Assembly: GCF_000332315.1 (NCBI RefSeq)
Contig: NZ_KB235941.1
Location: 548,359 to 612,358, forward strand
Direction: 5' to 3'
DNA: 64,000 nt
Origin: Prochlorothrix hollandica PCC 9006 = CALU 1027
Lineage (GTDB): Bacteria > Cyanobacteriota > Cyanobacteriia > Prochlorotrichales > Prochlorotrichaceae
Part shown: in pieces, positions 1 through 64,000 of the stretch
How positions within the stretch are numbered: the stretch's first letter is position 1
How the letters are laid out: each line of letters opens with the position of its first letter
Position numbers and translations under genes: made by a program
The notes under the pieces: model-generated
Told to the model about the DNA's origin: nothing
What the model saw: the letters and a program-made list of their open reading frames with translations, nothing else
Databases searched by the model: none

Positions 1-553
1 AGGCGGTCAGCCTCTCCCCGTACCCTTTCTCGCAGACTCCTTCCGGCAACTTCGCCCTCGTCTTTTCCCCACAGTGGGGGCACTCCAACTGATGCAGGCG
101 ATGTTCTTCAATTCTCACCAACACGGGCGGCAACTCTACCACTTGGTGCCGCTGGGGGGTCGCGTCTTCCCCTGTCAACTCACTCCCACAACACCGGCAT
201 TGATTCGGGTAATGCTCCTGCACGACTTCACAGCGCTCTACTGGATAAAACCCTCTCCCTTTACCCTCATGACCTTTCTGGCCCCCACGCTGACGCTCAC
301 TCTTGGCACGGCTCTCTTTCTTTTTCCCCCGAAATCCATCTTGGGACGGGGGCTTGGACGAATTCTCTGAGGTCTGAGACGACTGCTCTTCGAGACGGGC
401 TAGACGCTCCTCTAGTCCCTTCAGGTGCTTTTTGGCTTGCTCCAACTCTGCCAACAGCAGACTGACCGATGCTTTGACACAGGCCGGGGTCTGCTCCCAG
501 GCTTCGATGGGCACAGGTATGGGGGGACAGATGGCTGGCTCGGATTGACTCAT
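1..553 (-). CDS. IS66-family transposase, N-terminal part (partial)
   Basis: Reading the minus strand from ATG at 553 gives 184 codons without a stop up to the window edge. The protein starts MSQSEPAICPP and has a leucine-rich helix (residues about 25-60). The stretch SENSSKPPSQDG followed by QRGGQKGHEGKGRG is the hallmark of IS66 TnpC N-termini. A zinc-binding region follows, with CRCCGSEL and CPHCGEK. In this family these parts precede the DDE catalytic domain, which would lie beyond the left edge. TnpA/TnpB accessory genes of complete IS66 elements are not present between the start codon and the right terminus, so this would be a TnpC-only type. Confidence 0.85.
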   Translation of the reverse strand, partial: MSQSEPAICPPIPVPIEAWEQTPACVKASVSLLLAELEQAKKHLKGLEERLARLEEQSSQTSENSSKPPSQDGFRGKKKESRAKSERQRGGQKGHEGKGRGFYPVERCEVVQEHYPNQCRCCGSELTGEDATPQRHQVVELPPVLVRIEEHRLHQLECPHCGEKTRAKLPEGVCEKGYGERLTA

Positions 554-621
554 GCTTATGACTCTACACCCTACGGACTCCCCTTAAACCCCCTTTCTTC
601 CGTCAACCCCTGAATAGTTAC
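1..621 (-). mobile_element. IS66-type insertion sequence, 5' part, truncated by the window edge
   Basis: The element holds the beginning of a minus-strand transposase and ends at right with CCCCTGAATAGTTAC (607-621). Read inward this is GTAACTATTCAGGGG. The same terminus, with two or three differences, bounds the miniature element at 9172-9461, which has an 8-bp target duplication as IS66 elements make. The right boundary is therefore placed at 621. The other end lies outside the window, so the target duplication (AAATCCGA at 622-629 would be one copy) cannot be tested here. Confidence 0.7.
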
Positions 622-680
622 AAATCCGATGCGGTATAGCAGATTTTTCAAATAGGAATCTGTATAATCAAGATGGATTC

Positions 681-1070
681 TTAATCCACTCTGCCTAATC
701 CAATATCTTCAGGCTCAAACTCATACTCTAAAACTTGATGGCTATTATCAGATCTTCGACGATTAACTTTAACTGTAAGTGGTTTACGAACAATAATTTC
801 GTCACCTTGGACTACTAAAGTGCCATCAGCTAGCCATAACATTGCCTGTTTTAATCCGCGATTTAGACCAGTTTCATATGCATGTAAAATTTTTATGTCT
901 GTAAGATCACTAATAAAATCAACTGTTTCTTGAAAATCTTCACTTGGATATTTAGTGCTGGGTAATGCAATACCCAATGACTTTTCTATTAACCGTTTTG
1001 CTTTGCGATATGTTGCACTAGCGGCTTGCATACCTTGGTTAATTTTGTATCTATAATTATGTGATAGCAT
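681..1070 (-). CDS. Conserved-looking protein of unknown function, last gene of the kinase-vWA-PP2C operon
   Basis: This is a 129-aa soluble protein without signal peptide or membrane segment. I do not recognise the family. It has a basic, Ala/Lys-rich N-terminal half (YRKAKRLIEKSLGIALPS) and a beta-rich C-terminal half (GTLVVQGDEIIVRKPLTVKVNRR) that could be a small barrel. It starts 7 bp after the phosphatase stop codon, on the same strand, so it is almost certainly co-transcribed and probably translationally coupled. It shares the AT-rich composition of the operon. Its position suggests a partner or target of the phospho-signalling triad, but this is only inference from context. Confidence 0.75.
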   Translation of the reverse strand: MLSHNYRYKINQGMQAASATYRKAKRLIEKSLGIALPSTKYPSEDFQETVDFISDLTDIKILHAYETGLNRGLKQAMLWLADGTLVVQGDEIIVRKPLTVKVNRRRSDNSHQVLEYEFEPEDIGLGRVD

Positions 1071-1077
1071 GAATTAA

Positions 1078-2430
1078 TTATCGGTTGGATTGAAAAGCAA
1101 GTGCAGCAAAAGACTTGTCATCACCTGTTGTCTTAATCCAGTACTCTGAATCAGACAGAAAATCATGTAAATCCTGGTACAACAACTCTCCTATTCTTAA
1201 AGAATCTAGAAGTTTTGATATTGCCGGAGCAATACGTTTACCGTCGGAACTCATTAATTTTTCTGCCGCTCCATCACTTAAGCTGCAAAATCCTCTCACA
1301 TCATCCATGTCTACGAGTCCATATTGAATTTGTTCTTCTGAAAGATTCTCTGATAGAAAGCTAGTCTGGTTTGAGAATTCTCCTTTATTCATTGTTCCCA
1401 ATAGATCAGTTGATTTCATCCTTTGGACTATAATGGGACTATCTCCAACTCTGAGCCAAAAACTTTTTTTTGTTCCTACAGTGACTATGGATAAAGTACA
1501 TTGAAAGCTTGACAGTTTATCATTTTTGGATTCTGCTTCCTGTTGTAATACTTGCATAGCATACTCTATAATATCCATTGCATAGTTTTTTAGACTATCT
1601 TTATTATAGGTCTTGTCAACATCTAAAATCTCTGAATTGACTTGTCTTCGTTCAGCTATAAAATGGCTGAGCTTTCTGACAACTGCATTTGAACCAAAAT
1701 GGGATAACTTACAACTCCCCGCACCGTCAGAAACTAGTATGATTGGCCTGTCTAAGATAGTTGCTAACGCTGTATCTTGGCACGGTACCGCTGGCTTTGA
1801 TTTTAGGTGTGAAGCACCTACAACATAGTCAGATATACCAATCCAGTTCCAGCTTTCTGAACTATAAGGATATTCTTCTATACTTAACTTTGGAGGATCC
1901 ACATAGTAATAATAATCGCTAGGGATTGGCGAAGTATTTTTCTGAATATCGGAAGTGTTAAGGCTAATAGGGTTGAGTGTAGCTGGTAAGCCACTCGGTG
2001 AAATAATTAATGGTTTACTATGGTCAGGCTCATCTTTATAAAAATTTTGAGATGTAGTTTGACTCTTTTTATTAGTTGTCGTTGCTTTTGATTTTTGCGC
2101 ATTTTTTGGTGGGATTTGCTTTTCTTTTAAACGCTGAATATACGCTACACACTCCTTAGGTATATCATCAATTTTAGAGATGCTACGAACTTCTGTCTCA
2201 TAATAAATATCAGATCCTGGTTTAGATATCTTGATGATAGCAGGATTGGCTGCTGGCCATTTTTTAATTACGTTATCATACTCCTCTTTATTCAGCTTTA
2301 CTTTTCTTTCTGCCATAACTGCCTCACTGCCTTGATCCTCATATGCTGTATTTAATTCAAGATGTAGTAGCTTTTTAAAATCAAGAAAAATCTTTGTCAA
2401 ACAATTTTTGATTTTTGAACTTAACATCAA
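1078..2430 (-). CDS. PP2C-family Ser/Thr protein phosphatase of a TerY-P-like triad
   Basis: The protein has 450 aa. The first 190 residues or so are a lysine-rich region without a recognised domain, ending in a low-complexity Ser/Thr linker. The PP2C domain starts near SDYVVGASHLKSK. Metal-binding and catalytic motifs are visible: the Asp in LVSDGAGSCKLSHFGS, LRVGDSPIIV, the Asp in CSLSDGAAEKL, and the final GDDKSFAALAF. The enzyme should remove phosphate from Ser/Thr, probably reversing the kinase encoded two genes upstream. Its ATG overlaps the stop codon of the vWA gene by 4 bp (2427-2430), so the two are translationally coupled. Confidence 0.88.
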   Translation of the reverse strand: MMLSSKIKNCLTKIFLDFKKLLHLELNTAYEDQGSEAVMAERKVKLNKEEYDNVIKKWPAANPAIIKISKPGSDIYYETEVRSISKIDDIPKECVAYIQRLKEKQIPPKNAQKSKATTTNKKSQTTSQNFYKDEPDHSKPLIISPSGLPATLNPISLNTSDIQKNTSPIPSDYYYYVDPPKLSIEEYPYSSESWNWIGISDYVVGASHLKSKPAVPCQDTALATILDRPIILVSDGAGSCKLSHFGSNAVVRKLSHFIAERRQVNSEILDVDKTYNKDSLKNYAMDIIEYAMQVLQQEAESKNDKLSSFQCTLSIVTVGTKKSFWLRVGDSPIIVQRMKSTDLLGTMNKGEFSNQTSFLSENLSEEQIQYGLVDMDDVRGFCSLSDGAAEKLMSSDGKRIAPAISKLLDSLRIGELLYQDLHDFLSDSEYWIKTTGDDKSFAALAFQSNR

Positions 2431-3113
2431 AAGTTATCCTCCTCTAAAGCTTCCCACCCATCTGTAGATTGAGTTACAATATATTTCATCCCCGGTGTGG
2501 ATTTTGTAACTACTTCTGTCATACTTTGAGATAACCAAGTAAAAAATTCGCTGAATTTCACACCATCAAGACGTTTAGGTTCTGAACCATCTGCACAGAA
2601 CTCAGAGAGAAGATCGAGATTACACTTCTTGCCAATACCAATCGCAATCACAACTATTTTTTTCGAGTTTGCTAAGTCTTTTAGCTTCTTTGAAGCAGCT
2701 TTATATGTATCTGTTGGAGCACCATCAGTCATAAGTACAATCCATGGTTGATAATAAGATACCCCTGTAGATTTATACATTTTTTTGCGAGCATCTAGTT
2801 CAATGATTGCTTGTGTTACAGCTTCACCCATAGGCGTATTACCAGAGGTTTCTAAAACAGGTACTTTAGCTTCTTGAATTGGCTGGATCGGCAAGATTGT
2901 TTTGACATTCCCCCCAAAAGTAATTACACCAAGATCCACTGAAAAGGATGCAAAATCATCCTCTAATACTGAATCAATAAACTGTTCAACACCTCGATTT
3001 AGTTCATCAATGGGTGTTCCATGCATACTACCGCTTACGTCGAGTATTAGCATACATGCACATCTAGGAGATGGATTGTCAATCAAGTCATCTGAACTTA
3101 TATTGATAGGCAT
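2427..3113 (-). CDS. von Willebrand factor A domain protein, TerY-like
   Basis: The protein is a 228-aa cytoplasmic vWA domain covering almost the whole length. The metal-ion-dependent adhesion site is intact: DVSGSMHG near residue 26, Thr in SGNTPMGEAV, and Asp in VLMTDGAPTDT. The vWA domain normally binds a protein partner through a divalent metal. Kinase, vWA and PP2C genes side by side are the arrangement called the TerY-P triad in published comparative work on tellurite/stress systems. It lies 56 bp downstream of the kinase gene and overlaps the phosphatase gene by 4 bp. The start is at 3113, a typical vWA N-terminus (MPINISSDDLIDNPSPRCAC). Confidence 0.88.
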   Translation of the reverse strand: MPINISSDDLIDNPSPRCACMLILDVSGSMHGTPIDELNRGVEQFIDSVLEDDFASFSVDLGVITFGGNVKTILPIQPIQEAKVPVLETSGNTPMGEAVTQAIIELDARKKMYKSTGVSYYQPWIVLMTDGAPTDTYKAASKKLKDLANSKKIVVIAIGIGKKCNLDLLSEFCADGSEPKRLDGVKFSEFFTWLSQSMTEVVTKSTPGMKYIVTQSTDGWEALEEDNF

Positions 3114-3169
3114 TATAAGTACCTCATTCTAGTTGGATACATTTGTTAGAGTTTACCTGAGAATAATAT

Positions 3170-4144
3170 TTATTCCTCTCTAGGTTTTGGGAACTTAGGA
3201 TAGACTTCATTTGTAAAGTAATCACTCTTAATGTTAGAGAGATATTGCTGTAGCCCTCTCCTCCATTCATCTAAAGATGCACGACTTTCGGGATTTGATG
3301 CTCCTTCCTTAAAAGTTTGCATAAAAAGACCTTTTATATTAAAGGATAGATGGCTCCATAAATTATACCAGTTACCTTGGGGGACGGCACCATCACGGCC
3401 AGGTGCTGATCCTCCAGGCCCATATGGAAAACGACCATTTTCCAGATTTTCTACAGGATTTCCACCTCCAATATTATCATAAGGGTGACGACCAAACATA
3501 AAGCATTGAAATATTAAGATTGCTAGAGAAAAGCAATCACTTTCCTTGGTTCTTATTATATATTTAAAGTCTTTGCCATGGTGTTCTAAAGGTGTCATTT
3601 CTGGCCTTCCTACAGGGCATGGATAATCATGTATTTGATAGCTATCAGCATCAATGAGTGATATTTTCCATGTTTTTGGATTACATAAAATATTTTCTAG
3701 ATTAATATCACCCAAATAAATATCTAATTCGTGGAGTTTACTTATAGTATCAACAAGACTTATCATGAGAATGATCATATTCTCTCTGGTTATATCAGGG
3801 AATTTCTTCTCGTATAACTTTGGATGTGCGAGATACTTTAAAGGTATTCCACACATCTTTTTCATTGCATAACCCAAGTATGATTTATCTTGACTATATA
3901 CTGCTACTTGAGGCCAGGATACATTTGTCTGCTTTATGCTACCTTTCATTTTAATTTGAGTTTCTAACTTTTTAACCAAGTTTTCTTCTTCTTCTTTGAG
4001 TCTCTCAGAGTGAAATATTTTCACTAAAAAAGAGCTTCCTTCTAGCTCATATACATTACCTTGACCTCCCGATCCAATTATTTCTCCTAAAACCTTGGGT
4101 TTACTGTTGTAGTCATACACTACATCGCCCTTTGAATACGTCAT
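3170..4144 (-). CDS. Ser/Thr protein kinase of a TerY-P-like triad
   Basis: The 324-aa protein is the first gene of the minus-strand operon. A glycine-rich loop GEIIGSGGQGNVYEL is followed by the ATP-binding lysine in FLVKIFHSE. The catalytic loop reads LGDINLENIL, with Asp and Asn kept but the usual HR lost. The DFG position reads LIDADSYQ, so the metal-binding Asp is present. SDCFSLAILIFQCFMFGRHPYD matches the F-helix region. No zinc ribbon or membrane segment follows the kinase domain. A good ribosome-binding site, AGGAGA, lies about 8 bases before the ATG (plus-strand 4150-4157). Such kinases usually phosphorylate partners of the operon. Composition is AT-rich compared with the rest of the window. 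Confidence 0.88.
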   Translation of the reverse strand: MTYSKGDVVYDYNSKPKVLGEIIGSGGQGNVYELEGSSFLVKIFHSERLKEEEENLVKKLETQIKMKGSIKQTNVSWPQVAVYSQDKSYLGYAMKKMCGIPLKYLAHPKLYEKKFPDITRENMIILMISLVDTISKLHELDIYLGDINLENILCNPKTWKISLIDADSYQIHDYPCPVGRPEMTPLEHHGKDFKYIIRTKESDCFSLAILIFQCFMFGRHPYDNIGGGNPVENLENGRFPYGPGGSAPGRDGAVPQGNWYNLWSHLSFNIKGLFMQTFKEGASNPESRASLDEWRRGLQQYLSNIKSDYFTNEVYPKFPKPREE

Positions 4145-4269
4145 AGTTTCTTCTCCTGAATTCAGTTAGAATTAGAACGTGCTTGAAAATGGTTACAGCA
4201 CCGAAAAATTAGGATTTTATCCTGTGATGCCAACTTTTTAAACACCTTCTCAATTTAAGAATCTGAAGC

Positions 4270-4372
4270 TACAGCAGTCCTAAATGAGTCGTGTGGTGTG
4301 CCCCCTCCGGGGGCACACCACACCAAGGGTTTCAGCGATCGAGATCCTTACAACTGATTTAGGGTTGCTGTA
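4270..4372. mobile_element. 103-bp TA-flanked miniature element, copy A
   Basis: Bounded by TA on both sides, with inverted ends TACAGCAGTCCTAAAT and ATTTAGGGTTGCTGTA. The middle is a strong hairpin, GTGTGGTGTGCCCCC TCC GGGGGCACACCACAC. Near-identical full copies are at 5979, 13193 and 46315, with altered copies at 9759 and 27326. TA as target suggests mobilisation by an IS630/Tc1-mariner-type transposase, none of which is in the window. This copy sits 126 bp upstream of the kinase start and inside the 3' end of the ORF at 4359-4652. Confidence 0.85.
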
Positions 4373-4652
4373 GTATCAATAGTGTCTGTTCCAAACTAGA
4401 AACTTTCATCACTTCATCCCCCAAGTACTTTATCTTGACGGCGATCCCGCCTGAAGCAGGCTTATCGAAGGGGCGGGACAGGTTACTAGGGACATTAGCC
4501 CAAGCTTTCTCGTTAATTTCGACATTGAGGGTGATTTTGAGCAGTTTACAGGGATCATTGGATTTTAGGAAGTAGGCATAATGGACATTGAAAATCAAAA
4601 ATATAAGAACCGTAAAGGATGGATCCCATCTCAGGTGATAGCGATCGCCCAA
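4359..4652 (-). pseudogene. Small unrecognised ORF whose 3' end is replaced by the miniature element
   Basis: This 97-codon frame begins MGDRYHLRWDPSF, has one hydrophobic segment (VLIFLIFNVHYAYFL) and a more coding-like second half (KITLNVEINEKAWANVP, GGIAVKIKYLGDEVMKV). Its last codons, LQQP and stop, are read out of the end of the miniature element. Removing the element and one TA would instead give the ending ILASDS and a TAA at 4257-4255. The family is unknown, so it may be a gene remnant rather than a working gene. Confidence 0.35.
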
Positions 4653-5045
4653 AACTCTCTTAAAATACAGGCCACCATTTATTGCAAAGCTGGGAACCGT
4701 ATGTCATGAGATGCTCCCCATAGTAATCAACCCTACGCTATTACGCAAGGAATAATTGATGCGCCTTGCTTTTGTAAAGATTAATGAAGTAATTTGCGGA
4801 TGATAGTCGCCTAAAATGTGCGCTTGATCACAAATTGTAGGATCAAGGCTTGATGGAGAGATACGGACACATCCAAGGCATAGCGAACCCTCTCCCTAGA
4901 TTTGGGGGTTTGGGACACGATCGCCAGCAGTACAGAAGCCCAAGTACGCTTAAGAGTCATAGCTGATGCGTCAATACTGATAGTCTTGGAGCCTCTCCGT
5001 CGGTGTAACCTGGGACTTTACCGGCTTACCCCTGAACCCTTAACC
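4653..5045. other. Noncoding stretch upstream of the alpha/beta hydrolase
   Basis: I see no convincing gene, RNA or repeat here. A frame in phase with the hydrolase extends upstream to 4902, but its translation does not look like a hydrolase N-terminus. Confidence 0.4.
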
Positions 5046-5924
5046 ATGCCCACCTCCCATCTTTGGTCTTGGCGTAATCAAAGCATTCGATACCAGCAGG
5101 CGGGCGATCGCGGTCCGGCCCTCGTCTTGATCCATGGCTTTGGAGCCTCCAGCGACCACTGGCGCAAAAACCTGGACACCTTGGCCCACACCCACCGCGT
5201 TTATGCCCTGGATCTCCTGGGATTTGGGCACTCCGCCAAACCCACACCGGGTCAACCCCTGACCTACACCTTCGAGACTTGGGGCCAGCAGGTCATGGAC
5301 TTTTGCCGAGACATAGTGCAAGACAAAGCCTTTCTGGTGGGCAACTCCATTGGCTGCATTGTGGCCCTCCAAGGAGCCGTGACCCGACCCCAACAGGTGC
5401 AGGGTTTAGTCCTTTTGAACTGTTCCCTGCGGCTGCTCCACGATCGCAAGCGCCAACAACTGCCCTGGTACAACAGCGTCGGCACCCCCATCATCCAAGC
5501 CCTGTTGGGGATCAAAGCCATTGGCACCCTGTTCTTTAAGACCTTGGCGACACCGAAGACCGTCGATCGCGTCCTGCGCCAAGCCTATGGCCGCAAAGAA
5601 GCCGTCACCGAGGAACTGGTCAACTTACTGTTGGGACCCGCCCAGGAGCCGGGGGCAGTGGACGTGTTTTTGGCCTTTGTGCGCTATTCCCAGGGTCCCC
5701 TGCCGGAAGACCTGTTACCCCAAGTCACCTGTCCCACCCTAGTGCTGTGGGGGGCGGAGGATCCCTGGGAGCCAGTGGCCTTGGGTAAAGTCTTGGCAGC
5801 GGTGCCCTCAGTGGAGCATTTCATTCCCCTGCCGGGAGTGGGCCATTGTCCCCAGGACGAAGCGCCAGAATTGGTCAACCCCATCCTTCGGGACTGGACC
5901 CTCCAAAAGCATGGGCCTGGTTAG
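5046..5924 (+). CDS. Alpha/beta-fold hydrolase
   Basis: Starting at ATG 5046 the protein has 292 aa and begins MPTSHLWSWRNQSIRYQQAG, which fits the first strand of this fold; an upstream extension to 4902 is possible but looks noncoding. The oxyanion region is LVLIHGFGASSDHWRKN. The nucleophile elbow is VGNSIG (Ser about residue 102), the acid is in LVLWGAEDPWEP, and the catalytic His is in GVGHCPQDEAP. The full triad suggests an active esterase or related enzyme, soluble and without signal peptide. Cyanobacteria have many paralogues of this type, including chlorophyll-related esterases, and the substrate cannot be told from the sequence. pyrC follows on the same strand, separated by a miniature element. 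Confidence 0.85.
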   Translation: MPTSHLWSWRNQSIRYQQAGDRGPALVLIHGFGASSDHWRKNLDTLAHTHRVYALDLLGFGHSAKPTPGQPLTYTFETWGQQVMDFCRDIVQDKAFLVGNSIGCIVALQGAVTRPQQVQGLVLLNCSLRLLHDRKRQQLPWYNSVGTPIIQALLGIKAIGTLFFKTLATPKTVDRVLRQAYGRKEAVTEELVNLLLGPAQEPGAVDVFLAFVRYSQGPLPEDLLPQVTCPTLVLWGAEDPWEPVALGKVLAAVPSVEHFIPLPGVGHCPQDEAPELVNPILRDWTLQKHGPG

Positions 5925-5978
5925 GGTCTGTCGTTTTTAACCCGTCGTTTTTAACCCCTAGCAGTTTTATACTGGATC

Positions 5979-6081
5979 TACAGCAACCCCAAATCAGTTA
6001 TAAGGATCTCGACGGCTGAAACTCTTGGTGTGGCGTGCCCCCTCCGGGGGCACACCACACGACCCATTTAGGACTGCTGTA
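5979..6081. mobile_element. 103-bp TA-flanked miniature element, copy B, forming the pyrC leader
   Basis: Full-length copy in the opposite orientation to copy A. Its last base is the A of the pyrC ATG: the right end reads GGACTGCTGT followed by ATG. The only Shine-Dalgarno-like sequence of pyrC, TAGGA (6069-6073), belongs to the inverted end of the element. The internal hairpin (about 6028-6060, one mismatch in a 15-bp stem) ends 20 bases before the start codon. Confidence 0.85.
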
Positions 6082-7109
6082 TGCAAAAACTCACGATTAC
6101 CCGACCTGACGACTGGCATCTCCATCTACGGGATGGCGCGGCATTGAAAGCGGTTCTGCCCCATACGGTGCGCCAGTTTGCCCGCGCAATTATTATGCCA
6201 AACCTGAAGCCGCCAGTACGCTCAGTGACTGAGGCCACAGCCTATCGCGATCGCATCCTGGCAGCAGTCCCAGCGGGTCAACGGTTCGAGCCACTGATGA
6301 CCCTGTACCTCACCGACAACACCAGCCCCGCAGAGATTATGGCGGCGAAAGCATCCCCGTTTGTCAAAGCAGTGAAGTACTACCCAGCCGGTGCAACGAC
6401 CAATTCAGACCTGGGGGTGACTGATATTCGTCAGTGCGATCGGGTCTTTGAAGCAATGGAGCAAGCCGATCTGCCGTTACTCCTCCACGGCGAAGTGGCC
6501 GATCGCGGGGTTGATGTGTTCGATCGCGAGAAAGTGTTCATCGATCGCCACTTGATCCCACTCCAGCAACAATTTCCCAAGCTGCGCATCGTGCTGGAAC
6601 ACATTACGACCTCCGATGCGGTGCAGTATGTTCTATCTGCCGACCCGATCGCTGCCACCATCACGCCTCAACATTTATTATTTAACCGCAATGATCTATT
6701 CCAGGGTGGTCTGCGCCCCCATTTTTATTGCCTACCCGTTTTGAAACGAGAGCAGCATCGATCGGCCCTGTTGCAAGCCGCAACCTCCGGGAATCCTAAG
6801 TTTTTCCTAGGCACCGATAGCGCCCCCCATCCTCGCAACGGCAAAGAAAGTTCCTGTGGTTGTGCAGGTTGCTATTCGGCGCTCCATGCCATGGAGTTAT
6901 ATGCAGAAGCCTTTGAGAGCGCCGCTGCCCTTGATAAACTGGAAGCCTTTGCCAGCTTCTATGGGCCAGATTTCTATCAACTTCCCCGCAATAGGGAACA
7001 GATTACGTTAACTAAAACCCCCTGGCGTGTTCCCGATCAAGTTCCATTTCCGGAGTCCGAACTGGTGCCCTTACGGGCCGGTCAAGAGATGACCTGGCAC
7101 ATGGCTTGA
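6081..7109 (+). CDS. pyrC: Dihydroorotase
   Basis: The 342-aa enzyme interconverts carbamoyl aspartate and dihydroorotate in pyrimidine synthesis. It is of the short bacterial PyrC type. The first metal ligands are in [10 protein letters not shown] (residues about 10-19). The bridging carboxylated lysine lies in [18 protein letters not shown]. Further His ligands are in LLLHGEVAD and VLEHITT, and the catalytic Asp is in LGTDSAPHP. Substrate-binding MPNLKPP is present. Length and start ([19 protein letters not shown]) match the family, so ATG 6081 is well supported even though it touches the end of a miniature element. The gene is convergent with the hydrogenase protease gene, with only 13 bp between stops. 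Confidence 0.96.
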
Positions 7110-7122
7110 CCCCGTAGGGCGT

Positions 7123-7584
7123 TCAGGATGGGGCATCAGGGATCAGGATAGCGTTGAGGTAGGCCAAGGCTTCAGCTTGGGCGGCGATCGTCAGGGGGGA
7201 CAAGGTTTCCCCGAAGCCAAAATCCTGGCCCGGAATTAACAGCCAGGTGGCGGTACAGGTGGCTCCAAACAACGATCGCCCCAGGGCTAGGATCGATCGG
7301 GGATTGCAACTGTGGCCCACGGGATTGCGGGTCCCCCCCACCGCCACCGGTTCTACCCGATAGCTAGGCCGATCCCCCGGCTCCCCTTGCCACCGGAACA
7401 CATCAATAAAAATAACCTGCTCCACCTCCACCAACAGCAAGGCCAGATCCGGGGTCAATTGATGCACCGATCGACAGGTCACCCCCGGCAGCCCCCACTC
7501 CGCCACGGTTTCCGCCATCCCATACCCCACCCCGTCATCCTGCCGCAGGGTGTTGCCATAGCCAATAATCAGCGTTTTACCCAA
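7123..7584 (-). CDS. hoxW: Hydrogenase maturation protease, probably HoxW type
   Basis: The protein has about 153 aa. It belongs to the HycI/HybD/HoxW endopeptidases that clip the C-terminus of the [NiFe]-hydrogenase large subunit after nickel insertion. The N-terminus LIIGYGNTLRQDDGVG is diagnostic. The Ni-probing acidic residues are in RQDDGVG and VIFIDVF, and the His in VGHSCNPRSIL. VHQLTPDLA resembles cyanobacterial HoxW as I remember it. No ATG is available. The frame starts with TTG, which occurs three times in a 12-bp tandem repeat encoding GKTL. I chose the third TTG (7584) because it puts GKTLIIGYGN where homologues begin; 7596 or 7608 are also possible. No hydrogenase structural gene is in the window. 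Confidence 0.85.
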   Translation of the reverse strand: MGKTLIIGYGNTLRQDDGVGYGMAETVAEWGLPGVTCRSVHQLTPDLALLLVEVEQVIFIDVFRWQGEPGDRPSYRVEPVAVGGTRNPVGHSCNPRSILALGRSLFGATCTATWLLIPGQDFGFGETLSPLTIAAQAEALAYLNAILIPDAPS

Positions 7585-7619
7585 AGTTTTACCCAAAGTT
7601 TTACCCAAAGTTTTACCGG
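7572..7619. repeat. 12-bp tandem repeat across the hydrogenase protease start
   Basis: About three and a half copies of GGTAAAACTTTG (minus-strand sense). Each unit adds four codons (GKTL) and one possible TTG start. Confidence 0.9.
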
Positions 7620-8045
7620 ATGTATCCCCCTTTGGCGGCCCTCACCCTAAATCCCTCTCCCAGAACGGGAGAGGGACTTTGACCGTTCTGGCTCCCCTTG
7701 TCCCGCCCTGGGAGAAAGGGCTGGGGGATGACGAGCAAGTTGCCCAACGGGGATGTTCCCGAAAAATCCCCATTGCTCAAAAAAGGGGGTTTCAAAGTCT
7801 GGCATAAAGCAGTAAGATTATAAATTCGGAGAGGTTTGCGAGGAAACCCGCCACCGTCAGAACCTGTGGGACTCCTCAAGTCACACTGGGCAAACTGGGG
7901 CGATCGGGCCTAGGATTAGTGCCTGAAACCCTGGGCTGGAACCTGCGGGACTCAATTCTTGCAAAGCAGTGCGGCTGCTGTTTTGTTGGAATCTTGCCCC
8001 AACTCTTCTAAAACCCCGTTGATCAGCCCCCTAGGGTCGCTGGTC
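7620..8045. other. Intergenic region without a recognised gene
   Basis: It contains a hairpin-rich tract (about 7640-7700: CCCTCTCC and GGAGAGGGA arms) of a kind often dispersed in cyanobacterial genomes, and no convincing coding frame. A minus-strand frame from 7879 to 7613 is mostly translated hairpin sequence. Confidence 0.4.
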
Positions 8046-8049
8046 ATGT

Positions 8050-8333
8050 TTACCTAAAATCTGGGTCTAAAGCCCCGTCCTTCTAGGACGGCTTTTCTTC
8101 CTGCAACTGATCTATCCAGCCTTCTCCATCTATGCTATTTTAATTGGCATAAAAGCACGATAAAAGTCTGGGTTGGAGCTAATCCAAGACTCTAAATGGA
8201 CAAAGAACGGGCGTAAGACCAGGATGTCTGGCAATCCGACTGCTTTGTCTAGCCAGCCGTACAGCGAACAGCTTGGACTATTCGCCTAGTCGGAGAATCC
8301 CCGCACCTTTAGGTCGGGGAGCATGTCAACCAT
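8050..8333 (+). mobile_element. IS200/IS605-like miniature element upstream of rpsD
   Basis: The left end has a subterminal hairpin, AAAGCCCCGTCCTTCTAGG (from 8070) with its arm ACGGCTTTT. The right end has CTAGTCGGAGAATCCCCGCA followed by CCTTTAGGTCGGGGAGCATG and TCAA, with the hairpin CCCCG..CGGGG. These ends are the ones I associate with cyanobacterial IS605/TnpB elements. The roughly 280-bp interior has no transposase frame, so this is a transposase-less derivative. Boundaries are approximate because these elements make no target duplication. The right end is about 24 bp from the rpsD ATG. Confidence 0.6.
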
Positions 8334-8356
8334 CTATTGCAGAAAGAGGACGCTAC

Positions 8357-8965
8357 ATGTCGCGATACAGAGGCCCTCGCCTCAGAATTACCCGGCGTTT
8401 GGGAGATCTTCCCGGCCTGACCCGCAAATCGGCCCGCCGCGCCTATCCCCCCGGAATGCATGGCCAAAACCGCCGCAAGCGCTCCGAATATGCCACCCGT
8501 CTGGAAGAAAAGCAGAAACTGCGCTTCAACTATGGAGTTTCGGAACGGCAACTGATCCGCTACGTCAAGAAAGCGCGTCGGGTGCAGGGTTCCACCGGAA
8601 AGATTTTGCTGCAATTGTTGGAAATGCGCCTGGATAACACGGTGTTCCGCCTGGGGATGGCTCCGACGATTCCCGCTGCCCGCCAGTTGGTGAACCATGG
8701 CCATATTTTGGTCAATGGTCGGGTGGTGGATATTGCCAGCTATAGCTGCCGATCGGGAGATGTGGTTGGGGTGCGGAACCGGGAACAGTCCCGCGCCATG
8801 GTGGAACAGAATTTGCAATACCCCGGTTTGGCCAACGTTCCCGCCCATTTGGTGTTGGATAAGGCCAAGATGGAAGCCAATGTTATCGGTCTCTGTGAAC
8901 GGGAATGGGTGGCCATCAAGATTAATGAACTGATGGTGGTGGAGTACTACTCCCGGAAAGTCTAA
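8357..8965 (+). CDS. rpsD: 30S ribosomal protein S4
   Basis: The 202-aa protein binds 16S rRNA early in 30S assembly. [16 protein letters not shown] is the standard S4 N-terminus and decides the start at 8357; a frame open from 8273 adds 28 residues translated from the IS605-like element. A Shine-Dalgarno AGAGGA lies at 8345-8350. The S4 RNA-binding domain is visible at [20 protein letters not shown] and [17 protein letters not shown]. As usual in cyanobacteria it stands alone. A good terminator follows. Confidence 0.98.
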
Positions 8966-9021
8966 GAATTGGGAGACGATCGCCCTGGTTTTGGCGCGAT
9001 CGTCCCAGTTCACACCCATGG

Positions 9022-9044
9022 GGGAGCCTGAGGCTCCCTTTTTT
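9022..9044 (+). terminator. Intrinsic terminator of rpsD
   Basis: Stem GGGAGCC / GGCTCCC (9022-9028 and 9032-9038) with a TGA loop, followed by six T. It lies 57 bp after the rpsD stop. Confidence 0.9.
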
Positions 9045-9171
9045 CATGGGCGAAACCCCACAGCAAGTTATGCTCGGTGCCTTGTGGGGTTTCCTTCCTC
9101 CACCCAACCCACGATCTAAACCCCATCACAGCACAATTCAAGGCTCAGGTTTGTAGTAGCGACTTCAGTCG

Positions 9172-9461
9172 GTAATTATTCAGGGGTCCACAGGAAAATG
9201 AGGGTTTCAGGCTCTAGACAACAGACCTTAGGCGATTGGAGAGAGTCCACTTCACTGGGGGGGTTCACCGATTTTGGTAGGGGCAATCCCCCCGTGGTTG
9301 CCCCGGCTGTGGGTCACCAAGAGGGTCACCAAGAGGGTCGGCACGGGGGCGAGAACCCTACCTGAGGTCGATTATTCCCAGGTGCAATGCACCCCGTTGA
9401 TCCGCCTCTGACCGGCGATCGGAGGGCTGAACCCCTACTCACTTTCCCCCTGAATCGTTAC
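9172..9461. mobile_element. 290-bp miniature element with IS66-like ends and 8-bp target duplication
   Basis: Inverted ends GTAATTATTCAGGGG (9172-9186) and CCCCTGAATCGTTAC (9447-9461) agree in 13 of 15 positions. They match the end of the IS66 element at 621. Both sides carry TTCAGTCG (9164-9171 and 9462-9469), an exact 8-bp target duplication as IS66 makes. The interior has no transposase. The target is itself part of a palindromic tract (GCGACTTCAGTCG; a related CGACTGAAGTCG is at 9509). Confidence 0.85.
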
Positions 9462-9521
9462 TTCAGTCGCTCTGGTCCATAGCTTCCTGGAGGGGAACGA
9501 CTGAAGTCGTTATTACGAACG

Positions 9522-9632
9522 TGTAGCCGTCCCAGGCATTTAACAAAAATTGCTCGTTTCAGCCTGAAATAGCTGAAACCCTTTAAACTCGTTCGCTAAT
9601 ACCCTCGATCGCAGTCTCTGGGACGGTTACAT
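9522..9632. mobile_element. Small inverted-repeat element of about 110 bp
   Basis: Ends TGTAGCCGTCCCAG (from 9522) and CTGGGACGGTTACA (to 9631) are inverted copies with one difference. The inside contains another dyad (GTTTCAGCCTGAAAT, GCTGAAAC). It may be a miniature transposable element or a palindromic repeat; no second copy was seen. Confidence 0.45.
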
Positions 9633-9758
9633 CACAGCAATCCTAAAGCAGTTGGGGTTTCTGCTTAAAGCGGAAACCCTATAAACTAGCCTTAAAACCA
9701 TAAAAATTATCAATTTTTCAGGAACATTATCCCCATTATTCCAATCTCTAACCGAACA

Positions 9759-9863
9759 GACAGTAATCCTATAATCAGTTGTCAGGATCTCGATGGCTGA
9801 AACCCTTTGTGTCGTGTGCATTCTTCGATCGCACACCCACGCGACCCATGGCGGACTGCTGTA
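9759..9863. mobile_element. Diverged copy C of the 103-bp TA element
   Basis: It keeps ATCAGTTGTCAGGATCTCGA, GGCTGAAACCCTT and the end GCGGACTGCTGTA, but the central hairpin is degraded to GTGTGCATTCTTCGATCGCA. It is an old insertion upstream of the CHAT gene. Confidence 0.7.
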
Positions 9864-9938
9864 GTCTGTATAACCCTGTGGTGCAGTTCTCTCCCTCCAG
9901 GGCTGCGGCGATCGAGCCAGCCCCGTCCATTCTTTTCC

Positions 9939-9995
9939 GTGTGACATTATCCCGTGTGACATTATCCCGTGTGACATTATCCCGTGTGACATTAT
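9939..9995. repeat. 15-bp tandem repeat directly before the CHAT gene
   Basis: Nearly four copies of GTGTGACATTATCCC. The last copy changes to ATTATG and supplies the start codon at 9994. Confidence 0.9.
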
Positions 9996-11589
9996 GTTGA
10001 ACTCCCTGATCCAGTCCCTCAAGCCAGTGGCTCCAGGCTCCCCCTGGACAGCACCGCCCGCCGCTGTGGTGGTGGCGATCGGTCTGTGGTGGGGCAGTGG
10101 CCCAGCACCCCTACGGGCGGAAACCGGGCTAGCCCCCTGGGTCAACCCACAGTCCCCAGCCCTTTTGGCTGAATTATCGCAACAAACTCCCATGGCCTAT
10201 GGGGATTCCGACTATGATAACCGTCGCCCTAGCGATCGTCGTACCGACAGCGAGACTGCCCCTGAAACCGACAGCGAGACTGCCCCTGAGACCGACACCG
10301 AAATAATCAGAAGAGGTGGCCCTAGGGTCAACCCAGCGCCGTCCGCTGTGCCCCAGCCCTCGTCTGTCCCGACCATGACCCCAGCCATTCAGGATGCCAT
10401 CATCAAAATGGAAGACAAGTGGCAAGCGGAATATTCCAGCCACCTGCAAATCCAACCCATTGATCAGTTCACCAACCCCACCCAAGTCATTACAACCCTA
10501 GCCGAGGCTGATGCCGCGACGGGAACCCACACCGGTTTTTTATGGATTGCTAGCACCAATGATCACATTAGCCTAATATTGACCACCGCCCAGGGAACCT
10601 CCGTCGCCCACGAAATACCTGTGCCCCAAGCCCGACTGCGCCAAGTGGTGCAACTGTTCAACACCGGGGTCAGCGATCCCACTAGCCCCCCCAATCGCTA
10701 TCTCAAACCCGCCCAAAGCCTCTACGACTGGTTAGTGGCCCCCCTGGAACCGGTTTTGGAGGCAGAAGGCATTGACACCTTAATTTTCTGCATGGGCCAG
10801 GGCTTGCGATCGCTGCCCCTAGCGGCCCTCCATGATGGCAATCAATTTTTGATTGAGCGCTATGCCATAGTACGGGTGCCCGCCTTTGTGCTGAGTGACC
10901 TAAGCTACCGTCCCTTACGCAATACCCAGGTGCTAGCCATGGGAGCCTCGGAATTTACGGATCAAAGCGCTTTGCCTGCGGTGCCCCTGGAAATCAACAC
11001 CATTGTCCAAGATCTCTGGCCCGGAACCGCCGTCCTCAACCAAAACTTCACCCTCGACAATTTGCAACGGGAGCGGGAACGCCAACCCTACAGCATCATC
11101 CATCTGGCCACCCATGCCAACTTCCAGAGCGGCGATCTCAGTCAGTCCTATATTCAGCTTTGGGATTCTCGCCTGACCCTCGATCGCATTGATGAACTCA
11201 ATTGGAAGGATCCCCTGGTGGAGCTACTGGTGCTCAGTGCCTGCGAAACAGCGCTAGGGGATACGGAGGCAGAACTGGGGTTTGCGGGGATGACGGTACA
11301 GGCGGGGGTTAAGTCGGCCCTGGCCAGTCTTTGGTCCGTGAGCGATGTGGGGACCCTAGCCTTGATGACCGAGTTTTATAGCCAGCTCGAAACCGCTAGT
11401 TCTAAGGCCAATAGCCTCCAAGAAGCCCAACTGGCCATGATTCGGGGCGAGGTGAAAGTCAGTGATGGTCGTCTGAGTAGTGTCTCGCGGGGTACGTCCC
11501 TGGAAACGGGTCCAGACTTCCATCCCCCGGCTAATTTCTCCCACCCGTTTTATTGGTCCGCCTTCACCCTCATCGGTAGTCCCTGGTAA
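9994..11589 (+). CDS. CHAT-domain (caspase-like) protein with signal peptide
   Basis: The protein has 531 aa. The N-terminus has a hydrophobic segment, AAVVVAIGLWWGSG, ending near APLRAETG, consistent with export or membrane anchoring. A low-complexity Pro/Thr/Glu region includes a direct repeat (DSETAPET twice). The C-terminal 300 residues or so are a CHAT domain, with the His in IIHLATHANFQSG and the Cys in LVLSACETALGD, and the usual ending SHPFYWSAFTLIGSPW. The dyad is intact, so protease activity is possible; the target is unknown. In cyanobacteria such proteins often carry TPR repeats, which I do not see here. Confidence 0.9.
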   Translation: MLNSLIQSLKPVAPGSPWTAPPAAVVVAIGLWWGSGPAPLRAETGLAPWVNPQSPALLAELSQQTPMAYGDSDYDNRRPSDRRTDSETAPETDSETAPETDTEIIRRGGPRVNPAPSAVPQPSSVPTMTPAIQDAIIKMEDKWQAEYSSHLQIQPIDQFTNPTQVITTLAEADAATGTHTGFLWIASTNDHISLILTTAQGTSVAHEIPVPQARLRQVVQLFNTGVSDPTSPPNRYLKPAQSLYDWLVAPLEPVLEAEGIDTLIFCMGQGLRSLPLAALHDGNQFLIERYAIVRVPAFVLSDLSYRPLRNTQVLAMGASEFTDQSALPAVPLEINTIVQDLWPGTAVLNQNFTLDNLQRERERQPYSIIHLATHANFQSGDLSQSYIQLWDSRLTLDRIDELNWKDPLVELLVLSACETALGDTEAELGFAGMTVQAGVKSALASLWSVSDVGTLALMTEFYSQLETASSKANSLQEAQLAMIRGEVKVSDGRLSSVSRGTSLETGPDFHPPANFSHPFYWSAFTLIGSPW

Positions 11590-11770
11590 AGTGGTAGTTA
11601 AAAACTATGGTTTTGATTACCCAGATTACCCAGTTTCAGTTGCGCCTTCGGTCTATCTTTGGCACCCAGGGGAACTCCTCGCGGGCGAACGATCGGTGAG
11701 GTCGATCGGGCGGCGAGATCGCCCGATCGCTCTCAAAAACGATCGCGCCGTCTCCCTCGATCGCCAGGGG

Positions 11771-12343
11771 TTGCGTTATGCCCTCTGCGTCCTGGGCAGT
11801 AGTCTGATGGTGGCCTGTGCCAGTGTGACCCCCAGCCCGGAACCCAGCCCCTCCAACAATCCCGGCCCTGCCGCCATCACCTTGGGCACCAACTGGCACG
11901 CCCCAGCGGAGCAGGGGGGCTTTGAACCCCTGGTGTTTTTACTGGCGGACTCTGGCTATTCCCCCTATGCCACTACGATCGAAACCCGGCGAGAATTGCT
12001 AGAAACTAAGCCATAAGTAGTACGGCGCTTTGTGGAAGCCTCGATCGCGGGCTGGTATAGCTATTTCCAAAATCCAGACCCGGCCAATGCCCTGATTAAA
12101 GCGGCAAACCCAGCCATGACCGATAATCAGTTGGTCTATGGGTTTGCCAAAATGCAGGAGTATGGGCTGGTGACTTCTGGGGATGCTGCCACCCTGGGCA
12201 TTGGGGCTATGACGGATCAACGCTGGCAGGATTTTTTCCAATCCATGGTGACGGCGGGAATTTATCCCCCAGATACCGATTTTCGCCAAGCCTATACCCT
12301 AGAGTTCACCAACCAAGGGGTTCCCCCCCGCCTGGATCCCTAA
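11771..12343 (+). pseudogene. Broken ABC transporter substrate-binding lipoprotein (NMT1/THI5-like)
   Basis: A TTG start at 11771 gives a lipoprotein signal, LRYALCVLGSSLMVACAS, followed by AAITLGTNWHAPAEQGGF, the standard start of NMT1-like nitrate/sulfonate/riboflavin-precursor binding proteins. The text then jumps to EPLVFLLADSGYSPYATTIE, which in family members lies about 150 residues later, so the middle is deleted in frame. A TAA follows ETKP (12014-12016). The same frame continues with VVRRFVEASIAGWYSYFQNP and AMTDQRWQDFFQSMV, the family C-terminus. Two independent lesions make this a pseudogene. The exact start is uncertain. No permease or ATPase gene is nearby. Confidence 0.85.
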
Positions 12344-12438
12344 CTCCCCCCGCTCTCGCCAGACACCCCCCCCCGACCAGGAGCTATCCCTATGGGCACC
12401 CTTCCCCTGACCTCCCCAACTCCCAGCAATCAAAGAAA

Positions 12439-12861
12439 ATGAACATCACTTTTGAGCAAGTCGTCTTTTATATCCTGCTTGGCATGTATAATGACTTGCA
12501 GGGTTGCTGTTATGCAACAGCGGTTATGTCAAACGATTTTAATGACTCAAGAAAAATGGCCTTTGTAGGCAATGCCATGCTTGCAACTGAAATTATTTTT
12601 GATATTTTTTACGGTTTTAAGACAGTCTGGTATGGCTCTATTTTAATCCATATTGGAACACGAACTATTTTCGTCATTGCATGGCAATTTCTATTTTTTG
12701 GAGTTATCTACATTCTCACAATATTATGCAAAATTGCTAGACTCAGAGAACTAGGAATAATAATAGGGTTCCTTTCCAACAGACCTCAGATCGCTCAAGC
12801 TACAGTGTTCGCGTGGCTACCATTATCATTCTTAATCTTTACTATGGTTTCTAAAATGTAA
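12439..12861 (+). CDS. Small membrane protein of unknown function
   Basis: The 140-aa protein has about four hydrophobic segments (VVFYILLGMY, TEIIFDIFYGFKTVWYG, FVIAWQFLFFGVIYILTIL, FAWLPLSFLIFTMV). I do not recognise it. Base composition is much more AT-rich than neighbouring genes, as in the convergent gene at 12867-13354, suggesting that both came in together. Confidence 0.6.
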   Translation: MNITFEQVVFYILLGMYNDLQGCCYATAVMSNDFNDSRKMAFVGNAMLATEIIFDIFYGFKTVWYGSILIHIGTRTIFVIAWQFLFFGVIYILTILCKIARLRELGIIIGFLSNRPQIAQATVFAWLPLSFLIFTMVSKM

Positions 12862-12866
12862 TAACT

Positions 12867-13354
12867 TCATTTCTCTTCAGTCTGTTTTATTGCCTTCGAT
12901 ACACTTAGCTTTGCTATTTCTTCAGGTTCTGTCAATCCAATCTTTTTTCTGGCTTGTGTAATATAGATACATGCTGTAGCAGATGCTACAAATTTTCCAA
13001 ATATTCTTTCAAATGTTAAAAAGGAATATGAGTTCATGTATGACTCTGGGTCAATGGTAGCAAGAAGAAAAGAGAGAGCGATTCGTGAGGTTGCGCCCGT
13101 AACAACAGGAACTAATGTTTTTAGCCGCCAACAACTATAAATCCACCCACCAGGTAGTAAGAGCCAGTACATGGCGTGATTGCCACACCAGCTACAGCAA
13201 CCCTAAATCAGTTGTAAGGATCTCGATGGCTGAAACCCTTGGTGTGGTGTGCCCCCTCCGGGGGCACACCACACGACCCATTTAGGACTGCTGTACTACC
13301 TCTACGAATATCTATTTCTTTATATTTATCTGTATCTAGTTCTGGCTTTAACAT
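12867..13354 (-). pseudogene. Small membrane protein gene split by the 103-bp element
   Basis: The present open frame starts only at 13172 (MYWLLLPGGW, 101 aa). Upstream of the element, ATG 13354 opens MLKPELDTDKYKEIDIRRGS. Removing the element with one TA joins the two parts in frame through SSWCGNHAMYWLL, giving a continuous 128-aa protein with two hydrophobic segments and a charged tail ending IKQTEEK. With the element in place the upstream part would run into it and stop. Function unknown. A shortened product from 13172 might still be made. Confidence 0.7.
13193..13295. mobile_element. 103-bp TA-flanked miniature element, copy D
   Basis: Full-length copy with perfect central hairpin, same orientation as copy B. 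The empty target would be GGTAGTAGCTGG on the minus strand, with TA as the duplicated dinucleotide. It interrupts the coding frame at 12867-13354. Confidence 0.88.
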
Positions 13355-13755
13355 AGACTATTGATCCGCCATCTCTTCACTGTAAACCAAGCTGGGATGC
13401 TCCATAGCTCCATCAACTTTGGGGCATCTCGATGAATTATAGCGGACGGCGGAGCCGTCCGCCATAACTTAAAGGTCTCCTGTATGGGATTTATACGAGA
13501 ATATTTACAAATCTCAGAAAATCACCCCTAGAACCCACTTTTAAGGGGAAAAACCATATTCCTTCCCATTTTTCCCCCTTTTCAAGAGGGGCTTAGGGGG
13601 ATGTTGGGTAGTGATCTAAACGCAGTGAAGTCATAACGGTACGATAAGGCTTCCAGCCTGTCTTTTCACTACCATACCGAATTTTGCTGGGGTCTATGAC
13701 CCATGGCTTGGGTTTTCAAGTAACCTCTAAACAACCTAATCTTGTTTTAGACCCC
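13355..13755. other. Intergenic region upstream of bioD
   Basis: It contains a GC-rich hairpin (GCGGACGGC / GCCGTCCGC, about 13442-13465) and a T/C-rich tract (about 13540-13600) of the dispersed type. No gene or clear promoter was recognised. Confidence 0.4.
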
Positions 13756-14388
13756 ATGTCCTCCTTTGCTTGGCCCGCCCAATTCTGCGTCAGCGGCACC
13801 GATACCGATGTTGGTAAAACCGTCGTTTCCGCCCTCCTCAGCCTGGGCCTGAAGGCCAGCTACTGGAAACCGATCCAATCCGGCACCCAACCCTGCACCG
13901 ACACCGACTATGTGCGCCAGGTGACCCAACTGCCCGATGACCACTTTTGGCCCGAACGGTTTCGCCTGAGCCAGCCCCTGTCTCCCCATGCCGCCGCCGC
14001 CATTGATGGGGTGAGCCTCCATCTCCAGGATTTTAGTCTGCCCCCCGTGGGCGATCGGCCCCTAATTGTCGAAGGAGCAGGCGGCTTATTGGTGCCCTTG
14101 AACGATCGCCACTATATCCTGGACCTCATCCGCCATTTAGACCTACCCGTCTGTCTGGTGGCCCGCAGCGGCCTGGGCACCCTCAACCATACCCTGCTGT
14201 CCCTGGCCCAACTGCGGCGATCGCAGGTTCCCATCCTGGGGGTGGTGCTCAATGGCCCGAAAAATCCCAGTAACCGGCAGGCGATCGAACACTATGGCCA
14301 AGTGCCGATCCTGGGGGAACTGGAACCCCTAGCAGCCGTGAACCCCACCAGCCTCAAAGCTGCCTTTGACCGCCTGGGATCCCCCTAA
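13756..14388 (+). CDS. bioD: ATP-dependent dethiobiotin synthetase
   Basis: The 210-aa enzyme closes the ureido ring of dethiobiotin from diaminopelargonate, CO2 and ATP. The P-loop GTDTDVGKT is at residues about 12-20, the substrate lysine in YWKPIQSG, the loop LSPHAAAAIDG, and the second nucleotide motif in VEGAGGLLVPL. The start at 13756 (MSSFAWPAQFCVSGTDTDVG) fits the family; the frame is open from 13684 but that extension has no family support. bioC and a BioH-like gene lie about 7 kb downstream on the other strand, so biotin genes are scattered in this region. Confidence 0.95.
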   Translation: MSSFAWPAQFCVSGTDTDVGKTVVSALLSLGLKASYWKPIQSGTQPCTDTDYVRQVTQLPDDHFWPERFRLSQPLSPHAAAAIDGVSLHLQDFSLPPVGDRPLIVEGAGGLLVPLNDRHYILDLIRHLDLPVCLVARSGLGTLNHTLLSLAQLRRSQVPILGVVLNGPKNPSNRQAIEHYGQVPILGELEPLAAVNPTSLKAAFDRLGSP

Positions 14389-14516
14389 CCAATCCCTAGG
14401 GTAGGCTTGGAATCCCCGCTCTTTTCAGGAATTACCGTAGCATACGGAAAAAAGATCCTACCCTGAGAAAAGAGAAAAGAATTCCCCGTGCCCCCTATGC
14501 TACCGCCACCGTTACC

Positions 14517-17500
14517 ATGACCCAAGCCAGGGCTGTCCTATCGGGTTACCAGATCCTCGATCCCATCAACATTGGGGCGCGGATGCTGCTGTATCGTGCC
14601 CAACGCCAGAGCGATGGACAGTTAGTGTTGCTCAAAGTCTTGTGGAACGATTACCCCAGCTTTCGGGAACTGCTGCAACTACGCCACCAATACGCCCTCG
14701 GGCGCAGCCTGGGCCATGATCCCAACATTGCCCCCCCCTTAGCCCTGGAAAACTACTACAACGGTCTGGCCTTGATCTTGCTGGATCCCGGTGGCCTGCC
14801 CCTGGGCCAGTGGTGCAACCTGCGGCCCCTGGATCTGGATCAGTTTTTTCCCCTAGCCCTGGCCCTCAGTCGCCTGCTGCAACGGCTACACCAGCAAAAC
14901 ATCATCCACAAAGCCTTTAACCCCACCAGTTTCCTCATTGATCCGGTGAACCGTCACCCCAGCCTCATTGATCTGGGGCTAGCCTCCCGTCTCCCCCGCG
15001 AAACCCAAAGCATCGCCAGTCCCAATGCCCTAGAGGGCAGCCTAGCCTACTTCTCCCCGGAACAAACGGGGCGCATGAACCGGGGCATCGACTACCGCAC
15101 CGACTTCTATACCCTGGGGGTGATGTTCTATGAACTGCTGACGGGGCAATTACCATTCCAGAGCAGCGACCCCATGGAACTGGTCCATGCCCATTTGGCT
15201 AAGGTGCCCCCCCTGGTCAGCCGGGTGAACCCCCAGGTGCCCTTGGCGGTGGGGCGGATCGTGCTGAAACTGATGGCCAAAATGCCGGAGGATCGGTACC
15301 AAAGCGGGGTGGGGCTAATCCATGATCTGGAGCGCTCTTGGCAAAGTTGGCAAATCCAGGGCAGCATTCAGCCCTTCCCCTTGGCCCAACAGGACGCGAG
15401 CGATCGCTTCGTCATTACAGAACGACTCTATGGCCGGGAGGGAGAAGTGAAAACCCTGTTGGCCGCGTTCGATCGGGCCAGCGCCGGCAGTACCGAACTG
15501 GTGATGGTGACAGGGTTCTCTGGGGTGGGCAAAACGGCAGTGGTCAATGAGGTACAAAAACCCATTATTCGCCAACGGGGCTACTTTATTCGGGGTAAGT
15601 TTGACCAATTTCAGCGTAATCTCCCCTTTCGGGCCTTTGTCATGGCCTTTCAGGACTTGGCGGAGCAGGTGTTGGGGGAGTCCGAGTCCCGCATCCAGAT
15701 CTGGAAAGAAACCATTGCAGCGGCGATCGACCCCCATGCCCAAGTCCTGATCGAGGTCATTCCCGCCCTGGGGCAGTTATTGGGACCTCAACCGCCCGCA
15801 TCCCCCTTAACGGGCAGTGCGGCCCAGGCCCGCTTTAATCGGCTGATGCAAAAACTGATGGCCGTGTTCACCACCGCCAGCCACCCCTTAGTGATTTTCC
15901 TGGATGATTTGCAATGGGCAGATTCCGCCTCCCTCAAGCTGATGCGGCGCTTATTGCTGGACAGTCCCGGCCATTTATTACTGATCGGAGCCTATCGGGA
16001 TAATGAAGTCCAGGCGACCCATCCCCTGATGATCACCCTCCAAACCTTGGCGGAAGCCCGCGCCAACCCCACGGCCCTGACTCCCCCCTTGGGGTTCAAC
16101 ACCCTCATCCTCCAACCCCTGAGCCTGCCCCATGTGGGAGATTGGATCGCGGACACCCTGCTGCGCATCCCCCAGGAGGTGGAGCCATTGGTGGAACTGG
16201 TGTTCCAAAAGGCCCAGGGGAACCCCTTTTTCAGTGGCCAATTGCTCAAGTCCTTCCATGAGCAGGGTCTGATTTACAGCACCACTCGCCTTGCCCAAGG
16301 TCAGCGAGACGGTCAGGGCCAAGGGGTGAGTCGCAGCGATCGCTCCCCCTACTGTTGGGCCTATGACTTAGATCGGGTTCGGGATCTGCGGGTCGATAGT
16401 GATGTGGTGGGGTTTGTGGTGCAACAGTTGCAACAATTGCCCGCCACCACCCAAGCAGTCCTGAAACTGGCGGCCTGTGTGGGCAACCAGTTTGATTTAC
16501 AAACCCTGGCCCGCGTCTATCAACACCCCATCAAAACGACAGCGGTGCATCTCTGGCCCGCCCTGGAAAAGGGCTATCTCTTCCCCGAAGATGAGGTCTA
16601 TAAGTTTTACCAGGGGGACACCAGTGAGGGGGAACAGGGTGGCCGCTACCCCTTGCAACGGGGGGGCTATCGCTTCTCCCACGATCGCATCCAACAGGCA
16701 GCCTATGCCCTCATTGCCGAAGCCCAAAAACAGTCGGTTCACTGCCAGATTGGTCAGTTACTCTTGGCGGAATTGGGACCGGCGATCGCCCGGGAACTGG
16801 GGGAACTGGAACCCCTAAGTCTCGCAACGGAGCCAATCCCCCCGATCGATCCCTCTGATCCTTCCCCAGAACCAGCGCCCTACCTGGGCACCGGCGATCG
16901 CCTCTTTGCGGTCACCAATCACCTCAACTTGGGGGAAGCCCTCATTGACGACGAGATCACCCGGCTCCAGTTAGCCCATCTCAACCTGCGATCGGGTCAC
17001 CAAGCCCTAGCCGCCACCGCCTATCAAGCCGCCGTGACCTACTTCCTAGCGGGTATTCGCTGCTTAAACCCGCAAATTTTCCACAGTACTGCCCCTTGGG
17101 CTTCTCCCCATCCCATTCCTCCCGCCCCCGGTGGATTGCTATTTGGCTTTCCCCGCACCCCCGATGTACCCTTTGTCAGCCCCACCCCTGTTAGCCCCAC
17201 GTCTAGCCCCACGTCTAGCAGTCCCACCTCTAGCCCCACGTCTAGCAGTCCCACGTCTAGCCCCACCTCTAGCAGTCCCACGTCTAGCCCCACTAGCAGT
17301 CCCACCTCTAGCAGTCCCACCTCTAGCCCCACCTCTAGCAGTCCCACTCCGGTCAGTTCCAGGTCTAGCAGTTCCAGGTCTAGCAGTCCCACGTCTAGCC
17401 CCACGTCTAGCAACCCCACCGCCGATGCCCTCCGGTCTACCAGTCCCCTGGATCCCTACCTCCACAGTCTTCCCAGTTGGCATAGCCACCCAGATTTGAC

Positions 17501-20500
17501 CCTAAGACTCTATCAATCGGCCACAGAATCAGCCTATCTCAGCACTGATTTTGAGGCCATGGATCAGTTAGCAGCGGTAACGCTGCACCACACCCCCAAC
17601 ACCCTGGACAAAGTGAAAGTGTGGGAAGTCATGATCCAAGGGCATATTTCCCAGAATCAGATGCAGGAAGCGGTAAATCTAGGTCTAGATATCATGAAAG
17701 AGGTGGATCCGACCTTAATCCTGCCCTCCCAGCCGACTCCCCAGGATCTACGCCACGCCCTGGGCCAGTTCCACGATCGCCTGGGGGATCGTCCCGTCGC
17801 CGATCTGCTGCACCTGCCCCCCATGACCGATCCCGCCAAACTGACGGTGATGCGGATTCTGCCCACAGTGGCCCCCGCCACCTACTCCCTCTCCCCCCTG
17901 TTAATGCCCCTCCTGGCCCTGACCATGGTTAGCCTCTCCATGGACTATGGCAACACCTACACCTCCCCCCTGGGCTATAGTTTTGTGGGCTATGTGCTGT
18001 GTGTCATGGAGCGCCAAACGGTGCCCGACGGTCTCGATCATGACCCCGATCGCTATGGCATTAACTTGGGCTATGCCTTAGGTCAGTTGGCCCTGGCCCT
18101 GGCTCAACAACTGGAGGTGAAACCGGTGATGGCCTGTGTCCGCTTTGTGGCTCAGGGCCTTATCAACATTTGGAAGCAACCTACCTCAGAAACCCTCGCT
18201 CCTCTCCGCCAAACCTATCAATTATGCTTGGAATCTGGCAACTTGGAATATGCGGGCTATTCAGCCATGACCCTGGGGTTAAACAGCTTTCTGACTGGAC
18301 TTCCCCTAGAAGAGGTGGAACAACTGTTGGCGGACTATGGGGAAGCCATGGGCCAACTGCGCCAGGAGCATCTAGCCGTGCAGTTCCAATTGTGGCAACA
18401 GATGGTGTTGGGGCTGTTGGGCCGCAGCCAAGACCCCTGCCAACTGGTGGGCAGTGTCTACGATGAAACCCTGCATTTTCCCCAGCACCAGGCCATCAAT
18501 AACCGCACTACCCTCGCCTATTTCCACATCTGCAAACTAATGTTGGCCTACTGGTTTGGAAATTTCGCCGCAGCGGAAACCCAGGCCCAACTAGCCCGCA
18601 GTTACTGGGATGGGGTGGCCTCTATGTTTCTTTTGGCTAGCTTTTACTGGTTCGACTCCCTGATCGTCCTGGCTCCCTTGCCCCTCGGTACTGTCCTAAC
18701 CCCCGCCCAACATGACCGCATTGAGGGAAATCAGCAGCAATTACGCACTTGGGCTAGTTATGCCCCAGCTAACCAGCAACATCGCTATGATTTGGTGGAA
18801 GCAGAACGGTTACGGGTTCAGGGAGATCATGGATCCGCCGTAGAAGCCTACGATCGCGCCATTGACGGAGCCTTAACCCACCACTATGGCCAGGAGGAAG
18901 CCATGGCGGCAGAACGGGCAGCCCAGTTTTATTTGGAGTGGGGCCGCGATCGCATTGCCCAAACCTATCTCACCCAAGCCTACTATGGTTACGGTCGCTG
19001 GGGTGCCCGCGCCAAGGTAGAGGATCTGGAACAGCGCTATAGCCATCTGCTTAATCCCTTGAATTTAGGCCAAACAAAGAGTTCAGGGCTAGGAATCTCC
19101 TCCATTAGCCAAGAATCCCATAATTCCTTAGATTTACAAGCTGTTTTGAAGGCATCCCAGGTTTTATCGGGGGAAATTTACCTGGAGCAATTACAAATCA
19201 AACTGATGCAGGTGGTGCTGGAAAATGCAGGGGCGGAAACCGGAGCTTTAATTTTGCGGCGAGGGACTAATCTCTGTGTCGAAGTGCAAGCCTTAGCTAC
19301 CTCCAGTAGACAGGTCAAAATCCAAACCTTACCCTCCACCCCCCTGTCCCAAGTCCAAAATCTACCCGTCAAACTCCTCACCTATGTCTCCCACATCCAA
19401 GAACCCCTCCTCATGGATGAGGCGGCTTACCACCAGGGTTCAACAGCCCCAGACCCTAGCTCCAACCTCCAAAGTCCCAACCTCCCAGCACCATCCTCAC
19501 CCCTGATCACGGTACAGCCAGTGGAGGGGGCAACCCTAGAGCCAGTTCCCCTCAACGGACCCTACCCTGAACCCCATGCAGCGATCCAGGATACCCCAGG
19601 GGACTCGCCCGTGCAACCTGCTCTAGCCCCCCCCACCAGTGATGCCCAATCCCTCCGGGCCTTCAAACCCAGCAGCTTCCAAGATCCGTACCTCCAAGAA
19701 AAAAAGCCGCGATCGGTGCTCTGTCTACCCATTCTGCACCAGGGCCAATTTTTAGGGCTACTTTACCTGGAAAATACCTTGACGGCAGGGGTATTCACCC
19801 ACGATCGCCTAGAAATCCTCAAACTCCTCACGACCCAAGCCGCCATCGCCCTGGAAAATGCCCAACTTTATAGCCAACTCCAAGACTATTCCCGCAACCT
19901 GGAAACCGAAGTCGAGGAGCGGACAGCCCAACTCCAAACAGAAGTGCAGGAACGGCAGGAATCTGAAGCACGGGAGCGGGAGAAGTCGGCTCAACTGGCA
20001 GCGACCCTCACAACCCTTCAGCAAACCCAAAGTCAGTTAGTTCAAACCGAGAAAATGTCCAGTTTGGGACAACTGGTGGCAGGGGTGGCCCATGAAATCA
20101 ATAATCCCGTCAACTTTATTGCCGGTAATTTAGTCCATATTAATGACTACGCCAAGGATCTGGTAAACCTCATTGACCTCTATCAACAGGTTTATCCCAA
20201 CCCCCCGACCGTGGTGCTAGACACCCAGGAGGACATTGATTTAGAGTTTCTCCGGGAAGACTTACCCAAACTGTTGCGCTCCATGGAAGTGGGCAGCGAT
20301 CGCATCCGGGAAATTGTCCTAGGGCTGCGCAATTTCTCCCGCCATGACGAGGCCATGCGTAAGGCCGTGGATATCCATGAGGGTCTGGACAGTACCTTGA
20401 TGATTCTCAAGGGTCGCCTCAAAGCCACCCCCAACCGCCCCACCATTACGGTCAGCAAGCGCTATGGCGCAGTGCCCCACATTACCTGTTTTGCCAGCCA

Positions 20501-20906
20501 ACTGAACCAGGTGTTTATGAATTTGTTGGCCAATGCCATTGATGTCTTGGAGGGGGCATGGGAGAAGGGGCGCAGCCTCGATCCCCTCACGGGCGATGCC
20601 CTGGGGTTGACCATTACGGTGGAAACTCTCCTGTGGCAGGGGGAGATGGGCGATCGGGAAATTCACATTCGCATTCACGACAATGGCACGGGTATTCCGG
20701 AGGCGATTCGATCGAAACTCTTTGATCCCTTTTTTACCACGAAGGAAGTGGGCAAGGGGACGGGCCTAGGTCTGTCCATTAGTTACCAAGTGGTGGTCGA
20801 TCGCCATGGGGGTCGCCTGTGGTGTGAGTCCGTGGTGGGGCAAGGCACCACCTTCACCATTGCCCTACCCCTCACCCCAGAAGATTATGAAGAATCTTAC
20901 GGCTGA
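14517..20906 (+). CDS. Giant hybrid Ser/Thr kinase-like / AAA ATPase / GAF / histidine kinase
   Basis: The protein has 2129 aa and the domain order of cyanobacterial HstK proteins. Residues about 10-275 are a protein-kinase fold: ATP lysine in [17 protein letters not shown] in place of [24 protein letters not shown]. The catalytic loop reads [13 protein letters not shown], where relatives have HKD, so the catalytic Asp is Ala. Then comes an AAA ATPase with Walker A GFSGVGKT (about residue 331) and Walker [13 protein letters not shown], followed by helical repeats. Residues about 895-970 are a Ser/Pro/Thr repeat ([10 protein letters not shown]). A GAF domain (about 1540-1780) is followed by a histidine kinase with H-box [12 protein letters not shown]-box [20 protein letters not shown] and [11 protein letters not shown]. 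The output half looks active. The response-regulator partner is unknown. Confidence 0.93.
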
Positions 20907-20932
20907 AAATGGTCTAAAAGATGGTCTAAAGG

Positions 20933-21022
20933 GCACCTCGATTAATTGGGTTGGGCGAAGCCGCCCGCCACAACCCCTATTCTTGCGTTGGTACAGGGGC
21001 GAGAATTTGGATTTTTCGAGGT
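20933..21022. mobile_element. About 90-bp inverted-repeat element, copy 1
   Basis: Starts GGGCACCTCGATTAATTGGG and ends ATTTTTCGAGGT, with a close second copy at 45868-45966. Here the right end has lost the last bases of the repeat. Inner dyad GGGCGAAGCCGCCC. It follows the stop of the hybrid kinase by 27 bp. Confidence 0.75.
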
Positions 21023-21123
21023 AGTCCAGAAGACTCAAGGCTTACCGCTTAAAGCGGGGCAAGATTAGCGGGACAGAGGGGCGCGGGGCGCTTGACTATC
21101 CCAGCTTAAGTTGATACCGAGAC

Positions 21124-21978
21124 TCAACGCTGCAAAATCAAATAAACCCCGTGGTAACTAACTGTAATCTGGGAAGTACTCTCAAAAGAACTCCTGTACT
21201 GTCCCCCAACCGCCGCAGACTGGTCCCAGGTGCGCCACAGGTGCCGTAACTGCTGGGGACTCAGGTGGTGCCCCGATCGATTGTGGCCAGTTCCCAGGGC
21301 TTTGAGGTGCTGAAAAAAAGCTTTGGCCTGGGGATACTGGCAGGGTAACCACTCACTGGCCACCTGGCAGTGGCGCACCAGGGGAGCGAAGGTACCCACT
21401 AGGGTTTGGAAGTCTGGTAATGGATTGGCCGTGTAGGGCAGATGACTGCGATCGCAGGCCGATCGCCACTCCGGAAAACTATGGCCACTGGGAAATGCTA
21501 AGGCGAGACAACCCCCTGGAGTGACCTGGGATAACCAGTCTTGAATCGTAGCGATGGGGTTTTCAAACCATTGCAGAGCAAAACTGCTGGCAATCAACGC
21601 ATAGGGCTGACAAGGGGGCGGCAGTTGTTCCCCATCCACTACCCCAAAACGCAAGGGAGCAGGGCGATCTTTCCCCTCAGCTAGGAGTTGCTCCCGGCAG
21701 AAATTGACCATGGCGGGGGCTAAATCCGTCAGGTAACAGGAATGGTGGGGAAACTGCTGCACCAGTTGCCGACTCAAAAATCCCGTCCCACACCCCACTT
21801 CCAGGATCTCCCCTGGGGGTAGCGTTAACCCCTGGCCCTGGGTCAGGTGATGGATCAATTGCTGGGCACAGTGGCGCTGTAGCGGTGCTTGCTGGTGGTA
21901 AGTGGCGGCAGCTCGACCAAAATTCTCGGCCACTGCTGTTTTATAGGGATTAATACCCCGATTTGTCTCCATTACCAA
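21124..21978 (-). CDS. bioC: Malonyl-ACP O-methyltransferase
   Basis: The 284-aa SAM-dependent methyltransferase should methylate malonyl-ACP so that the fatty-acid machinery can build pimeloyl-ACP methyl ester, the first stage of biotin synthesis. The N-terminus NPYKTAVAENFGRAAATYHQ is typical of BioC. SAM-binding motif I is ILEVGCGTGFLSRQL, and YLTDLAPAMVNFCRE and YALIASSFALQWFEN are family-specific. The start overlaps the stop of the upstream nuclease-like gene (21972), so the two are coupled. A BioH-like esterase is encoded further upstream on the same strand. ATG 21972, two codons downstream, is an alternative start. Confidence 0.9.
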   Translation of the reverse strand: MVMETNRGINPYKTAVAENFGRAAATYHQQAPLQRHCAQQLIHHLTQGQGLTLPPGEILEVGCGTGFLSRQLVQQFPHHSCYLTDLAPAMVNFCREQLLAEGKDRPAPLRFGVVDGEQLPPPCQPYALIASSFALQWFENPIATIQDWLSQVTPGGCLALAFPSGHSFPEWRSACDRSHLPYTANPLPDFQTLVGTFAPLVRHCQVASEWLPCQYPQAKAFFQHLKALGTGHNRSGHHLSPQQLRHLWRTWDQSAAVGGQYRSSFESTSQITVSYHGVYLILQR

Positions 21979-22844
21979 GTGCGGGGCTGAAAGGCGGGTT
22001 CATTGCTAATGGTCACACTGTCCCCCGACTGTTCAATCACAAACAAACCTTGACGAGCCGCAGCGGTATCCACCCCACTGTCCATTTCTATGCCTGCGAT
22101 CGCCCCATAGACTTGATAGCTAGCGTACTGGGGAAAGAATTCTTTGAACTGACGAAGATTAATCAAGAACTGCTGGAGATAATCCTGGGTAAAGCGGGAT
22201 TTCACTTCAATGACGACGGCTACTGTAGTATTAACCGCTAAAATGTCAATTTCTAGGTGACGACCTTGGCGAGCCGCTCGCACCCGTTGGGCAATCATGG
22301 TCACCTCAATGCCCTGGCCTTGGAACAGACGCACCGCAGCGGGAGCCACCAGGTTTTCCACAAACTGACCCCAGCGACTGCTGAGACCATTCACGGACTG
22401 GCTAGCTTGGGCCGCAATGCGTTCACTTTTGGCGATGCGGCGATCGAATTCCCGCTTCGATCGCTCAAACTCAGCCCTAGACGCGGCCATCTCTCGATCG
22501 AACTCGGCTTTGGATGCCGCTAACTCCTGCTCAAAGCGGGCACTGGATTCAGCGGCACGGCGATCGTCCTCCGCTTTGGATTCGGCAAAGAGGCGATCGG
22601 CCTCGGCTTTAGATTCGGCAAAGCGGCGATCAGCCTCGGCTTTGGATTCGGCAAAGCGGCGATCGGCTTCAGCGGCACGGCGATCGGCTTCGGCAGCACG
22701 GCGATCGGCCTCGGCTTTGGACTCGGCAAAGAGGCGATCGGCCTCAGCGGCACGGCGATCGGCTTCAGCAAAGCGACGATCGGCTTCTTCTTGGGAACGT
22801 TGGAAGATGTTGTAGATATCTTGTAGAGTGACTGCTTCCGTCAT
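21972..22844 (-). CDS. Coiled-coil protein with C-terminal PD-(D/E)XK nuclease-like domain
   Basis: The protein has 290 aa. Residues about 15-130 are charged heptad-like repeats (units such as ADRRFAESKAE, and ADRRAAE), encoded by HIP1-rich tandem DNA and predicted to form a long coiled coil. The C-terminal 140 residues have the PD-(D/E)XK core: HLEIDILAVNTTVAVVIEVKSRF, with Asp, then Glu-Val-Lys. This is a family of DUF3782-type proteins common in cyanobacteria; biochemical function is not known to me. It lies between a BioH-like gene and bioC on the same strand and overlaps the bioC start, an odd place for a nuclease. Confidence 0.8.
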   Translation of the reverse strand: MTEAVTLQDIYNIFQRSQEEADRRFAEADRRAAEADRLFAESKAEADRRAAEADRRAAEADRRFAESKAEADRRFAESKAEADRLFAESKAEDDRRAAESSARFEQELAASKAEFDREMAASRAEFERSKREFDRRIAKSERIAAQASQSVNGLSSRWGQFVENLVAPAAVRLFQGQGIEVTMIAQRVRAARQGRHLEIDILAVNTTVAVVIEVKSRFTQDYLQQFLINLRQFKEFFPQYASYQVYGAIAGIEMDSGVDTAAARQGLFVIEQSGDSVTISNEPAFQPRTW

Positions 22845-22953
22845 GGCGACAAGGGAGAAAGGACAATCCCCAGTTTAGCGCGATCGATGGGGTTCAGGGG
22901 CTGGGGGGTTAGTGGGGATCAACTGGCTGTTGATGACTGGCGATCGCTGGGTT

Positions 22954-23706
22954 CTAGCTGGGCTGGAGTTGGGTGAGCCAGGGGTGGAGGTGGTACCAGC
23001 AGTGGGGGGCGTGGCTGAGGGGGAGGGCGTGGCCTGCGGCGGAAATGGGCTGAAAGGTGATGGTTGCTTGGGTTTCCTGGGTCAGGAGAGCGGCTAAGGC
23101 TTGGCCCTGGGTCAGGGGCACGATCGCGTCGGCAGTGCCATGGAGGATCAGGATTTGGGAGAGGGATGCCAGGGGAGTGGGATCGAGGTGGGACTGATCC
23201 AGGGCTTGGAGATCCTGGGTGAGGCGATCGCGGTGCCAGTGGGTGAGGTCGTCCAGGTTTGGTGCCCAGTGGGGTTGCCAGGGGTGGGGGGCGGCGGTGT
23301 TGTGCCAGAACTGCTGGAGGACGGCGGCGGGGTAGTGCTGGAACTGCTGGATCATGCGCTGGAGGCGGCGGCGGGACGGGCGGGGTTCGGAGGGATGGAA
23401 GTGGCTGAAGCCACTGAAGATGACGAGGGCCGTGGCAGCGGGCCAGAGGTGGGGGGGGCAGGTGTGGAGTCCGTAGGAGTGGGTAAAGAGGATGATGGGG
23501 GCTGGGGGGGCGGGTGAGGCCAGATCTGGGTCTGATTCCAGGATCCCAGGGGTGGCGGCGGGGGGGAAGTAGCCCCGATCGAGGGCGGAAAAAATCCAGC
23601 CTTGGGCAGCGCAACGATCGGCCCAACCAGACCAACTGTGGGGTCCTAAGCCCCAGCCACCGGCGGCGAGGATGGGGGGGCGGGGAGGCGGGGAGTGGGG
23701 AGTCAT
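22954..23706 (-). CDS. BioH-like alpha/beta hydrolase (putative pimeloyl-ACP methyl ester esterase)
   Basis: The 250-aa protein begins MTPHSPPPRPPILAAGGWGL; an upstream in-frame ATG at 23775 is less likely. The elements of the fold are visible: ILAAGGWGLGPHSW, the nucleophile elbow FTHSYGLH, the acid in ILHGTADAIVP and the His in SAAGHALPLSH. The overall plan resembles BioH/BioG esterases, which cut the methyl ester off pimeloyl-ACP after the BioC step. Position upstream of bioC on the same strand supports this role, but the substrate is inferred from context. Confidence 0.72.
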   Translation of the reverse strand: MTPHSPPPRPPILAAGGWGLGPHSWSGWADRCAAQGWIFSALDRGYFPPAATPGILESDPDLASPAPPAPIILFTHSYGLHTCPPHLWPAATALVIFSGFSHFHPSEPRPSRRRLQRMIQQFQHYPAAVLQQFWHNTAAPHPWQPHWAPNLDDLTHWHRDRLTQDLQALDQSHLDPTPLASLSQILILHGTADAIVPLTQGQALAALLTQETQATITFQPISAAGHALPLSHAPHCWYHLHPWLTQLQPS

Positions 23707-23820
23707 GGGGGAGCAGGGGGGACGGCTGGCTGGTATTTTAGCACTGCTGTCCCCAGGGGCCCATTCCTGTGGCACAATCGGGGGGTTGCCCTTGTCTCCG
23801 ACTCCCTGCGGTTACCTTTT

Positions 23821-24423
23821 ATGATTCACCGGTGTTTTTCTGCGATCGCCTCTACTATCACCTCTACGGTTGTTCTGGGGCTAAGTTTTGGTTTAGGAGC
23901 GTGCGATAGGATTACGACGAATCCGGAGGCGACGGCTCCCCTGTTGGATGTGGGGTTGATTGAAACCCAGGTGCATCAGTTGACCAATGAACAGCGCATT
24001 GCCCATAATTTGCGGCCCCTGACGACGGATGCGGCCCTGGCGACGATCGCCCGCACCCACAGCCGGGATATGGCCGATCGCCAGTTTTTTGACCATGTGA
24101 ATCCGGACGGAAAGTCTCCTAGCGATCGCGGTTTTGCCCAAAATTACCCCTGCCGCAAGGATTACCCGGATTACTATACGGAGGGGATTGCGGAGAATCT
24201 CTATATGACCGATCGCTTTAATTCGGTGACGACTTACAATGATGTGCCTGCGGCCTATGACTGGATGCATGAGTTGGATCTGGCGGAGGCGACGGTGCAG
24301 GGCTGGATGAATAGTCCCGGCCATCGGGCTAATATTCTGACGGGGACTTACGATCGGGAGGGGATTGGGGTGGTGGTGGATGAGGCGACCCATAAGGTGT
24401 ATGTCACCCAAAATTTCTGTTAG
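23821..24423 (+). CDS. CAP-domain (SCP/PR1) lipoprotein
   Basis: The protein is a 200-aa exported lipoprotein. The signal peptide is MIHRCFSAIASTITST followed by VVLGLSFGLGAC, with the lipid-accepting Cys in LGAC. The CAP domain shows THSRDMADRQFFDHVNPDG, EGIAENLYM, QGWMNSPGHRANILTG and EGIGVVV, with the conserved His and Glu residues. Bacterial members are extracytoplasmic and of mostly unknown activity. ATG 23821 was chosen because it begins the signal peptide; the frame is open from 23695 but that part is noncoding in style. Its promoter must lie in the 114 bp shared with the divergent BioH-like gene. Confidence 0.9.
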   Translation: MIHRCFSAIASTITSTVVLGLSFGLGACDRITTNPEATAPLLDVGLIETQVHQLTNEQRIAHNLRPLTTDAALATIARTHSRDMADRQFFDHVNPDGKSPSDRGFAQNYPCRKDYPDYYTEGIAENLYMTDRFNSVTTYNDVPAAYDWMHELDLAEATVQGWMNSPGHRANILTGTYDREGIGVVVDEATHKVYVTQNFC

Positions 24424-24653
24424 GGTTCGTGAAGTTCACCGATCGAGAGATTCTGAAACGTCTTGAGGACTTGGCTGGTGTATCCCTGTACCAAGGTGGT
24501 CAGGGACGCAAAATGCTGATTAATCTGAGTTTGTTGAGCTGGGGAAGGCGGGGCATTAGACGACGTTCCTTTGGAGCCACTAGCCCGTTTAGCGGGACTT
24601 GGCGAACCCGTTTGGGCCTCGGCTTGGATGTGGATAATGGTGGGGATACTGAA
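24420..24653 (-). pseudogene. Possible 3' remnant of an unknown gene
   Basis: A minus-strand frame without start codon reads SIPTIIHIQAEAQTGSPSPA, a Ser/Pro/Lys linker, and then a plausible folded end (INQHFASLTTLVQGYTSQVL, KTFQNLSIGELHEP, stop). Its stop overlaps that of the CAP gene. It may be the end of a gene whose 5' part is lost to the repeats at 24683-24784. I do not recognise it. Confidence 0.25.
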
Positions 24654-24682
24654 TCACGGGCAGCACTAAAGGCGTTAAGAAT

Positions 24683-24784
24683 GTCGAGTACAACTCGACA
24701 ATCCCGGCACCCAGCACCCTGGGAGATCCCTGGGAGAGCCGACTTGTAGTCGGCTTTAGGTCGAGTACAACTCGACAATCCCAG
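24683..24784. repeat. Paired-hairpin repeat, locus 1
   Basis: One unit plus a partial: hairpin GTCGAGTACAACTCGAC, then CCTGGGAGAGCCGACTTGTA with its arm GTCGGCT, then GTCGAGTACAACTCGAC again. The same two hairpins recur at 29881, 35837 and 57407. Confidence 0.9.
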
Positions 24785-24860
24785 CACCCAGCACCCAGCA
24801 GCCTGAGATGATGCGACAATGGGGGGCGCACGACCCTGATCCCTGTCTATCCCCTGCCCT

Positions 24861-26222
24861 ATGTCCGCCCAACTGCCCCGCTCCTGTGCCCGCCAAGCCG
24901 CCTACACCGCCCTGAAGGCGATCGTCGGGGGTAGCTTTGCCGATGTGGCCGTGGACAATGTATTGACCCGATCGACCCTCTCCCCCGCCGATCGTCGCCT
25001 CGCCACCGAACTGATCTATGGCTGTGTCCGCCGCCAAGGCACCCTGGATGCCCTCATTGACCAACTGGCCAAAAAACCCGCCGCCCACCAACCGCCCCAC
25101 CTGCGGCTGATTTTCCATGTGGGATTCTATCAACTGCGCTATTTAGATCAAATTCCCCCCTCCGCCGCCGTGGATACCACCGTGGAATTAGCTAAAAACA
25201 ACGGTTTTCGAGGTCTGTCGGGCTTTGTTAATGGAGTTTTGCGGCAATACCTACGCCTGGGGGAACAGGCCGAATCCGGGGATGCCCTGATCTTGCCCGA
25301 CACCTACCCCCAGCGCTGGGCCATGGAACACAGTATGCCGGACTGGATTGTGGCCCTGTGGCAACAGCAACTCTTGGGGTTTGAAGTGGAAGCCCTCTGC
25401 CAGTGGATGAACCAGACCCCCAGCCTCGATCTGCGGGTCAACCCCCTGCGCAGTTCCGTGGACGAGGTGGCCGCTGCCCTGGAAGCCCAAGACATCAGCG
25501 TGGAGCGCCATCCCCATCTACCCCAAGCCCTGCGGCTGCGGGGTTCCGTAGGCAATATTCAGCAGTTGCCCGGTTTTGCCGAGGGCTGGTGGATGGTGCA
25601 GGATGCCAGCGCCCAGTTGGTGGGCCATTTCCTCGATCCCCAGCCGGGGGAAACGGTCATTGATGCCTGTGCGGCTCCGGGGGGAAAAACCCTGCACCTG
25701 GCTGAATTAATGGGGGATCAGGGCACGATCTGGGCCTGTGATCAAACCCTCGCCCGTTTACGCAAGCTGACAGCCAATCAGAACCGTCTGGGAATGGAGT
25801 CTATCCACCTGCACACGGGGGACTCGCGCCACTGGCACCCCTGTCAGCACGAGGCCGATCGGGTCTTGCTGGATGTGCCCTGTTCCGGCTTGGGAACCCT
25901 CCAGCGCCATGCCGATGCCCGTTGGCGGCAGAGTCCCCTGACGGTGAAGGGGTTGGCCCAGCTACAGCGGGATCTCTTGGTGGCGGCGACGGACTGGGTT
26001 AAACCGGGGGGCATTGTGGTCTATGCCACCTGCACCCTCCATCCCCAGGAAAATGAGGACCAAATCGAGGCGTTTCTGGCAGATTATCCCCAGTGGCACC
26101 TGCTGCCCCCCGATCCCGCCTCTCCGGCGGCTGCCTATGGCTGCGATCGCGGTTGGGTCAAGGTCTGGCCCCAGCGATCGCAGATGGATGGATTCTTCAT
26201 GGCGCGGCTCCAAGCCCCCTAG
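24861..26222 (+). CDS. rsmB: 16S rRNA (cytosine-967-C5)-methyltransferase
   Basis: The 453-aa SAM-dependent enzyme makes m5C967 in 16S rRNA. Residues about 5-140 are a NusB-like RNA-binding domain (AAYTALKAIVGGSFADVAVD, LIYGCVRRQGTLDALI). The catalytic domain has the SAM motif DACAAPGGKTLHLAELM, the Asp in IWACDQTLARL, motif IV LDVPCSGLGTLQRHADARW and the catalytic Cys in YATCTLHPQENEDQ. Length and order match RsmB (Sun). The start at ATG 24861 gives the usual short N-terminal arm. It stands alone. Confidence 0.95.
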   Translation: MSAQLPRSCARQAAYTALKAIVGGSFADVAVDNVLTRSTLSPADRRLATELIYGCVRRQGTLDALIDQLAKKPAAHQPPHLRLIFHVGFYQLRYLDQIPPSAAVDTTVELAKNNGFRGLSGFVNGVLRQYLRLGEQAESGDALILPDTYPQRWAMEHSMPDWIVALWQQQLLGFEVEALCQWMNQTPSLDLRVNPLRSSVDEVAAALEAQDISVERHPHLPQALRLRGSVGNIQQLPGFAEGWWMVQDASAQLVGHFLDPQPGETVIDACAAPGGKTLHLAELMGDQGTIWACDQTLARLRKLTANQNRLGMESIHLHTGDSRHWHPCQHEADRVLLDVPCSGLGTLQRHADARWRQSPLTVKGLAQLQRDLLVAATDWVKPGGIVVYATCTLHPQENEDQIEAFLADYPQWHLLPPDPASPAAAYGCDRGWVKVWPQRSQMDGFFMARLQAP

Positions 26223-26551
26223 GGATTTCCCCTGGGATTGTAAAAAATTTCCCTAAAAAATTGGTTTAAGACCGGTATCCAGTAGGGTAGGGGAACGAGC
26301 AAAGACTCCCCCCCCAGACCTCTCCCCGTGGAGGGATGGGGTTTAACAGCCCTTCCCAGTTTTGGTCATTGTCTTGGTGAACGTCCCGGCGCTGGTGCTG
26401 GTGCTTATGCCGACGGCGATCGCGGTGACTGGATCAGGGGTGTCTGTTGGATCCCTAGCCTGGGGCAGGGGAGAGGGTCGCCCCTGGTCTCCCTGGCTAT
26501 CGGTGGGAACAGGTGCAGCCCCAGCCCCACCCGTTTTGAGGAGACCCTGTG
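26223..26551. other. Intergenic region upstream of the TerB-like gene
   Basis: No gene recognised. A short inverted A/T-rich tract (AAAAAATTTCCCTAAAAAATT, about 26241-26263) follows the rsmB stop. The Shine-Dalgarno GAGGAG of the next gene is at 26538-26543. Confidence 0.4.
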
Positions 26552-26980
26552 ATGACCAACGCAACCCCCAAAAAAACCAAAGCACTGTTGAAGATTTTGA
26601 TCGGTGCTGCCTGGATTGATGGCGAAGTTCAACCGGAGGAGCGGGAATACTTGCGCACCATGGCCAAGGCTCAACAGTTAGAGGAAGATCCCGAAGTCCG
26701 GCCTTTGCTCTTTGAGTTGGTTCAGGTGCAACCGGATCAGTGCTATCGCTGGATTGAGGAATATTTGGGCGATCGGCCTTCCCAGGACGATTACCAGAGC
26801 CTATTGGAAGCCATCAGCGCTTTAGTCTATAGCGATGGCAGCATTGAAGTGGAGGAGGCCAAGTTACTGAACCACCTCCAGGAACTCAATGAGCACAGTG
26901 CCCACAGCGGTTCCCCCTCCCAAATGATCCTGAAGTCCATTCAAAAGCTCTATCGCAACTGGGTGGGTGATAATCAGTAG
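26552..26980 (+). CDS. TerB-like domain protein
   Basis: The 142-aa, all-helical, acidic cytoplasmic protein shows the repeated TerB pattern: LIGAAWIDGEVQPEEREYLR and ALVYSDGSIEVEEAKLLNHL, each with the Asp-Gly and Glu-Glu positions that in TerB bind metal or partner proteins. Proteins of this fold occur in tellurite-resistance and membrane-stress modules and also alone. It stands alone here; a TerY-P-like triad is encoded 22 kb away, without evidence that the two work together. ATG 26552 is preferred over GTG 26549 because the GAGGAG ribosome-binding site (26538-26543) is then 8 bases away. Confidence 0.82.
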   Translation: MTNATPKKTKALLKILIGAAWIDGEVQPEEREYLRTMAKAQQLEEDPEVRPLLFELVQVQPDQCYRWIEEYLGDRPSQDDYQSLLEAISALVYSDGSIEVEEAKLLNHLQELNEHSAHSGSPSQMILKSIQKLYRNWVGDNQ

Positions 26981-27037
26981 CTCGGCCCATAGCTCGGCCC
27001 GTAGCTCGGCCCGTAGCTCGGCCCATAGCTCGGCCCA
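26978..27037. repeat. 12-bp tandem repeat after the TerB-like gene
   Basis: Five copies of TAGCTCGGCCCA/G. The first copy contains the stop codon of the TerB-like gene. A separate hairpin (GGACGCT/AGCGTCC, about 27115-27131) lies downstream. Confidence 0.9.
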
Positions 27038-27325
27038 TAGCGGGGCATTAACTCCCCTCAGGCCCAAGTGGTTTTTTTGATCGTGCCCATGCTCCGGCGT
27101 GGGTGCGGTCTGCTGGACGCTCCAGCGTCCGGGGAGCGATCGTCTGACCTTTAGTCCCTGGCCCTTATACAAAACGATACGAAAATCAATAGAAGTGAGA
27201 GTCTAACAGACTGCCTCTGTTACTTACGCAAAATAGGATTTTAGAAAAATATATCCCACAGAACTTCAACCTTTCCTAAAATCAGTATCACAAATCACAT
27301 TCTTCTGGGAATTGATCTCACTAAC

Positions 27326-27400
27326 TACAGCAGTCCTAAATGGGTCGTGGGGTGTGCGCCCTCCCAGCGACAACCCCATGACCCATTGCGGACTGCCGTA
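27326..27400. mobile_element. 75-bp altered copy E of the TA element
   Basis: Both ends look like the CAGCAGTCC end: TACAGCAGTCCTAAATGGGT at left and ACCCATTGCGGACTGCCGTA at right, so the element is almost symmetrical and the GGTTTCAGC...GATTTAGGG half is missing. It lies 150 bp upstream of the SGNH hydrolase gene. Confidence 0.75.
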
Positions 27401-27546
27401 GACTGCCTGGATCGATCGGATTGTTCTCCTCCCTCCCGTGGGGGCTGGGGACAACTGGGATGACCATGGTAACCCCCTGAGTCCCCCCTGAAATTTGGGG
27501 ATCCCTACCATAACTGTTGACCAAATGGGGCATAATAACCCCTATT

Positions 27547-28587
27547 ATGCAGGATCCTAATGCCCCCCCTTCTTCATCCCCCCAGATGTCTGGCTCTTCT
27601 GGCTCTTCCGTTCCTGATCCCCCTCTGATCCAGGAACCCTGGCCGATCGTCCCCCTGGGGTCTCCCGTCCTCCAAAGTTCCCTGCGGGCTTTGCCCCCCT
27701 CGTCTCCCGACTCCGATGCTCGGTTTACCCTGCCCCCCTGGTTTTTGGTTTCCCTGGTCATTAATGGCATTTTGCTGACCTGGGTTGTGCTGCTGTCTAA
27801 CGTGCCACGATCGCAGACCCTGGGGAACCCGGATTCCCCAGCCCAAACCCGATCTCCTGGGTTGGCATCGGCTCCTCGATCGAGTGCAGCGGCGGCCTTC
27901 AGAGAGTCCCAAACCGATCCCCTCGCCCTCAACCCTCGCCACCAACTCACCTACGATCGCTGGGTGACACTGTTGGCCCAGGAAGCCCAGGCGGCGGCGG
28001 AACAAGCCCCCCCCAATCTTTATGTCTTAGCGGGGGACTCCATCAGCCTTTGGTTTCCCAGCACCTGGCTACCCCAGGGTATGGCGTGGCTCAATCAGGG
28101 CATTTCCGGGGAAACAGCGGGGGGCTTATACCAGCGGTTGAATCTGTTTGATGGGGTCAATGCCCAGGCCATTTTTGTCATGATTGGCATTAATGATCTG
28201 ATCAAAGGCACGGCTCCCCAGCAGGTGGCCCAGGAACAACAGGAGATTGTGCAGTATCTGAAGGCCCAGCACCCCCAGAGCAAAATTGTGGTGCAGTCAA
28301 TTTTGCCCCATGGCAGCACTGGCTCCACCTGGGAAGGGCGCGATCGCCTTTTGCGGTTGCCCAATGGGGAGATTCGCGCTTTAAACCAAACCCTTAAGGA
28401 AATGACAGTAACAGAGGGGGTATATTATCTGGATCTCTGGCCCTTGTTTAGTGACGATCAAGGGAGATTACGCTTAGAGTTAAGCACAGATGGCTTGCAC
28501 CTCAATGATGAAGGTTACTTAGTTTGGAGCACTGCCATCCAATTATTTCGGCAGATAGAACTCTCAGACCCAGATGTGAATAGCTGA
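27547..28587 (+). CDS. Membrane-anchored SGNH/GDSL-family hydrolase
   Basis: The protein has 346 aa. After a Pro/Ser-rich cytoplasmic start (MQDPNAPPSSS) comes one membrane segment, WFLVSLVINGILLTWVVLLS (residues about 62-81), so the catalytic domain is probably periplasmic. All four SGNH blocks are present: the Ser in YVLAGDSISLW, Gly in GISGETAGG, Asn in MIGINDLIKG, and Asp/His in DGLHLNDEGY. Such enzymes hydrolyse esters on lipids or cell-wall polysaccharides; the substrate is not evident. ATG 27547 was chosen; an ATG at 27517 would add ten residues. moeA follows 15 bp downstream, likely co-transcribed. Confidence 0.9.
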   Translation: MQDPNAPPSSSPQMSGSSGSSVPDPPLIQEPWPIVPLGSPVLQSSLRALPPSSPDSDARFTLPPWFLVSLVINGILLTWVVLLSNVPRSQTLGNPDSPAQTRSPGLASAPRSSAAAAFRESQTDPLALNPRHQLTYDRWVTLLAQEAQAAAEQAPPNLYVLAGDSISLWFPSTWLPQGMAWLNQGISGETAGGLYQRLNLFDGVNAQAIFVMIGINDLIKGTAPQQVAQEQQEIVQYLKAQHPQSKIVVQSILPHGSTGSTWEGRDRLLRLPNGEIRALNQTLKEMTVTEGVYYLDLWPLFSDDQGRLRLELSTDGLHLNDEGYLVWSTAIQLFRQIELSDPDVNS

Positions 28588-28602
28588 TGTGAATAACTAA
28601 TT

Positions 28603-29874
28603 ATGGTTTGCAACTCCAATGCTTTATGGTCTGCTTCAGAAGCAGAAGCCCATATTAACCAATTAGCGCAACCCCTGGATCCCCAGCGAGATCGGGAGTT
28701 ATTACCTTTAACCCAAAGCCTGGGCCGTGTTTTAGCGGATACGGTCACGAGTCCCCTGGATTTTCCCCATTGGGACAATTCCGCCATGGATGGCTATGCG
28801 GTGCGTTTTGCCGATGTGCAACAGTGCAGCGCCGATCGCCCCATCACCTTGGCAGTGGTGACGGAAATTCCCGCCGGTAAAATTCCCCAAGTCAGTATTA
28901 AGGCGGGCCAAGCTGCCCGGATCTTCACTGGAGCCATGGTGCCCCTGGGGGCGGATACCATTGTCATGCAGGAGGATACGGAGCGGGAGGGCGATCGGGT
29001 CATTCTGCGCCAAGCACCCCAGCCCCAAGCCTTTGTGCGCCACCGGGGCAGTTTCCAGCGATCGGGGGAACCCCTCCTCCCGGCGGGCATTCAACTCCAG
29101 GCCGCTGATCTGGCCATTTTGGCAGCGGCCCAGTGTACCCAAGTCCCCGTTTACCGCTGGTTGCGGGTGGCGATTTTTGCCACGGGGGATGAACTGGTGC
29201 CCCCCGATCGCCCCTTGCAACCGGGCCAAATTGTAGACTCCAATAGCTATGCCCTGGCGGCGTTGGTGCAGCAGGGGGGGGCATTGGCCCAGGTCTTTGG
29301 CATTGTGCCGGACTCCAGGGCAGACCTGCGGCGGGCGATTATCAGTGCCCAGGAATCGGCAGATGTGATTCTGTCCTCCGGGGGCGTGTCGGTGGGGGAC
29401 TATGACTATATCGATGAACTGCTCCAGGATCTGGGGGCGACGTTGCACATTCGATCGGTGGCGGTCAAACCGGGCAAACCTCTGACCGTGGCCACTTTGC
29501 CGGGGGTGGGGGACGATCGGCCCCGCCTCTATTTTGGGTTACCGGGTAATCCGGTGTCGTCCCTGGTTACCTTTTGGCGCTTTGTGCAACCGGCCCTCCA
29601 GCGCTTGAGTGGTCGCCGGGATGCAGGCTGTCGTTGGCTGACGGTCCCTACCGCTGAGGATCTCCACAGTGGAGGCGGTCGGGAAACCTATGTCTGGGGG
29701 CGGGTAACCTGGCCCCAAGGGGGAAATGGTGAAGAGATTCAGTTTAATCCGGCCCCTGGTTATCAAAATTCTGCCAATTTGGTTAATTTAGCCCAAACCA
29801 ATGCCCTGGCCCAGGTGCCTTTGGGGGTTAAGCGCATTGGGGCAGGCGATCGGGTTAAAGTGCTGTTGGTGTAG
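28603..29874 (+). CDS. moeA: Molybdopterin molybdenumtransferase
   Basis: The 423-aa enzyme inserts molybdate into adenylated molybdopterin, the last step of molybdenum cofactor synthesis. MoeA landmarks: FPHWDNSAMDGYAVR near residue 55, GAMVPLGADTIVMQED, IFATGDELVPPDRPLQPGQ, SSGGVSVGDYDY and GLPGNPVSSLVTF. Length matches the family. It follows the SGNH gene by 15 bp; there is no clear Shine-Dalgarno. Nitrate reductase or other molybdoenzyme genes are not in the window. Confidence 0.95.
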   Translation: MVCNSNALWSASEAEAHINQLAQPLDPQRDRELLPLTQSLGRVLADTVTSPLDFPHWDNSAMDGYAVRFADVQQCSADRPITLAVVTEIPAGKIPQVSIKAGQAARIFTGAMVPLGADTIVMQEDTEREGDRVILRQAPQPQAFVRHRGSFQRSGEPLLPAGIQLQAADLAILAAAQCTQVPVYRWLRVAIFATGDELVPPDRPLQPGQIVDSNSYALAALVQQGGALAQVFGIVPDSRADLRRAIISAQESADVILSSGGVSVGDYDYIDELLQDLGATLHIRSVAVKPGKPLTVATLPGVGDDRPRLYFGLPGNPVSSLVTFWRFVQPALQRLSGRRDAGCRWLTVPTAEDLHSGGGRETYVWGRVTWPQGGNGEEIQFNPAPGYQNSANLVNLAQTNALAQVPLGVKRIGAGDRVKVLLV

Positions 29875-29880
29875 GGTCGC

Positions 29881-30158
29881 CCCCTGGGAGAGCCGACTTG
29901 TAGTCGGCTATGGGTCGAGTCCAACTCGACAATCCCAGTCGCCCCCTGGGAGAGCCGACTTGTAGTCGGCTTTGGGTCGAGTACAACTCGACAATCCCGC
30001 CCGCCCCCTGGGAGAGCCGACTTGTAGTCGGCTTTGGGTCGAGTACAACTCGACAATCCCAGTCGCCCCCTGGGAGAGCCGACTTGTAGTCGGCTTTGGG
30101 TCGAGTACAACTCGACAATCCCAGTCGGCTGTGGGTCGAGTGCAACTCGACAATCCCG
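29881..30158. repeat. Paired-hairpin repeat, locus 2 (four and a half tandem units)
   Basis: Tandem units of 60-62 bp, each CCCCCTGGGAGAGCCGACTT, then GTAGTCGGCT, then GTCGAGT N CAACTCGAC, then AATCCC. Variable bases fall mainly in the loop (C, A or G at N), while both stems stay intact. The array sits between the moeA stop and the stop of the convergent peptidoglycan-binding gene, where it could terminate transcription from both sides. Confidence 0.92.
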
Positions 30159-30183
30159 GCCCCGGTTCCTATGGGGTGGTGTA

Positions 30184-31743
30184 CTAGGGCTGCGATCGGG
30201 GTCCCGATCGAATCTTATCCAACTGTTCCATAGCCCATTGGGCCGTTTCCCGCACCTCCGGATCCGGATCCGCCATCACATAGGCCAGCGCCTGACTGGT
30301 TTGCACCACCACGTCATAGACCCGCACCAAATCCCGAATGGCATTTTTCCGCACCGTCGGGTTGGGATCCTGGAGGGAAATGGCCAAAGCCCGTTGCATT
30401 GGTTTCAGTAAACTAACCCCAATTTCCGCCAGAGCCGCCAAAATCAAGCTCCGTTGCTGGGAATCCGACTGCCCCATTAACTCCACCAAGGGACGAACCG
30501 CGCGGGAGTCCGCCTTTTGCCCCAACTCCCAAATGGCCGTGCGCCGCTTTGTGCCATCCCGTGACTGTAGATCCGCAATCAACGCCTCCACCAGATCAAA
30601 CCGAGGGAGGGGACGGGTCGAGGGGGACTGCACCAGGGTGCGATCGGTAGCGAGATCTGGGGCGAGATCGGTAGCGCGATCGGTGGTGCGATCGGTAGCG
30701 CGATCGGTAGCGCGATCGGTAGCGCGATCGGTGATAACAACGGGAGTCGGTGCCGGGGGTGGTGTCTGGGGGGACGGTGGGGGCACCCTAGGGCCAGAAC
30801 TCTCCGCCACCTCAGGGGGTAGAGCCGGGAGCGGGGCGATCGGAGCAGCCGCGATCGGTAACGGCGGCGGGGAAGACAGAAAGTGCGGGACAGGGGAAGA
30901 ACCGGGGGACAGATCATCCTCCTGGGGTAAAGCGGCAACAGGGTCCAGGGCGGGGAATTGCCGCCGCGATCGCGATCGGCCCCGCACCCACATCAGCGCC
31001 CCCATCATCCCCCCACCGCTCAACACCACAAAACCCGTCAACATCAACACCACCGGGTTACGCCACAGGGGCAGATCAACGGGTTCTCCAGGGGACTGGG
31101 ATCCATTGCTAGGAACTGCGGAGGGATTGGGGGTGGCCTGAGGGGTGGCCTGATCCGTGGCTCCAGAGGCGGGAGCCGGGGGTTTCTGGTCAGCTTGAGG
31201 AGTAGCCGTAACCCCCAACTCGTCCAGGGCTGAGGACTGGGGGGCAGGGATCAGCGCTTGCCAGGTGTCCCCATTGACCATGCCATCGGCCATTAAGCCC
31301 CGATCGCGCTGCAAACGGACGATCGCCGCCTGGGTTGTCGGGTCAAATTGCCCTTGGATTTCCCCCTGGTAGTATCCCTGTTGCTGCAAGTAATACTGCA
31401 TCTGCCGCACCAGGGGACCCGTATCCCCAAAGGTCAAGGTGGGCAGCGTTGGCTTACTGAAATTGCCGGGGCTGGGGCTGCTGCTTGGGTCGGGGGAATC
31501 CTGGGTTGGGGGTTCCTGGGCCAAAACCCTTGGGGTGAAGATGGCTGAAGTCACGATCGCCGAAGTCACGATCGCCGAAGTCACGATCGCCGAAGTCACG
31601 ATCGCCGAAGTCACCCTGGAACCTAACGGCAATACCAATTCCAGGTTTGTCCCCAGGCTTAAACCCCAGGAGTGAACCCTGAGCCGCCGGATCCCAGACC
31701 GGGCGATGGCTGTTGGGGTTGGGTTTGCTTGACGATCGCCCAC
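30184..31743 (-). CDS. Peptidoglycan-binding domain protein with C-terminal HEAT-like repeats
   Basis: The protein has 519 aa. The first 75 residues contain a signal-like region made of five near-identical TSAIV units ending in TPRVLAQE. A peptidoglycan-binding-1 domain follows (FGDTGPLVRQMQYYLQQQGY, FDPTTQAAIVRLQRDRGL). A Pro-rich linker leads to one membrane segment (VVLMLTGFVVLSGGGMMGAL, about residue 230), then a low-complexity region with ATDR repeats, and finally three HEAT-like repeats (KRRTAIWELGQKADSRAVRP, PTVRKNAIRDLVRVYD, PEVRETAQWAMEQLDKI). It probably links the cell wall to a cytoplasmic protein-binding scaffold. The start is uncertain; shorter versions could begin inside the repeats. 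Confidence 0.82.
   Translation of the reverse strand: MGDRQANPTPTAIARSGIRRLRVHSWGLSLGTNLELVLPLGSRVTSAIVTSAIVTSAIVTSAIVTSAIFTPRVLAQEPPTQDSPDPSSSPSPGNFSKPTLPTLTFGDTGPLVRQMQYYLQQQGYYQGEIQGQFDPTTQAAIVRLQRDRGLMADGMVNGDTWQALIPAPQSSALDELGVTATPQADQKPPAPASGATDQATPQATPNPSAVPSNGSQSPGEPVDLPLWRNPVVLMLTGFVVLSGGGMMGALMWVRGRSRSRRQFPALDPVAALPQEDDLSPGSSPVPHFLSSPPPLPIAAAPIAPLPALPPEVAESSGPRVPPPSPQTPPPAPTPVVITDRATDRATDRATDRTTDRATDLAPDLATDRTLVQSPSTRPLPRFDLVEALIADLQSRDGTKRRTAIWELGQKADSRAVRPLVELMGQSDSQQRSLILAALAEIGVSLLKPMQRALAISLQDPNPTVRKNAIRDLVRVYDVVVQTSQALAYVMADPDPEVRETAQWAMEQLDKIRSGPRSQP
31545..31615. repeat. 15-bp tandem repeat encoding the hydrophobic part of a signal peptide
   Basis: About five copies of GCCGAAGTCACGATC (plus strand), translated on the minus strand as TSAIV. 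It lies within the peptidoglycan-binding gene. Confidence 0.9.
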
Positions 31744-31789
31744 AGGGAAAGTCCAGATAAAGGTCAGGCACAGTCAGAGGTCGCGTTGA

Positions 31790-31950
31790 AATCAAGGTCA
31801 AATCGCAACGGTCAAATCGCAATGGTCAAATCGCAATGGCCAGATCACAATGGCCAAATCGCAATGGCCAAATCGCAATGGCCAGATCACAATGGCCAGA
31901 TCACAATGGCCAAATCGCAATGGCCAAATCGCAATGGCCAAATCACAACA
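31790..31950. repeat. 13-14-bp tandem repeat in a noncoding spacer
   Basis: About a dozen imperfect copies of CAATGGCCAAATCG, with CCAGATCA variants, upstream of the peptidoglycan-binding gene. The reading frame through it is only translated repeat. Confidence 0.9.
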
Positions 31951-32116
31951 GTTATAACAGCGCGGCCCAGGCAGGGCTAGAGGGATCCGGCAGCAAGGCT
32001 ACCCTGTACCCATAACTCCAAGTTATCTTAGTCCCCTGCGGCGATCGCCCGGTCAAACCCACCCCAGTAGCCCCAGGGAAAGGGGTTTGGGGTGTAGACT
32101 CATGCCCTATCACTAA

Positions 32117-32158
32117 ATTACCCACAGATTACCCACAGATTACCCACAGATTACCCCC
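32117..32158. repeat. 11-bp tandem repeat upstream of the PRC-barrel gene
   Basis: Three full copies of ATTACCCACAG and a partial. The rest of the 31951-32274 spacer holds nothing recognisable. Confidence 0.88.
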
Positions 32159-32274
32159 TGGGGGCAATGTCCGTACTTGGTTCTAGGGCAAATTTGGCTA
32201 AACTGGAATGGTCTTGCGATCGCGGCTATGAGTCCTTAAAGTCCGTCATTCTTTGCCCCCTGCCCCCTGTTCCC

Positions 32275-33945
32275 ATGGTCCCTTCCCCTAACCTGATTCA
32301 CCATAATCAACTGCTCAACGCTTTGGTGCTCGATCGCCTTAGCACCGAGGATCTGGGCCGTGTTGAAGTGGTGTGGCTCTATCCCCAGGCCCATCGCGTC
32401 TTGGGCTTTATCTGCAAACCGGGCACCCTCAGCCCCCAGCGTTTAGCCTTCAACTTGCCCCAGATCCACAGCCTCAACCTCACCGGTCAGCCCAAAACCC
32501 TGTGGGTCAACTCCGCCCCCACCCAAACCGACCCCGATCGAGTGCGCCAACTGGAAACCCTCGTGGGCCATGAAGTATGGACCGAAAGCGGCACCGCCCT
32601 GGGTCACATCAGCGACTGTACCTTTGACCTGAAAACGGGCTATATCCAAGACTATGGGGTCACCCTCAAGGGATTGCGGGGAGTTATGGCGGATCTGTTC
32701 CCCCTGCCGCCCCAGGATATCCTCAGTTTTGGCAGCAAGCGGGTGTTGGTGTTGCCGAGGGTGGCAGAGTCCATGGCCCAACACCAGGGACGGGTGCTGC
32801 AAACCCTGGGGGAACTGAAACAGGAATATCGCCAGGTGCGGGCTGAGTTGCGATCGATGACCACCCAAGCCCAAACCCTATTGCAGAAAACGGGCCAGCG
32901 TTTCCAAAGCATTCGCCAAAAGGCAGGCACCAAGGCCCAAGACTGGACCCAGAAAACCCAAGCCCAAACCCAGGACTGGCGAGACAATCTCCAAGGTCAG
33001 GCGGAGGATTGGTGGGACAGCAACCACGATCGGGCTGAGGATTGGCTGGAAACGGCCCAAGGCCAGGGGGAAACCTGGATTAACCAGGGCAAAGCTCAGG
33101 TACAAGCCCAAACCACGGAACTGCGGGACAAAGCCCAGGAGTCCTGGGAAGACTTGAATCTGGAACCCCAGGGCTGGGCAAAGTCAGTGGCCAGCACCGT
33201 GGCGGGAACCGTGGGCCATCGGGTGACGGATGTGGCCACTACGGTGGCGGGAACGGTGGCCAGTACGGTGGCGGGAACCGTGGCCAACACCGTCGATCGC
33301 CTCAGCAAACCCCGTCCCCCAGCCACCGCTACCCCTGAACCCCAGCCAGAGACAGCCGCTCCAGGCGATCGGGAAAATCCCCCGACTCCAACCCCAACAC
33401 CGAACCCTAGCCCTAACCCCACGGCTTCCACCCCAGAAACCTGGGACTGGGACGATGTAGAGAGGGATCTAGGGGAAAATCTAGGGGAAAATCTAGGGGG
33501 AAATCTAGGGGGAAATCTAGGGGATAACGAGGGACTCATGGCCCAGGGTCGGCATGGGCAGGCCCGCGATCGGGTCATCTATCCCCCCGGTATTACTGAC
33601 GACTTTCAAGACGACTTTCAAGACGACTTTCAAGACGATCTTCAAGACAATCTTCAAGACGACGATCTTCAGGATGCCCTTGAGGATGACGACGGTCACC
33701 CCTCCCCCTGGCTAGCGGGATCCACAGTCCCCCTGAACCCATCCCCCCAAGCTGCCACCCCCACCCCAGAGGCGGAGGTCTGGGATCTCTGGGCAACGGA
33801 ATCATCTCAGATCGCCCCCGACTCTGCCCCAACCCCTGACCCTGCCGACCCCGACCCAAATCCGGATCCCCGATCGCCCCAAACCTTCACCCCCCCCCTC
33901 CCCAACCCCAACACCCTAGACCTAGACGCAGACCCCTGGCTCTAG
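32275..33945 (+). CDS. PRC-barrel protein with coiled-coil and acidic repeat tail
   Basis: The protein has 556 aa. Residues about 5-165 hold two PRC-barrel-like units (RLSTEDLGRVEVVWLYPQAH, GHEVWTESGTALGHISDCTF, VLPRVAES). A long amphipathic helix region follows, with many Gln/Lys/Trp (TKAQDWTQKTQAQTQDW), then Ala/Val/Thr repeats (STVAGTV), short repeats LGENLGGN and DDFQ encoded by tandem 12-15-bp DNA, and a Pro/Asp-rich end. PRC barrels bind RNA, quinone or protein partners in other contexts; the tail looks disordered. ATG 32275 (MVPSPNLIHHNQLLNALVLD) was preferred to the upstream 32167 because the barrel starts soon after it. Confidence 0.75.
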   Translation: MVPSPNLIHHNQLLNALVLDRLSTEDLGRVEVVWLYPQAHRVLGFICKPGTLSPQRLAFNLPQIHSLNLTGQPKTLWVNSAPTQTDPDRVRQLETLVGHEVWTESGTALGHISDCTFDLKTGYIQDYGVTLKGLRGVMADLFPLPPQDILSFGSKRVLVLPRVAESMAQHQGRVLQTLGELKQEYRQVRAELRSMTTQAQTLLQKTGQRFQSIRQKAGTKAQDWTQKTQAQTQDWRDNLQGQAEDWWDSNHDRAEDWLETAQGQGETWINQGKAQVQAQTTELRDKAQESWEDLNLEPQGWAKSVASTVAGTVGHRVTDVATTVAGTVASTVAGTVANTVDRLSKPRPPATATPEPQPETAAPGDRENPPTPTPTPNPSPNPTASTPETWDWDDVERDLGENLGENLGGNLGGNLGDNEGLMAQGRHGQARDRVIYPPGITDDFQDDFQDDFQDDLQDNLQDDDLQDALEDDDGHPSPWLAGSTVPLNPSPQAATPTPEAEVWDLWATESSQIAPDSAPTPDPADPDPNPDPRSPQTFTPPLPNPNTLDLDADPWL

Positions 33946-33974
33946 GCTCTAACCCACAACTCCCGATCGACTGG

Positions 33975-34107
33975 TTGACTGACACAAGATGGTCGCTGTA
34001 GGTTGGGTTTCCTTCCTCAACCCAACAGCCACAATGGTTGTGTTGGGTTTCGCAAGGCTCTACCCAACCTACGGAAACATAAGCCTTTCAGACGTTGTGT
34101 CAGTCAA
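33975..34107. mobile_element. 133-bp nested inverted-repeat element
   Basis: Outer ends TTGACTGACACAA (33975-33987) and TTGTGTCAGTCAA (34095-34107) are exact inverted copies. Inside is a second palindromic unit, from GTAGGTTGGGT (33998) to ACCCAACCTAC (34072). A related CCCAAC hairpin tract is at 43980-44040. The remaining 34108-34336 spacer shows nothing certain. Confidence 0.6.
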
Positions 34108-34336
34108 GCAGCCCTCCCGATCGCCGGTTTCCTATCGAACAACGCAGACCCCCCAACAACCCCAGCCCAGAAACCGGGGATTTCCGCCCCCCGCGATCCA
34201 AACCCCAGCATTCACCCCCAGCGATCGAACCCGTCAGGGAATCCCCATAGCTCTCTCCCCCTCACAGGACTTCTCCCCCGCTTTCGTTTTAGAATCGAGT
34301 GTTTGAACCCACAGCACAGAATCGGGAGAGCGCACC

Positions 34337-35728
34337 ATGGTGGAGTTGACCCCCAACTCAAGCTACAGTCTGACCATTCGTTTCCAAGGTCCCAACCGCG
34401 CCGGAATGCTGGCCAGCGTCACCCAGGCCATTGCCCAGGCAGGGGGCAGCTTAGGACAAATTGACCTAATCGAACAAACCCGCCGCGTCTCCCTGCGGGA
34501 AATCACCGTGGATGCCTCCAGTTCCGAACACGCGGAGACCCTCACCCAGGTAGTCAAATCCCTGCCGGACATCAAAGTCATCCGGGTCTACGATCGCACC
34601 TTCCAGATCCACCAGGGGGGCAAAATTAGCGTCGAAGCCAAAATCGCCATGGCCAACCAAGCCGATCTAGCCATGGCCTACACCCCAGGGGTGGGCCGCA
34701 TTTGTAACGCGATCGCCAAAGACCCCAGCGAAGTCTACCGCCTCACCGTCAAAGGCAACATGGTGGCGATCGTCACCGATGGCAGCGCCGTCTTGGGCCT
34801 GGGCAACCTGGGACCAGAAGCCGCCCTCCCCGTCATGGAAGGCAAAGCCATGTTATTCAAAGGATTTGCAGGAGTAGATGCCTTTCCCATCTGCCTCAAC
34901 ACCCAAGATGTCGATGAAATTGTCCAAGCCGTTAAGCACATTGCCCCCGTCTTTGGGGGGGTGAACCTGGAGGATATTGCTGCCCCTCGCTGTTTTGAAA
35001 TTGAGTCCCGCCTGCGCAAAGAGCTGAATATTCCCGTTTTCCACGATGACCAACATGGCACCGCCATCGTCACCCTGGCGGCTCTGCGCAATGCTCTCCG
35101 AGTCGTGAACAAGTCCCTGGAGTCGATCCGCATCGTCATCAACGGAGCCGGAGCAGCGGGGCTGGCCATTGCCCAACTGTTGCAACGGGCAGGGGCGACC
35201 CAGATCCTGATCTGTGACTCTCGCGGCATTGTCTCCACCAACCGCACGGACCTCAATACCCAGAAAAAAGCCTTTGCCGTAGAGGAAGCGGGGACTTTAG
35301 TCGATGCGATGCGGGGAGCCGATGTTTTCCTGGGGGTGAGTGCGCCCGGTGTGCTGAGTCGGGAGATGGTGCAAACCATGGCCCCGGACTCCATTGTTTT
35401 TGCCATGGCTAACCCCATCCCGGAAATTCAGCCGGAGTTGATTGTGGATAATGCGGCGGTCATTGCCACCGGTCGCAGTGATTATCCCAACCAAATCAAC
35501 AATGTTCTGGCCTTTCCGGGGATTTTCCGGGGTGCCCTGGACTGTCGCGCCCGTGAGATGACGATGTCCATGTATTTGGAGGCGGCAGATGCCATTGCGT
35601 CGTTGGTGTCTCCGGCGGAACTGGATCGGGAACATATTATTCCCTCAGTATTTGACGATCGCGTGGCAACGGCAGTATCCTCAGCGGTACAAAAAGCAGC
35701 CCGCAAGGACGGAGTAGCCACCCGCTAA
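34337..35728 (+). CDS. Malic enzyme with N-terminal ACT domain
   Basis: The 463-aa enzyme oxidatively decarboxylates malate to pyruvate with NAD(P). Residues about 8-85 form an ACT domain (YSLTIRFQGPNRAGMLASVT, GGSLGQIDLIEQTRRVSLRE), a likely amino-acid sensor. The catalytic part has AYTPGVGRICNAI, KGNMVAIVTDGSAVLGLGNL, the catalytic lysine in MEGKAMLFK, the metal site in GGVNLEDIAAPRCFEIE, FHDDQHGTAI and the nucleotide motif INGAGAAGLAIAQL. The GGAGAG site sits 9 bases before ATG 34337. ACT-malic fusions are known from cyanobacteria and other bacteria. Confidence 0.94.
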   Translation: MVELTPNSSYSLTIRFQGPNRAGMLASVTQAIAQAGGSLGQIDLIEQTRRVSLREITVDASSSEHAETLTQVVKSLPDIKVIRVYDRTFQIHQGGKISVEAKIAMANQADLAMAYTPGVGRICNAIAKDPSEVYRLTVKGNMVAIVTDGSAVLGLGNLGPEAALPVMEGKAMLFKGFAGVDAFPICLNTQDVDEIVQAVKHIAPVFGGVNLEDIAAPRCFEIESRLRKELNIPVFHDDQHGTAIVTLAALRNALRVVNKSLESIRIVINGAGAAGLAIAQLLQRAGATQILICDSRGIVSTNRTDLNTQKKAFAVEEAGTLVDAMRGADVFLGVSAPGVLSREMVQTMAPDSIVFAMANPIPEIQPELIVDNAAVIATGRSDYPNQINNVLAFPGIFRGALDCRAREMTMSMYLEAADAIASLVSPAELDREHIIPSVFDDRVATAVSSAVQKAARKDGVATR

Positions 35729-35836
35729 GCCATCACCCCCGGATCCCTACGCCAGAATCCGTAAGACCCAGGGGCGATCGCTATAGATTATCGTCGATCG
35801 CCCCTAATCCCCAGAGAGTTTCACGCTAGTCATAGG

Positions 35837-36014
35837 GATTGTCGAGTTGTACTCGACCTCCTAAAGCCGACTACAAGTCGGCTCTCCCAGGGATCTCCCA
35901 GGGGGGTGGTGCTGGGATTGTCGAGTTGTACTCGACCTCCTAAAGCCGACTACAAGTCGGCTCTCCCAGGGATCTCCCAGGGGGGTGGTGCTGGGATTGT
36001 CGAGTTGTACTCGA
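35837..36014. repeat. Paired-hairpin repeat, locus 3 (two 82-bp units and a partial)
   Basis: Units in the reverse orientation to locus 2: GATTGTCGAGTTGTACTCGA, CCTCCTAAAGCCGACTACAA, GTCGGCTCTCCCAGGGATCT, CCCAGGGGGGTGGTGCTGG. The two complete units are identical over their length, so duplication is recent. The array follows malic enzyme and precedes the conflict-type cluster. Confidence 0.92.
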
Positions 36015-36116
36015 TCGAGGGGGAACATGACGTGAAATTCTTCGCTAAAGTTGGGGAATTCAGGTTAAATACTGACAGGGCCACATTGATGTCATGGATG
36101 AAAGGAGCAACAGGGA

Positions 36117-36620
36117 ATGTCTGACCAACAACGTACCTTAGACCGCCTTGCCCACTTGGAAGAGCTGATGGCAGGCTATGGGGAGCAAATTGCGGGGCTG
36201 GAAACCGCTAAGCTCCTAGAACCCCTCAAGAAAGTTTTGATTGATCAGAATATTCGGGCGGTTCGCAAGGAAGCCCATCCCTACGAAACCGAGTATTGGA
36301 AACTGATGCAGCAGGTGGCCCCGCAGTCGCCGGTGCCGGAGGCGGAAGCCCAAGTGGTGGTGGCGGACATCGTGGCCGAAGTGGAAGGCGCAGTGGTCCA
36401 GGCCGATCGCTATGCCCCGGAAGTGATGGCCCTGTTGCAGCAAATCCTGCAAACCCTGGCGGCGGGAGACCAGGAGTCGGTGGGGAAGTTGGTGGCTTCC
36501 TTGTCCCTGATGCCCCCCTTTGTCCAGGTGGCCTATGAAAAAGAAATTAGCCTGGATGTCCATTTTCCCACCTTCAAGCGGGGCGCAGAGCTAGTCAAGC
36601 GGTATTTGCCAAAAAAGTAG
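36117..36620 (+). CDS. Unrecognised helical protein, first gene of an ATPase/nuclease cluster
   Basis: The 167-aa soluble protein is rich in Leu, Glu and Ala and is probably helical throughout (LDRLAHLEELMAGYGEQIAG, APEVMALLQQILQTLAAGDQ). The end GAELVKRYLPKK is basic. No enzyme motif is visible and I do not recognise the family. ATG 36117 was chosen, following GGGAAT. It lies 41 bp before the AAA-like ATPase gene on the same strand, so it is probably its co-expressed adaptor or regulator. Confidence 0.75.
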   Translation: MSDQQRTLDRLAHLEELMAGYGEQIAGLETAKLLEPLKKVLIDQNIRAVRKEAHPYETEYWKLMQQVAPQSPVPEAEAQVVVADIVAEVEGAVVQADRYAPEVMALLQQILQTLAAGDQESVGKLVASLSLMPPFVQVAYEKEISLDVHFPTFKRGAELVKRYLPKK

Positions 36621-36661
36621 CCTCCCCCGATCGCCCTGCCTTGGAGTCACCCACGGGAACC

Positions 36662-37657
36662 ATGGCTGTGGACTCGCCCTTTTATGTGGAGCGATCGGGG
36701 GATGACCAAGCCTTGGCGGTGATCCGTCGTCTAGGGGTGACCCTCTACATTGATGGGGAGCGGCAGGTGGGCAAAAGCTCGTTGCTGATGCGGGTGCTGG
36801 CAGCGGCGGAAACCTCAGGCAAACGGACAGTGACGGTGGATTGCCAGGGTCTGTCCCAGAACATCCTAGGGGACGAAGACCGCTTTTACCGGTGGTTTTG
36901 TGTGCAATTAGCCCAAGAATTGGATTTGGAGGATGACCTGGATCGCCACTGGGAGCGGTACCGGAAAGGGGGCAATAGTTCCTGCTGTACCCAATATCTG
37001 AAACACCAGATCCTAGCCCAGGTGAGCGAACCGGTGGTTATTGCCTTGGATGAGGTGGAAATGCTGATCGATGCCCCATTTAAATCCCAATTCTTCGGGA
37101 TGCTCCGCAACTGGCACAACCGCCGCGCCCATGATCAGCCCATGAAGCGGGTCGATTTGGTGTTGATCAGTTCCACGGAACCCCACCAATTGATCGAGAA
37201 TTTGAACCAGTCCCCCTTTAATGTGGGGGAAAAAATCAAAATGGAGGACTTTACCCCAGGGCAGGTGGCGGATTTGAACCAGCGCCACGGCTCCCCCTTT
37301 GATGCTGCCCATCTGGAACAACTGGCAACCCTGCTGGGGGGTCATCCCTTTTTGGTGCGACAGGCGCTGTATTGGGTGGCCAGTGGACGACAAACGGCGG
37401 CGGAGTTGTTGGCGACGGCCACCAGGGAGCAGGGAGCCTTTGGGGAGCATTTGCGCCACCTACGGCTGCGGCTGGATAGGCGACCAGAGTTGCAGTTGGC
37501 GGAGGGAATGAAGCTGATTGTCAACGGATCGGGCCATCGGGTCCCCAAGGCGGTGGCGGTGCGACTGGAGGCGGCGGGGCTGGTGAGGGCGGAAACCAAC
37601 ACCGCAGAGCCACGCTGTGAGTTGTATCGGTTATATTTTCGAGAAAGCCTGGGTTAA
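36662..37657 (+). CDS. AAA-like P-loop ATPase (AAA_35 type)
   Basis: The protein has 331 aa and starts MAVDSPFYVERSGDDQALAV, the usual entry of AAA-like domain proteins (consensus SPFYVER). Walker A is DGERQVGKSSLLM (near residue 36) and Walker B is VVIALDEVEMLID. The arginine/sensor region is LVLISSTEPHQLIENLNQSP. A winged-helix-like C-terminus contains GGHPFLVRQALYWVASGR, as in STAND-related ATPases. Many relatives are followed by WD40, TPR or other sensor modules; this one has none and may use its neighbours. A TTG at 36641 is an alternative start. The nuclease-like gene follows 15 bp downstream. Confidence 0.88.
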   Translation: MAVDSPFYVERSGDDQALAVIRRLGVTLYIDGERQVGKSSLLMRVLAAAETSGKRTVTVDCQGLSQNILGDEDRFYRWFCVQLAQELDLEDDLDRHWERYRKGGNSSCCTQYLKHQILAQVSEPVVIALDEVEMLIDAPFKSQFFGMLRNWHNRRAHDQPMKRVDLVLISSTEPHQLIENLNQSPFNVGEKIKMEDFTPGQVADLNQRHGSPFDAAHLEQLATLLGGHPFLVRQALYWVASGRQTAAELLATATREQGAFGEHLRHLRLRLDRRPELQLAEGMKLIVNGSGHRVPKAVAVRLEAAGLVRAETNTAEPRCELYRLYFRESLG

Positions 37658-37672
37658 GGGAGGGATCTAACC

Positions 37673-38356
37673 ATGGTGCTAACGGCCATTACGAAGGTGC
37701 TGACAACCCTGGAGCAGGCGGAAACCCTGCTGAATTTATCCCGCAGTGTCGATCCTGGGTTTTTCCCAGAATGGCAGGGTCCGTTGCCCCCGTTAACGGA
37801 GGCGGAAGAGGCAAGGCTCGATCGCCTTCGTGCCCGCTATCGCTATCACCGCAGGACGGGGCACTTAGCGGAAGGGGTGGTGAATTTGATTGTGCTGTCA
37901 CCGTTGCTGGAGTTGGCGGGGTTTTATGATCCCCCGTTTCAGTTGCGGGCAGAGCGATCGATCAGCCTGGAGATTCCCCCGGTGTCCCCGGAGTTGGAGG
38001 GCCAAACCTTGCAGGGGCGGCTGGATTTTTTGGTGGTGCAGGGGAGCTTCTGGCTGGCGATCGTCGAGTCGAAGGGTACGGATCTCAATTTGGAAGATGC
38101 CATTCCCCAAACCTTGGCCTATCTGTTGGCTAGCCCGCCCCAGGGCCAACCCCCAGCCCCCACTCCCCTCTATGCCATGGTGACCAATGGGGGACAGTTC
38201 CTGTTTTTGAAGGTGATGCGGGAACGGGTAACCTCAACGGTGTCTGACTATGATCTGTCGCCTTTTTTCTCCCATTTGCCCTTGGGGAACCAGTTATATG
38301 ATGTGGCCCGCATTCTCAAGGGCTTGGGGCAACGAATGATCCCCTCTCCGGTTTAA
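37673..38356 (+). CDS. PD-(D/E)XK restriction-endonuclease-like protein
   Basis: The 227-aa protein is related to HsdR N-terminal type nuclease domains. The core reads RLDFLVVQGSFWLAIVESKG, with the Asp and the Glu-Ser-Lys that form the metal site, after GVVNLIVLSPLLELAGFYD. The C-terminal part (LYAMVTNGGQFLFLKV) fits the family fold. No helicase or methylase partner is present, so it is not a complete restriction system. It is the third gene of the cluster beginning at 36117 and starts 15 bp after the ATPase stop. Confidence 0.82.
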   Translation: MVLTAITKVLTTLEQAETLLNLSRSVDPGFFPEWQGPLPPLTEAEEARLDRLRARYRYHRRTGHLAEGVVNLIVLSPLLELAGFYDPPFQLRAERSISLEIPPVSPELEGQTLQGRLDFLVVQGSFWLAIVESKGTDLNLEDAIPQTLAYLLASPPQGQPPAPTPLYAMVTNGGQFLFLKVMRERVTSTVSDYDLSPFFSHLPLGNQLYDVARILKGLGQRMIPSPV

Positions 38357-38378
38357 GTGGGTGGCCCTCATAAAAGCC

Positions 38379-38412
38379 TTGGTCTGCTAAGCTCTTACCC
38401 TATAATTAGGGT
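38379..38412 (+). promoter_or_regulatory. Promoter with overlapping operator-like dyad for the DUF433/DUF5615 pair
   Basis: A perfect -10 box TATAAT is at 38401-38406, with a weak -35 (TTGGTC, 38379-38384) 16 bases upstream. The -10 lies inside the dyad ACCCTA-TAAT-TAGGGT (38397-38412), a good candidate for binding by the antitoxin. A ribosome-binding site GGGAGA follows at about 38431, before ATG 38448. Confidence 0.55.
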
Positions 38413-38447
38413 GCTTGGAACATTGCCGTTAGGGAGAAGCCCCACCC

Positions 38448-38759
38448 ATGTTTGCGGTCAGTTACCCCCACATCGAAAAACTCCCCGATCACCCCGCCCG
38501 GTTGCAGCGGCTGCCCCGCATTCGGGTGGCTCAGATTGTGATGGATTATTTGGCCTATGGCTGGTCGGTGGAGGAAATGTGTCGTCAGCATCCCTATTTA
38601 CGACCGGCAGAGGCTTATGCTGCTATGGGCTACTACTTTGATTATCAAGCAGAGATTGATGGGGAAATTGAGCAGGAGTGGCAGCAATACCAAAGCGATC
38701 GCTTGAATACGCCACGATCGCCCTTTTATATCCGTCTGAAGGGTAAAGGGTTATTGTAA
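38448..38759 (+). CDS. DUF433-family antitoxin
   Basis: The 103-aa protein has the winged-helix core of DUF433 proteins: LPRIRVAQIVMDYLAYGWSV, EEMCRQHPYLRPAEAYAAMG, YYFDYQAEIDGEI. In known pairs these proteins neutralise a DUF5615 (PIN-like) toxin and repress their own promoter. The toxin gene starts on the very next base after the stop codon, a strict coupling. Confidence 0.9.
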   Translation: MFAVSYPHIEKLPDHPARLQRLPRIRVAQIVMDYLAYGWSVEEMCRQHPYLRPAEAYAAMGYYFDYQAEIDGEIEQEWQQYQSDRLNTPRSPFYIRLKGKGLL

Positions 38760-39116
38760 ATGGCGATCGGTCTCTATATGGATGTCCATGTGCCCCAGGC
38801 TATTACGGATCAGTTGCGTCGGCGTGGGGTTGATGTTTTGACCGCCTGGGATGATGGAATGCAGGAACTGCCTGATGATCAACTCCTCGATCGTGTGACA
38901 GATTTGGGCCGAATCCTCTTTACCCAGGACATTCGCTTTAGAGTTTTGGCAGAACGCTGGCAGTCCCAGGGGCGTAATTTCTCTGGCTTGGTGTTTGGTC
39001 ACCAGTTGGGGGGAACGATCGGCCAGTTTGTGCAGGATCTGGAGTGCATTGCCCAGGCTTCTGATCCAGAGGAGTGGCTCAATGGGGTGGACTATATCCC
39101 GTTTAAACGCCTTTGA
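38760..39116 (+). CDS. DUF5615 PIN-like toxin
   Basis: The 118-aa protein shows the Mut7-C/PIN-like fold: LYMDVHVPQAITDQLRRRGV with the first acidic residue, DVLTAWDDGMQELPDDQLLD, RILFTQDIRFRVLAERW with a second Asp, and SGLVFGHQ. These acidic residues form the presumed RNase metal site. The gene follows the DUF433 gene without a gap (TAA then ATG). This is one of the commonest toxin-antitoxin types in cyanobacteria. Confidence 0.9.
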   Translation: MAIGLYMDVHVPQAITDQLRRRGVDVLTAWDDGMQELPDDQLLDRVTDLGRILFTQDIRFRVLAERWQSQGRNFSGLVFGHQLGGTIGQFVQDLECIAQASDPEEWLNGVDYIPFKRL

Positions 39117-39169
39117 ACGGCGAGATTGCGGCCAATACAATCCTTGTATTAACAGTTTTTTGGTGAATT

Positions 39170-41404
39170 ATGGTTAACGTTCCCGAATCATCCCCAGCGA
39201 TTACCTATACCGTGGGGGGGACGGTGCAGGCGGGTAGTGGCTATTATGTGACGCGGGCGGCGGATGGGGAGTTGCTGGAGCTGTGTTTGGCGGGGGAGTT
39301 TGCCTATGTGCTGACTTCGCGGCAGATGGGCAAGAGTAGCTTGATGGTGCGGACGGCGGATCGGCTGCGGGACAAGGCCAATGGGGAGACGGTGACCCCA
39401 GTGATTGTGGATTTGCAGGAGATTGGCACTCCCAGCCAAGAGGAGTGGTATTTCGGGTTTTTAGCGGCGGTGGTGGATCAGTTTGAGGTGGCGTTGGCGA
39501 CGGATTTGTATGACTGGTGGGATGAGCAGCGGGGGCTGGGGATTACCCAACGGCTGACGCGGTTTTTTGATCAGGTGCTGTTGCCCCAGGTGGCGGGGCG
39601 GATTGTGATTTTTGTGGATGAGATTGATACGACGTTGAGTTTGGATTATACGGACGATTTTTTTATTGCGATTCGCTATTTCTATACGGTGCGGGCGGAA
39701 AATCCGGCATTTCAGCGGCTGTCGTTTGTGTTGTTGGGGGTGGCCACACCGGGGGAGTTGATTAAGGACGGCAAGCGCACGCCGTTTAATATTGGCAGGC
39801 GGGTGGAGTTGATGGATTTTTCGGAGACGGAGGCGGCTCCGTTGGCGGCGGGGCTGGGGTTGCCGGAATCCCAGGGGGCGGCGGTGTTTGGGGAGATTCT
39901 GGGGTGGACGGGGGGCCATCCCTATTTGACGCAGCGCCTGTGTGGAGCAGTGCGAACCCACCCCCCAGCCCCCTCCAGGAAGGGTGAGAAAGAGGATCTG
40001 GTTCCTTCCCTTGTAGATGGGTTGGTGGAGGCGTTGTTTTTGGGGGAGGGGAGCGAGCAGGATAATAATTTGCAGTTTGTGCGGGATATGTTGACGGGGC
40101 GGGCACCGGGGGGGGAGGTGCTGGGGTTGTTGCAGATTTATCGGGAGATTTGGCGGGAGAAGGTGGTGCTGGATGAGGAGCAGTCGATCCTGAAGAATCA
40201 CCTGAAGCTGGCGGGGATTGTGGGGCGGGAGGGATCCCGGCTGGTGGTGCGGAACCGGATTTATGAACGGGTGTTTGATAGGGGCTGGTTGCGGCGGCAT
40301 TGGCCGTTGAATTGGGTGGGGCAGTTGCGGTTGGCCTGGAAGGTGGTCGCGGTGTCGGCGGCGGTGACGTTGGGGGTGGGGTGGCTGGGGTTGGTGGCCT
40401 ATAACCAGTCGCGGCAGTTGCAGGGGGCGTTAACAGAGGTAGAGGCGGCAAATAAGATGGCACTGGCTAACGAGGGGCGGGCCAACCAGAATGCGCGGGA
40501 GGCGGAGATACAAGCGGGGCGGGCGGAGGAGCAGCGGCAGGTGGCGGAGGGACGGGCGGCGGAGTTGACGGTGCAGACCCAGAATCTGCAACAGCAGAGG
40601 GCACTGGCCCAGGAGAACGCGGCACGGGCGGAGGAGAGTGCGCGGGAGGCGGCGGCACAGACGACGCTGGCGGAAGCACGGCAGCAGGTGGCGGAGGAGG
40701 CCCAGCGGGACGCAGTGGCGGCAAGGTTGGTGGCGGAGGTGCAACGAAGGCGGGCGGAGACGGCGACGGTGGCGGCGGAGGAGAGTGCGAGGGAGGCAGA
40801 GGAGCAGCGGCAGGTGGCGGAACGGCAGGCAGCAGAGGCGAAGTTGCGGGAGCAGGCGGCGGTGGTGTTGACCTGGATGCCCACGCGGCAAGCCCCTAAG
40901 GGGATGGCCTTAGCCCTGCAAACCTATGCCAGTGCCGATAATCAAAAGACTAGTACATCTGTACTAAAATTTTCGGAATCCAGCTTGTTAAGCGCAGTGC
41001 AACAGCTTAAGGAAAGCCAGCGCCTGGAAGGCCATGAACAGGAGGTCTATGGAGTGGCTATTAGTCCCGATGGAGAGCGCATCGTCAGTGGCAGTGATGA
41101 CGGCACCCTCAGACTCTGGGACTTGCAGGGACAACAAATCGGCGAACCCTTCCAGGGTCATACGAATTGGGTTCTTTCGGTGGCCTTTAGTCCCGATGGA
41201 GAGCGCATCGTCAGTGGCAGTTCTGACGGCACCCTCAGACTCTGGCACGCCTCCCCCACCGCCTGGTTTCGCATTGGCTGCAACCGCCTCCGCTATCACC
41301 CCCTCTTCCGCGACCCCGCAACCGAGATCCCCAACGACCCAGAACTCCTGGAAAGCGTCGTGCAAGCCCGCCAAGCCTGCCAAACCCGCGTCTGGGACCC
41401 ATAA
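39170..41404 (+). CDS. AAA-like ATPase with membrane anchor, coiled coil and two WD40 repeats
   Basis: The protein has 744 aa. Residues about 10-375 are an AAA-like domain (Walker A SRQMGKSSLMVRTADRL, Walker B IVIFVDEIDTTL, GWTGGHPYLTQRLCGAV). One membrane segment follows (VVAVSAAVTLGVGWLGLVAY, about residue 390), then a long Ala/Glu/Arg coiled coil (about 415-565). Only two WD40 repeats are left (HEQEVYGVAISPDGERIVSG, HTNWVLSVAFSPDGERIVSG) before the family C-terminus (AWFRIGCNRLRYHPLF). Relatives usually have a complete propeller of seven or more repeats, so this copy has probably lost repeats by recombination. It may act as a sensor ATPase; its ligand is unknown. Confidence 0.88.
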   Translation: MVNVPESSPAITYTVGGTVQAGSGYYVTRAADGELLELCLAGEFAYVLTSRQMGKSSLMVRTADRLRDKANGETVTPVIVDLQEIGTPSQEEWYFGFLAAVVDQFEVALATDLYDWWDEQRGLGITQRLTRFFDQVLLPQVAGRIVIFVDEIDTTLSLDYTDDFFIAIRYFYTVRAENPAFQRLSFVLLGVATPGELIKDGKRTPFNIGRRVELMDFSETEAAPLAAGLGLPESQGAAVFGEILGWTGGHPYLTQRLCGAVRTHPPAPSRKGEKEDLVPSLVDGLVEALFLGEGSEQDNNLQFVRDMLTGRAPGGEVLGLLQIYREIWREKVVLDEEQSILKNHLKLAGIVGREGSRLVVRNRIYERVFDRGWLRRHWPLNWVGQLRLAWKVVAVSAAVTLGVGWLGLVAYNQSRQLQGALTEVEAANKMALANEGRANQNAREAEIQAGRAEEQRQVAEGRAAELTVQTQNLQQQRALAQENAARAEESAREAAAQTTLAEARQQVAEEAQRDAVAARLVAEVQRRRAETATVAAEESAREAEEQRQVAERQAAEAKLREQAAVVLTWMPTRQAPKGMALALQTYASADNQKTSTSVLKFSESSLLSAVQQLKESQRLEGHEQEVYGVAISPDGERIVSGSDDGTLRLWDLQGQQIGEPFQGHTNWVLSVAFSPDGERIVSGSSDGTLRLWHASPTAWFRIGCNRLRYHPLFRDPATEIPNDPELLESVVQARQACQTRVWDP

Positions 41405-41423
41405 CCCCTGATCCCCGCCCCCC

Positions 41424-43799
41424 CTAGCCCTGGAGATGCCGATCGAGCCAAGACACCATCTCCCACAACACCTGACCCACCCCCTGGCGCGATCGATAGC
41501 TGTGGTCCTCCCCCGGCAACACCACCCAGCGCACCGTTCCCCCCAACCCCTTAATGGCCTCATAGAGCCGCTCACTCTGGAGGGGATAGGTGCCGGGATT
41601 ACTATCAGCACCGCCATGGATCAGTAAAAGAGGGGTTTTAATGCGATCGGCCACCGTAAACGGCGACATTCGGGTATAAGTCTCCAGCGCCTGCCAATAG
41701 GTGCGCTGCTCCCCCTGGAAACCAAAGGGCGTAAGAGTGCGGTTATAGGCACCACTGCGGGCAATCCCCGCCCGGAAGCGATCGCTGTGGGCCAGCACAT
41801 TAGCCACCGTAAACGCCCCATAGGAATGGCCCCCCACCGCTAGCCGCTGGGGATCGGCAATGCCCGCCGCCACCAGGAAATCCACCGCCCCATCCACACT
41901 GGTCAGCAACTGCTCCCCATAGGTATCATTGGGTTCCGCCCCCGCCTCCCCCACAATGGGAATCGACGGATTATCCAAAATGGCATAGCCCTGGGTCAGC
42001 AAAAACAGCACCGAATTGCCCCAGGGACGGCTAAACACATGATCAGCCTGGGTTATCTGGCCCGCACTGTCCCGGCTGAGGTATTCCTCCGGATAGACCC
42101 ACAACAGCGTCGGCAGTGGACCCTGGGCCGGATCATACCCCGGCGGCAAATAGAGAGTCCCCGACAGGGGCAAGCCATCGGCACGGCTATAGCGCACAAT
42201 GCGCCGCGTAATGCCCCCATACCAGGGCAAGGGATCCGTAAACTGGGTGATGGGGGTGACCGTGTTCCGGCGGCGATCGTGGCGGTAGAAATTGGGGGGT
42301 TCCGTATCACTTTGGCGAGAGGTGATGAACTCGTTGGCCTCAGGGTCCAGCACCAAGCGCACCGACTCAAAATAGGGATCCTGGGCCTGCCAGAGCCGTT
42401 CCTTCTCCCCTGTGGCTAAATTCCAGCGATCGAGGAAGGGATGCACCCCCTCCGGCGCAGCCCCATAGCCATCCAAATAAACACTATTGCTATCACCACC
42501 ATCCCCCTCAGGAGCCAGCAGCAGCGTCCCCCAGTGGTAGGGACCCGGAGCCGTCACCAACTCCCCCGGATCATGGTAGGCATCCTGGAAATCCCGATCG
42601 TGGAGCAACTGGGGATTGCCCCCCATCTGGCTGGGATCCAACAGCCAGGTGCGCACTTGGCGACTGTCGTACCAGGCTTCCAGACCAATGGCCATCTGCT
42701 CCCGGCCCCAGTAGAGGCGATTGAGGCGCAGTTGCAACTGCCACAGTAACTGGGGCGCAGACTGGAACGGGGCATTCACCTGATAGACCCCATCCCGGAA
42801 CGGCACCTCCACCCTGGGATCCCCCTGATCCAAGGCTTCCACCCAATACACCGTAGCCGGTCGATCGCCCCGCCAGTTGACCCAGCGCCGCCCCGGACGC
42901 ACCGCATCATACTGGGGTAACACCGTTTCGTTGAGGGGCAGATCGGCCACGGTGTAGCAGGGCTGACCCCGGCGGTCTAGGATCACGGCCCGGTGGGGAA
43001 AACGCCACAGGGGCACCTGGCAGGAAAAAGGTCGGTGGAAGGTTTCCAGCAACAGCCACTGGCCATCGGGGGAGGGGGTGACCTCATCAATGAGGGCTGG
43101 ACCCAGGAGGGGCGTGCGATCGCCCTGCAAGTTTACCTGTACTATCTCCGAGGTCAGATAATGCTCAAATAAGGCCGCATCATGGGCATCCGTCAGCAAA
43201 TGAGTGTAGGTGCGGGCAGGGCTGGCCTCGCCGCTATGTTCCTCAATGCGGGGACCCAGGGGCACAGGGGAGGCCGTGGGCGGATCCGGATGTTGGGCCG
43301 GAATCACCTTGCACAGCACTCCCTCCGCCTCACTGATCCAGACTGCAGGATTACCGTAGGTCCCATTCAACCCCTGGGCAATCAGGCACCATGCCTTAGC
43401 CGTGGCCAGTTCCAACACCCACAGCGCCCCGCCGCCGTCTTGGCTGACGGTGAAGGTTAGATAATTGCCCTCCGGGGACCAGCGCAGGTTCCGCACCGCA
43501 GTCCCCTCCGGCAGAATCACCGGGGTACACTGGCCCGTGGTGGGGGAACAAACCCGAATGCTGCCATAGCCTTGGACATGGGCCGGTTCCCAGGTCTGGG
43601 GGTCCAGATCCAGGCCCGCCAAGTGGAGGGAAGGCACCACAATCAGGCTGATGTCCGGCAGGGAAGGGCGCTCTAGCTCCAGGTACCACTGGCGATTGGG
43701 GGAAACCCGCACCACCGGCGATCGAGGGGCATCGTAGTGGCTGGCAATGGGTTCGGGGGGCAGTTGCCACTGGGGTTGAGGGCGGGCGGTAGCATCCAT
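41424..43799 (-). CDS. Prolyl-oligopeptidase family (S9) serine peptidase, glutamyl endopeptidase-like
   Basis: The protein has about 791 aa. The N-terminal 550 residues form a beta-propeller with recurring blade-like segments (LRWSPEGNYLTFTVSQDGGG, DEVTPSPDGQWLLLETFH). The C-terminal alpha/beta-hydrolase domain has the nucleophile in VGGHSYGAFTVANVLAHS, the acid in LLIHGGADSNPGTYPLQSER and the His in LPGEDHSYRSRQG. The plan is that of the chloroplast/cyanobacterial glutamyl endopeptidase that degrades small peptides. The start is taken at ATG 43799 (MDATARPQPQWQLPPEP). ATG 43814 is close. A frame continuing to 43886 is translated 12-bp tandem repeat (GGGCAGATCAAC, 43849-43880) and was not used. 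Confidence 0.88.
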   Translation of the reverse strand: MDATARPQPQWQLPPEPIASHYDAPRSPVVRVSPNRQWYLELERPSLPDISLIVVPSLHLAGLDLDPQTWEPAHVQGYGSIRVCSPTTGQCTPVILPEGTAVRNLRWSPEGNYLTFTVSQDGGGALWVLELATAKAWCLIAQGLNGTYGNPAVWISEAEGVLCKVIPAQHPDPPTASPVPLGPRIEEHSGEASPARTYTHLLTDAHDAALFEHYLTSEIVQVNLQGDRTPLLGPALIDEVTPSPDGQWLLLETFHRPFSCQVPLWRFPHRAVILDRRGQPCYTVADLPLNETVLPQYDAVRPGRRWVNWRGDRPATVYWVEALDQGDPRVEVPFRDGVYQVNAPFQSAPQLLWQLQLRLNRLYWGREQMAIGLEAWYDSRQVRTWLLDPSQMGGNPQLLHDRDFQDAYHDPGELVTAPGPYHWGTLLLAPEGDGGDSNSVYLDGYGAAPEGVHPFLDRWNLATGEKERLWQAQDPYFESVRLVLDPEANEFITSRQSDTEPPNFYRHDRRRNTVTPITQFTDPLPWYGGITRRIVRYSRADGLPLSGTLYLPPGYDPAQGPLPTLLWVYPEEYLSRDSAGQITQADHVFSRPWGNSVLFLLTQGYAILDNPSIPIVGEAGAEPNDTYGEQLLTSVDGAVDFLVAAGIADPQRLAVGGHSYGAFTVANVLAHSDRFRAGIARSGAYNRTLTPFGFQGEQRTYWQALETYTRMSPFTVADRIKTPLLLIHGGADSNPGTYPLQSERLYEAIKGLGGTVRWVVLPGEDHSYRSRQGVGQVLWEMVSWLDRHLQG

Positions 43800-43848
43800 G
43801 GCATTGAGGTACATAAGGGCAGACGGACAAGATGAGGCAACGTAAAAC

Positions 43849-44086
43849 GGGCAGATCAACGGGCAGATCAACGGGCAGCTAAGCAAGCTGTTAAACCCTA
43901 GAACACTGCGATCGCCCAGGGTCGCAACCCTAGGCAGGTCTGTCTACCCTATCCTATTTATGTCCAAGACTCAGGGGACGAAACCCAACAGCCAGTTTTG
44001 TCAAGTCCCTTGCTGGGTTTCGTGCCGCTACCCAACCGACGATCGACTACGATCGCCGATCGGTCTGCGTTCGTCGGTTGGAAGAG
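43849..44086. repeat. Short spacer with tandem repeat and hairpins between crtH and the S9 peptidase
   Basis: 43849-43880 is a 12-bp tandem repeat, GGGCAGATCAAC. 43978-44030 has the dyad ACGAAACCCA / TGGGTTTCGT, and 44033-44082 the dyad CCAACCGACG / CGTCGGTTGG. The latter ends 5 bp before the crtH stop and may terminate crtH transcripts. Confidence 0.65.
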
Positions 44087-45613
44087 CTAAAGGCCCAAAT
44101 CCACAGCAACCCGGTGGGCACAGGCAAAACCGGAAAAAGCCACCGCATTGAGACCTTGACCGGGGAACGTACTATCCCCCACGCAATAGAGACCGGGAAC
44201 CGCTGTGCGATTAAAGGGCATTCCCAACAATCCCCAGAGTTTTTGGCGGGGAATCGGTCCATAGGTGCCGTCCTGGCGGTTGAGGAAGCGGCGATGGGTG
44301 CGGGGAGTGCCCACCTCCTGGTAGTCGATGTGGTCTTGGAGACCGGGGAAAATGGCCTCTAAACGCTGGATTAAACGCTGGGCTGCTTGTTCCTTCTTGG
44401 CCTGGTAAGCGGCGGGATCCAGATCCTGCCAATCATCAATGTAGCTGGGGGTGAACGTGTGAATAATGTGGCGATCGGGGGGGGCCAAACTGGGATCCAG
44501 CAACGTGGGAATGGAGACAAAAATGGTACCTTCGTTGTCCTCCATCTTGGCCCAATCCTCTAGGACAATGTGGTGGCAGTCGGTGCCCGCTGGCAGCAGA
44601 TCCGCCTTCACCCCCAGGTGAACACTGACAAAGCTGGGGGATTTGCGGTAGCGTTGCTGCCACCGTTGCTCCGAGGTGGGCTGAGTCTCTGGATCCAGCA
44701 GCTTACCGAAGGTATCCCAGCGGGTGGCATTGGAAACCACCCGTTTCGCCCGAATTTCCTCCCCCGACACCAACCGTACCCCCACCGCCCGGTTCCCCTC
44801 CCGGATAATGGTTTGCACCTTGGCCTTATAGCGAATCGTACTGCCCGCCTTTTCCAGCCCTTCCACCAGTTTCAGGGCGATTTGGCCCACACCGCCCTTG
44901 GGGTAGTTGATGCCGCCGTAGTGGCGATCGGAGAAAACCATGCCCGCATTGATCATGGGGGTGCAGTCCGCCGGAACCACGGACCAGCAGTAGCACTCCA
45001 TGTCGATAAATTTAAGTAATTCTGGGTCTTTAATGTGTCGCCGTGCCACATCCCCCGCATTTTGGGGTAAATACTGCACCAGACCTAGGCAAGCCAGGGG
45101 ATGCTGGAAAAAGACCCGCGTTAAATAGCCCAGTTCCTCCAGGGACAGCAACTCCATGGCGTTGAGGCAGTTAAACACGCTCCAACATTCATCATAAAAG
45201 CCCCGAATCCCCGTCGCCTCATGGGGGAAGCGCTGGATCAGTTCCTGGAGAAATTGCTCATAATCCCGGTGTACCCGCAGGGTCAGATCCTGGGGCAGGT
45301 GGTAGTGGATCTGGACGGGGTCAGGCACGGTTTCCAACTCCATGCCGACGGCGGCGAGGGCGCGGGTCAGCAGGTTGGTGGTGCCTTTGTCCCCAAACCC
45401 AAAGATCATGGAGGCTCCCACGTCAAAGCGGTAACCCTCGTGTTCAAAGTAGCCCGCACTGCCCCCCGGAATAATGTAGCTTTCCAGGACGAGAACCTTA
45501 GCGCCTTTAGCGGCTAGTTGGGTGGCGGTGACGAGTCCGCCGATGCCGGAGCCAATGACGATGACATCGTAGGTCTGGGGAGGAGCGGCGGTGACGGGGG
45601 TAGATGGGGACAT
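44087..45613 (-). CDS. crtH: Carotene (prolycopene) isomerase
   Basis: The 508-aa FAD-dependent enzyme isomerises poly-cis lycopene to all-trans lycopene in carotenoid synthesis. The N-terminal dinucleotide motif is [20 protein letters not shown] (residues about 15-35), followed by [32 protein letters not shown] and [19 protein letters not shown]. The end has [20 protein letters not shown], the FAD-binding signature of the CrtI/CrtISO group. Start ATG 45613 ([20 protein letters not shown]) matches family length; the open frame reaches 45727 without support. It is transcribed alone, away from other carotenoid genes in this window. Confidence 0.94.
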
Positions 45614-45706
45614 GGACGGTGCAGGGGATAGGGCGTGGATGGGGTGAGTCCAGGGGGCTAGAGGGCGATCCCTGGACTCCTGGCCTGTTCCATCATAAGG
45701 GGATTC

Positions 45707-45742
45707 TGTCCCCCATCTGTCCCCCATCTGTCCCCCATCTGT
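45707..45742. repeat. 11-bp tandem repeat upstream of crtH
   Basis: About three copies of TGTCCCCCATC plus a degenerate fourth (ATCTGTGCCCC). Confidence 0.85.
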
Positions 45743-45867
45743 GCCCCGTTTATCCCCCGTCGGTTTCCCCCGTTGTTCCAGACAGGGGCGATCGCCCTAG
45801 GGAGACTGCGATCGTGTTCCCCTCTTGGTCGGGGTTAGGGGTAGGTTTAGACCTGGCGATCGCCCCA

Positions 45868-45966
45868 GGGCACCTCGATTAATTGGGTTGGGCGGCGAAG
45901 CCGCCCGCTACAACCCCTATTCTTGCCTTGGTACAGGGGCAAGAATTTGGATTTTTTGAGGTGCCC
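45868..45966. mobile_element. 99-bp inverted-repeat element, copy 2
   Basis: Ends GGGCACCTC (45868) and GAGGTGCCC (45966) are exact inverted copies. The interior matches the element at 20933-21022 closely (AATTGGGTTGGGCG, CAACCCCTATTCTTG, GAATTTGGATTTTT). No coding capacity. Confidence 0.8.
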
Positions 45967-46314
45967 TATAAAAATATATAGAAACTATTTAAGTCCCCCA
46001 TAAATTACTGCCCAACCGGTTCGGGAGTTGGGAACCGCGATCGACCGTGCCAACACTCTGCCAACACTCTGCCAACACTCTTGGATGTCTGGAGGGGCAT
46101 AATAGCCAACCCCATCAAGGCTCCTCCCAAAACCACAAAAGCGGCAAATTAAGCTTATTGTCCTGGGGCACTCTGTGAGATAACGTAAAAAAACCGAGGA
46201 GACTTTGTAACCACCTCACCAGATCTGGCAAGTTGATGAAAACTTTAAAGAATGACATGGCAACACTGACATAAAAGGTCATGGAGATCCCCCAGGGATC
46301 AAAGTTTAATATCC
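45967..46314. other. Intergenic region upstream of the adhesin
   Basis: It holds an 11-bp tandem repeat, GCCAACACTCT (three copies, 46049-46081), and no recognisable gene. Confidence 0.5.
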
Positions 46315-46417
46315 TACAGCAGTCCTAAATGGGTCGTGTGGTGTGCCCCCTCCGGGGGCACACCACACCAAGGGTTTCAGCTATCGAGATGCCTACAACT
46401 GATTTAGGGTTGCTGTA
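46315..46417. mobile_element. 103-bp TA-flanked miniature element, copy F
   Basis: Full-length copy in the same orientation as copy A, with perfect central hairpin. Its right end is 29 bp from the TATAAT box at 46447 in the adhesin leader. Confidence 0.88.
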
Positions 46418-46446
46418 GGGTTTCGAGTAGAAACAAAAATATGTGA

Positions 46447-46452
46447 TATAAT
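46447..46452 (+). promoter_or_regulatory. Possible -10 box of the adhesin gene
   Basis: TATAAT lies 344 bp before the adhesin ATG, in an AT-rich patch just after the miniature element. No good -35 is visible at the right distance, so this is tentative. The remaining leader (46453-46796) shows no gene. Confidence 0.3.
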
Positions 46453-46796
46453 TATTGACCAGAATCGGGGATCCTATCGGGTGGATGACTACTGTAGGGA
46501 AGGGGGACGAACGAGAGGCAACTCTACCGGTCAGGGAAGTAGCCGAAAGTTCAAGATCTCAATTTGTACAATTGTTAACAACCCTGTAGTTTTCCCCCCG
46601 AAGCGTACCTAAGCCATCAAGCCCTGGGACAATAGTCTAACCCTTGGCTTGGAGAGGATTAGGGTCAAGGTTACCCCTATTTCAAGGGAAATCTACCCAT
46701 TGCAGACGGGCTTACCCCGATCTGAGGCTGGGGTTGTTGCCATAGGGCTGTGTCCCCATCTCATCTTTTACCTAGTAAAGGCTCTGGAGATAGACC

Positions 46797-49700
46797 ATGA
46801 CGCGCATTTCTTCAACTGATCATCAGTATCTAATACCTCACTGTCTACTGCCATTTTTCCAAGTCAGCGCCTGTGTAACCCTAGTGACCGGGTTGGGACT
46901 GATGGCCATCCCCCTAGCCCAGGCCCAGCCCATTGTGCCGGCGATCGATGGCACCCAAACCCAGGTCAATGTTACGGGCGATCGCTGGGACATCAGCGGC
47001 GGCACCCAGTCCGGCCAAAATTTATTTCATAGTTTTGAGTCTTTTGGTTTAAATTCAAATCAAGTTGCTAATTTTATCGGTTCTCCTGACTTAGCCAATA
47101 TTTTAGGACGGGTCAGCGGTGGCCAAGCCTCATTCATTGACGGCTTGATGCAGGTCAGTAATAGTAATGCCAATTTATATTTAATGAACCCAGCGGGGTT
47201 GGTCTTGGGTCCCAATGCTAGCTTGGATTTGGGGGGATCGTTCACGGCCACCACCGCCACCGCCATCGGTTTTGAGAACGGTTGGTTCAACGCCAGCGGC
47301 AGCGCCAATTACGATCTACTGGTGGGTAGCCCCAACCGCTTTGCCTTCACGGAGTCCTTGGGGGGGGCGATCGTCAACGAAGGCAACCTAGCCGTGGATC
47401 CGGGCCAGAGCCTAACCCTGCTGGGGGGGACGGTGGTCAATACGGGGAATCTCAGTGCCCCCGGTGGGGTGATCCAGGTGCGGGCGGTACCCGGTGAAAC
47501 CATGGTGCGGCTAGAGCAGGCGGGCATGGTGCTGGCTCTGGATCTGGAGCCGTTGCCCCAGGATGGGGATTTGGTGGCCACGGGCATCAATCCCCTGGAT
47601 TTACCGGCATTGCTGACGGGGGGAGATCTGACCCATGCCACGGCTTTGGTGGTGCGTCCCGATGGGTCCGTGAGCCTAACCAGTGGTGAGCCGGGGTTAA
47701 TCCTGGGGGCGGGGGATGTGGCCATGGCGGGATCGGCGACGGTGGATCAGGAAACCCTGGGGGATGGGGGCCAGATCCAGGTAATGGGAGAGAATCATCT
47801 AGAATTTCTGGGATCAGTCAGTGCCCGTGGGGGAGATCTCGGAGGCGATGGCGGACTGATCGATCTGTCGGGGAAAGAAACCCTGAATTTGGTGGGGGAT
47901 TGGTTTAATCGGGTGGATTTGGCAGCACCCCAGGGCATTGCCGGAACCCTCTTGTTTGATCCCAACGATATTACGATTCAGGCGGGTCTTGTGGCCGCTG
48001 TGGCGGGCAGTCCCACCAATGCCAACACCTTAGGGGCGGCTGATATTTCCAGTTTCTTGAATAGTACCGGTTCGTTGGTCATTGCCACCACGGGAAGGGG
48101 GGGCAGTGGGGACATTACGTTGAACCCTGGGGCGGCCATTAGTTGGACGAGCGCCAATGGCTTGACGTTGAATGCCGATCGTCGCATCGTCATGACCAAT
48201 GCCAGTATTACCAGCACCAATGCCAGTATTACCAGCACCAATGCCAGTATTACGCTCAATGCTCAAAATACAGGGGGCGGATCGGCTCTCTCTTTGTCGG
48301 GATATGATGGAGCGATCGATCTGCGTAGCTCCCAAATCAGCACTACCAGCGGGGCGATCGTCCTTAATGCCAATGTTGACAAAAGCATTACTGGGGATTT
48401 TGTTGGTATAGTGCTGGGTCAAAGCGGTACTCCCACCACTATTACCAGTGATAGTGGCGCAATCACCATTACGGGCCGTGGTGGTGATGTGGGCGGGGAT
48501 AATGATGGTGTTTTAGTCTGGCAAGGGGAGATTCGCTCAGCCACCGGTGACATCACTCTGATCGGTACTGGGGGTACTGGGGGCCTCGGAGAAGGAGTGA
48601 ATCTCTACCAATCGACGGTTAAATCCACTGGTACTGGCTCTAACGCGGCTAATATTCTCATCCAAGGCACGGACGGTCCTTCCGCCTTGTCGGTTGCCTA
48701 TCAAGCGGCGGGGTCTGGTCTCAGCAGCCTTACCTCGATCGATGGGGATATTGAGATTCAAGGGACTGCTATCGATTCCACCAGTTTCGGCACTCTGATC
48801 GCTGGAGTAATAAGCATTACGGGATCCGGGCAGTTGACGATCGACCAAGCAGGGGTTGCAGATATTCAAATCTCGAGTGATATTACCGCCACCAGTGGAA
48901 CCATTAATCTTCAAGCCGATCGCTCCATCACCCTCAACTCCGGCTCTAGCATTACCAGCACCAGCGGCAACATTACCCTGAATGCCAACACTGCGGGCAC
49001 AGTGACGGGTAACTTTGCTGGCATTCTGCTGAATGGGAGCAGTCTCACAAGTACTACCGGAGCGATCGCTATCACGGGGACAGGGGCAAAGGGTCCCGGC
49101 AACTTGAATGCGGGCCTTCATCTGGTCAATACCACGGTGCAATCCATCGGTAATAGTGCTACTAAGGCTGGGACTGTCACCCTCACCGGTAGGGGTGGCT
49201 CTGGTGGGACAAGCCGCCTCTATGGCATTGAACTGGAAGGGGATGCTACGGAAATCAGTTCCTACACTGGCGATATTGTCCTCACGGGCATCGGGGGGGC
49301 GGGCACCGGCACCGATAATACTGGCATTAACCTACGGGACGGCTCAGAAATCAAATCCTTGGGAACTGGGGCTACTAATGCGGCGACCATAACCCTCTTC
49401 GGTACAGCAGGGACAGGGAGTCTCTATAACGATGGGGTGCGGATTCAAAATACCAATGGTATCGCCACCCCTGTATTGGGAATCAGTTCCATTGATGGTG
49501 CCATTAATGTCACGGGTAACGCATCGGGATCAGGGGATTCGACGGGAATTGTGTTAGCTCAGGGTGCGCTGATCAAATCCACTAATCGGGCTCCCATTAA
49601 GTTGATCGGTTTGGGGGGCACTGGTGCAAATAATGGACAACGTGGTGTGTTCGGCGGTGGTAATGCGGCGATCCGATCGGTGCATGGAGATATTGACATT

Positions 49701-52700
49701 ACTGGAACTGCCCAAGGTTCTGGATCGGGACAGGATGGGGTGTACTTGTCTATGCCGGAAGGGATTCAGGTAACGGGAACGGGCAACATTACGATCGTGG
49801 GGCAAGGTTCTACCCTGGGCAGTGGTGTGGGAATCCTTGTATCGGGTACACCTATTTCGACAAATACAGGCGCGATCGACCTTACGGGAACAACGGGAAC
49901 GATCGGTTCCCAGCAGTATGGGATTTACCAAAATAACGGCTCTCAAGTTACCTCCACATCGGGATCGATCGCTTATCTCGGTACTGCCTTAAGTGGATCA
50001 GGGGATAATGATGGAATCCGAGTAGAAGGAGTCGGAACACTCATTCGTTCCGGTGGCAATATTAACCTTACGGGAATCAGTCAGGCAACAGTAGGAGACT
50101 TTAATGATGGTATTTTGCTCCACCTCACTGCAGCGATCGAAACCACGGGTAGCGGATCTATTACCCTAGATGGCAGTTCTACTGGAGTGGGTGGAGCCGA
50201 TCGCAGTATCGTCACCACTGGTGGTGGTACGGCTATTCGGGCAGTTAGTGGCGATATTAGCCTAATCGGTCGGGGAACTGGGGCAGGAGTGACGGGCATC
50301 TTCATGGATGGCACGACCCTGGGCGGTGCAACCGCAACTGGGGATATTAGTCTAGTGGCAGATACCCGGAATTTAGCGTCTACCATTCCCCAAAGTACCG
50401 GTAAATTAACGATCGCCCCCTACACTCGTGGCACTGACTTTACGCCGAATTTTGGCACTATTCCCACTGGTTTCAGCAGCTTCACCATCGGCAGTGCCAC
50501 CACCGGCACCGTTAACCTCACCAGTTCCGTCACCCTAGGAGTCCCGACTACCATCCTGGGAACGACGATCGCCCTGGCCAATGGCGTAGCCCTCAACACT
50601 GGCACCAACGATCTCACCCTCAACGCTAGCCAAAACATTCTCCTCAACCCCGGATCTAGCCTCACTGCCTCTAGCCTCAATCTCACCGCTGGCACGGGCA
50701 TAGGAACCTCTGCCGCTCCCCTTCAGGTTTCCACTACTAACCTGACGGTCAAAAATACGGGCACGGGGGATCTCAGCCTGATCAATACCTCCTCCAACGC
50801 CACTACCCTCAACCAATTCACCGCTGCCGCCGGGAACCTGTTCTTTAGCCAAACCGGGGGCGGTGACCTGACAGTGGGTAACGTGGGCACGGGCAACGGC
50901 ACCCTGGCCCTGACCAACACCAGCGGCGCGTTAACCCTAACTCAGCCCGTCACCCTAACGGGAGCCACCACCTTGGCAGGCACTAGCCTGACCCTGGGGG
51001 GAGCCATCAGCGGCAATCAGGATTTGGTTCTCAATAGCAGTGGCACGACGACCCTCAATGGGGCGATCGCGGTGGCCAGCCTCACCACCGATGCGGGGGG
51101 AACCACCCAAGTGGGGGCTAATATTACCACCAGCGGCGATATGAGCCTCGGTGATGCCACCACCCTCGACACAAGCGGGGGATCCGTCCTCCTCAGTGGG
51201 GAAGACGGGATCACCGTTGGCAGCGTGGTTACCCTGGGCCAGCCCTTGACCCTAACCAGTGCTCAAGGCTTCATTCAAACGGGCACGATCGACACCAGTA
51301 GCCCCATCGGAGCCACCACCGGCAACCTCAATCTCAGCGCTGCCACCAGCCTCAACACCCAGGCCATCACCAGCAGCGGATCCGTCACCTTGGCCGGTGG
51401 CACGGGGGTCACGGTGCCCAGCATCACGGCCCTGGGTCAGCAGGTCACCATCAGTAGCCCCGGATCGATCGTCCTCACCAGCCTCAACACCACCGGAGCC
51501 ACCACCGGCACCACCACCCTCAAAGCCGGGGGTGCCATCAGTGTCGGTAATCTCCTCAGTGGGGGCAGTGTTCTCTTGGCCAGTAATGGGGCGATTAACT
51601 TGGGTACGGTCAGCAGCAGTGGCCAGTCCCTGAGTCTGCGCAGTAACCAGAGCAGTATTAGCGCCAGTGTGGTCAATACCACCGGATCCCCTGGGGGCAG
51701 CGTGGGGATCACCGCCGCTGGGGGTGTCAGTCTGGGTAGCCTCCTCAGTGGCGGCAGTGTCTCTGTGGTGGGGAACCAAGGTGTTGGCATCAGCAGCCTC
51801 ACGGCCTTGGGTCAATCCGTGGCTCTGACCAGTGGGGGGGGTTCCATTAGTGTGGGTGCGGTCAATAACCAAGGCTCCACAGCCACGGCCCTAGCCTTCC
51901 AGGCGGCGGGAACCTTGACCACGGGTAACGTCCTCACCAGTGGCCGGGTGGACTTTGGAGCCGGAGGTGACCTGGTGGTGGGCGACATCACCGCCCCTAG
52001 CCAGCCCTTGAACTTGACCAGTAATAACGGCCAGATTATCGCCGGTAACCTCAGTACCCGCAGCACCACTGGGGGAGCCATTTTCGTCAATGCCTACAGC
52101 GCCATCACCACCCAAGGCATTGATGCCAGCGGCACCGTGGGCAATGGTGGCAATGTGACCCTGGATCCCATTGGGGATGTGCAGGTGGCCTTTATTAATG
52201 CCCAGGGGGGAGCGGCGGGGGTCGGGGGAGCGGTGGACATTACGGCGGGTCGGTTCTTCCGGGCGACGGGCACCTTTGTGGACAATAGTGGCGCGATCGC
52301 CAGTATTTCCACCTTGGGGAGCCTGGGGTCTGGGGGCATTATCCTCAACCATGGCGGGGGCACCACCACCACCTTCACCATCGGCAATGCCAGTCTGAAC
52401 GGGACGGCGGGCATCCTCAATAGTGGCTTCAGTCGCCTCAATGTTGGGGAGTTCTACTTAGGGCGATACAGCGACAGTAATGTGAGTTTAGTGACGGAGG
52501 GGGTGCCCTTAGGGTCTCTCTCTGCGTTTTGCCTCACCAGTTGCACGAATCTACAGGGATTTAATTTTTATGATCTGATTTCGTCCCTCGATCGCTGGAA
52601 TGACACCATTTTAGCGGGTTCTGGTTCAGCAGTTGGTTCCACTAGCGGGACAACAGGTTCTGGCGCTGTCACAGGTTCCAGCAGCAGTACAACTGCTGGT

Positions 52701-55625
52701 TCCAGCAGCGGGACAACGGGTTCTGGTTCAACAGTTGGTTCCACTAGCGGGACAACGGGTTCTGGCGCTGTCACAGGTTCCAGCAGCAGTACAACTGCTG
52801 GTTCCACTAGCGGGACAACGGGTTCTGGTTCAGTCGTTGGTTCCAGCAGCGGGACAACGGGTTCTGGTTCAGCAGTTGGTTCCACTAGCGGGACAACGGG
52901 TTCTGGCGCTGTCACAGGTTCCAGCAGCAGTACAACTGCTGGTTCCACCAGCGGGACAACGGGTTCTGGTTCAACAGTTGGTTCCACTAGCGGGACAACG
53001 GGTTCTGGCGCTGTCACAGGTTCCAACAGCAGTACAACTGCTGGTTCCAGCAGCGGGACAACGGGTTCTGGTTCAACAGTTGGTTCCACTAGCGGGACAA
53101 CGGGTTCTGGTGCTGTCACAGGTTCTAGCAGCAGTACAACTGCTGGTTCCACTAGCGGGACAACGGGTTCTGGTTCAGTAGTTGGTTCCACCAGCGGGAC
53201 AACGGGTTCTGGCGCTGTCACAGGTTCCAGCAGCAGTACAACTGCTGGTTCCAGCAGCGGGACAGCGGGTTCTGGTTCAGCAGTTGGTTCCACTAGCGGG
53301 ACAACAGGTTCTGGCGCTGTCACAGGTTCCAGCAGCAGTACAACTGCTGGTTCCAGCAGCGGGACAACAGGTTCTGGTTCAGTCGTTGGTTCCACCAGCG
53401 GGACAACAGGTTCTGGCGCTGTCACAGGTTCCAGCAGCAGTACAACTGCTGGTTCCAGCAGCGGGACAGCGGGTTCTGGTTCAGCAGTTGGTTCCACTAG
53501 CGGGACAACAGGTTCTGGCGCTGTCACAGGTTCCAGCAGCAGTACAACTGCTGGTTCCAGCAGCGGGACAACGGGTTCTGGTTCAACAGTTGGTTCCACT
53601 AGCGGGACAACGGGTTCTGGCGCTGTCACAGGTTCCAGCAGCAGTACAATTGCTGGTTCCACTAGCGGGACAACGGGTTCTGGTTCAGTCGTTGGTTCCA
53701 GCAGCGGGACAACGGGTTCTGGTTCAGCAGTTGGTTCCACTAGCGGGACAACGGGTTCTGGCGCTGTCACAGGTTCCAGCAGCAGTACAACTGCTGGTTC
53801 CAGCAGCGGGACAACAGGTTCTGGTTCAGTCGTTGGTTCCACCAGCGGGACAACAGGTTCTGGTTCAGTAGTTGGTTCCACCAGCGGGACAACAGGTTCT
53901 GGCGCTGTCACAGGTTCCAGCAGCAGTACAACTGCTGGTTCCAGCAGCGGGACAACGGGTTCTGGTTCAACAGTTGGTTCCACAAGCGGGACAACGGGTT
54001 CTGGCGCTGTCACAGGTTCCAGCAGCAGTACAACTGCTGGTTCCACTAGCGGAACAACTACAGGTTCCAATGGCGGGACAGCGGGTTCTGGAGACAGCGC
54101 AGGGTCTACGGCTGGATCTGGAACTGGGACAGCAGGTACCAGCAGTACCGTAGCCAGTGCCGACGTAGGCAGTGAGGCCACTGCAACTTCCATGGGTTCT
54201 GGTACTAAGGTCGCGATCGCCGTCGGTATAGCCGCAGCAGTCGTTGGCGCGGGAGCTGCCGTGGCCACTGGAGCCGCTGCCGCCGCTGCCGCTGCCGTAG
54301 GTGCCGCCGCCAGTAGTGCCGCCGGTGCCGCCGCCGGTGCCGCCAGTAGCATCAGCCAAGGATTAGCCAGCGCTAGCCAAACGATCGCCTCCGGGGTTCA
54401 AAGTCTATTCGCTGGGGGACAGGGTGCCGCCGGTGCTGGGTCAGCCCAAGCCGGAGGGAGTCAAGCTGCTGCTGCCGCCAGTCAAGCCGCTGCTGCCGGA
54501 ACCAGTGCAGCGGGTGCTGGTCAAGCTGCCGCTACCAGTGTCGCCCCCTCAGCCACCGCAGCAAGTCAGGCGGCTAGTGCCAGCCAATCCGCCACCAGTG
54601 CAACCCAAGCCACCGCAGCCCAGGCCAGTAGCGCAGGGCAAACAGGGTCAGGGCAAAGCGCAGGGCAAGGGACGAGTAGCCAGTCCGGCAATAGCGGTGA
54701 TGCCAGTAATGCCAATCAACAAAGCCAACAGCAAAATCAACAGCAAACGCAGCAACAACAGCCCACTAAAATGGACATTTCCGTTGCCGCCGAGATGGAC
54801 ATGGGGGCGATGGAATTCAGCCTCGATCGCGCTGGTGCCGAAAGCCTGACCCTGCTGGATGTGGTGCTGAACGACAAACCAGACTTTAGCCAACTCGCCC
54901 AGGTAGCAACCACCGTCGTTACCCTGGCAGGTAGCCTAGACAACCCGATCGCCAGCCCTGAAACCGCTGCCGCCGACACCCCACCCCCCGGCATGACCCT
55001 CGGCGGCTTCTTCAACCTCAAAGAACGCTTTGGACTCAACAAAACAGACGAAGGAACAGAGACCAACAGCGAGGAAACTGGGGATCAAGAAGACGGGGAT
55101 CAAGAGGACAATCTGGTGGTGGCTCAACTGAAGGAACAGTTGAAAAACCAGTTGGCTGAGCAGACCGCAGGCATTCCCCCCATGCTGATGGACTCGGTTC
55201 TGATGGGGATTATTGAGAAAATTAGCGAAACCTTGGATCAGGTGTCCATTGCCCGCGATCTCCTGGCAAAAGTCTGGAGCGATTGCCAAGAACTGAAGGA
55301 CTACCGCGATCGTGCCCTCAATGATCCCGAAACCCTGCTGGTTATTCCCCTTGTGGATCACCAACTGGCCCTGGATCACACCTCCACGATCGAACCCCAA
55401 ATCAAAAAGAAATCCGTCGGATCCTTTGAAATTCCCATGAATTTCAGCATTCAGCTCAACCGCACCTTAGTGGAGATTCAATATGGCCGTATTAAACGCA
55501 TCCATGTCAATGCATCCCTAGGGATGGGGAGCCTATCCTTGGGCGAAACACCTCTGATGGAAATTCCAGAAATGGCCGTGGAATTGGGCACCATTGACCT
55601 GGGAGAAGGGATTCCCATTGGTTAA
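46797..55625 (+). CDS. Giant two-partner-secretion adhesin (filamentous haemagglutinin type)
   Basis: The protein has 2942 aa. A long signal peptide (CVTLVTGLGLMAIPLAQAQP) precedes a TPS domain (residues about 45-280): GGTQSGQNLFHSFESFGL, RVSGGQASFIDGLMQVSNSN, ANLYLMNPAGLVLGPNASLD, as in TpsA exoproteins exported through an Omp85-type TpsB pore. Residues about 280-1930 are beta-helix repeats rich in Gly, Thr and Asn, including a triple TSTNASI (48196-48250). Residues about 1940-2420 are 34-residue Ser/Thr/Gly repeats. Then come an Ala-rich stretch (near 2480), Gln-rich sequence (near 2650) and a distinct C-terminal domain of about 250 residues (LKEQLKNQLAEQTAG, GSFEIPMNFSIQLNRTLVEI) that I do not recognise. 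No TpsB gene is in the window. Confidence 0.9.
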   Translation: MTRISSTDHQYLIPHCLLPFFQVSACVTLVTGLGLMAIPLAQAQPIVPAIDGTQTQVNVTGDRWDISGGTQSGQNLFHSFESFGLNSNQVANFIGSPDLANILGRVSGGQASFIDGLMQVSNSNANLYLMNPAGLVLGPNASLDLGGSFTATTATAIGFENGWFNASGSANYDLLVGSPNRFAFTESLGGAIVNEGNLAVDPGQSLTLLGGTVVNTGNLSAPGGVIQVRAVPGETMVRLEQAGMVLALDLEPLPQDGDLVATGINPLDLPALLTGGDLTHATALVVRPDGSVSLTSGEPGLILGAGDVAMAGSATVDQETLGDGGQIQVMGENHLEFLGSVSARGGDLGGDGGLIDLSGKETLNLVGDWFNRVDLAAPQGIAGTLLFDPNDITIQAGLVAAVAGSPTNANTLGAADISSFLNSTGSLVIATTGRGGSGDITLNPGAAISWTSANGLTLNADRRIVMTNASITSTNASITSTNASITLNAQNTGGGSALSLSGYDGAIDLRSSQISTTSGAIVLNANVDKSITGDFVGIVLGQSGTPTTITSDSGAITITGRGGDVGGDNDGVLVWQGEIRSATGDITLIGTGGTGGLGEGVNLYQSTVKSTGTGSNAANILIQGTDGPSALSVAYQAAGSGLSSLTSIDGDIEIQGTAIDSTSFGTLIAGVISITGSGQLTIDQAGVADIQISSDITATSGTINLQADRSITLNSGSSITSTSGNITLNANTAGTVTGNFAGILLNGSSLTSTTGAIAITGTGAKGPGNLNAGLHLVNTTVQSIGNSATKAGTVTLTGRGGSGGTSRLYGIELEGDATEISSYTGDIVLTGIGGAGTGTDNTGINLRDGSEIKSLGTGATNAATITLFGTAGTGSLYNDGVRIQNTNGIATPVLGISSIDGAINVTGNASGSGDSTGIVLAQGALIKSTNRAPIKLIGLGGTGANNGQRGVFGGGNAAIRSVHGDIDITGTAQGSGSGQDGVYLSMPEGIQVTGTGNITIVGQGSTLGSGVGILVSGTPISTNTGAIDLTGTTGTIGSQQYGIYQNNGSQVTSTSGSIAYLGTALSGSGDNDGIRVEGVGTLIRSGGNINLTGISQATVGDFNDGILLHLTAAIETTGSGSITLDGSSTGVGGADRSIVTTGGGTAIRAVSGDISLIGRGTGAGVTGIFMDGTTLGGATATGDISLVADTRNLASTIPQSTGKLTIAPYTRGTDFTPNFGTIPTGFSSFTIGSATTGTVNLTSSVTLGVPTTILGTTIALANGVALNTGTNDLTLNASQNILLNPGSSLTASSLNLTAGTGIGTSAAPLQVSTTNLTVKNTGTGDLSLINTSSNATTLNQFTAAAGNLFFSQTGGGDLTVGNVGTGNGTLALTNTSGALTLTQPVTLTGATTLAGTSLTLGGAISGNQDLVLNSSGTTTLNGAIAVASLTTDAGGTTQVGANITTSGDMSLGDATTLDTSGGSVLLSGEDGITVGSVVTLGQPLTLTSAQGFIQTGTIDTSSPIGATTGNLNLSAATSLNTQAITSSGSVTLAGGTGVTVPSITALGQQVTISSPGSIVLTSLNTTGATTGTTTLKAGGAISVGNLLSGGSVLLASNGAINLGTVSSSGQSLSLRSNQSSISASVVNTTGSPGGSVGITAAGGVSLGSLLSGGSVSVVGNQGVGISSLTALGQSVALTSGGGSISVGAVNNQGSTATALAFQAAGTLTTGNVLTSGRVDFGAGGDLVVGDITAPSQPLNLTSNNGQIIAGNLSTRSTTGGAIFVNAYSAITTQGIDASGTVGNGGNVTLDPIGDVQVAFINAQGGAAGVGGAVDITAGRFFRATGTFVDNSGAIASISTLGSLGSGGIILNHGGGTTTTFTIGNASLNGTAGILNSGFSRLNVGEFYLGRYSDSNVSLVTEGVPLGSLSAFCLTSCTNLQGFNFYDLISSLDRWNDTILAGSGSAVGSTSGTTGSGAVTGSSSSTTAGSSSGTTGSGSTVGSTSGTTGSGAVTGSSSSTTAGSTSGTTGSGSVVGSSSGTTGSGSAVGSTSGTTGSGAVTGSSSSTTAGSTSGTTGSGSTVGSTSGTTGSGAVTGSNSSTTAGSSSGTTGSGSTVGSTSGTTGSGAVTGSSSSTTAGSTSGTTGSGSVVGSTSGTTGSGAVTGSSSSTTAGSSSGTAGSGSAVGSTSGTTGSGAVTGSSSSTTAGSSSGTTGSGSVVGSTSGTTGSGAVTGSSSSTTAGSSSGTAGSGSAVGSTSGTTGSGAVTGSSSSTTAGSSSGTTGSGSTVGSTSGTTGSGAVTGSSSSTIAGSTSGTTGSGSVVGSSSGTTGSGSAVGSTSGTTGSGAVTGSSSSTTAGSSSGTTGSGSVVGSTSGTTGSGSVVGSTSGTTGSGAVTGSSSSTTAGSSSGTTGSGSTVGSTSGTTGSGAVTGSSSSTTAGSTSGTTTGSNGGTAGSGDSAGSTAGSGTGTAGTSSTVASADVGSEATATSMGSGTKVAIAVGIAAAVVGAGAAVATGAAAAAAAAVGAAASSAAGAAAGAASSISQGLASASQTIASGVQSLFAGGQGAAGAGSAQAGGSQAAAAASQAAAAGTSAAGAGQAAATSVAPSATAASQAASASQSATSATQATAAQASSAGQTGSGQSAGQGTSSQSGNSGDASNANQQSQQQNQQQTQQQQPTKMDISVAAEMDMGAMEFSLDRAGAESLTLLDVVLNDKPDFSQLAQVATTVVTLAGSLDNPIASPETAAADTPPPGMTLGGFFNLKERFGLNKTDEGTETNSEETGDQEDGDQEDNLVVAQLKEQLKNQLAEQTAGIPPMLMDSVLMGIIEKISETLDQVSIARDLLAKVWSDCQELKDYRDRALNDPETLLVIPLVDHQLALDHTSTIEPQIKKKSVGSFEIPMNFSIQLNRTLVEIQYGRIKRIHVNASLGMGSLSLGETPLMEIPEMAVELGTIDLGEGIPIG
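52617..54060 (+). repeat. 102-bp tandem repeat array inside the adhesin gene
   Basis: About fourteen 102-bp (34-codon) units. Each unit is GSTSGTTGSGAVT, GSSSSTTA and GSSSGTTGSGSxV. Some units lack or duplicate the 39-bp sub-unit. Differences are mostly single bases (AGCAGC/ACTAGC, ACGGGT/ACAGGT). The array has no stop in the coding frame, in a second plus frame or in one minus frame. Confidence 0.95.
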
Positions 55626-55637
55626 GATGCCTTCGGG

Positions 55638-56132
55638 TTAAGATGCCTTCGGGGAAGTCTCTGCTGATTTCCCCATGGCCAAGCCATCAATGAGCCAAGT
55701 TTTCTCCACCCGCACCAGATCCAACGTCAAATCAATCATTTGACCGGTTTGCAGTTCCACCGTTAGATCCAAGGGACAGCGGCCCGCCTCCACCTCCACC
55801 AGGGGCAATTCCAGGCGTTTATATTGCCGTAGCCCCTGGGTTTTGACAAACTCCTTAAAGTCTTTGGCGGATAGTTCCCCTTGGAGTTCGGGAGTCAACA
55901 TGCCATAGGCGGCTCCATAGTTACCGTTGACGATCGCCGCAAAAAAATTATTCAAGGCCGTGGTCATGCCCCGACTGCTCACCAAGACCCGCACCGCCAC
56001 AATGATCCAAATCAACACCAGGGAACCCAGCAAACTGACTAATACCGCCCCCAAGTAAAAAAGCAGGTGGGGCACTTCTTCCGCCAGGAACAGGGGGGCA
56101 AGGGGGAGGCTAATAACGGGATTGGGAGTCAT
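55638..56132 (-). CDS. Membrane-anchored protein with NTF2-like (DUF4864/DUF4878-type) domain
   Basis: The 164-aa protein has one strong membrane segment at residues about 22-50 (LLFYLGAVLVSLLGSLVLIW). The C-terminal 100 residues (NNFFAAIVNGNYGAAYGMLT, ELSAKDFKEFVKTQGLRQYK, VEKTWLIDGLAM) have the shape of small cone-like domains that often sit in the periplasm; no catalytic residues are evident. The 3' end is convergent with the adhesin gene; a duplicated 16-bp sequence (GGTTAAGATGCCTTCG, 55620-55651) spans both stop codons. The OmpA-like gene is divergent upstream. Confidence 0.75.
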   Translation of the reverse strand: MTPNPVISLPLAPLFLAEEVPHLLFYLGAVLVSLLGSLVLIWIIVAVRVLVSSRGMTTALNNFFAAIVNGNYGAAYGMLTPELQGELSAKDFKEFVKTQGLRQYKRLELPLVEVEAGRCPLDLTVELQTGQMIDLTLDLVRVEKTWLIDGLAMGKSAETSPKAS

Positions 56133-56287
56133 GGTTTAAGACGAGACGGGGTTTCTTGGGGGCACAGTAGCAGAAATTCAACCCCTCTGCTACAGTGTTG
56201 CTGCATTCTTGCTGACCCTGGGACCGGTGGACGCTGTAGCCCCTTGCCCTGGGAACCCAATCCGTAAACCGGGGACAATAGACAACA

Positions 56288-57379
56288 ATGGCCACCCCTT
56301 CATCCACCCGCCTCGTTGCCGTTGAATCGGCGGCCCTAGAATTACAAAACTGGTTTACCAGTCTTGAACCAGCCCCCAGTGCTTTAAGCCCCAGTGTTTT
56401 AAGCCCCAGTGACCCTGCCCCAGGGGTTTCTGCACCCGCGCCCAACGCCGCCAACCCATCCGCCGCCGCAACCGTATCCCCGCGCCCGGTTGCCTTGGGA
56501 ACCCTGACCTCTGTCGCCCCCGGCTCGCCTCCAGTGGTCATTGCGCCCTCTGCCGTTGCCTCCCCGCCGCTGCCCCGGATCTCTCCCCTAGGCCGTGTTT
56601 GGGGCTGGTTGGCTCCGGTGTGGCCCGTGGGTTTGACCCTGGGCTGTGGGCTGGCATCCCTGGCGGGGGGCATGGCCTGGGCTGAATACCGCCCCCTAGG
56701 AACGATCCCCGCTGCCACCCAGGTTCCCGTGCTGGAGCAGGGGTTTAGGGCCGTGTCGGCGGGCTGGAATGCCCTAAAGGGGGGTTCTCTTGAGGGAATC
56801 GATCGCAATCCCGATCGCACCGGAACCCTAGCCGCCAACCTCGACGAGACCGATCGCCAGCAACTGCAACAGGATTTGGCCCAATTGCAACAGGAAGCCC
56901 ACCAGCTTTTAGATGAAGTGGTGGCCCTAGAACAACGTCTGGGGGTGGAACCCAGGGGCGGATCCCTAGATCTACGGCTGGAGTCCCTGCAACAGATCCT
57001 CAACCCCGATCTGGATCGCGATCGCAGCACCGCGACCCTGCGGGTCACCTTGCCCAGCGATGCCCTGTTTGGGGATGGGCAAGCCCAACTGCGGCCCGAA
57101 GCCTACCGGCTCCTGAGTACGGTGATTAGCGATTTACGCCGCTACCCAGTAGCCCAGGTTACGATCGCCACCCACACCGACGACATTGGTGATGAGGCTG
57201 CTAACCGCTCCCTGTCGTTCCGCCAAAGCCGCAGCCTGTCCCAATACCTGGAAGATCGCCTAGGCAGCAGCTACCACTGGAATCCCCTGGGTTATGGGGA
57301 AGCTCAAGCCTTGGTGGACAACAGCACCAACAGCAATCGCCAACGCAACCGCCGCATTGAAATCGAGATTAAACCATAA
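56288..57379 (+). CDS. OmpA-family peptidoglycan-associated protein
   Basis: The protein has 363 aa. The first 95 residues are Ala/Pro/Ser-rich and contain a short tandem repeat (LSPSVLSPSD). One membrane segment (VWPVGLTLGCGLASLAGGMA, about residue 120) precedes a coiled-coil stretch (DRQQLQQDLAQLQQEAHQLL). The C-terminal OmpA-like domain is clear: VTLPSDALFGDGQAQLRPEA, ATHTDDIGDEAANRSLSFRQ, and NSNRQRNRRIEIEI, which bind peptidoglycan in this family. It probably anchors an inner-membrane complex to the wall. No beta-barrel is present. Start 56288 follows GGGGACAATAGACAACA. Confidence 0.88.
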   Translation: MATPSSTRLVAVESAALELQNWFTSLEPAPSALSPSVLSPSDPAPGVSAPAPNAANPSAAATVSPRPVALGTLTSVAPGSPPVVIAPSAVASPPLPRISPLGRVWGWLAPVWPVGLTLGCGLASLAGGMAWAEYRPLGTIPAATQVPVLEQGFRAVSAGWNALKGGSLEGIDRNPDRTGTLAANLDETDRQQLQQDLAQLQQEAHQLLDEVVALEQRLGVEPRGGSLDLRLESLQQILNPDLDRDRSTATLRVTLPSDALFGDGQAQLRPEAYRLLSTVISDLRRYPVAQVTIATHTDDIGDEAANRSLSFRQSRSLSQYLEDRLGSSYHWNPLGYGEAQALVDNSTNSNRQRNRRIEIEIKP

Positions 57380-57406
57380 GGGAGAGTTTCACTCATATTG
57401 AGGAGT

Positions 57407-57599
57407 GTCGAGTACAACTCGACGATCCCAGCCCTGGGAGAGCCGCCTTGTAGTCGGCTTCAGGAGTGTCGAGTACAACTCGACGATCCCAGCCCCCGAT
57501 CCCAGCCCCCTGGGGGAGCCGCCTTGTAGTCGGCTTGAGGAGTGTCGAGTACAACTCGACGATCCCAGCCCCCTGGGAGAGCCGACTTGTAGTCGGCTT
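57407..57599. repeat. Paired-hairpin repeat, locus 4 (three units)
   Basis: Three tandem units of the hairpins GTCGAGTACAACTCGAC and AGCCGxCTTGTAGTCGGCT, separated by GATCCCAGCCC(CC)TGGG. In two units the second stem is weakened (GCCGCC opposite AGTCGGC); the last unit is perfect. The array lies between the OmpA-like gene and hpnH. Confidence 0.92.
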
Positions 57600-57754
57600 C
57601 AGGCGGTCGTCAGGAGGGGGTGACCTGTTTTTTTGGAGAAGTCCATTAGAATAAGGACAGGAATTGTAGAGAATATTTACAATTAATCTTGCTGCCTTGG
57701 TTGCAGACGCGATCGCGATCGGTTCAATTGTGTTTTATTGGTGTGAGGAGTCCT

Positions 57755-58777
57755 ATGGCAATTCATTGGTTGCAAGCATTTGAAGTGGGCAAGTACCTGG
57801 TTTCCCAACGGTTATCCGGGCGCAAGCGCTTTCCCCTCGTTCTGATGCTAGAACCGCTGTTCCGCTGCAACTTGGCCTGTCCCGGTTGTGGCAAAATCCA
57901 GCACCCGACGGAAATCCTGAAGCAAAACCTCAGCCCTGAGGAGTGCTTTAAGGCTGCTGAAGAATGTGGCGCTCCGGTGGTTTCCATCCCTGGGGGTGAA
58001 CCCCTTCTCCATCCCCAAATTGATGAAATCGTCACAGGCTTAGTGGCCCGCAAGAAATTTGTCTACCTGTGCAGCAACGCCATTCTCTTGGAAAAGAGCC
58101 TGCACAAATTCAAGCCTTCCCCCTACCTCACCCTCAGCATCCACTTGGATGGTTTAGGGGAAAAGCATGATGAATGCGTCGATCGCAAGGGTGTGTTTGA
58201 CACCGCCGTTAAAGCCATCAAAGCAGCCAAGGCCCAGGGGTTCCGGGTTACCACCAATACCACGGTGTTCGAGGGTACGGATCCCAAGGAAATGCAGGAC
58301 TTCTTTGACTTCTCCACCAATGAGCTGAAGGTGGACGGCATGATGGTGTCCCCTGGCTATAGCTATGAGTGGGCACCGGACCAAGACCATTTCCTCAAGC
58401 GGGAACAAACCAGCGCCCTCTTCCGGGCGATTTTGGCTCCCTACCGCAACGGTAGCAAGAAGTGGAACTTCAACCACAGCCCCCTGTTCATGGACTTCCT
58501 CATGGGCCAGAAGGATTACGAGTGTACGCCCTGGGGCAGCCCCAGCTATAACGTTCTCGGGTGGCAGAAGCCCTGTTATCTGCTCAATGAGGGCCATTAC
58601 AAGTCCTTCCAGGAACTGCTGGATCAGACGGATTGGGATCAGTATGGCCGCAAGAGTGGCAAGCCCCAATGCCAAGATTGCATGGTTCACTGTGGTTTTG
58701 AACCGACGGCGGCGATGGATTCCATGGAACCGGGCAACATCGGTCGATCGGTGGGTTCTCTGATCGGTATGTCTTAG
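57755..58777 (+). CDS. hpnH: Adenosylhopane synthase, radical SAM protein HpnH
   Basis: The 340-aa radical SAM enzyme adds the 5'-deoxyadenosyl group to diploptene in hopanoid side-chain synthesis. The cluster-binding motif [10 protein letters not shown] is at residues about 34-43; SAM-binding [10 protein letters not shown] and the C-terminal Cys pair [10 protein letters not shown] are present. [20 protein letters not shown] is the family N-terminus and fixes the start at 57755, four bases after GAGGAG (57745-57750). The frame is open from 57689 but that part is noncoding. Squalene-hopene cyclase is not in the window. Confidence 0.95.
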
Positions 58778-58902
58778 GGCCACGGCAGTCGGGCGCGTAG
58801 CTTACGGCTATGCGCCCCAAGTCAAATCCACCCCTAGCCCCGACCCGGTGGGGAACAAGATCCCATGGATACACCCTAGGCGATCTTCAGCGGGATGGGG
58901 TT

Positions 58903-59247
58903 TTAGCTTTGGGCCGATCGCCCCAGAAACATTGTAAAAATGCCCGCCAACACTAACCCCACCCCCATCCAACTGGTGAAGGATATTTTTTCCTTGAAAA
59001 TCAACAGTCCAGCGGTGACGGTGGCGATCGTCGTAATCCCAATAATGATGGGATAGACCAGGGATAGGTTTAATCGCCCCAGCAAGCCAATGTAAACAAT
59101 GGAACTGACACCATAGGTAAATAGCCCTCCGATGACATAGGGATTGATGGGGCTTTGATCGGCCCCGAATTTCAACAGAACCTGGGCGGATGTGTTGAGG
59201 ACAGCACTAAACAGAATGAGAACCAGGGTCACAACAGTTTGCAGCAT
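58903..59247 (-). CDS. Small four-helix transporter of the EamA/SMR type
   Basis: The 114-aa protein has four membrane helices: VVTLVLILFSAVLNTSAQVL, VIGGLFTYGVSSIVYIGLLG, LVYPIIIGITTIATVTAGLL and WMGVGLVLAGIFTMFLG. LKFGADQS after helix 1 and SLVYPIIIGI resemble EmrE-like drug exporters and ArnE/ArnF undecaprenyl-linked sugar flippases. The Glu of EmrE helix 1 is not present, so the ArnE/F-like or EamA assignment fits better. It is convergent with hpnH, about 125 bp apart. The substrate is unknown. Confidence 0.82.
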   Translation of the reverse strand: MLQTVVTLVLILFSAVLNTSAQVLLKFGADQSPINPYVIGGLFTYGVSSIVYIGLLGRLNLSLVYPIIIGITTIATVTAGLLIFKEKISFTSWMGVGLVLAGIFTMFLGRSAQS

Positions 59248-59640
59248 CGATCGGGGTCACAGAACAGAATAAACAATCACCACAGGTTAGAGTACGGGAA
59301 TGAGGGGACCGAGGCATATAGCCATCCTCAATCCTGAACGAACTTCTTATTCCCCTCTCCCCCCTGAGAAGCAGAGCTAGGGGTGAGGGTCTGTCATCCG
59401 GGCGGGTGTGATGTCACCCTCACTAAATCTTTAAGATCTTCTTCCAAAGGATTCCCCAGCGATCGGGCTACCCTGTGGATTAACAGGAGAAATTATTCCC
59501 CCGTACTCTGGTGGGCGGGGTTAGTGTCCATTGCCTAAAAGTAGTAAAAAAACCTGTCATGCTACGGGCAATCGGCTGAACTCTTGTCTAGGAATCTTAA
59601 CATCAGCCTACGGAGAATGCAGTAATACCCACGCAAATTT
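59248..59640. other. Intergenic region upstream of gnd
   Basis: Contains a C/T-rich dispersed tract (about 59345-59395, CCCCTCTCCCCCCTGAGAAG) and no recognisable gene. No convincing promoter or ribosome-binding site for gnd was identified. Confidence 0.4.
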
Positions 59641-61053
<1,413 letters not shown>

Positions 61054-61250
61054 TCCGGTCACTCCATACCCTAAGGTGGGCAACCTAAGGCGGCGGTTGG
61101 GGTGGCGATCGGGTCTCCCGGTGGCGATCGGGTCCCCAGTCCCATCAGCTTAACGGCGGTATGTTGCCAACCCGTTAGCAGCCATGCACCGTCCCATCCC
61201 TGCCCCTTTTAGCCCTTTAATTAGCCCTTCAATAGGTTGCCAGCCCATAA

Positions 61251-61275
61251 CCTCTGCTCTAGGCAGGGGTTTTTT
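61251..61275 (+). terminator. Intrinsic terminator
   Basis: Stem CCTCTGC / GCAGGGG (one G-T pair) with loop TCTAG, then TTTTTTA. It is about 200 bp after the gnd stop, in the plus-strand direction. The 61054-61391 region otherwise holds only short direct repeats (GGTGGCGATCGGGT; CTGGCTGTTTCGCTGCT). Confidence 0.7.
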
Positions 61276-61391
61276 ATTTTGTACGTTTTTTATTTTGTAC
61301 AGAGTAGCCCTGGGGCGCAGACTTGAGGGTGAGCGTCTGGCCGCTGCTCTGGCTGTTTCGCTGCTCTGGCTGTTTCGCTGCTCTGGCTGTG

Positions 61392-61940
61392 TCAAGGGTC
61401 AACCAACGACTTCACCATGGGGAACCGTTCCAAGGTTATCCCCTGGAGGGTCACCTCCTCCCGCGCTACCACCTGGAAACCGTGGTGTTGGAAAAAGGGG
61501 CGGGCCAGATGGCTGGACTCCGTGCGCAGGTGACAGACCCCTCGGCTCCGGGCGATCGCCTCCAACTCTCGATAAAGAGCCGTACCGTAACCCTGGCGCA
61601 CATAGGGCGGGGCCGTGTAGAGACAGGCGATGCGATCCCAAGGATCCAGTTGACCAAAAGCGGCGATCGGGCCAGCGATCGCACCAGCGATCGCACCCGA
61701 AACCGCACCCTCCCCAGCATCAGCCTCAGGCCGAGCCACCAACCCCTCAGGCCGAGCCACCAAGGTGATCCCCCGCAATAACCCTTGGGGATTGTCCAGC
61801 AACCGTTGACCGCTGACCGTTGCCCACGCAGTCACCTGGGAAGCCGTATAGGCTGTCGGTCCCAGACTCAACACCGCCGTTTGCAGCACCTGAACCAGGG
61901 CTAGGCGATCGCTAGGGTGATAGGGATCTAGTCTAATCAT
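61392..61940 (-). CDS. GNAT-family N-acetyltransferase
   Basis: The 182-aa protein begins MIRLDPYHPSDRLALVQVLQ. The acetyl-CoA-binding motif A is LYTAPPYVRQGYGTALYRELE, with the RQGYGT loop, and the end HLARPFFQHHGFQVVAREEV is motif B. A short internal repeat (AIAGAIAGPIA) is encoded by HIP1-rich DNA. The substrate cannot be told; the family acetylates small molecules or protein N-termini. The frame continues upstream to 62234, but that part is translated tandem repeat and the family N-terminus is at 61940. Confidence 0.88.
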   Translation of the reverse strand: MIRLDPYHPSDRLALVQVLQTAVLSLGPTAYTASQVTAWATVSGQRLLDNPQGLLRGITLVARPEGLVARPEADAGEGAVSGAIAGAIAGPIAAFGQLDPWDRIACLYTAPPYVRQGYGTALYRELEAIARSRGVCHLRTESSHLARPFFQHHGFQVVAREEVTLQGITLERFPMVKSLVDP

Positions 61941-61950
61941 GGGAACGTTG

Positions 61951-62317
61951 GCAAAGATTACAGCAAAGATCACAGCAAAGATCACAGAGGAATCCTGCCC
62001 AAAGGTTTTGGTGCAGAAAGATAGAATGGAGCCAGACTTTCCTAATCTTAGTCTTCCTAGGGGTAGCCTGATGGTGTGCCCGAGTAGCCCCGCCGCCCTG
62101 TTACCAATCGCCCCGTTACCAATCGCCCCGTTACCAATCGCCCCGTTACCAATCGCCCCGTTACCAGCCGACCCCAGGAACCAGCCGACCCCAGGAACCA
62201 GCCGACCCCAGGAACCAGTCAGACTGGTAGACAATGGGAAGGCCGTCCTATCCTAAAACCCATCGGCTCACTTCCATGGCACATTAGGGCACATTAGGGC
62301 ACATTAGGGCACATTAG
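61951..62317. repeat. Cluster of four different short tandem repeats
   Basis: Between two divergent genes: GCAAAGATTACA (12 bp, three copies, 61951-61986), TTACCAATCGCCCCG (15 bp, four copies, 62101-62160), CCAGCCGACCCCAGGAA (17 bp, three copies, 62164-62214) and ACATTAGGGC (10 bp, nearly four copies, 62281-62317). No gene is seen in this 450-bp spacer. Confidence 0.92.
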
Positions 62318-62392
62318 CCTCTGCCCCAGATCTAAACTAATAGGTTTGCATCTTCAGTTTTTGTATTACACCCTAGATTTAGACCTTTGGGT

Positions 62393-63919
62393 ATGAACCC
62401 TATGCCTCAGCCCCCTGTTTCCCGATCCAGTTCTCCTGCGGGCGATCGCGGATCCGTTCATGGCGGACCCCATTCCCCAGAAATGCCCATGAATCGGCAG
62501 ACATTTCCCATCAATCTTGATCAACTGGTGACTCAGCAGCGGGTTGTGGCCATCCTGGAGGATATGGGGGAAATGCTCCATAGCCCAATTTGGATTATGG
62601 ACAGCCACGATCGCTGTATTTTTGGTGGTCTCCCCCCGGCCACAGCCCACCGCGTCCCCATTCACCTAGAAGACAAGACCCTGGGCTGGGTCTTGGCCCA
62701 GGTGCCTCCCATCGCCCTGGGTCATACCCTGAGTCTGCTGGCGGAACGGGAAGCCGAACGCCAAGCCCTGGCCTATGAAGTGCTGGATATTTACCGGGAA
62801 ATTAACCTGCTCTATAAGGTGTCTGCCACCCTTGCCAGTCACCTGGAACCCACGGAAATCGCTGAACTGGCCATCGAAGAAGCCCTACACATTATTCGGG
62901 GCAATAGTGCATCGGTGATGCTCCTCAATGAGGAGGCGGGTAAGTTGGCCATCATTGCAGGCTGTGGCACTGCTTCCCATTTGATTGGCAAGCCTATTTT
63001 TGATACCAAAGATGGCATTGCAGGCAATATTTTCAGTTCTGGCCAAGGGGAAATTATTAATGATGTCATGGCCGATCGCCGCTTTGTAGCCGGGAAAAAT
63101 CCCGTCAGTTCCATTATTTGCGCCCCCCTCTGCACCAAGGACTCCGTGCTAGGGGTGATCAACATCAGTAGCGAAGATCCCGCCTATTACAAAGCCAAGG
63201 ATCTCAAACTGTTGACAGCCCTGGGAACCCAGGTGGCCTCCGCCATTGAAAATGCCCAGTTACACCAAAACAAGCTGAAGCAGGAGCGCATCAGGAGCCA
63301 ACTACGCCGTTATATCCCCGCCCAATTGGCCAATGCCATTGTTGATTCCAATGAGTCCATTTCCCTGGCTCCAGCCCATAAGAAAATTACAATTTTGTTC
63401 TCGGATATCCGTAATTTCACTAGCCAGTGCGAGATCCTAGGTCCGGAGGAAATTGTGGGCTACCTCAATGAGTATTTCACCGCCATGGTGGATGTGATTT
63501 TCCAAAACCAGGGCACCGTCAATAAGTTTGTGGGGGATATGATTGTGGCCATGTTTGGGGCACCGACGGAGTTACCCAACAATGAGGAAAATGCTGTGAA
63601 GGCGGCGATCGAAATGCAGCGCTGTTTGCGGGACTTCCCCAACCCCTGGATCCGGGAAAACTTTATTACGGGTATTGGCATTACCTCCGGCTCTGTGGTG
63701 GTGGGCAACATTGGCTCCCCCCACCATTTGGACTATACGGCCATCGGCGATGAGGTCAACCTAGCATCCCGTCTCCAGTCGATCGCCAAGGGGGGCCAGG
63801 TGTTGGTCAGCAGTAACATTTATGCGGCCACCAGGCATATCCACACCTACCGCAATTTTGGCAATCTCCATGTCAAGGGTAAGCAGGAATCGGTGGAAGT
63901 ATTTCAGGCGCTGTATTAG
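62393..63919 (+). CDS. GAF-domain class III adenylate cyclase
   Basis: The protein has 508 aa. After about 130 residues with an unrecognised N-terminal region comes a GAF domain (residues about 160-305: ASHLEPTEIAELAIEEALHI, GKLAIIAGCG, SIICAPLCTKDSVLGVINIS). The catalytic domain (about 325-500) has metal-binding Asp residues in TILFSDIRNFTSQCE and FVGDMIVAMFGA, the base-recognising lysine in TVNKFVGD, and LDYTAIGDEVNLASRL with the transition-state Asn and Arg. It should make cAMP under control of a small ligand or chromophore of the GAF domain. The start at ATG 62393 (MNPMPQPPVS) was preferred to a TTG at 62387. A GC-rich dyad (GGGTGCC / GGCACCC, 63920-63955) follows. Confidence 0.93.
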   Translation: MNPMPQPPVSRSSSPAGDRGSVHGGPHSPEMPMNRQTFPINLDQLVTQQRVVAILEDMGEMLHSPIWIMDSHDRCIFGGLPPATAHRVPIHLEDKTLGWVLAQVPPIALGHTLSLLAEREAERQALAYEVLDIYREINLLYKVSATLASHLEPTEIAELAIEEALHIIRGNSASVMLLNEEAGKLAIIAGCGTASHLIGKPIFDTKDGIAGNIFSSGQGEIINDVMADRRFVAGKNPVSSIICAPLCTKDSVLGVINISSEDPAYYKAKDLKLLTALGTQVASAIENAQLHQNKLKQERIRSQLRRYIPAQLANAIVDSNESISLAPAHKKITILFSDIRNFTSQCEILGPEEIVGYLNEYFTAMVDVIFQNQGTVNKFVGDMIVAMFGAPTELPNNEENAVKAAIEMQRCLRDFPNPWIRENFITGIGITSGSVVVGNIGSPHHLDYTAIGDEVNLASRLQSIAKGGQVLVSSNIYAATRHIHTYRNFGNLHVKGKQESVEVFQALY

Positions 63920-64000
63920 GGTGCCGCTGTGGCTGTCCTCACCCTTGGGCACCCTGGTCTGACCCTGGTTACTGCACGCAAGCTGATGGGAAGGGAACAG

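Follow-up and report, generated by a model that had tools for sequence, protein, structure and literature searches.

TerY-P systems, which include the TerY-P modules of CoCoNuTs and the anti-phage TerY-P of Gao et al. 2020, are operons that combine a vWA protein, a PP2C phosphatase and a Ser/Thr kinase. The TerY-P kinase carries a C-terminal zinc ribbon, with an OB-fold in the anti-phage version (PMC11090510), and one TerY-P system is reported to protect against T7-like phages (PMC7699616; also PMC11090510). The corresponding E. coli set is YegI-PphC(YegK)-YegL, in which YegI is reported to phosphorylate itself and to be dephosphorylated by PphC (PMC13232886, with reference to Rajagopalan et al.). 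Its genes are arranged as yegL-pphC-[yegJ]-yegI, and YegI has a long C-terminal part.

Here, a window of 64,000 nucleotides from the cyanobacterium Prochlorothrix hollandica PCC 9006 = CALU 1027 (contig NZ_KB235941.1, positions 548,359 to 612,358) was analysed. A single-strand set of kinase, vWA, PP2C and small-protein genes had been described there in a sequence-only reading, and all four open reading frames were found as described, co-directional on the minus strand between positions 681 and 4144. The genes encode a YegI/TerY-P-like Ser/Thr kinase of 324 aa (3170..4144), a YegL/TerY-like vWA protein of 228 aa (2427..3113), a PP2C phosphatase of 449 aa, counted from the ATG at 2427 (1078..2427), and, as the fourth gene, a protein of 129 aa (681..1070). 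The first three pass the curated Pfam thresholds (Pkinase, E 1.6e-8; VWA, E 1.1e-11; PP2C_2, E 1.8e-31).

Comparison of the triad with known systems

All three E. coli triad proteins are homologous to those of the window (vWA/YegL 39%, E 3e-53; kinase/YegI 27%, E 4e-25; PP2C/PphC 26%, E 2e-11), although the gene order differs and the E. coli triad includes no homologue of the 129-aa protein. The sequence-only reading had called the operon TerY-P-like and its first three genes the TerY-P triad. The vWA/PP2C/kinase set is indeed TerY-P-like, but the kinases of the window and of its relatives in the cyanobacterial genomes G433, G438 and G447 consist of the kinase domain only, and a C-terminal zinc ribbon or CxxC motif is absent from them. 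Because the window kinase has no zinc-ribbon or OB-fold tail, the set is, as judged from its domains, accurately labelled a TerY-P-like / Yeg-type triad and not a strict TerY-P. Further differences from TerY-P are the weak match of the vWA protein to the PADLOC TerY profile (E 0.002) and the conserved fourth protein. CoCoNuT genes were not seen adjoining the operon in the window.

The nearest relative found outside the cyanobacteria is a triad on plasmid pCECT9189-1 of Photobacterium toruni (L069; vWA 55%, kinase 39%, PP2C 32% identity to the window). Its kinase is likewise short and without a tail, whereas the order is vWA-PP2C-kinase, the PP2C has no N-terminal extension and no homologue of the 129-aa protein was found with it. 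In triad relatives from Lysinibacillus and Paenarthrobacter the kinase bears PIN-like and zinc-ribbon-like parts. The fourth gene in Lysinibacillus was rejected as a homologue of the 129-aa gene; it gives a weak DnaJ match instead. The threonine phosphorylation pathway PpkA-PppA-Fha of the T6SS likewise combines a kinase with vWA, a PP2C phosphatase and a phosphorylated partner of its own, and in this respect resembles the window operon as interpreted here. There the partner is an FHA protein in a secretion cluster, whereas neither an FHA domain nor secretion genes were seen with the window operon.

In alignments with homologues, K42, D146, N151 and D165 of the kinase were invariant. Its catalytic loop is of the GD type, not HRD (LGDINLENIL), and DAD replaces DFG. 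The acidic/GD motifs of the PP2C were invariant as well, and both enzymes are predicted to be catalytically active. The vWA protein contains a DVSGS motif, and its MIDAS, called intact before, held up on alignment: D25, S27, S29, T93 and D130 are invariant with respect to five homologues including YegL. The PP2C carries an N-terminal extension of ~190 aa (1858..2427, minus strand), made up of a small conserved region and a linker. This extension is present in the cyanobacterial clade and is recognizable between the window and G433 (E 4e-11) and, at E 0.013, G447; Photobacterium and E. coli PphC are without it.

Composition and borders of the operon

The operon has a GC content of 0.36 compared to 0.57 in the remainder of the window, which bears out the AT-rich island noted earlier, and its GC3 is 0.19-0.28. 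A GAGGAGG (SD) motif lies just 5' of the ATG at 2427, so the PP2C probably starts there and the vWA/PP2C junction would most likely be TGATG with a 1-bp overlap. The 4-bp overlap proposed before depends on a TTG start at 2430 and is less likely. The gap between the PP2C and the 129-aa gene is 7 bp, as previously given.

A transposase gene of the IS66 family (DUF6444 and zf-IS66, 6.7e-8), represented by its 5' portion, occupies 1..553 on the minus strand and is a neighbour outside the system. It had been taken for a truncated element. The fragment, however, abuts a run of exactly 100 N in the contig (window positions -99 to 0), and since it stops at this scaffold gap before base 1, truncation is not demonstrated. 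The element was considered as the vehicle of the island and set aside: the 100-N gap lies at its end, and with a GC content of 0.58 it is like the host and unlike the operon. The operon neighbours in the window are housekeeping genes.

A conserved fourth gene in a subset of cyanobacterial triads

No match to the 129-aa protein was found in Pfam, NCBIfam, PADLOC or the PDB, where the best hit had an E value of 0.071, and a PHROGs search gave E values of at least 0.017. EAD, Trypco, EACC1, FHA and toxin domains, as represented in Pfam, NCBIfam and PADLOC, gave no profile match. Homologues were sought in up to 658 distinct cyanobacterial genomes. Among 386 cyanobacterial genomes one real homologue besides the protein itself was recovered, in G125 (48%, E 1.1e-30). 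A profile of these two sequences, run against all 218 genomes of the family to which G125 belongs, added G433 and G438. Further cyanobacterial families yielded no more, although the window's own copy was recovered by this profile. No relatives were recovered from plasmids, phages or IMG/VR, for plasmids and phages even with the G433 protein as query at E <= 1. Four further candidates fell near or below significance on re-scoring with the two-row profile and were discarded: the L003 frame has six in-frame stops, the L004 and L005 matches cover little of their frames, which are 888 and 1020 aa long, and the L006 match lies inside SecA.

The three homologues share 47-50% identity with the window protein. 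AASATYRK, YP.EDFQ, AY..GL.RG and W.ADGT are invariant motifs of the family, and an M-[FL]-S start is common to all four copies. The residues S18, T20, Y21, T39, Y41, Y65, T84 and Y116 are invariant as well and would be candidate phosphorylation sites. Among G125, G433 and G438 the gene has a dN/dS of 0.12-0.21, close to that of the triad genes (0.12-0.19, G433 versus G438). By virtue of its homologues, a dN/dS of ~0.2 and the conserved start, the 129-aa frame is to be regarded as a real gene under purifying selection and not as a chance open reading frame. By the same searches the protein is previously unclassified and constitutes a new family. A single-sequence AlphaFold2 model gave a pLDDT of 45 and no fold was obtained.

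G433 and G438 contain complete four-gene operons with the order and strand of the window. Identities to the window are 53-54% for the kinase, 62-63% for the vWA protein, 37-38% for the PP2C and 48-50% for the small protein, and both PP2Cs share the N-terminal extension. In G125 an intact small gene lies directly behind a C-terminal PP2C fragment that aligns with residues 387-449 (E 1.4e-11), whereas neither kinase nor vWA matches were found beside it. On the branch leading to G125 the three-taxon differences gave a dN of ~0.076 and a dS of ~0.48 (ratio ~0.16). Thus, two of the three homologues are in full four-gene operons and the third is behind a PP2C remnant; every copy in the four genomes of up to 658 that have one directly follows a PP2C of the same subtype. 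The linkage of the small gene is old. The earlier suggestion of a new fourth component is strengthened, since neither outcome that would have spoken against it, a lack of homologues or homologues lying for the most part apart from such triads, was observed. As the gene has been kept beside the triad in other cyanobacteria, its product is probably a working part of the switch.

When the kinase was in turn used as query against these 218 genomes, orthologous triads were recovered from G447 and G406 (L091, L092). They have the window's gene order, an orthologous kinase (in G447 also 53-54% identical to that of the window), a vWA protein and an extended PP2C, but differ in lacking the 129-aa gene, of which the profile search found no copy in either genome. 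Among the 218 genomes the small gene occurs in three and the orthologous kinase in four, with an overlap of two (hypergeometric p 8e-4). The third small gene, that of G125, has a PP2C remnant instead. The 129-aa gene is missing from 2/5 orthologous triads and therefore marks a sub-lineage and is not universal; the triads of G447, G406 and E. coli indicate that a triad can exist alone. Downstream of the PP2C in G447 and G406, a gene with a caspase domain (in G447 a caspase-GUN4 gene) lies convergently on the opposite strand, together with an unrelated gene of 122-123 aa. The 123-aa gene of G447 was rejected as a divergent 129-aa gene, there being no detectable relation (hhalign probability 0.1%). 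The G406 locus is decayed: the kinase is split, and the genes for the PP2C and the caspase are both truncated and run into one another.

In a kinase and vWA tree the window, G433/G438 and G447/G406 formed one fully supported cyanobacterial clade, within which the branching order was weakly supported (60). This support does not distinguish a single gain of the 129-aa gene and its later loss from a gain within the clade.

Possible roles of the cassette and its fourth protein

Evidence for a link to defence comes from the relatives. The G438 operon adjoins an Hma-like system with DUF499/HmaC (E 2.6e-95), an HmaB-like methylase, a SNF2/PLD helicase and GmrSD, and the G433 operon is located near a type ISP R-M enzyme and EAD1-CHAT genes. 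With housekeeping neighbours in the window, the putative defence link rests on G433 and G438. We hold at about even confidence that the locus represents a TerY-P-like/Yeg-type signalling cassette of four genes, presumably spread horizontally, with the 129-aa protein as a dedicated partner. Through the kinase and the PP2C, one or more proteins would be phosphorylated reversibly, while the vWA protein would serve as a scaffold or sensor that depends on metal. For the 129-aa protein, which would physically interact with the triad, the most likely role is that of an adaptor or substrate through which the switch acts on its output, and this output is probably defence against stress or phages. This explanation is favoured by the four-gene operons of identical order in G433 and G438, by the position of every copy of the small gene behind this PP2C, including the remnant in G125, by purifying selection on the small gene and by the defence-gene neighbours, and also by the activity against T7-like phages reported for a TerY-P system and the action of PphC on YegI reported for E. 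coli. Against it stand the triads without the small gene (G447, G406, E. coli), the small gene without a triad in G125, the housekeeping neighbours in the window and the pLDDT of 45.

The nature of the output is the point at which an ordinary stress-signalling function (metal, envelope or tellurite-type) has to be weighed against phage defence. TerY-P has been tied to tellurite resistance, with a hypothesis that it is a switch responding to metal (PMC11090510), yegI/pphC expression in E. coli is not known to be induced under any condition (PMC13232886), and the operon neighbours in the window are of the housekeeping kind. A stress function is thus a serious possibility, held at somewhat below even confidence, but the patchy, AT-rich and mobile-looking distribution and the defence-island neighbours in G433 and G438 speak against it.

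The 129-aa protein might also be something other than an adaptor or substrate. It could be a growth-stopping or toxic effector that is held off by the phosphorylation switch and freed on a trigger, and the caspase-domain gene facing the sister triads of G447 and G406 at the place of the 129-aa gene, together with the PIN-like domain on the Lysinibacillus and Paenarthrobacter kinases, would fit such a view, variable effectors occurring near triads. The protein, however, matches no toxin or enzyme family, and the G125 gene is intact and under purifying selection without a triad, which is unexpected for a toxin restrained by the triad. We consider an effector unlikely, and a free-standing toxin is made less likely by the same G125 gene (ratio ~0.16). 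Alternatively, the protein might belong to the PP2C as a regulatory or structural subunit, for example one binding the N-terminal extension, and not be a substrate; this would agree with the constant position of the gene directly behind the PP2C, with the PP2C 3' end as the sole triad remnant in G125 and with the clade-specific extension. Yet the G447 and G406 PP2Cs have the extension and no small gene, and adjacency alone does not identify a binding partner, so that this alternative, too, appears doubtful. That the small gene is a hitch-hiker of independent function, carried with the triad by descent, is improbable: an intact gene in G125 without a complete triad and the triads of G447 and G406 without the gene would be in line with it, but across up to 658 genomes no copy was found away from a PP2C of this subtype, and lineages that are distant from each other (48-50% identity) have retained the linkage.

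A more far-reaching reading is that the 129-aa protein, as a new family, acts as substrate adaptor or effector and is thereby the dedicated output, under control of phosphorylation, of a horizontally spread cyanobacterial TerY-P-like defence cassette. We put this forward tentatively, as a rather unlikely proposal. We know of no physiological substrate or output for the TerY-P and YegI-PphC-YegL systems. Kept by evolution next to one sub-lineage of such triads, the 129-aa protein offers a concrete candidate for this missing link, and its size suits direct phosphorylation and binding tests. If the proposal is true, the protein would become the first dedicated substrate to be identified for a switch of the TerY-P type.

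Surroundings of the operon in the window

The IS66 transposase gene adjoining the four-gene operon is cut at window base 1 by a 100-N scaffold gap, which directly precedes that base (10260-10359 of L008, the region of the window's contig). A 29-nt palindrome, GTGGTGTGCCCCCTCCGGGGGCACACCAC, was found in four copies in the window (4293-4321, 6030-6058, 13244-13272 and 46338-46366; none expected from shuffles) and is apparently a dispersed hairpin repeat of the P. hollandica genome.

Neighbourhoods of related triads

In cyanobacterial genome G438, an Hma-like island (L080:1881-5422 and L089:12224-18953) adjoins the four-gene operon in divergent orientation. It encodes DUF499 (HmaC), DUF7680, an HmaB-like methylase, GmrSD and an SNF2/PLD helicase. 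In G447 (L091:11054-13223) and G406 (L092:4259-5012), the orthologous triad is faced by a convergent caspase-domain gene on the opposite strand, in G447 a caspase-GUN4 gene. A gene of 122-123 aa, also opposite to the triad in both genomes, had no Pfam match. G447 also encodes, upstream, a protein of 1711 aa that contains 13 WD40 repeats.

Kinases of the plasmid-borne triads of Lysinibacillus and Paenarthrobacter (L071:5179-10179 and L073:5101-9019) begin with a PIN-like domain and carry zinc-ribbon-like cysteines at the C-terminus. In Lysinibacillus, the operon includes a separate fourth gene, unrelated to the 129-aa gene, with a weak DnaJ match.

The small gene apart from the triad

In cyanobacterial genome G125 (L007:8684-9288), only the 3' end of the PP2C gene is left of the triad; the small gene is nonetheless intact. 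Despite this reduction, it is under purifying selection.
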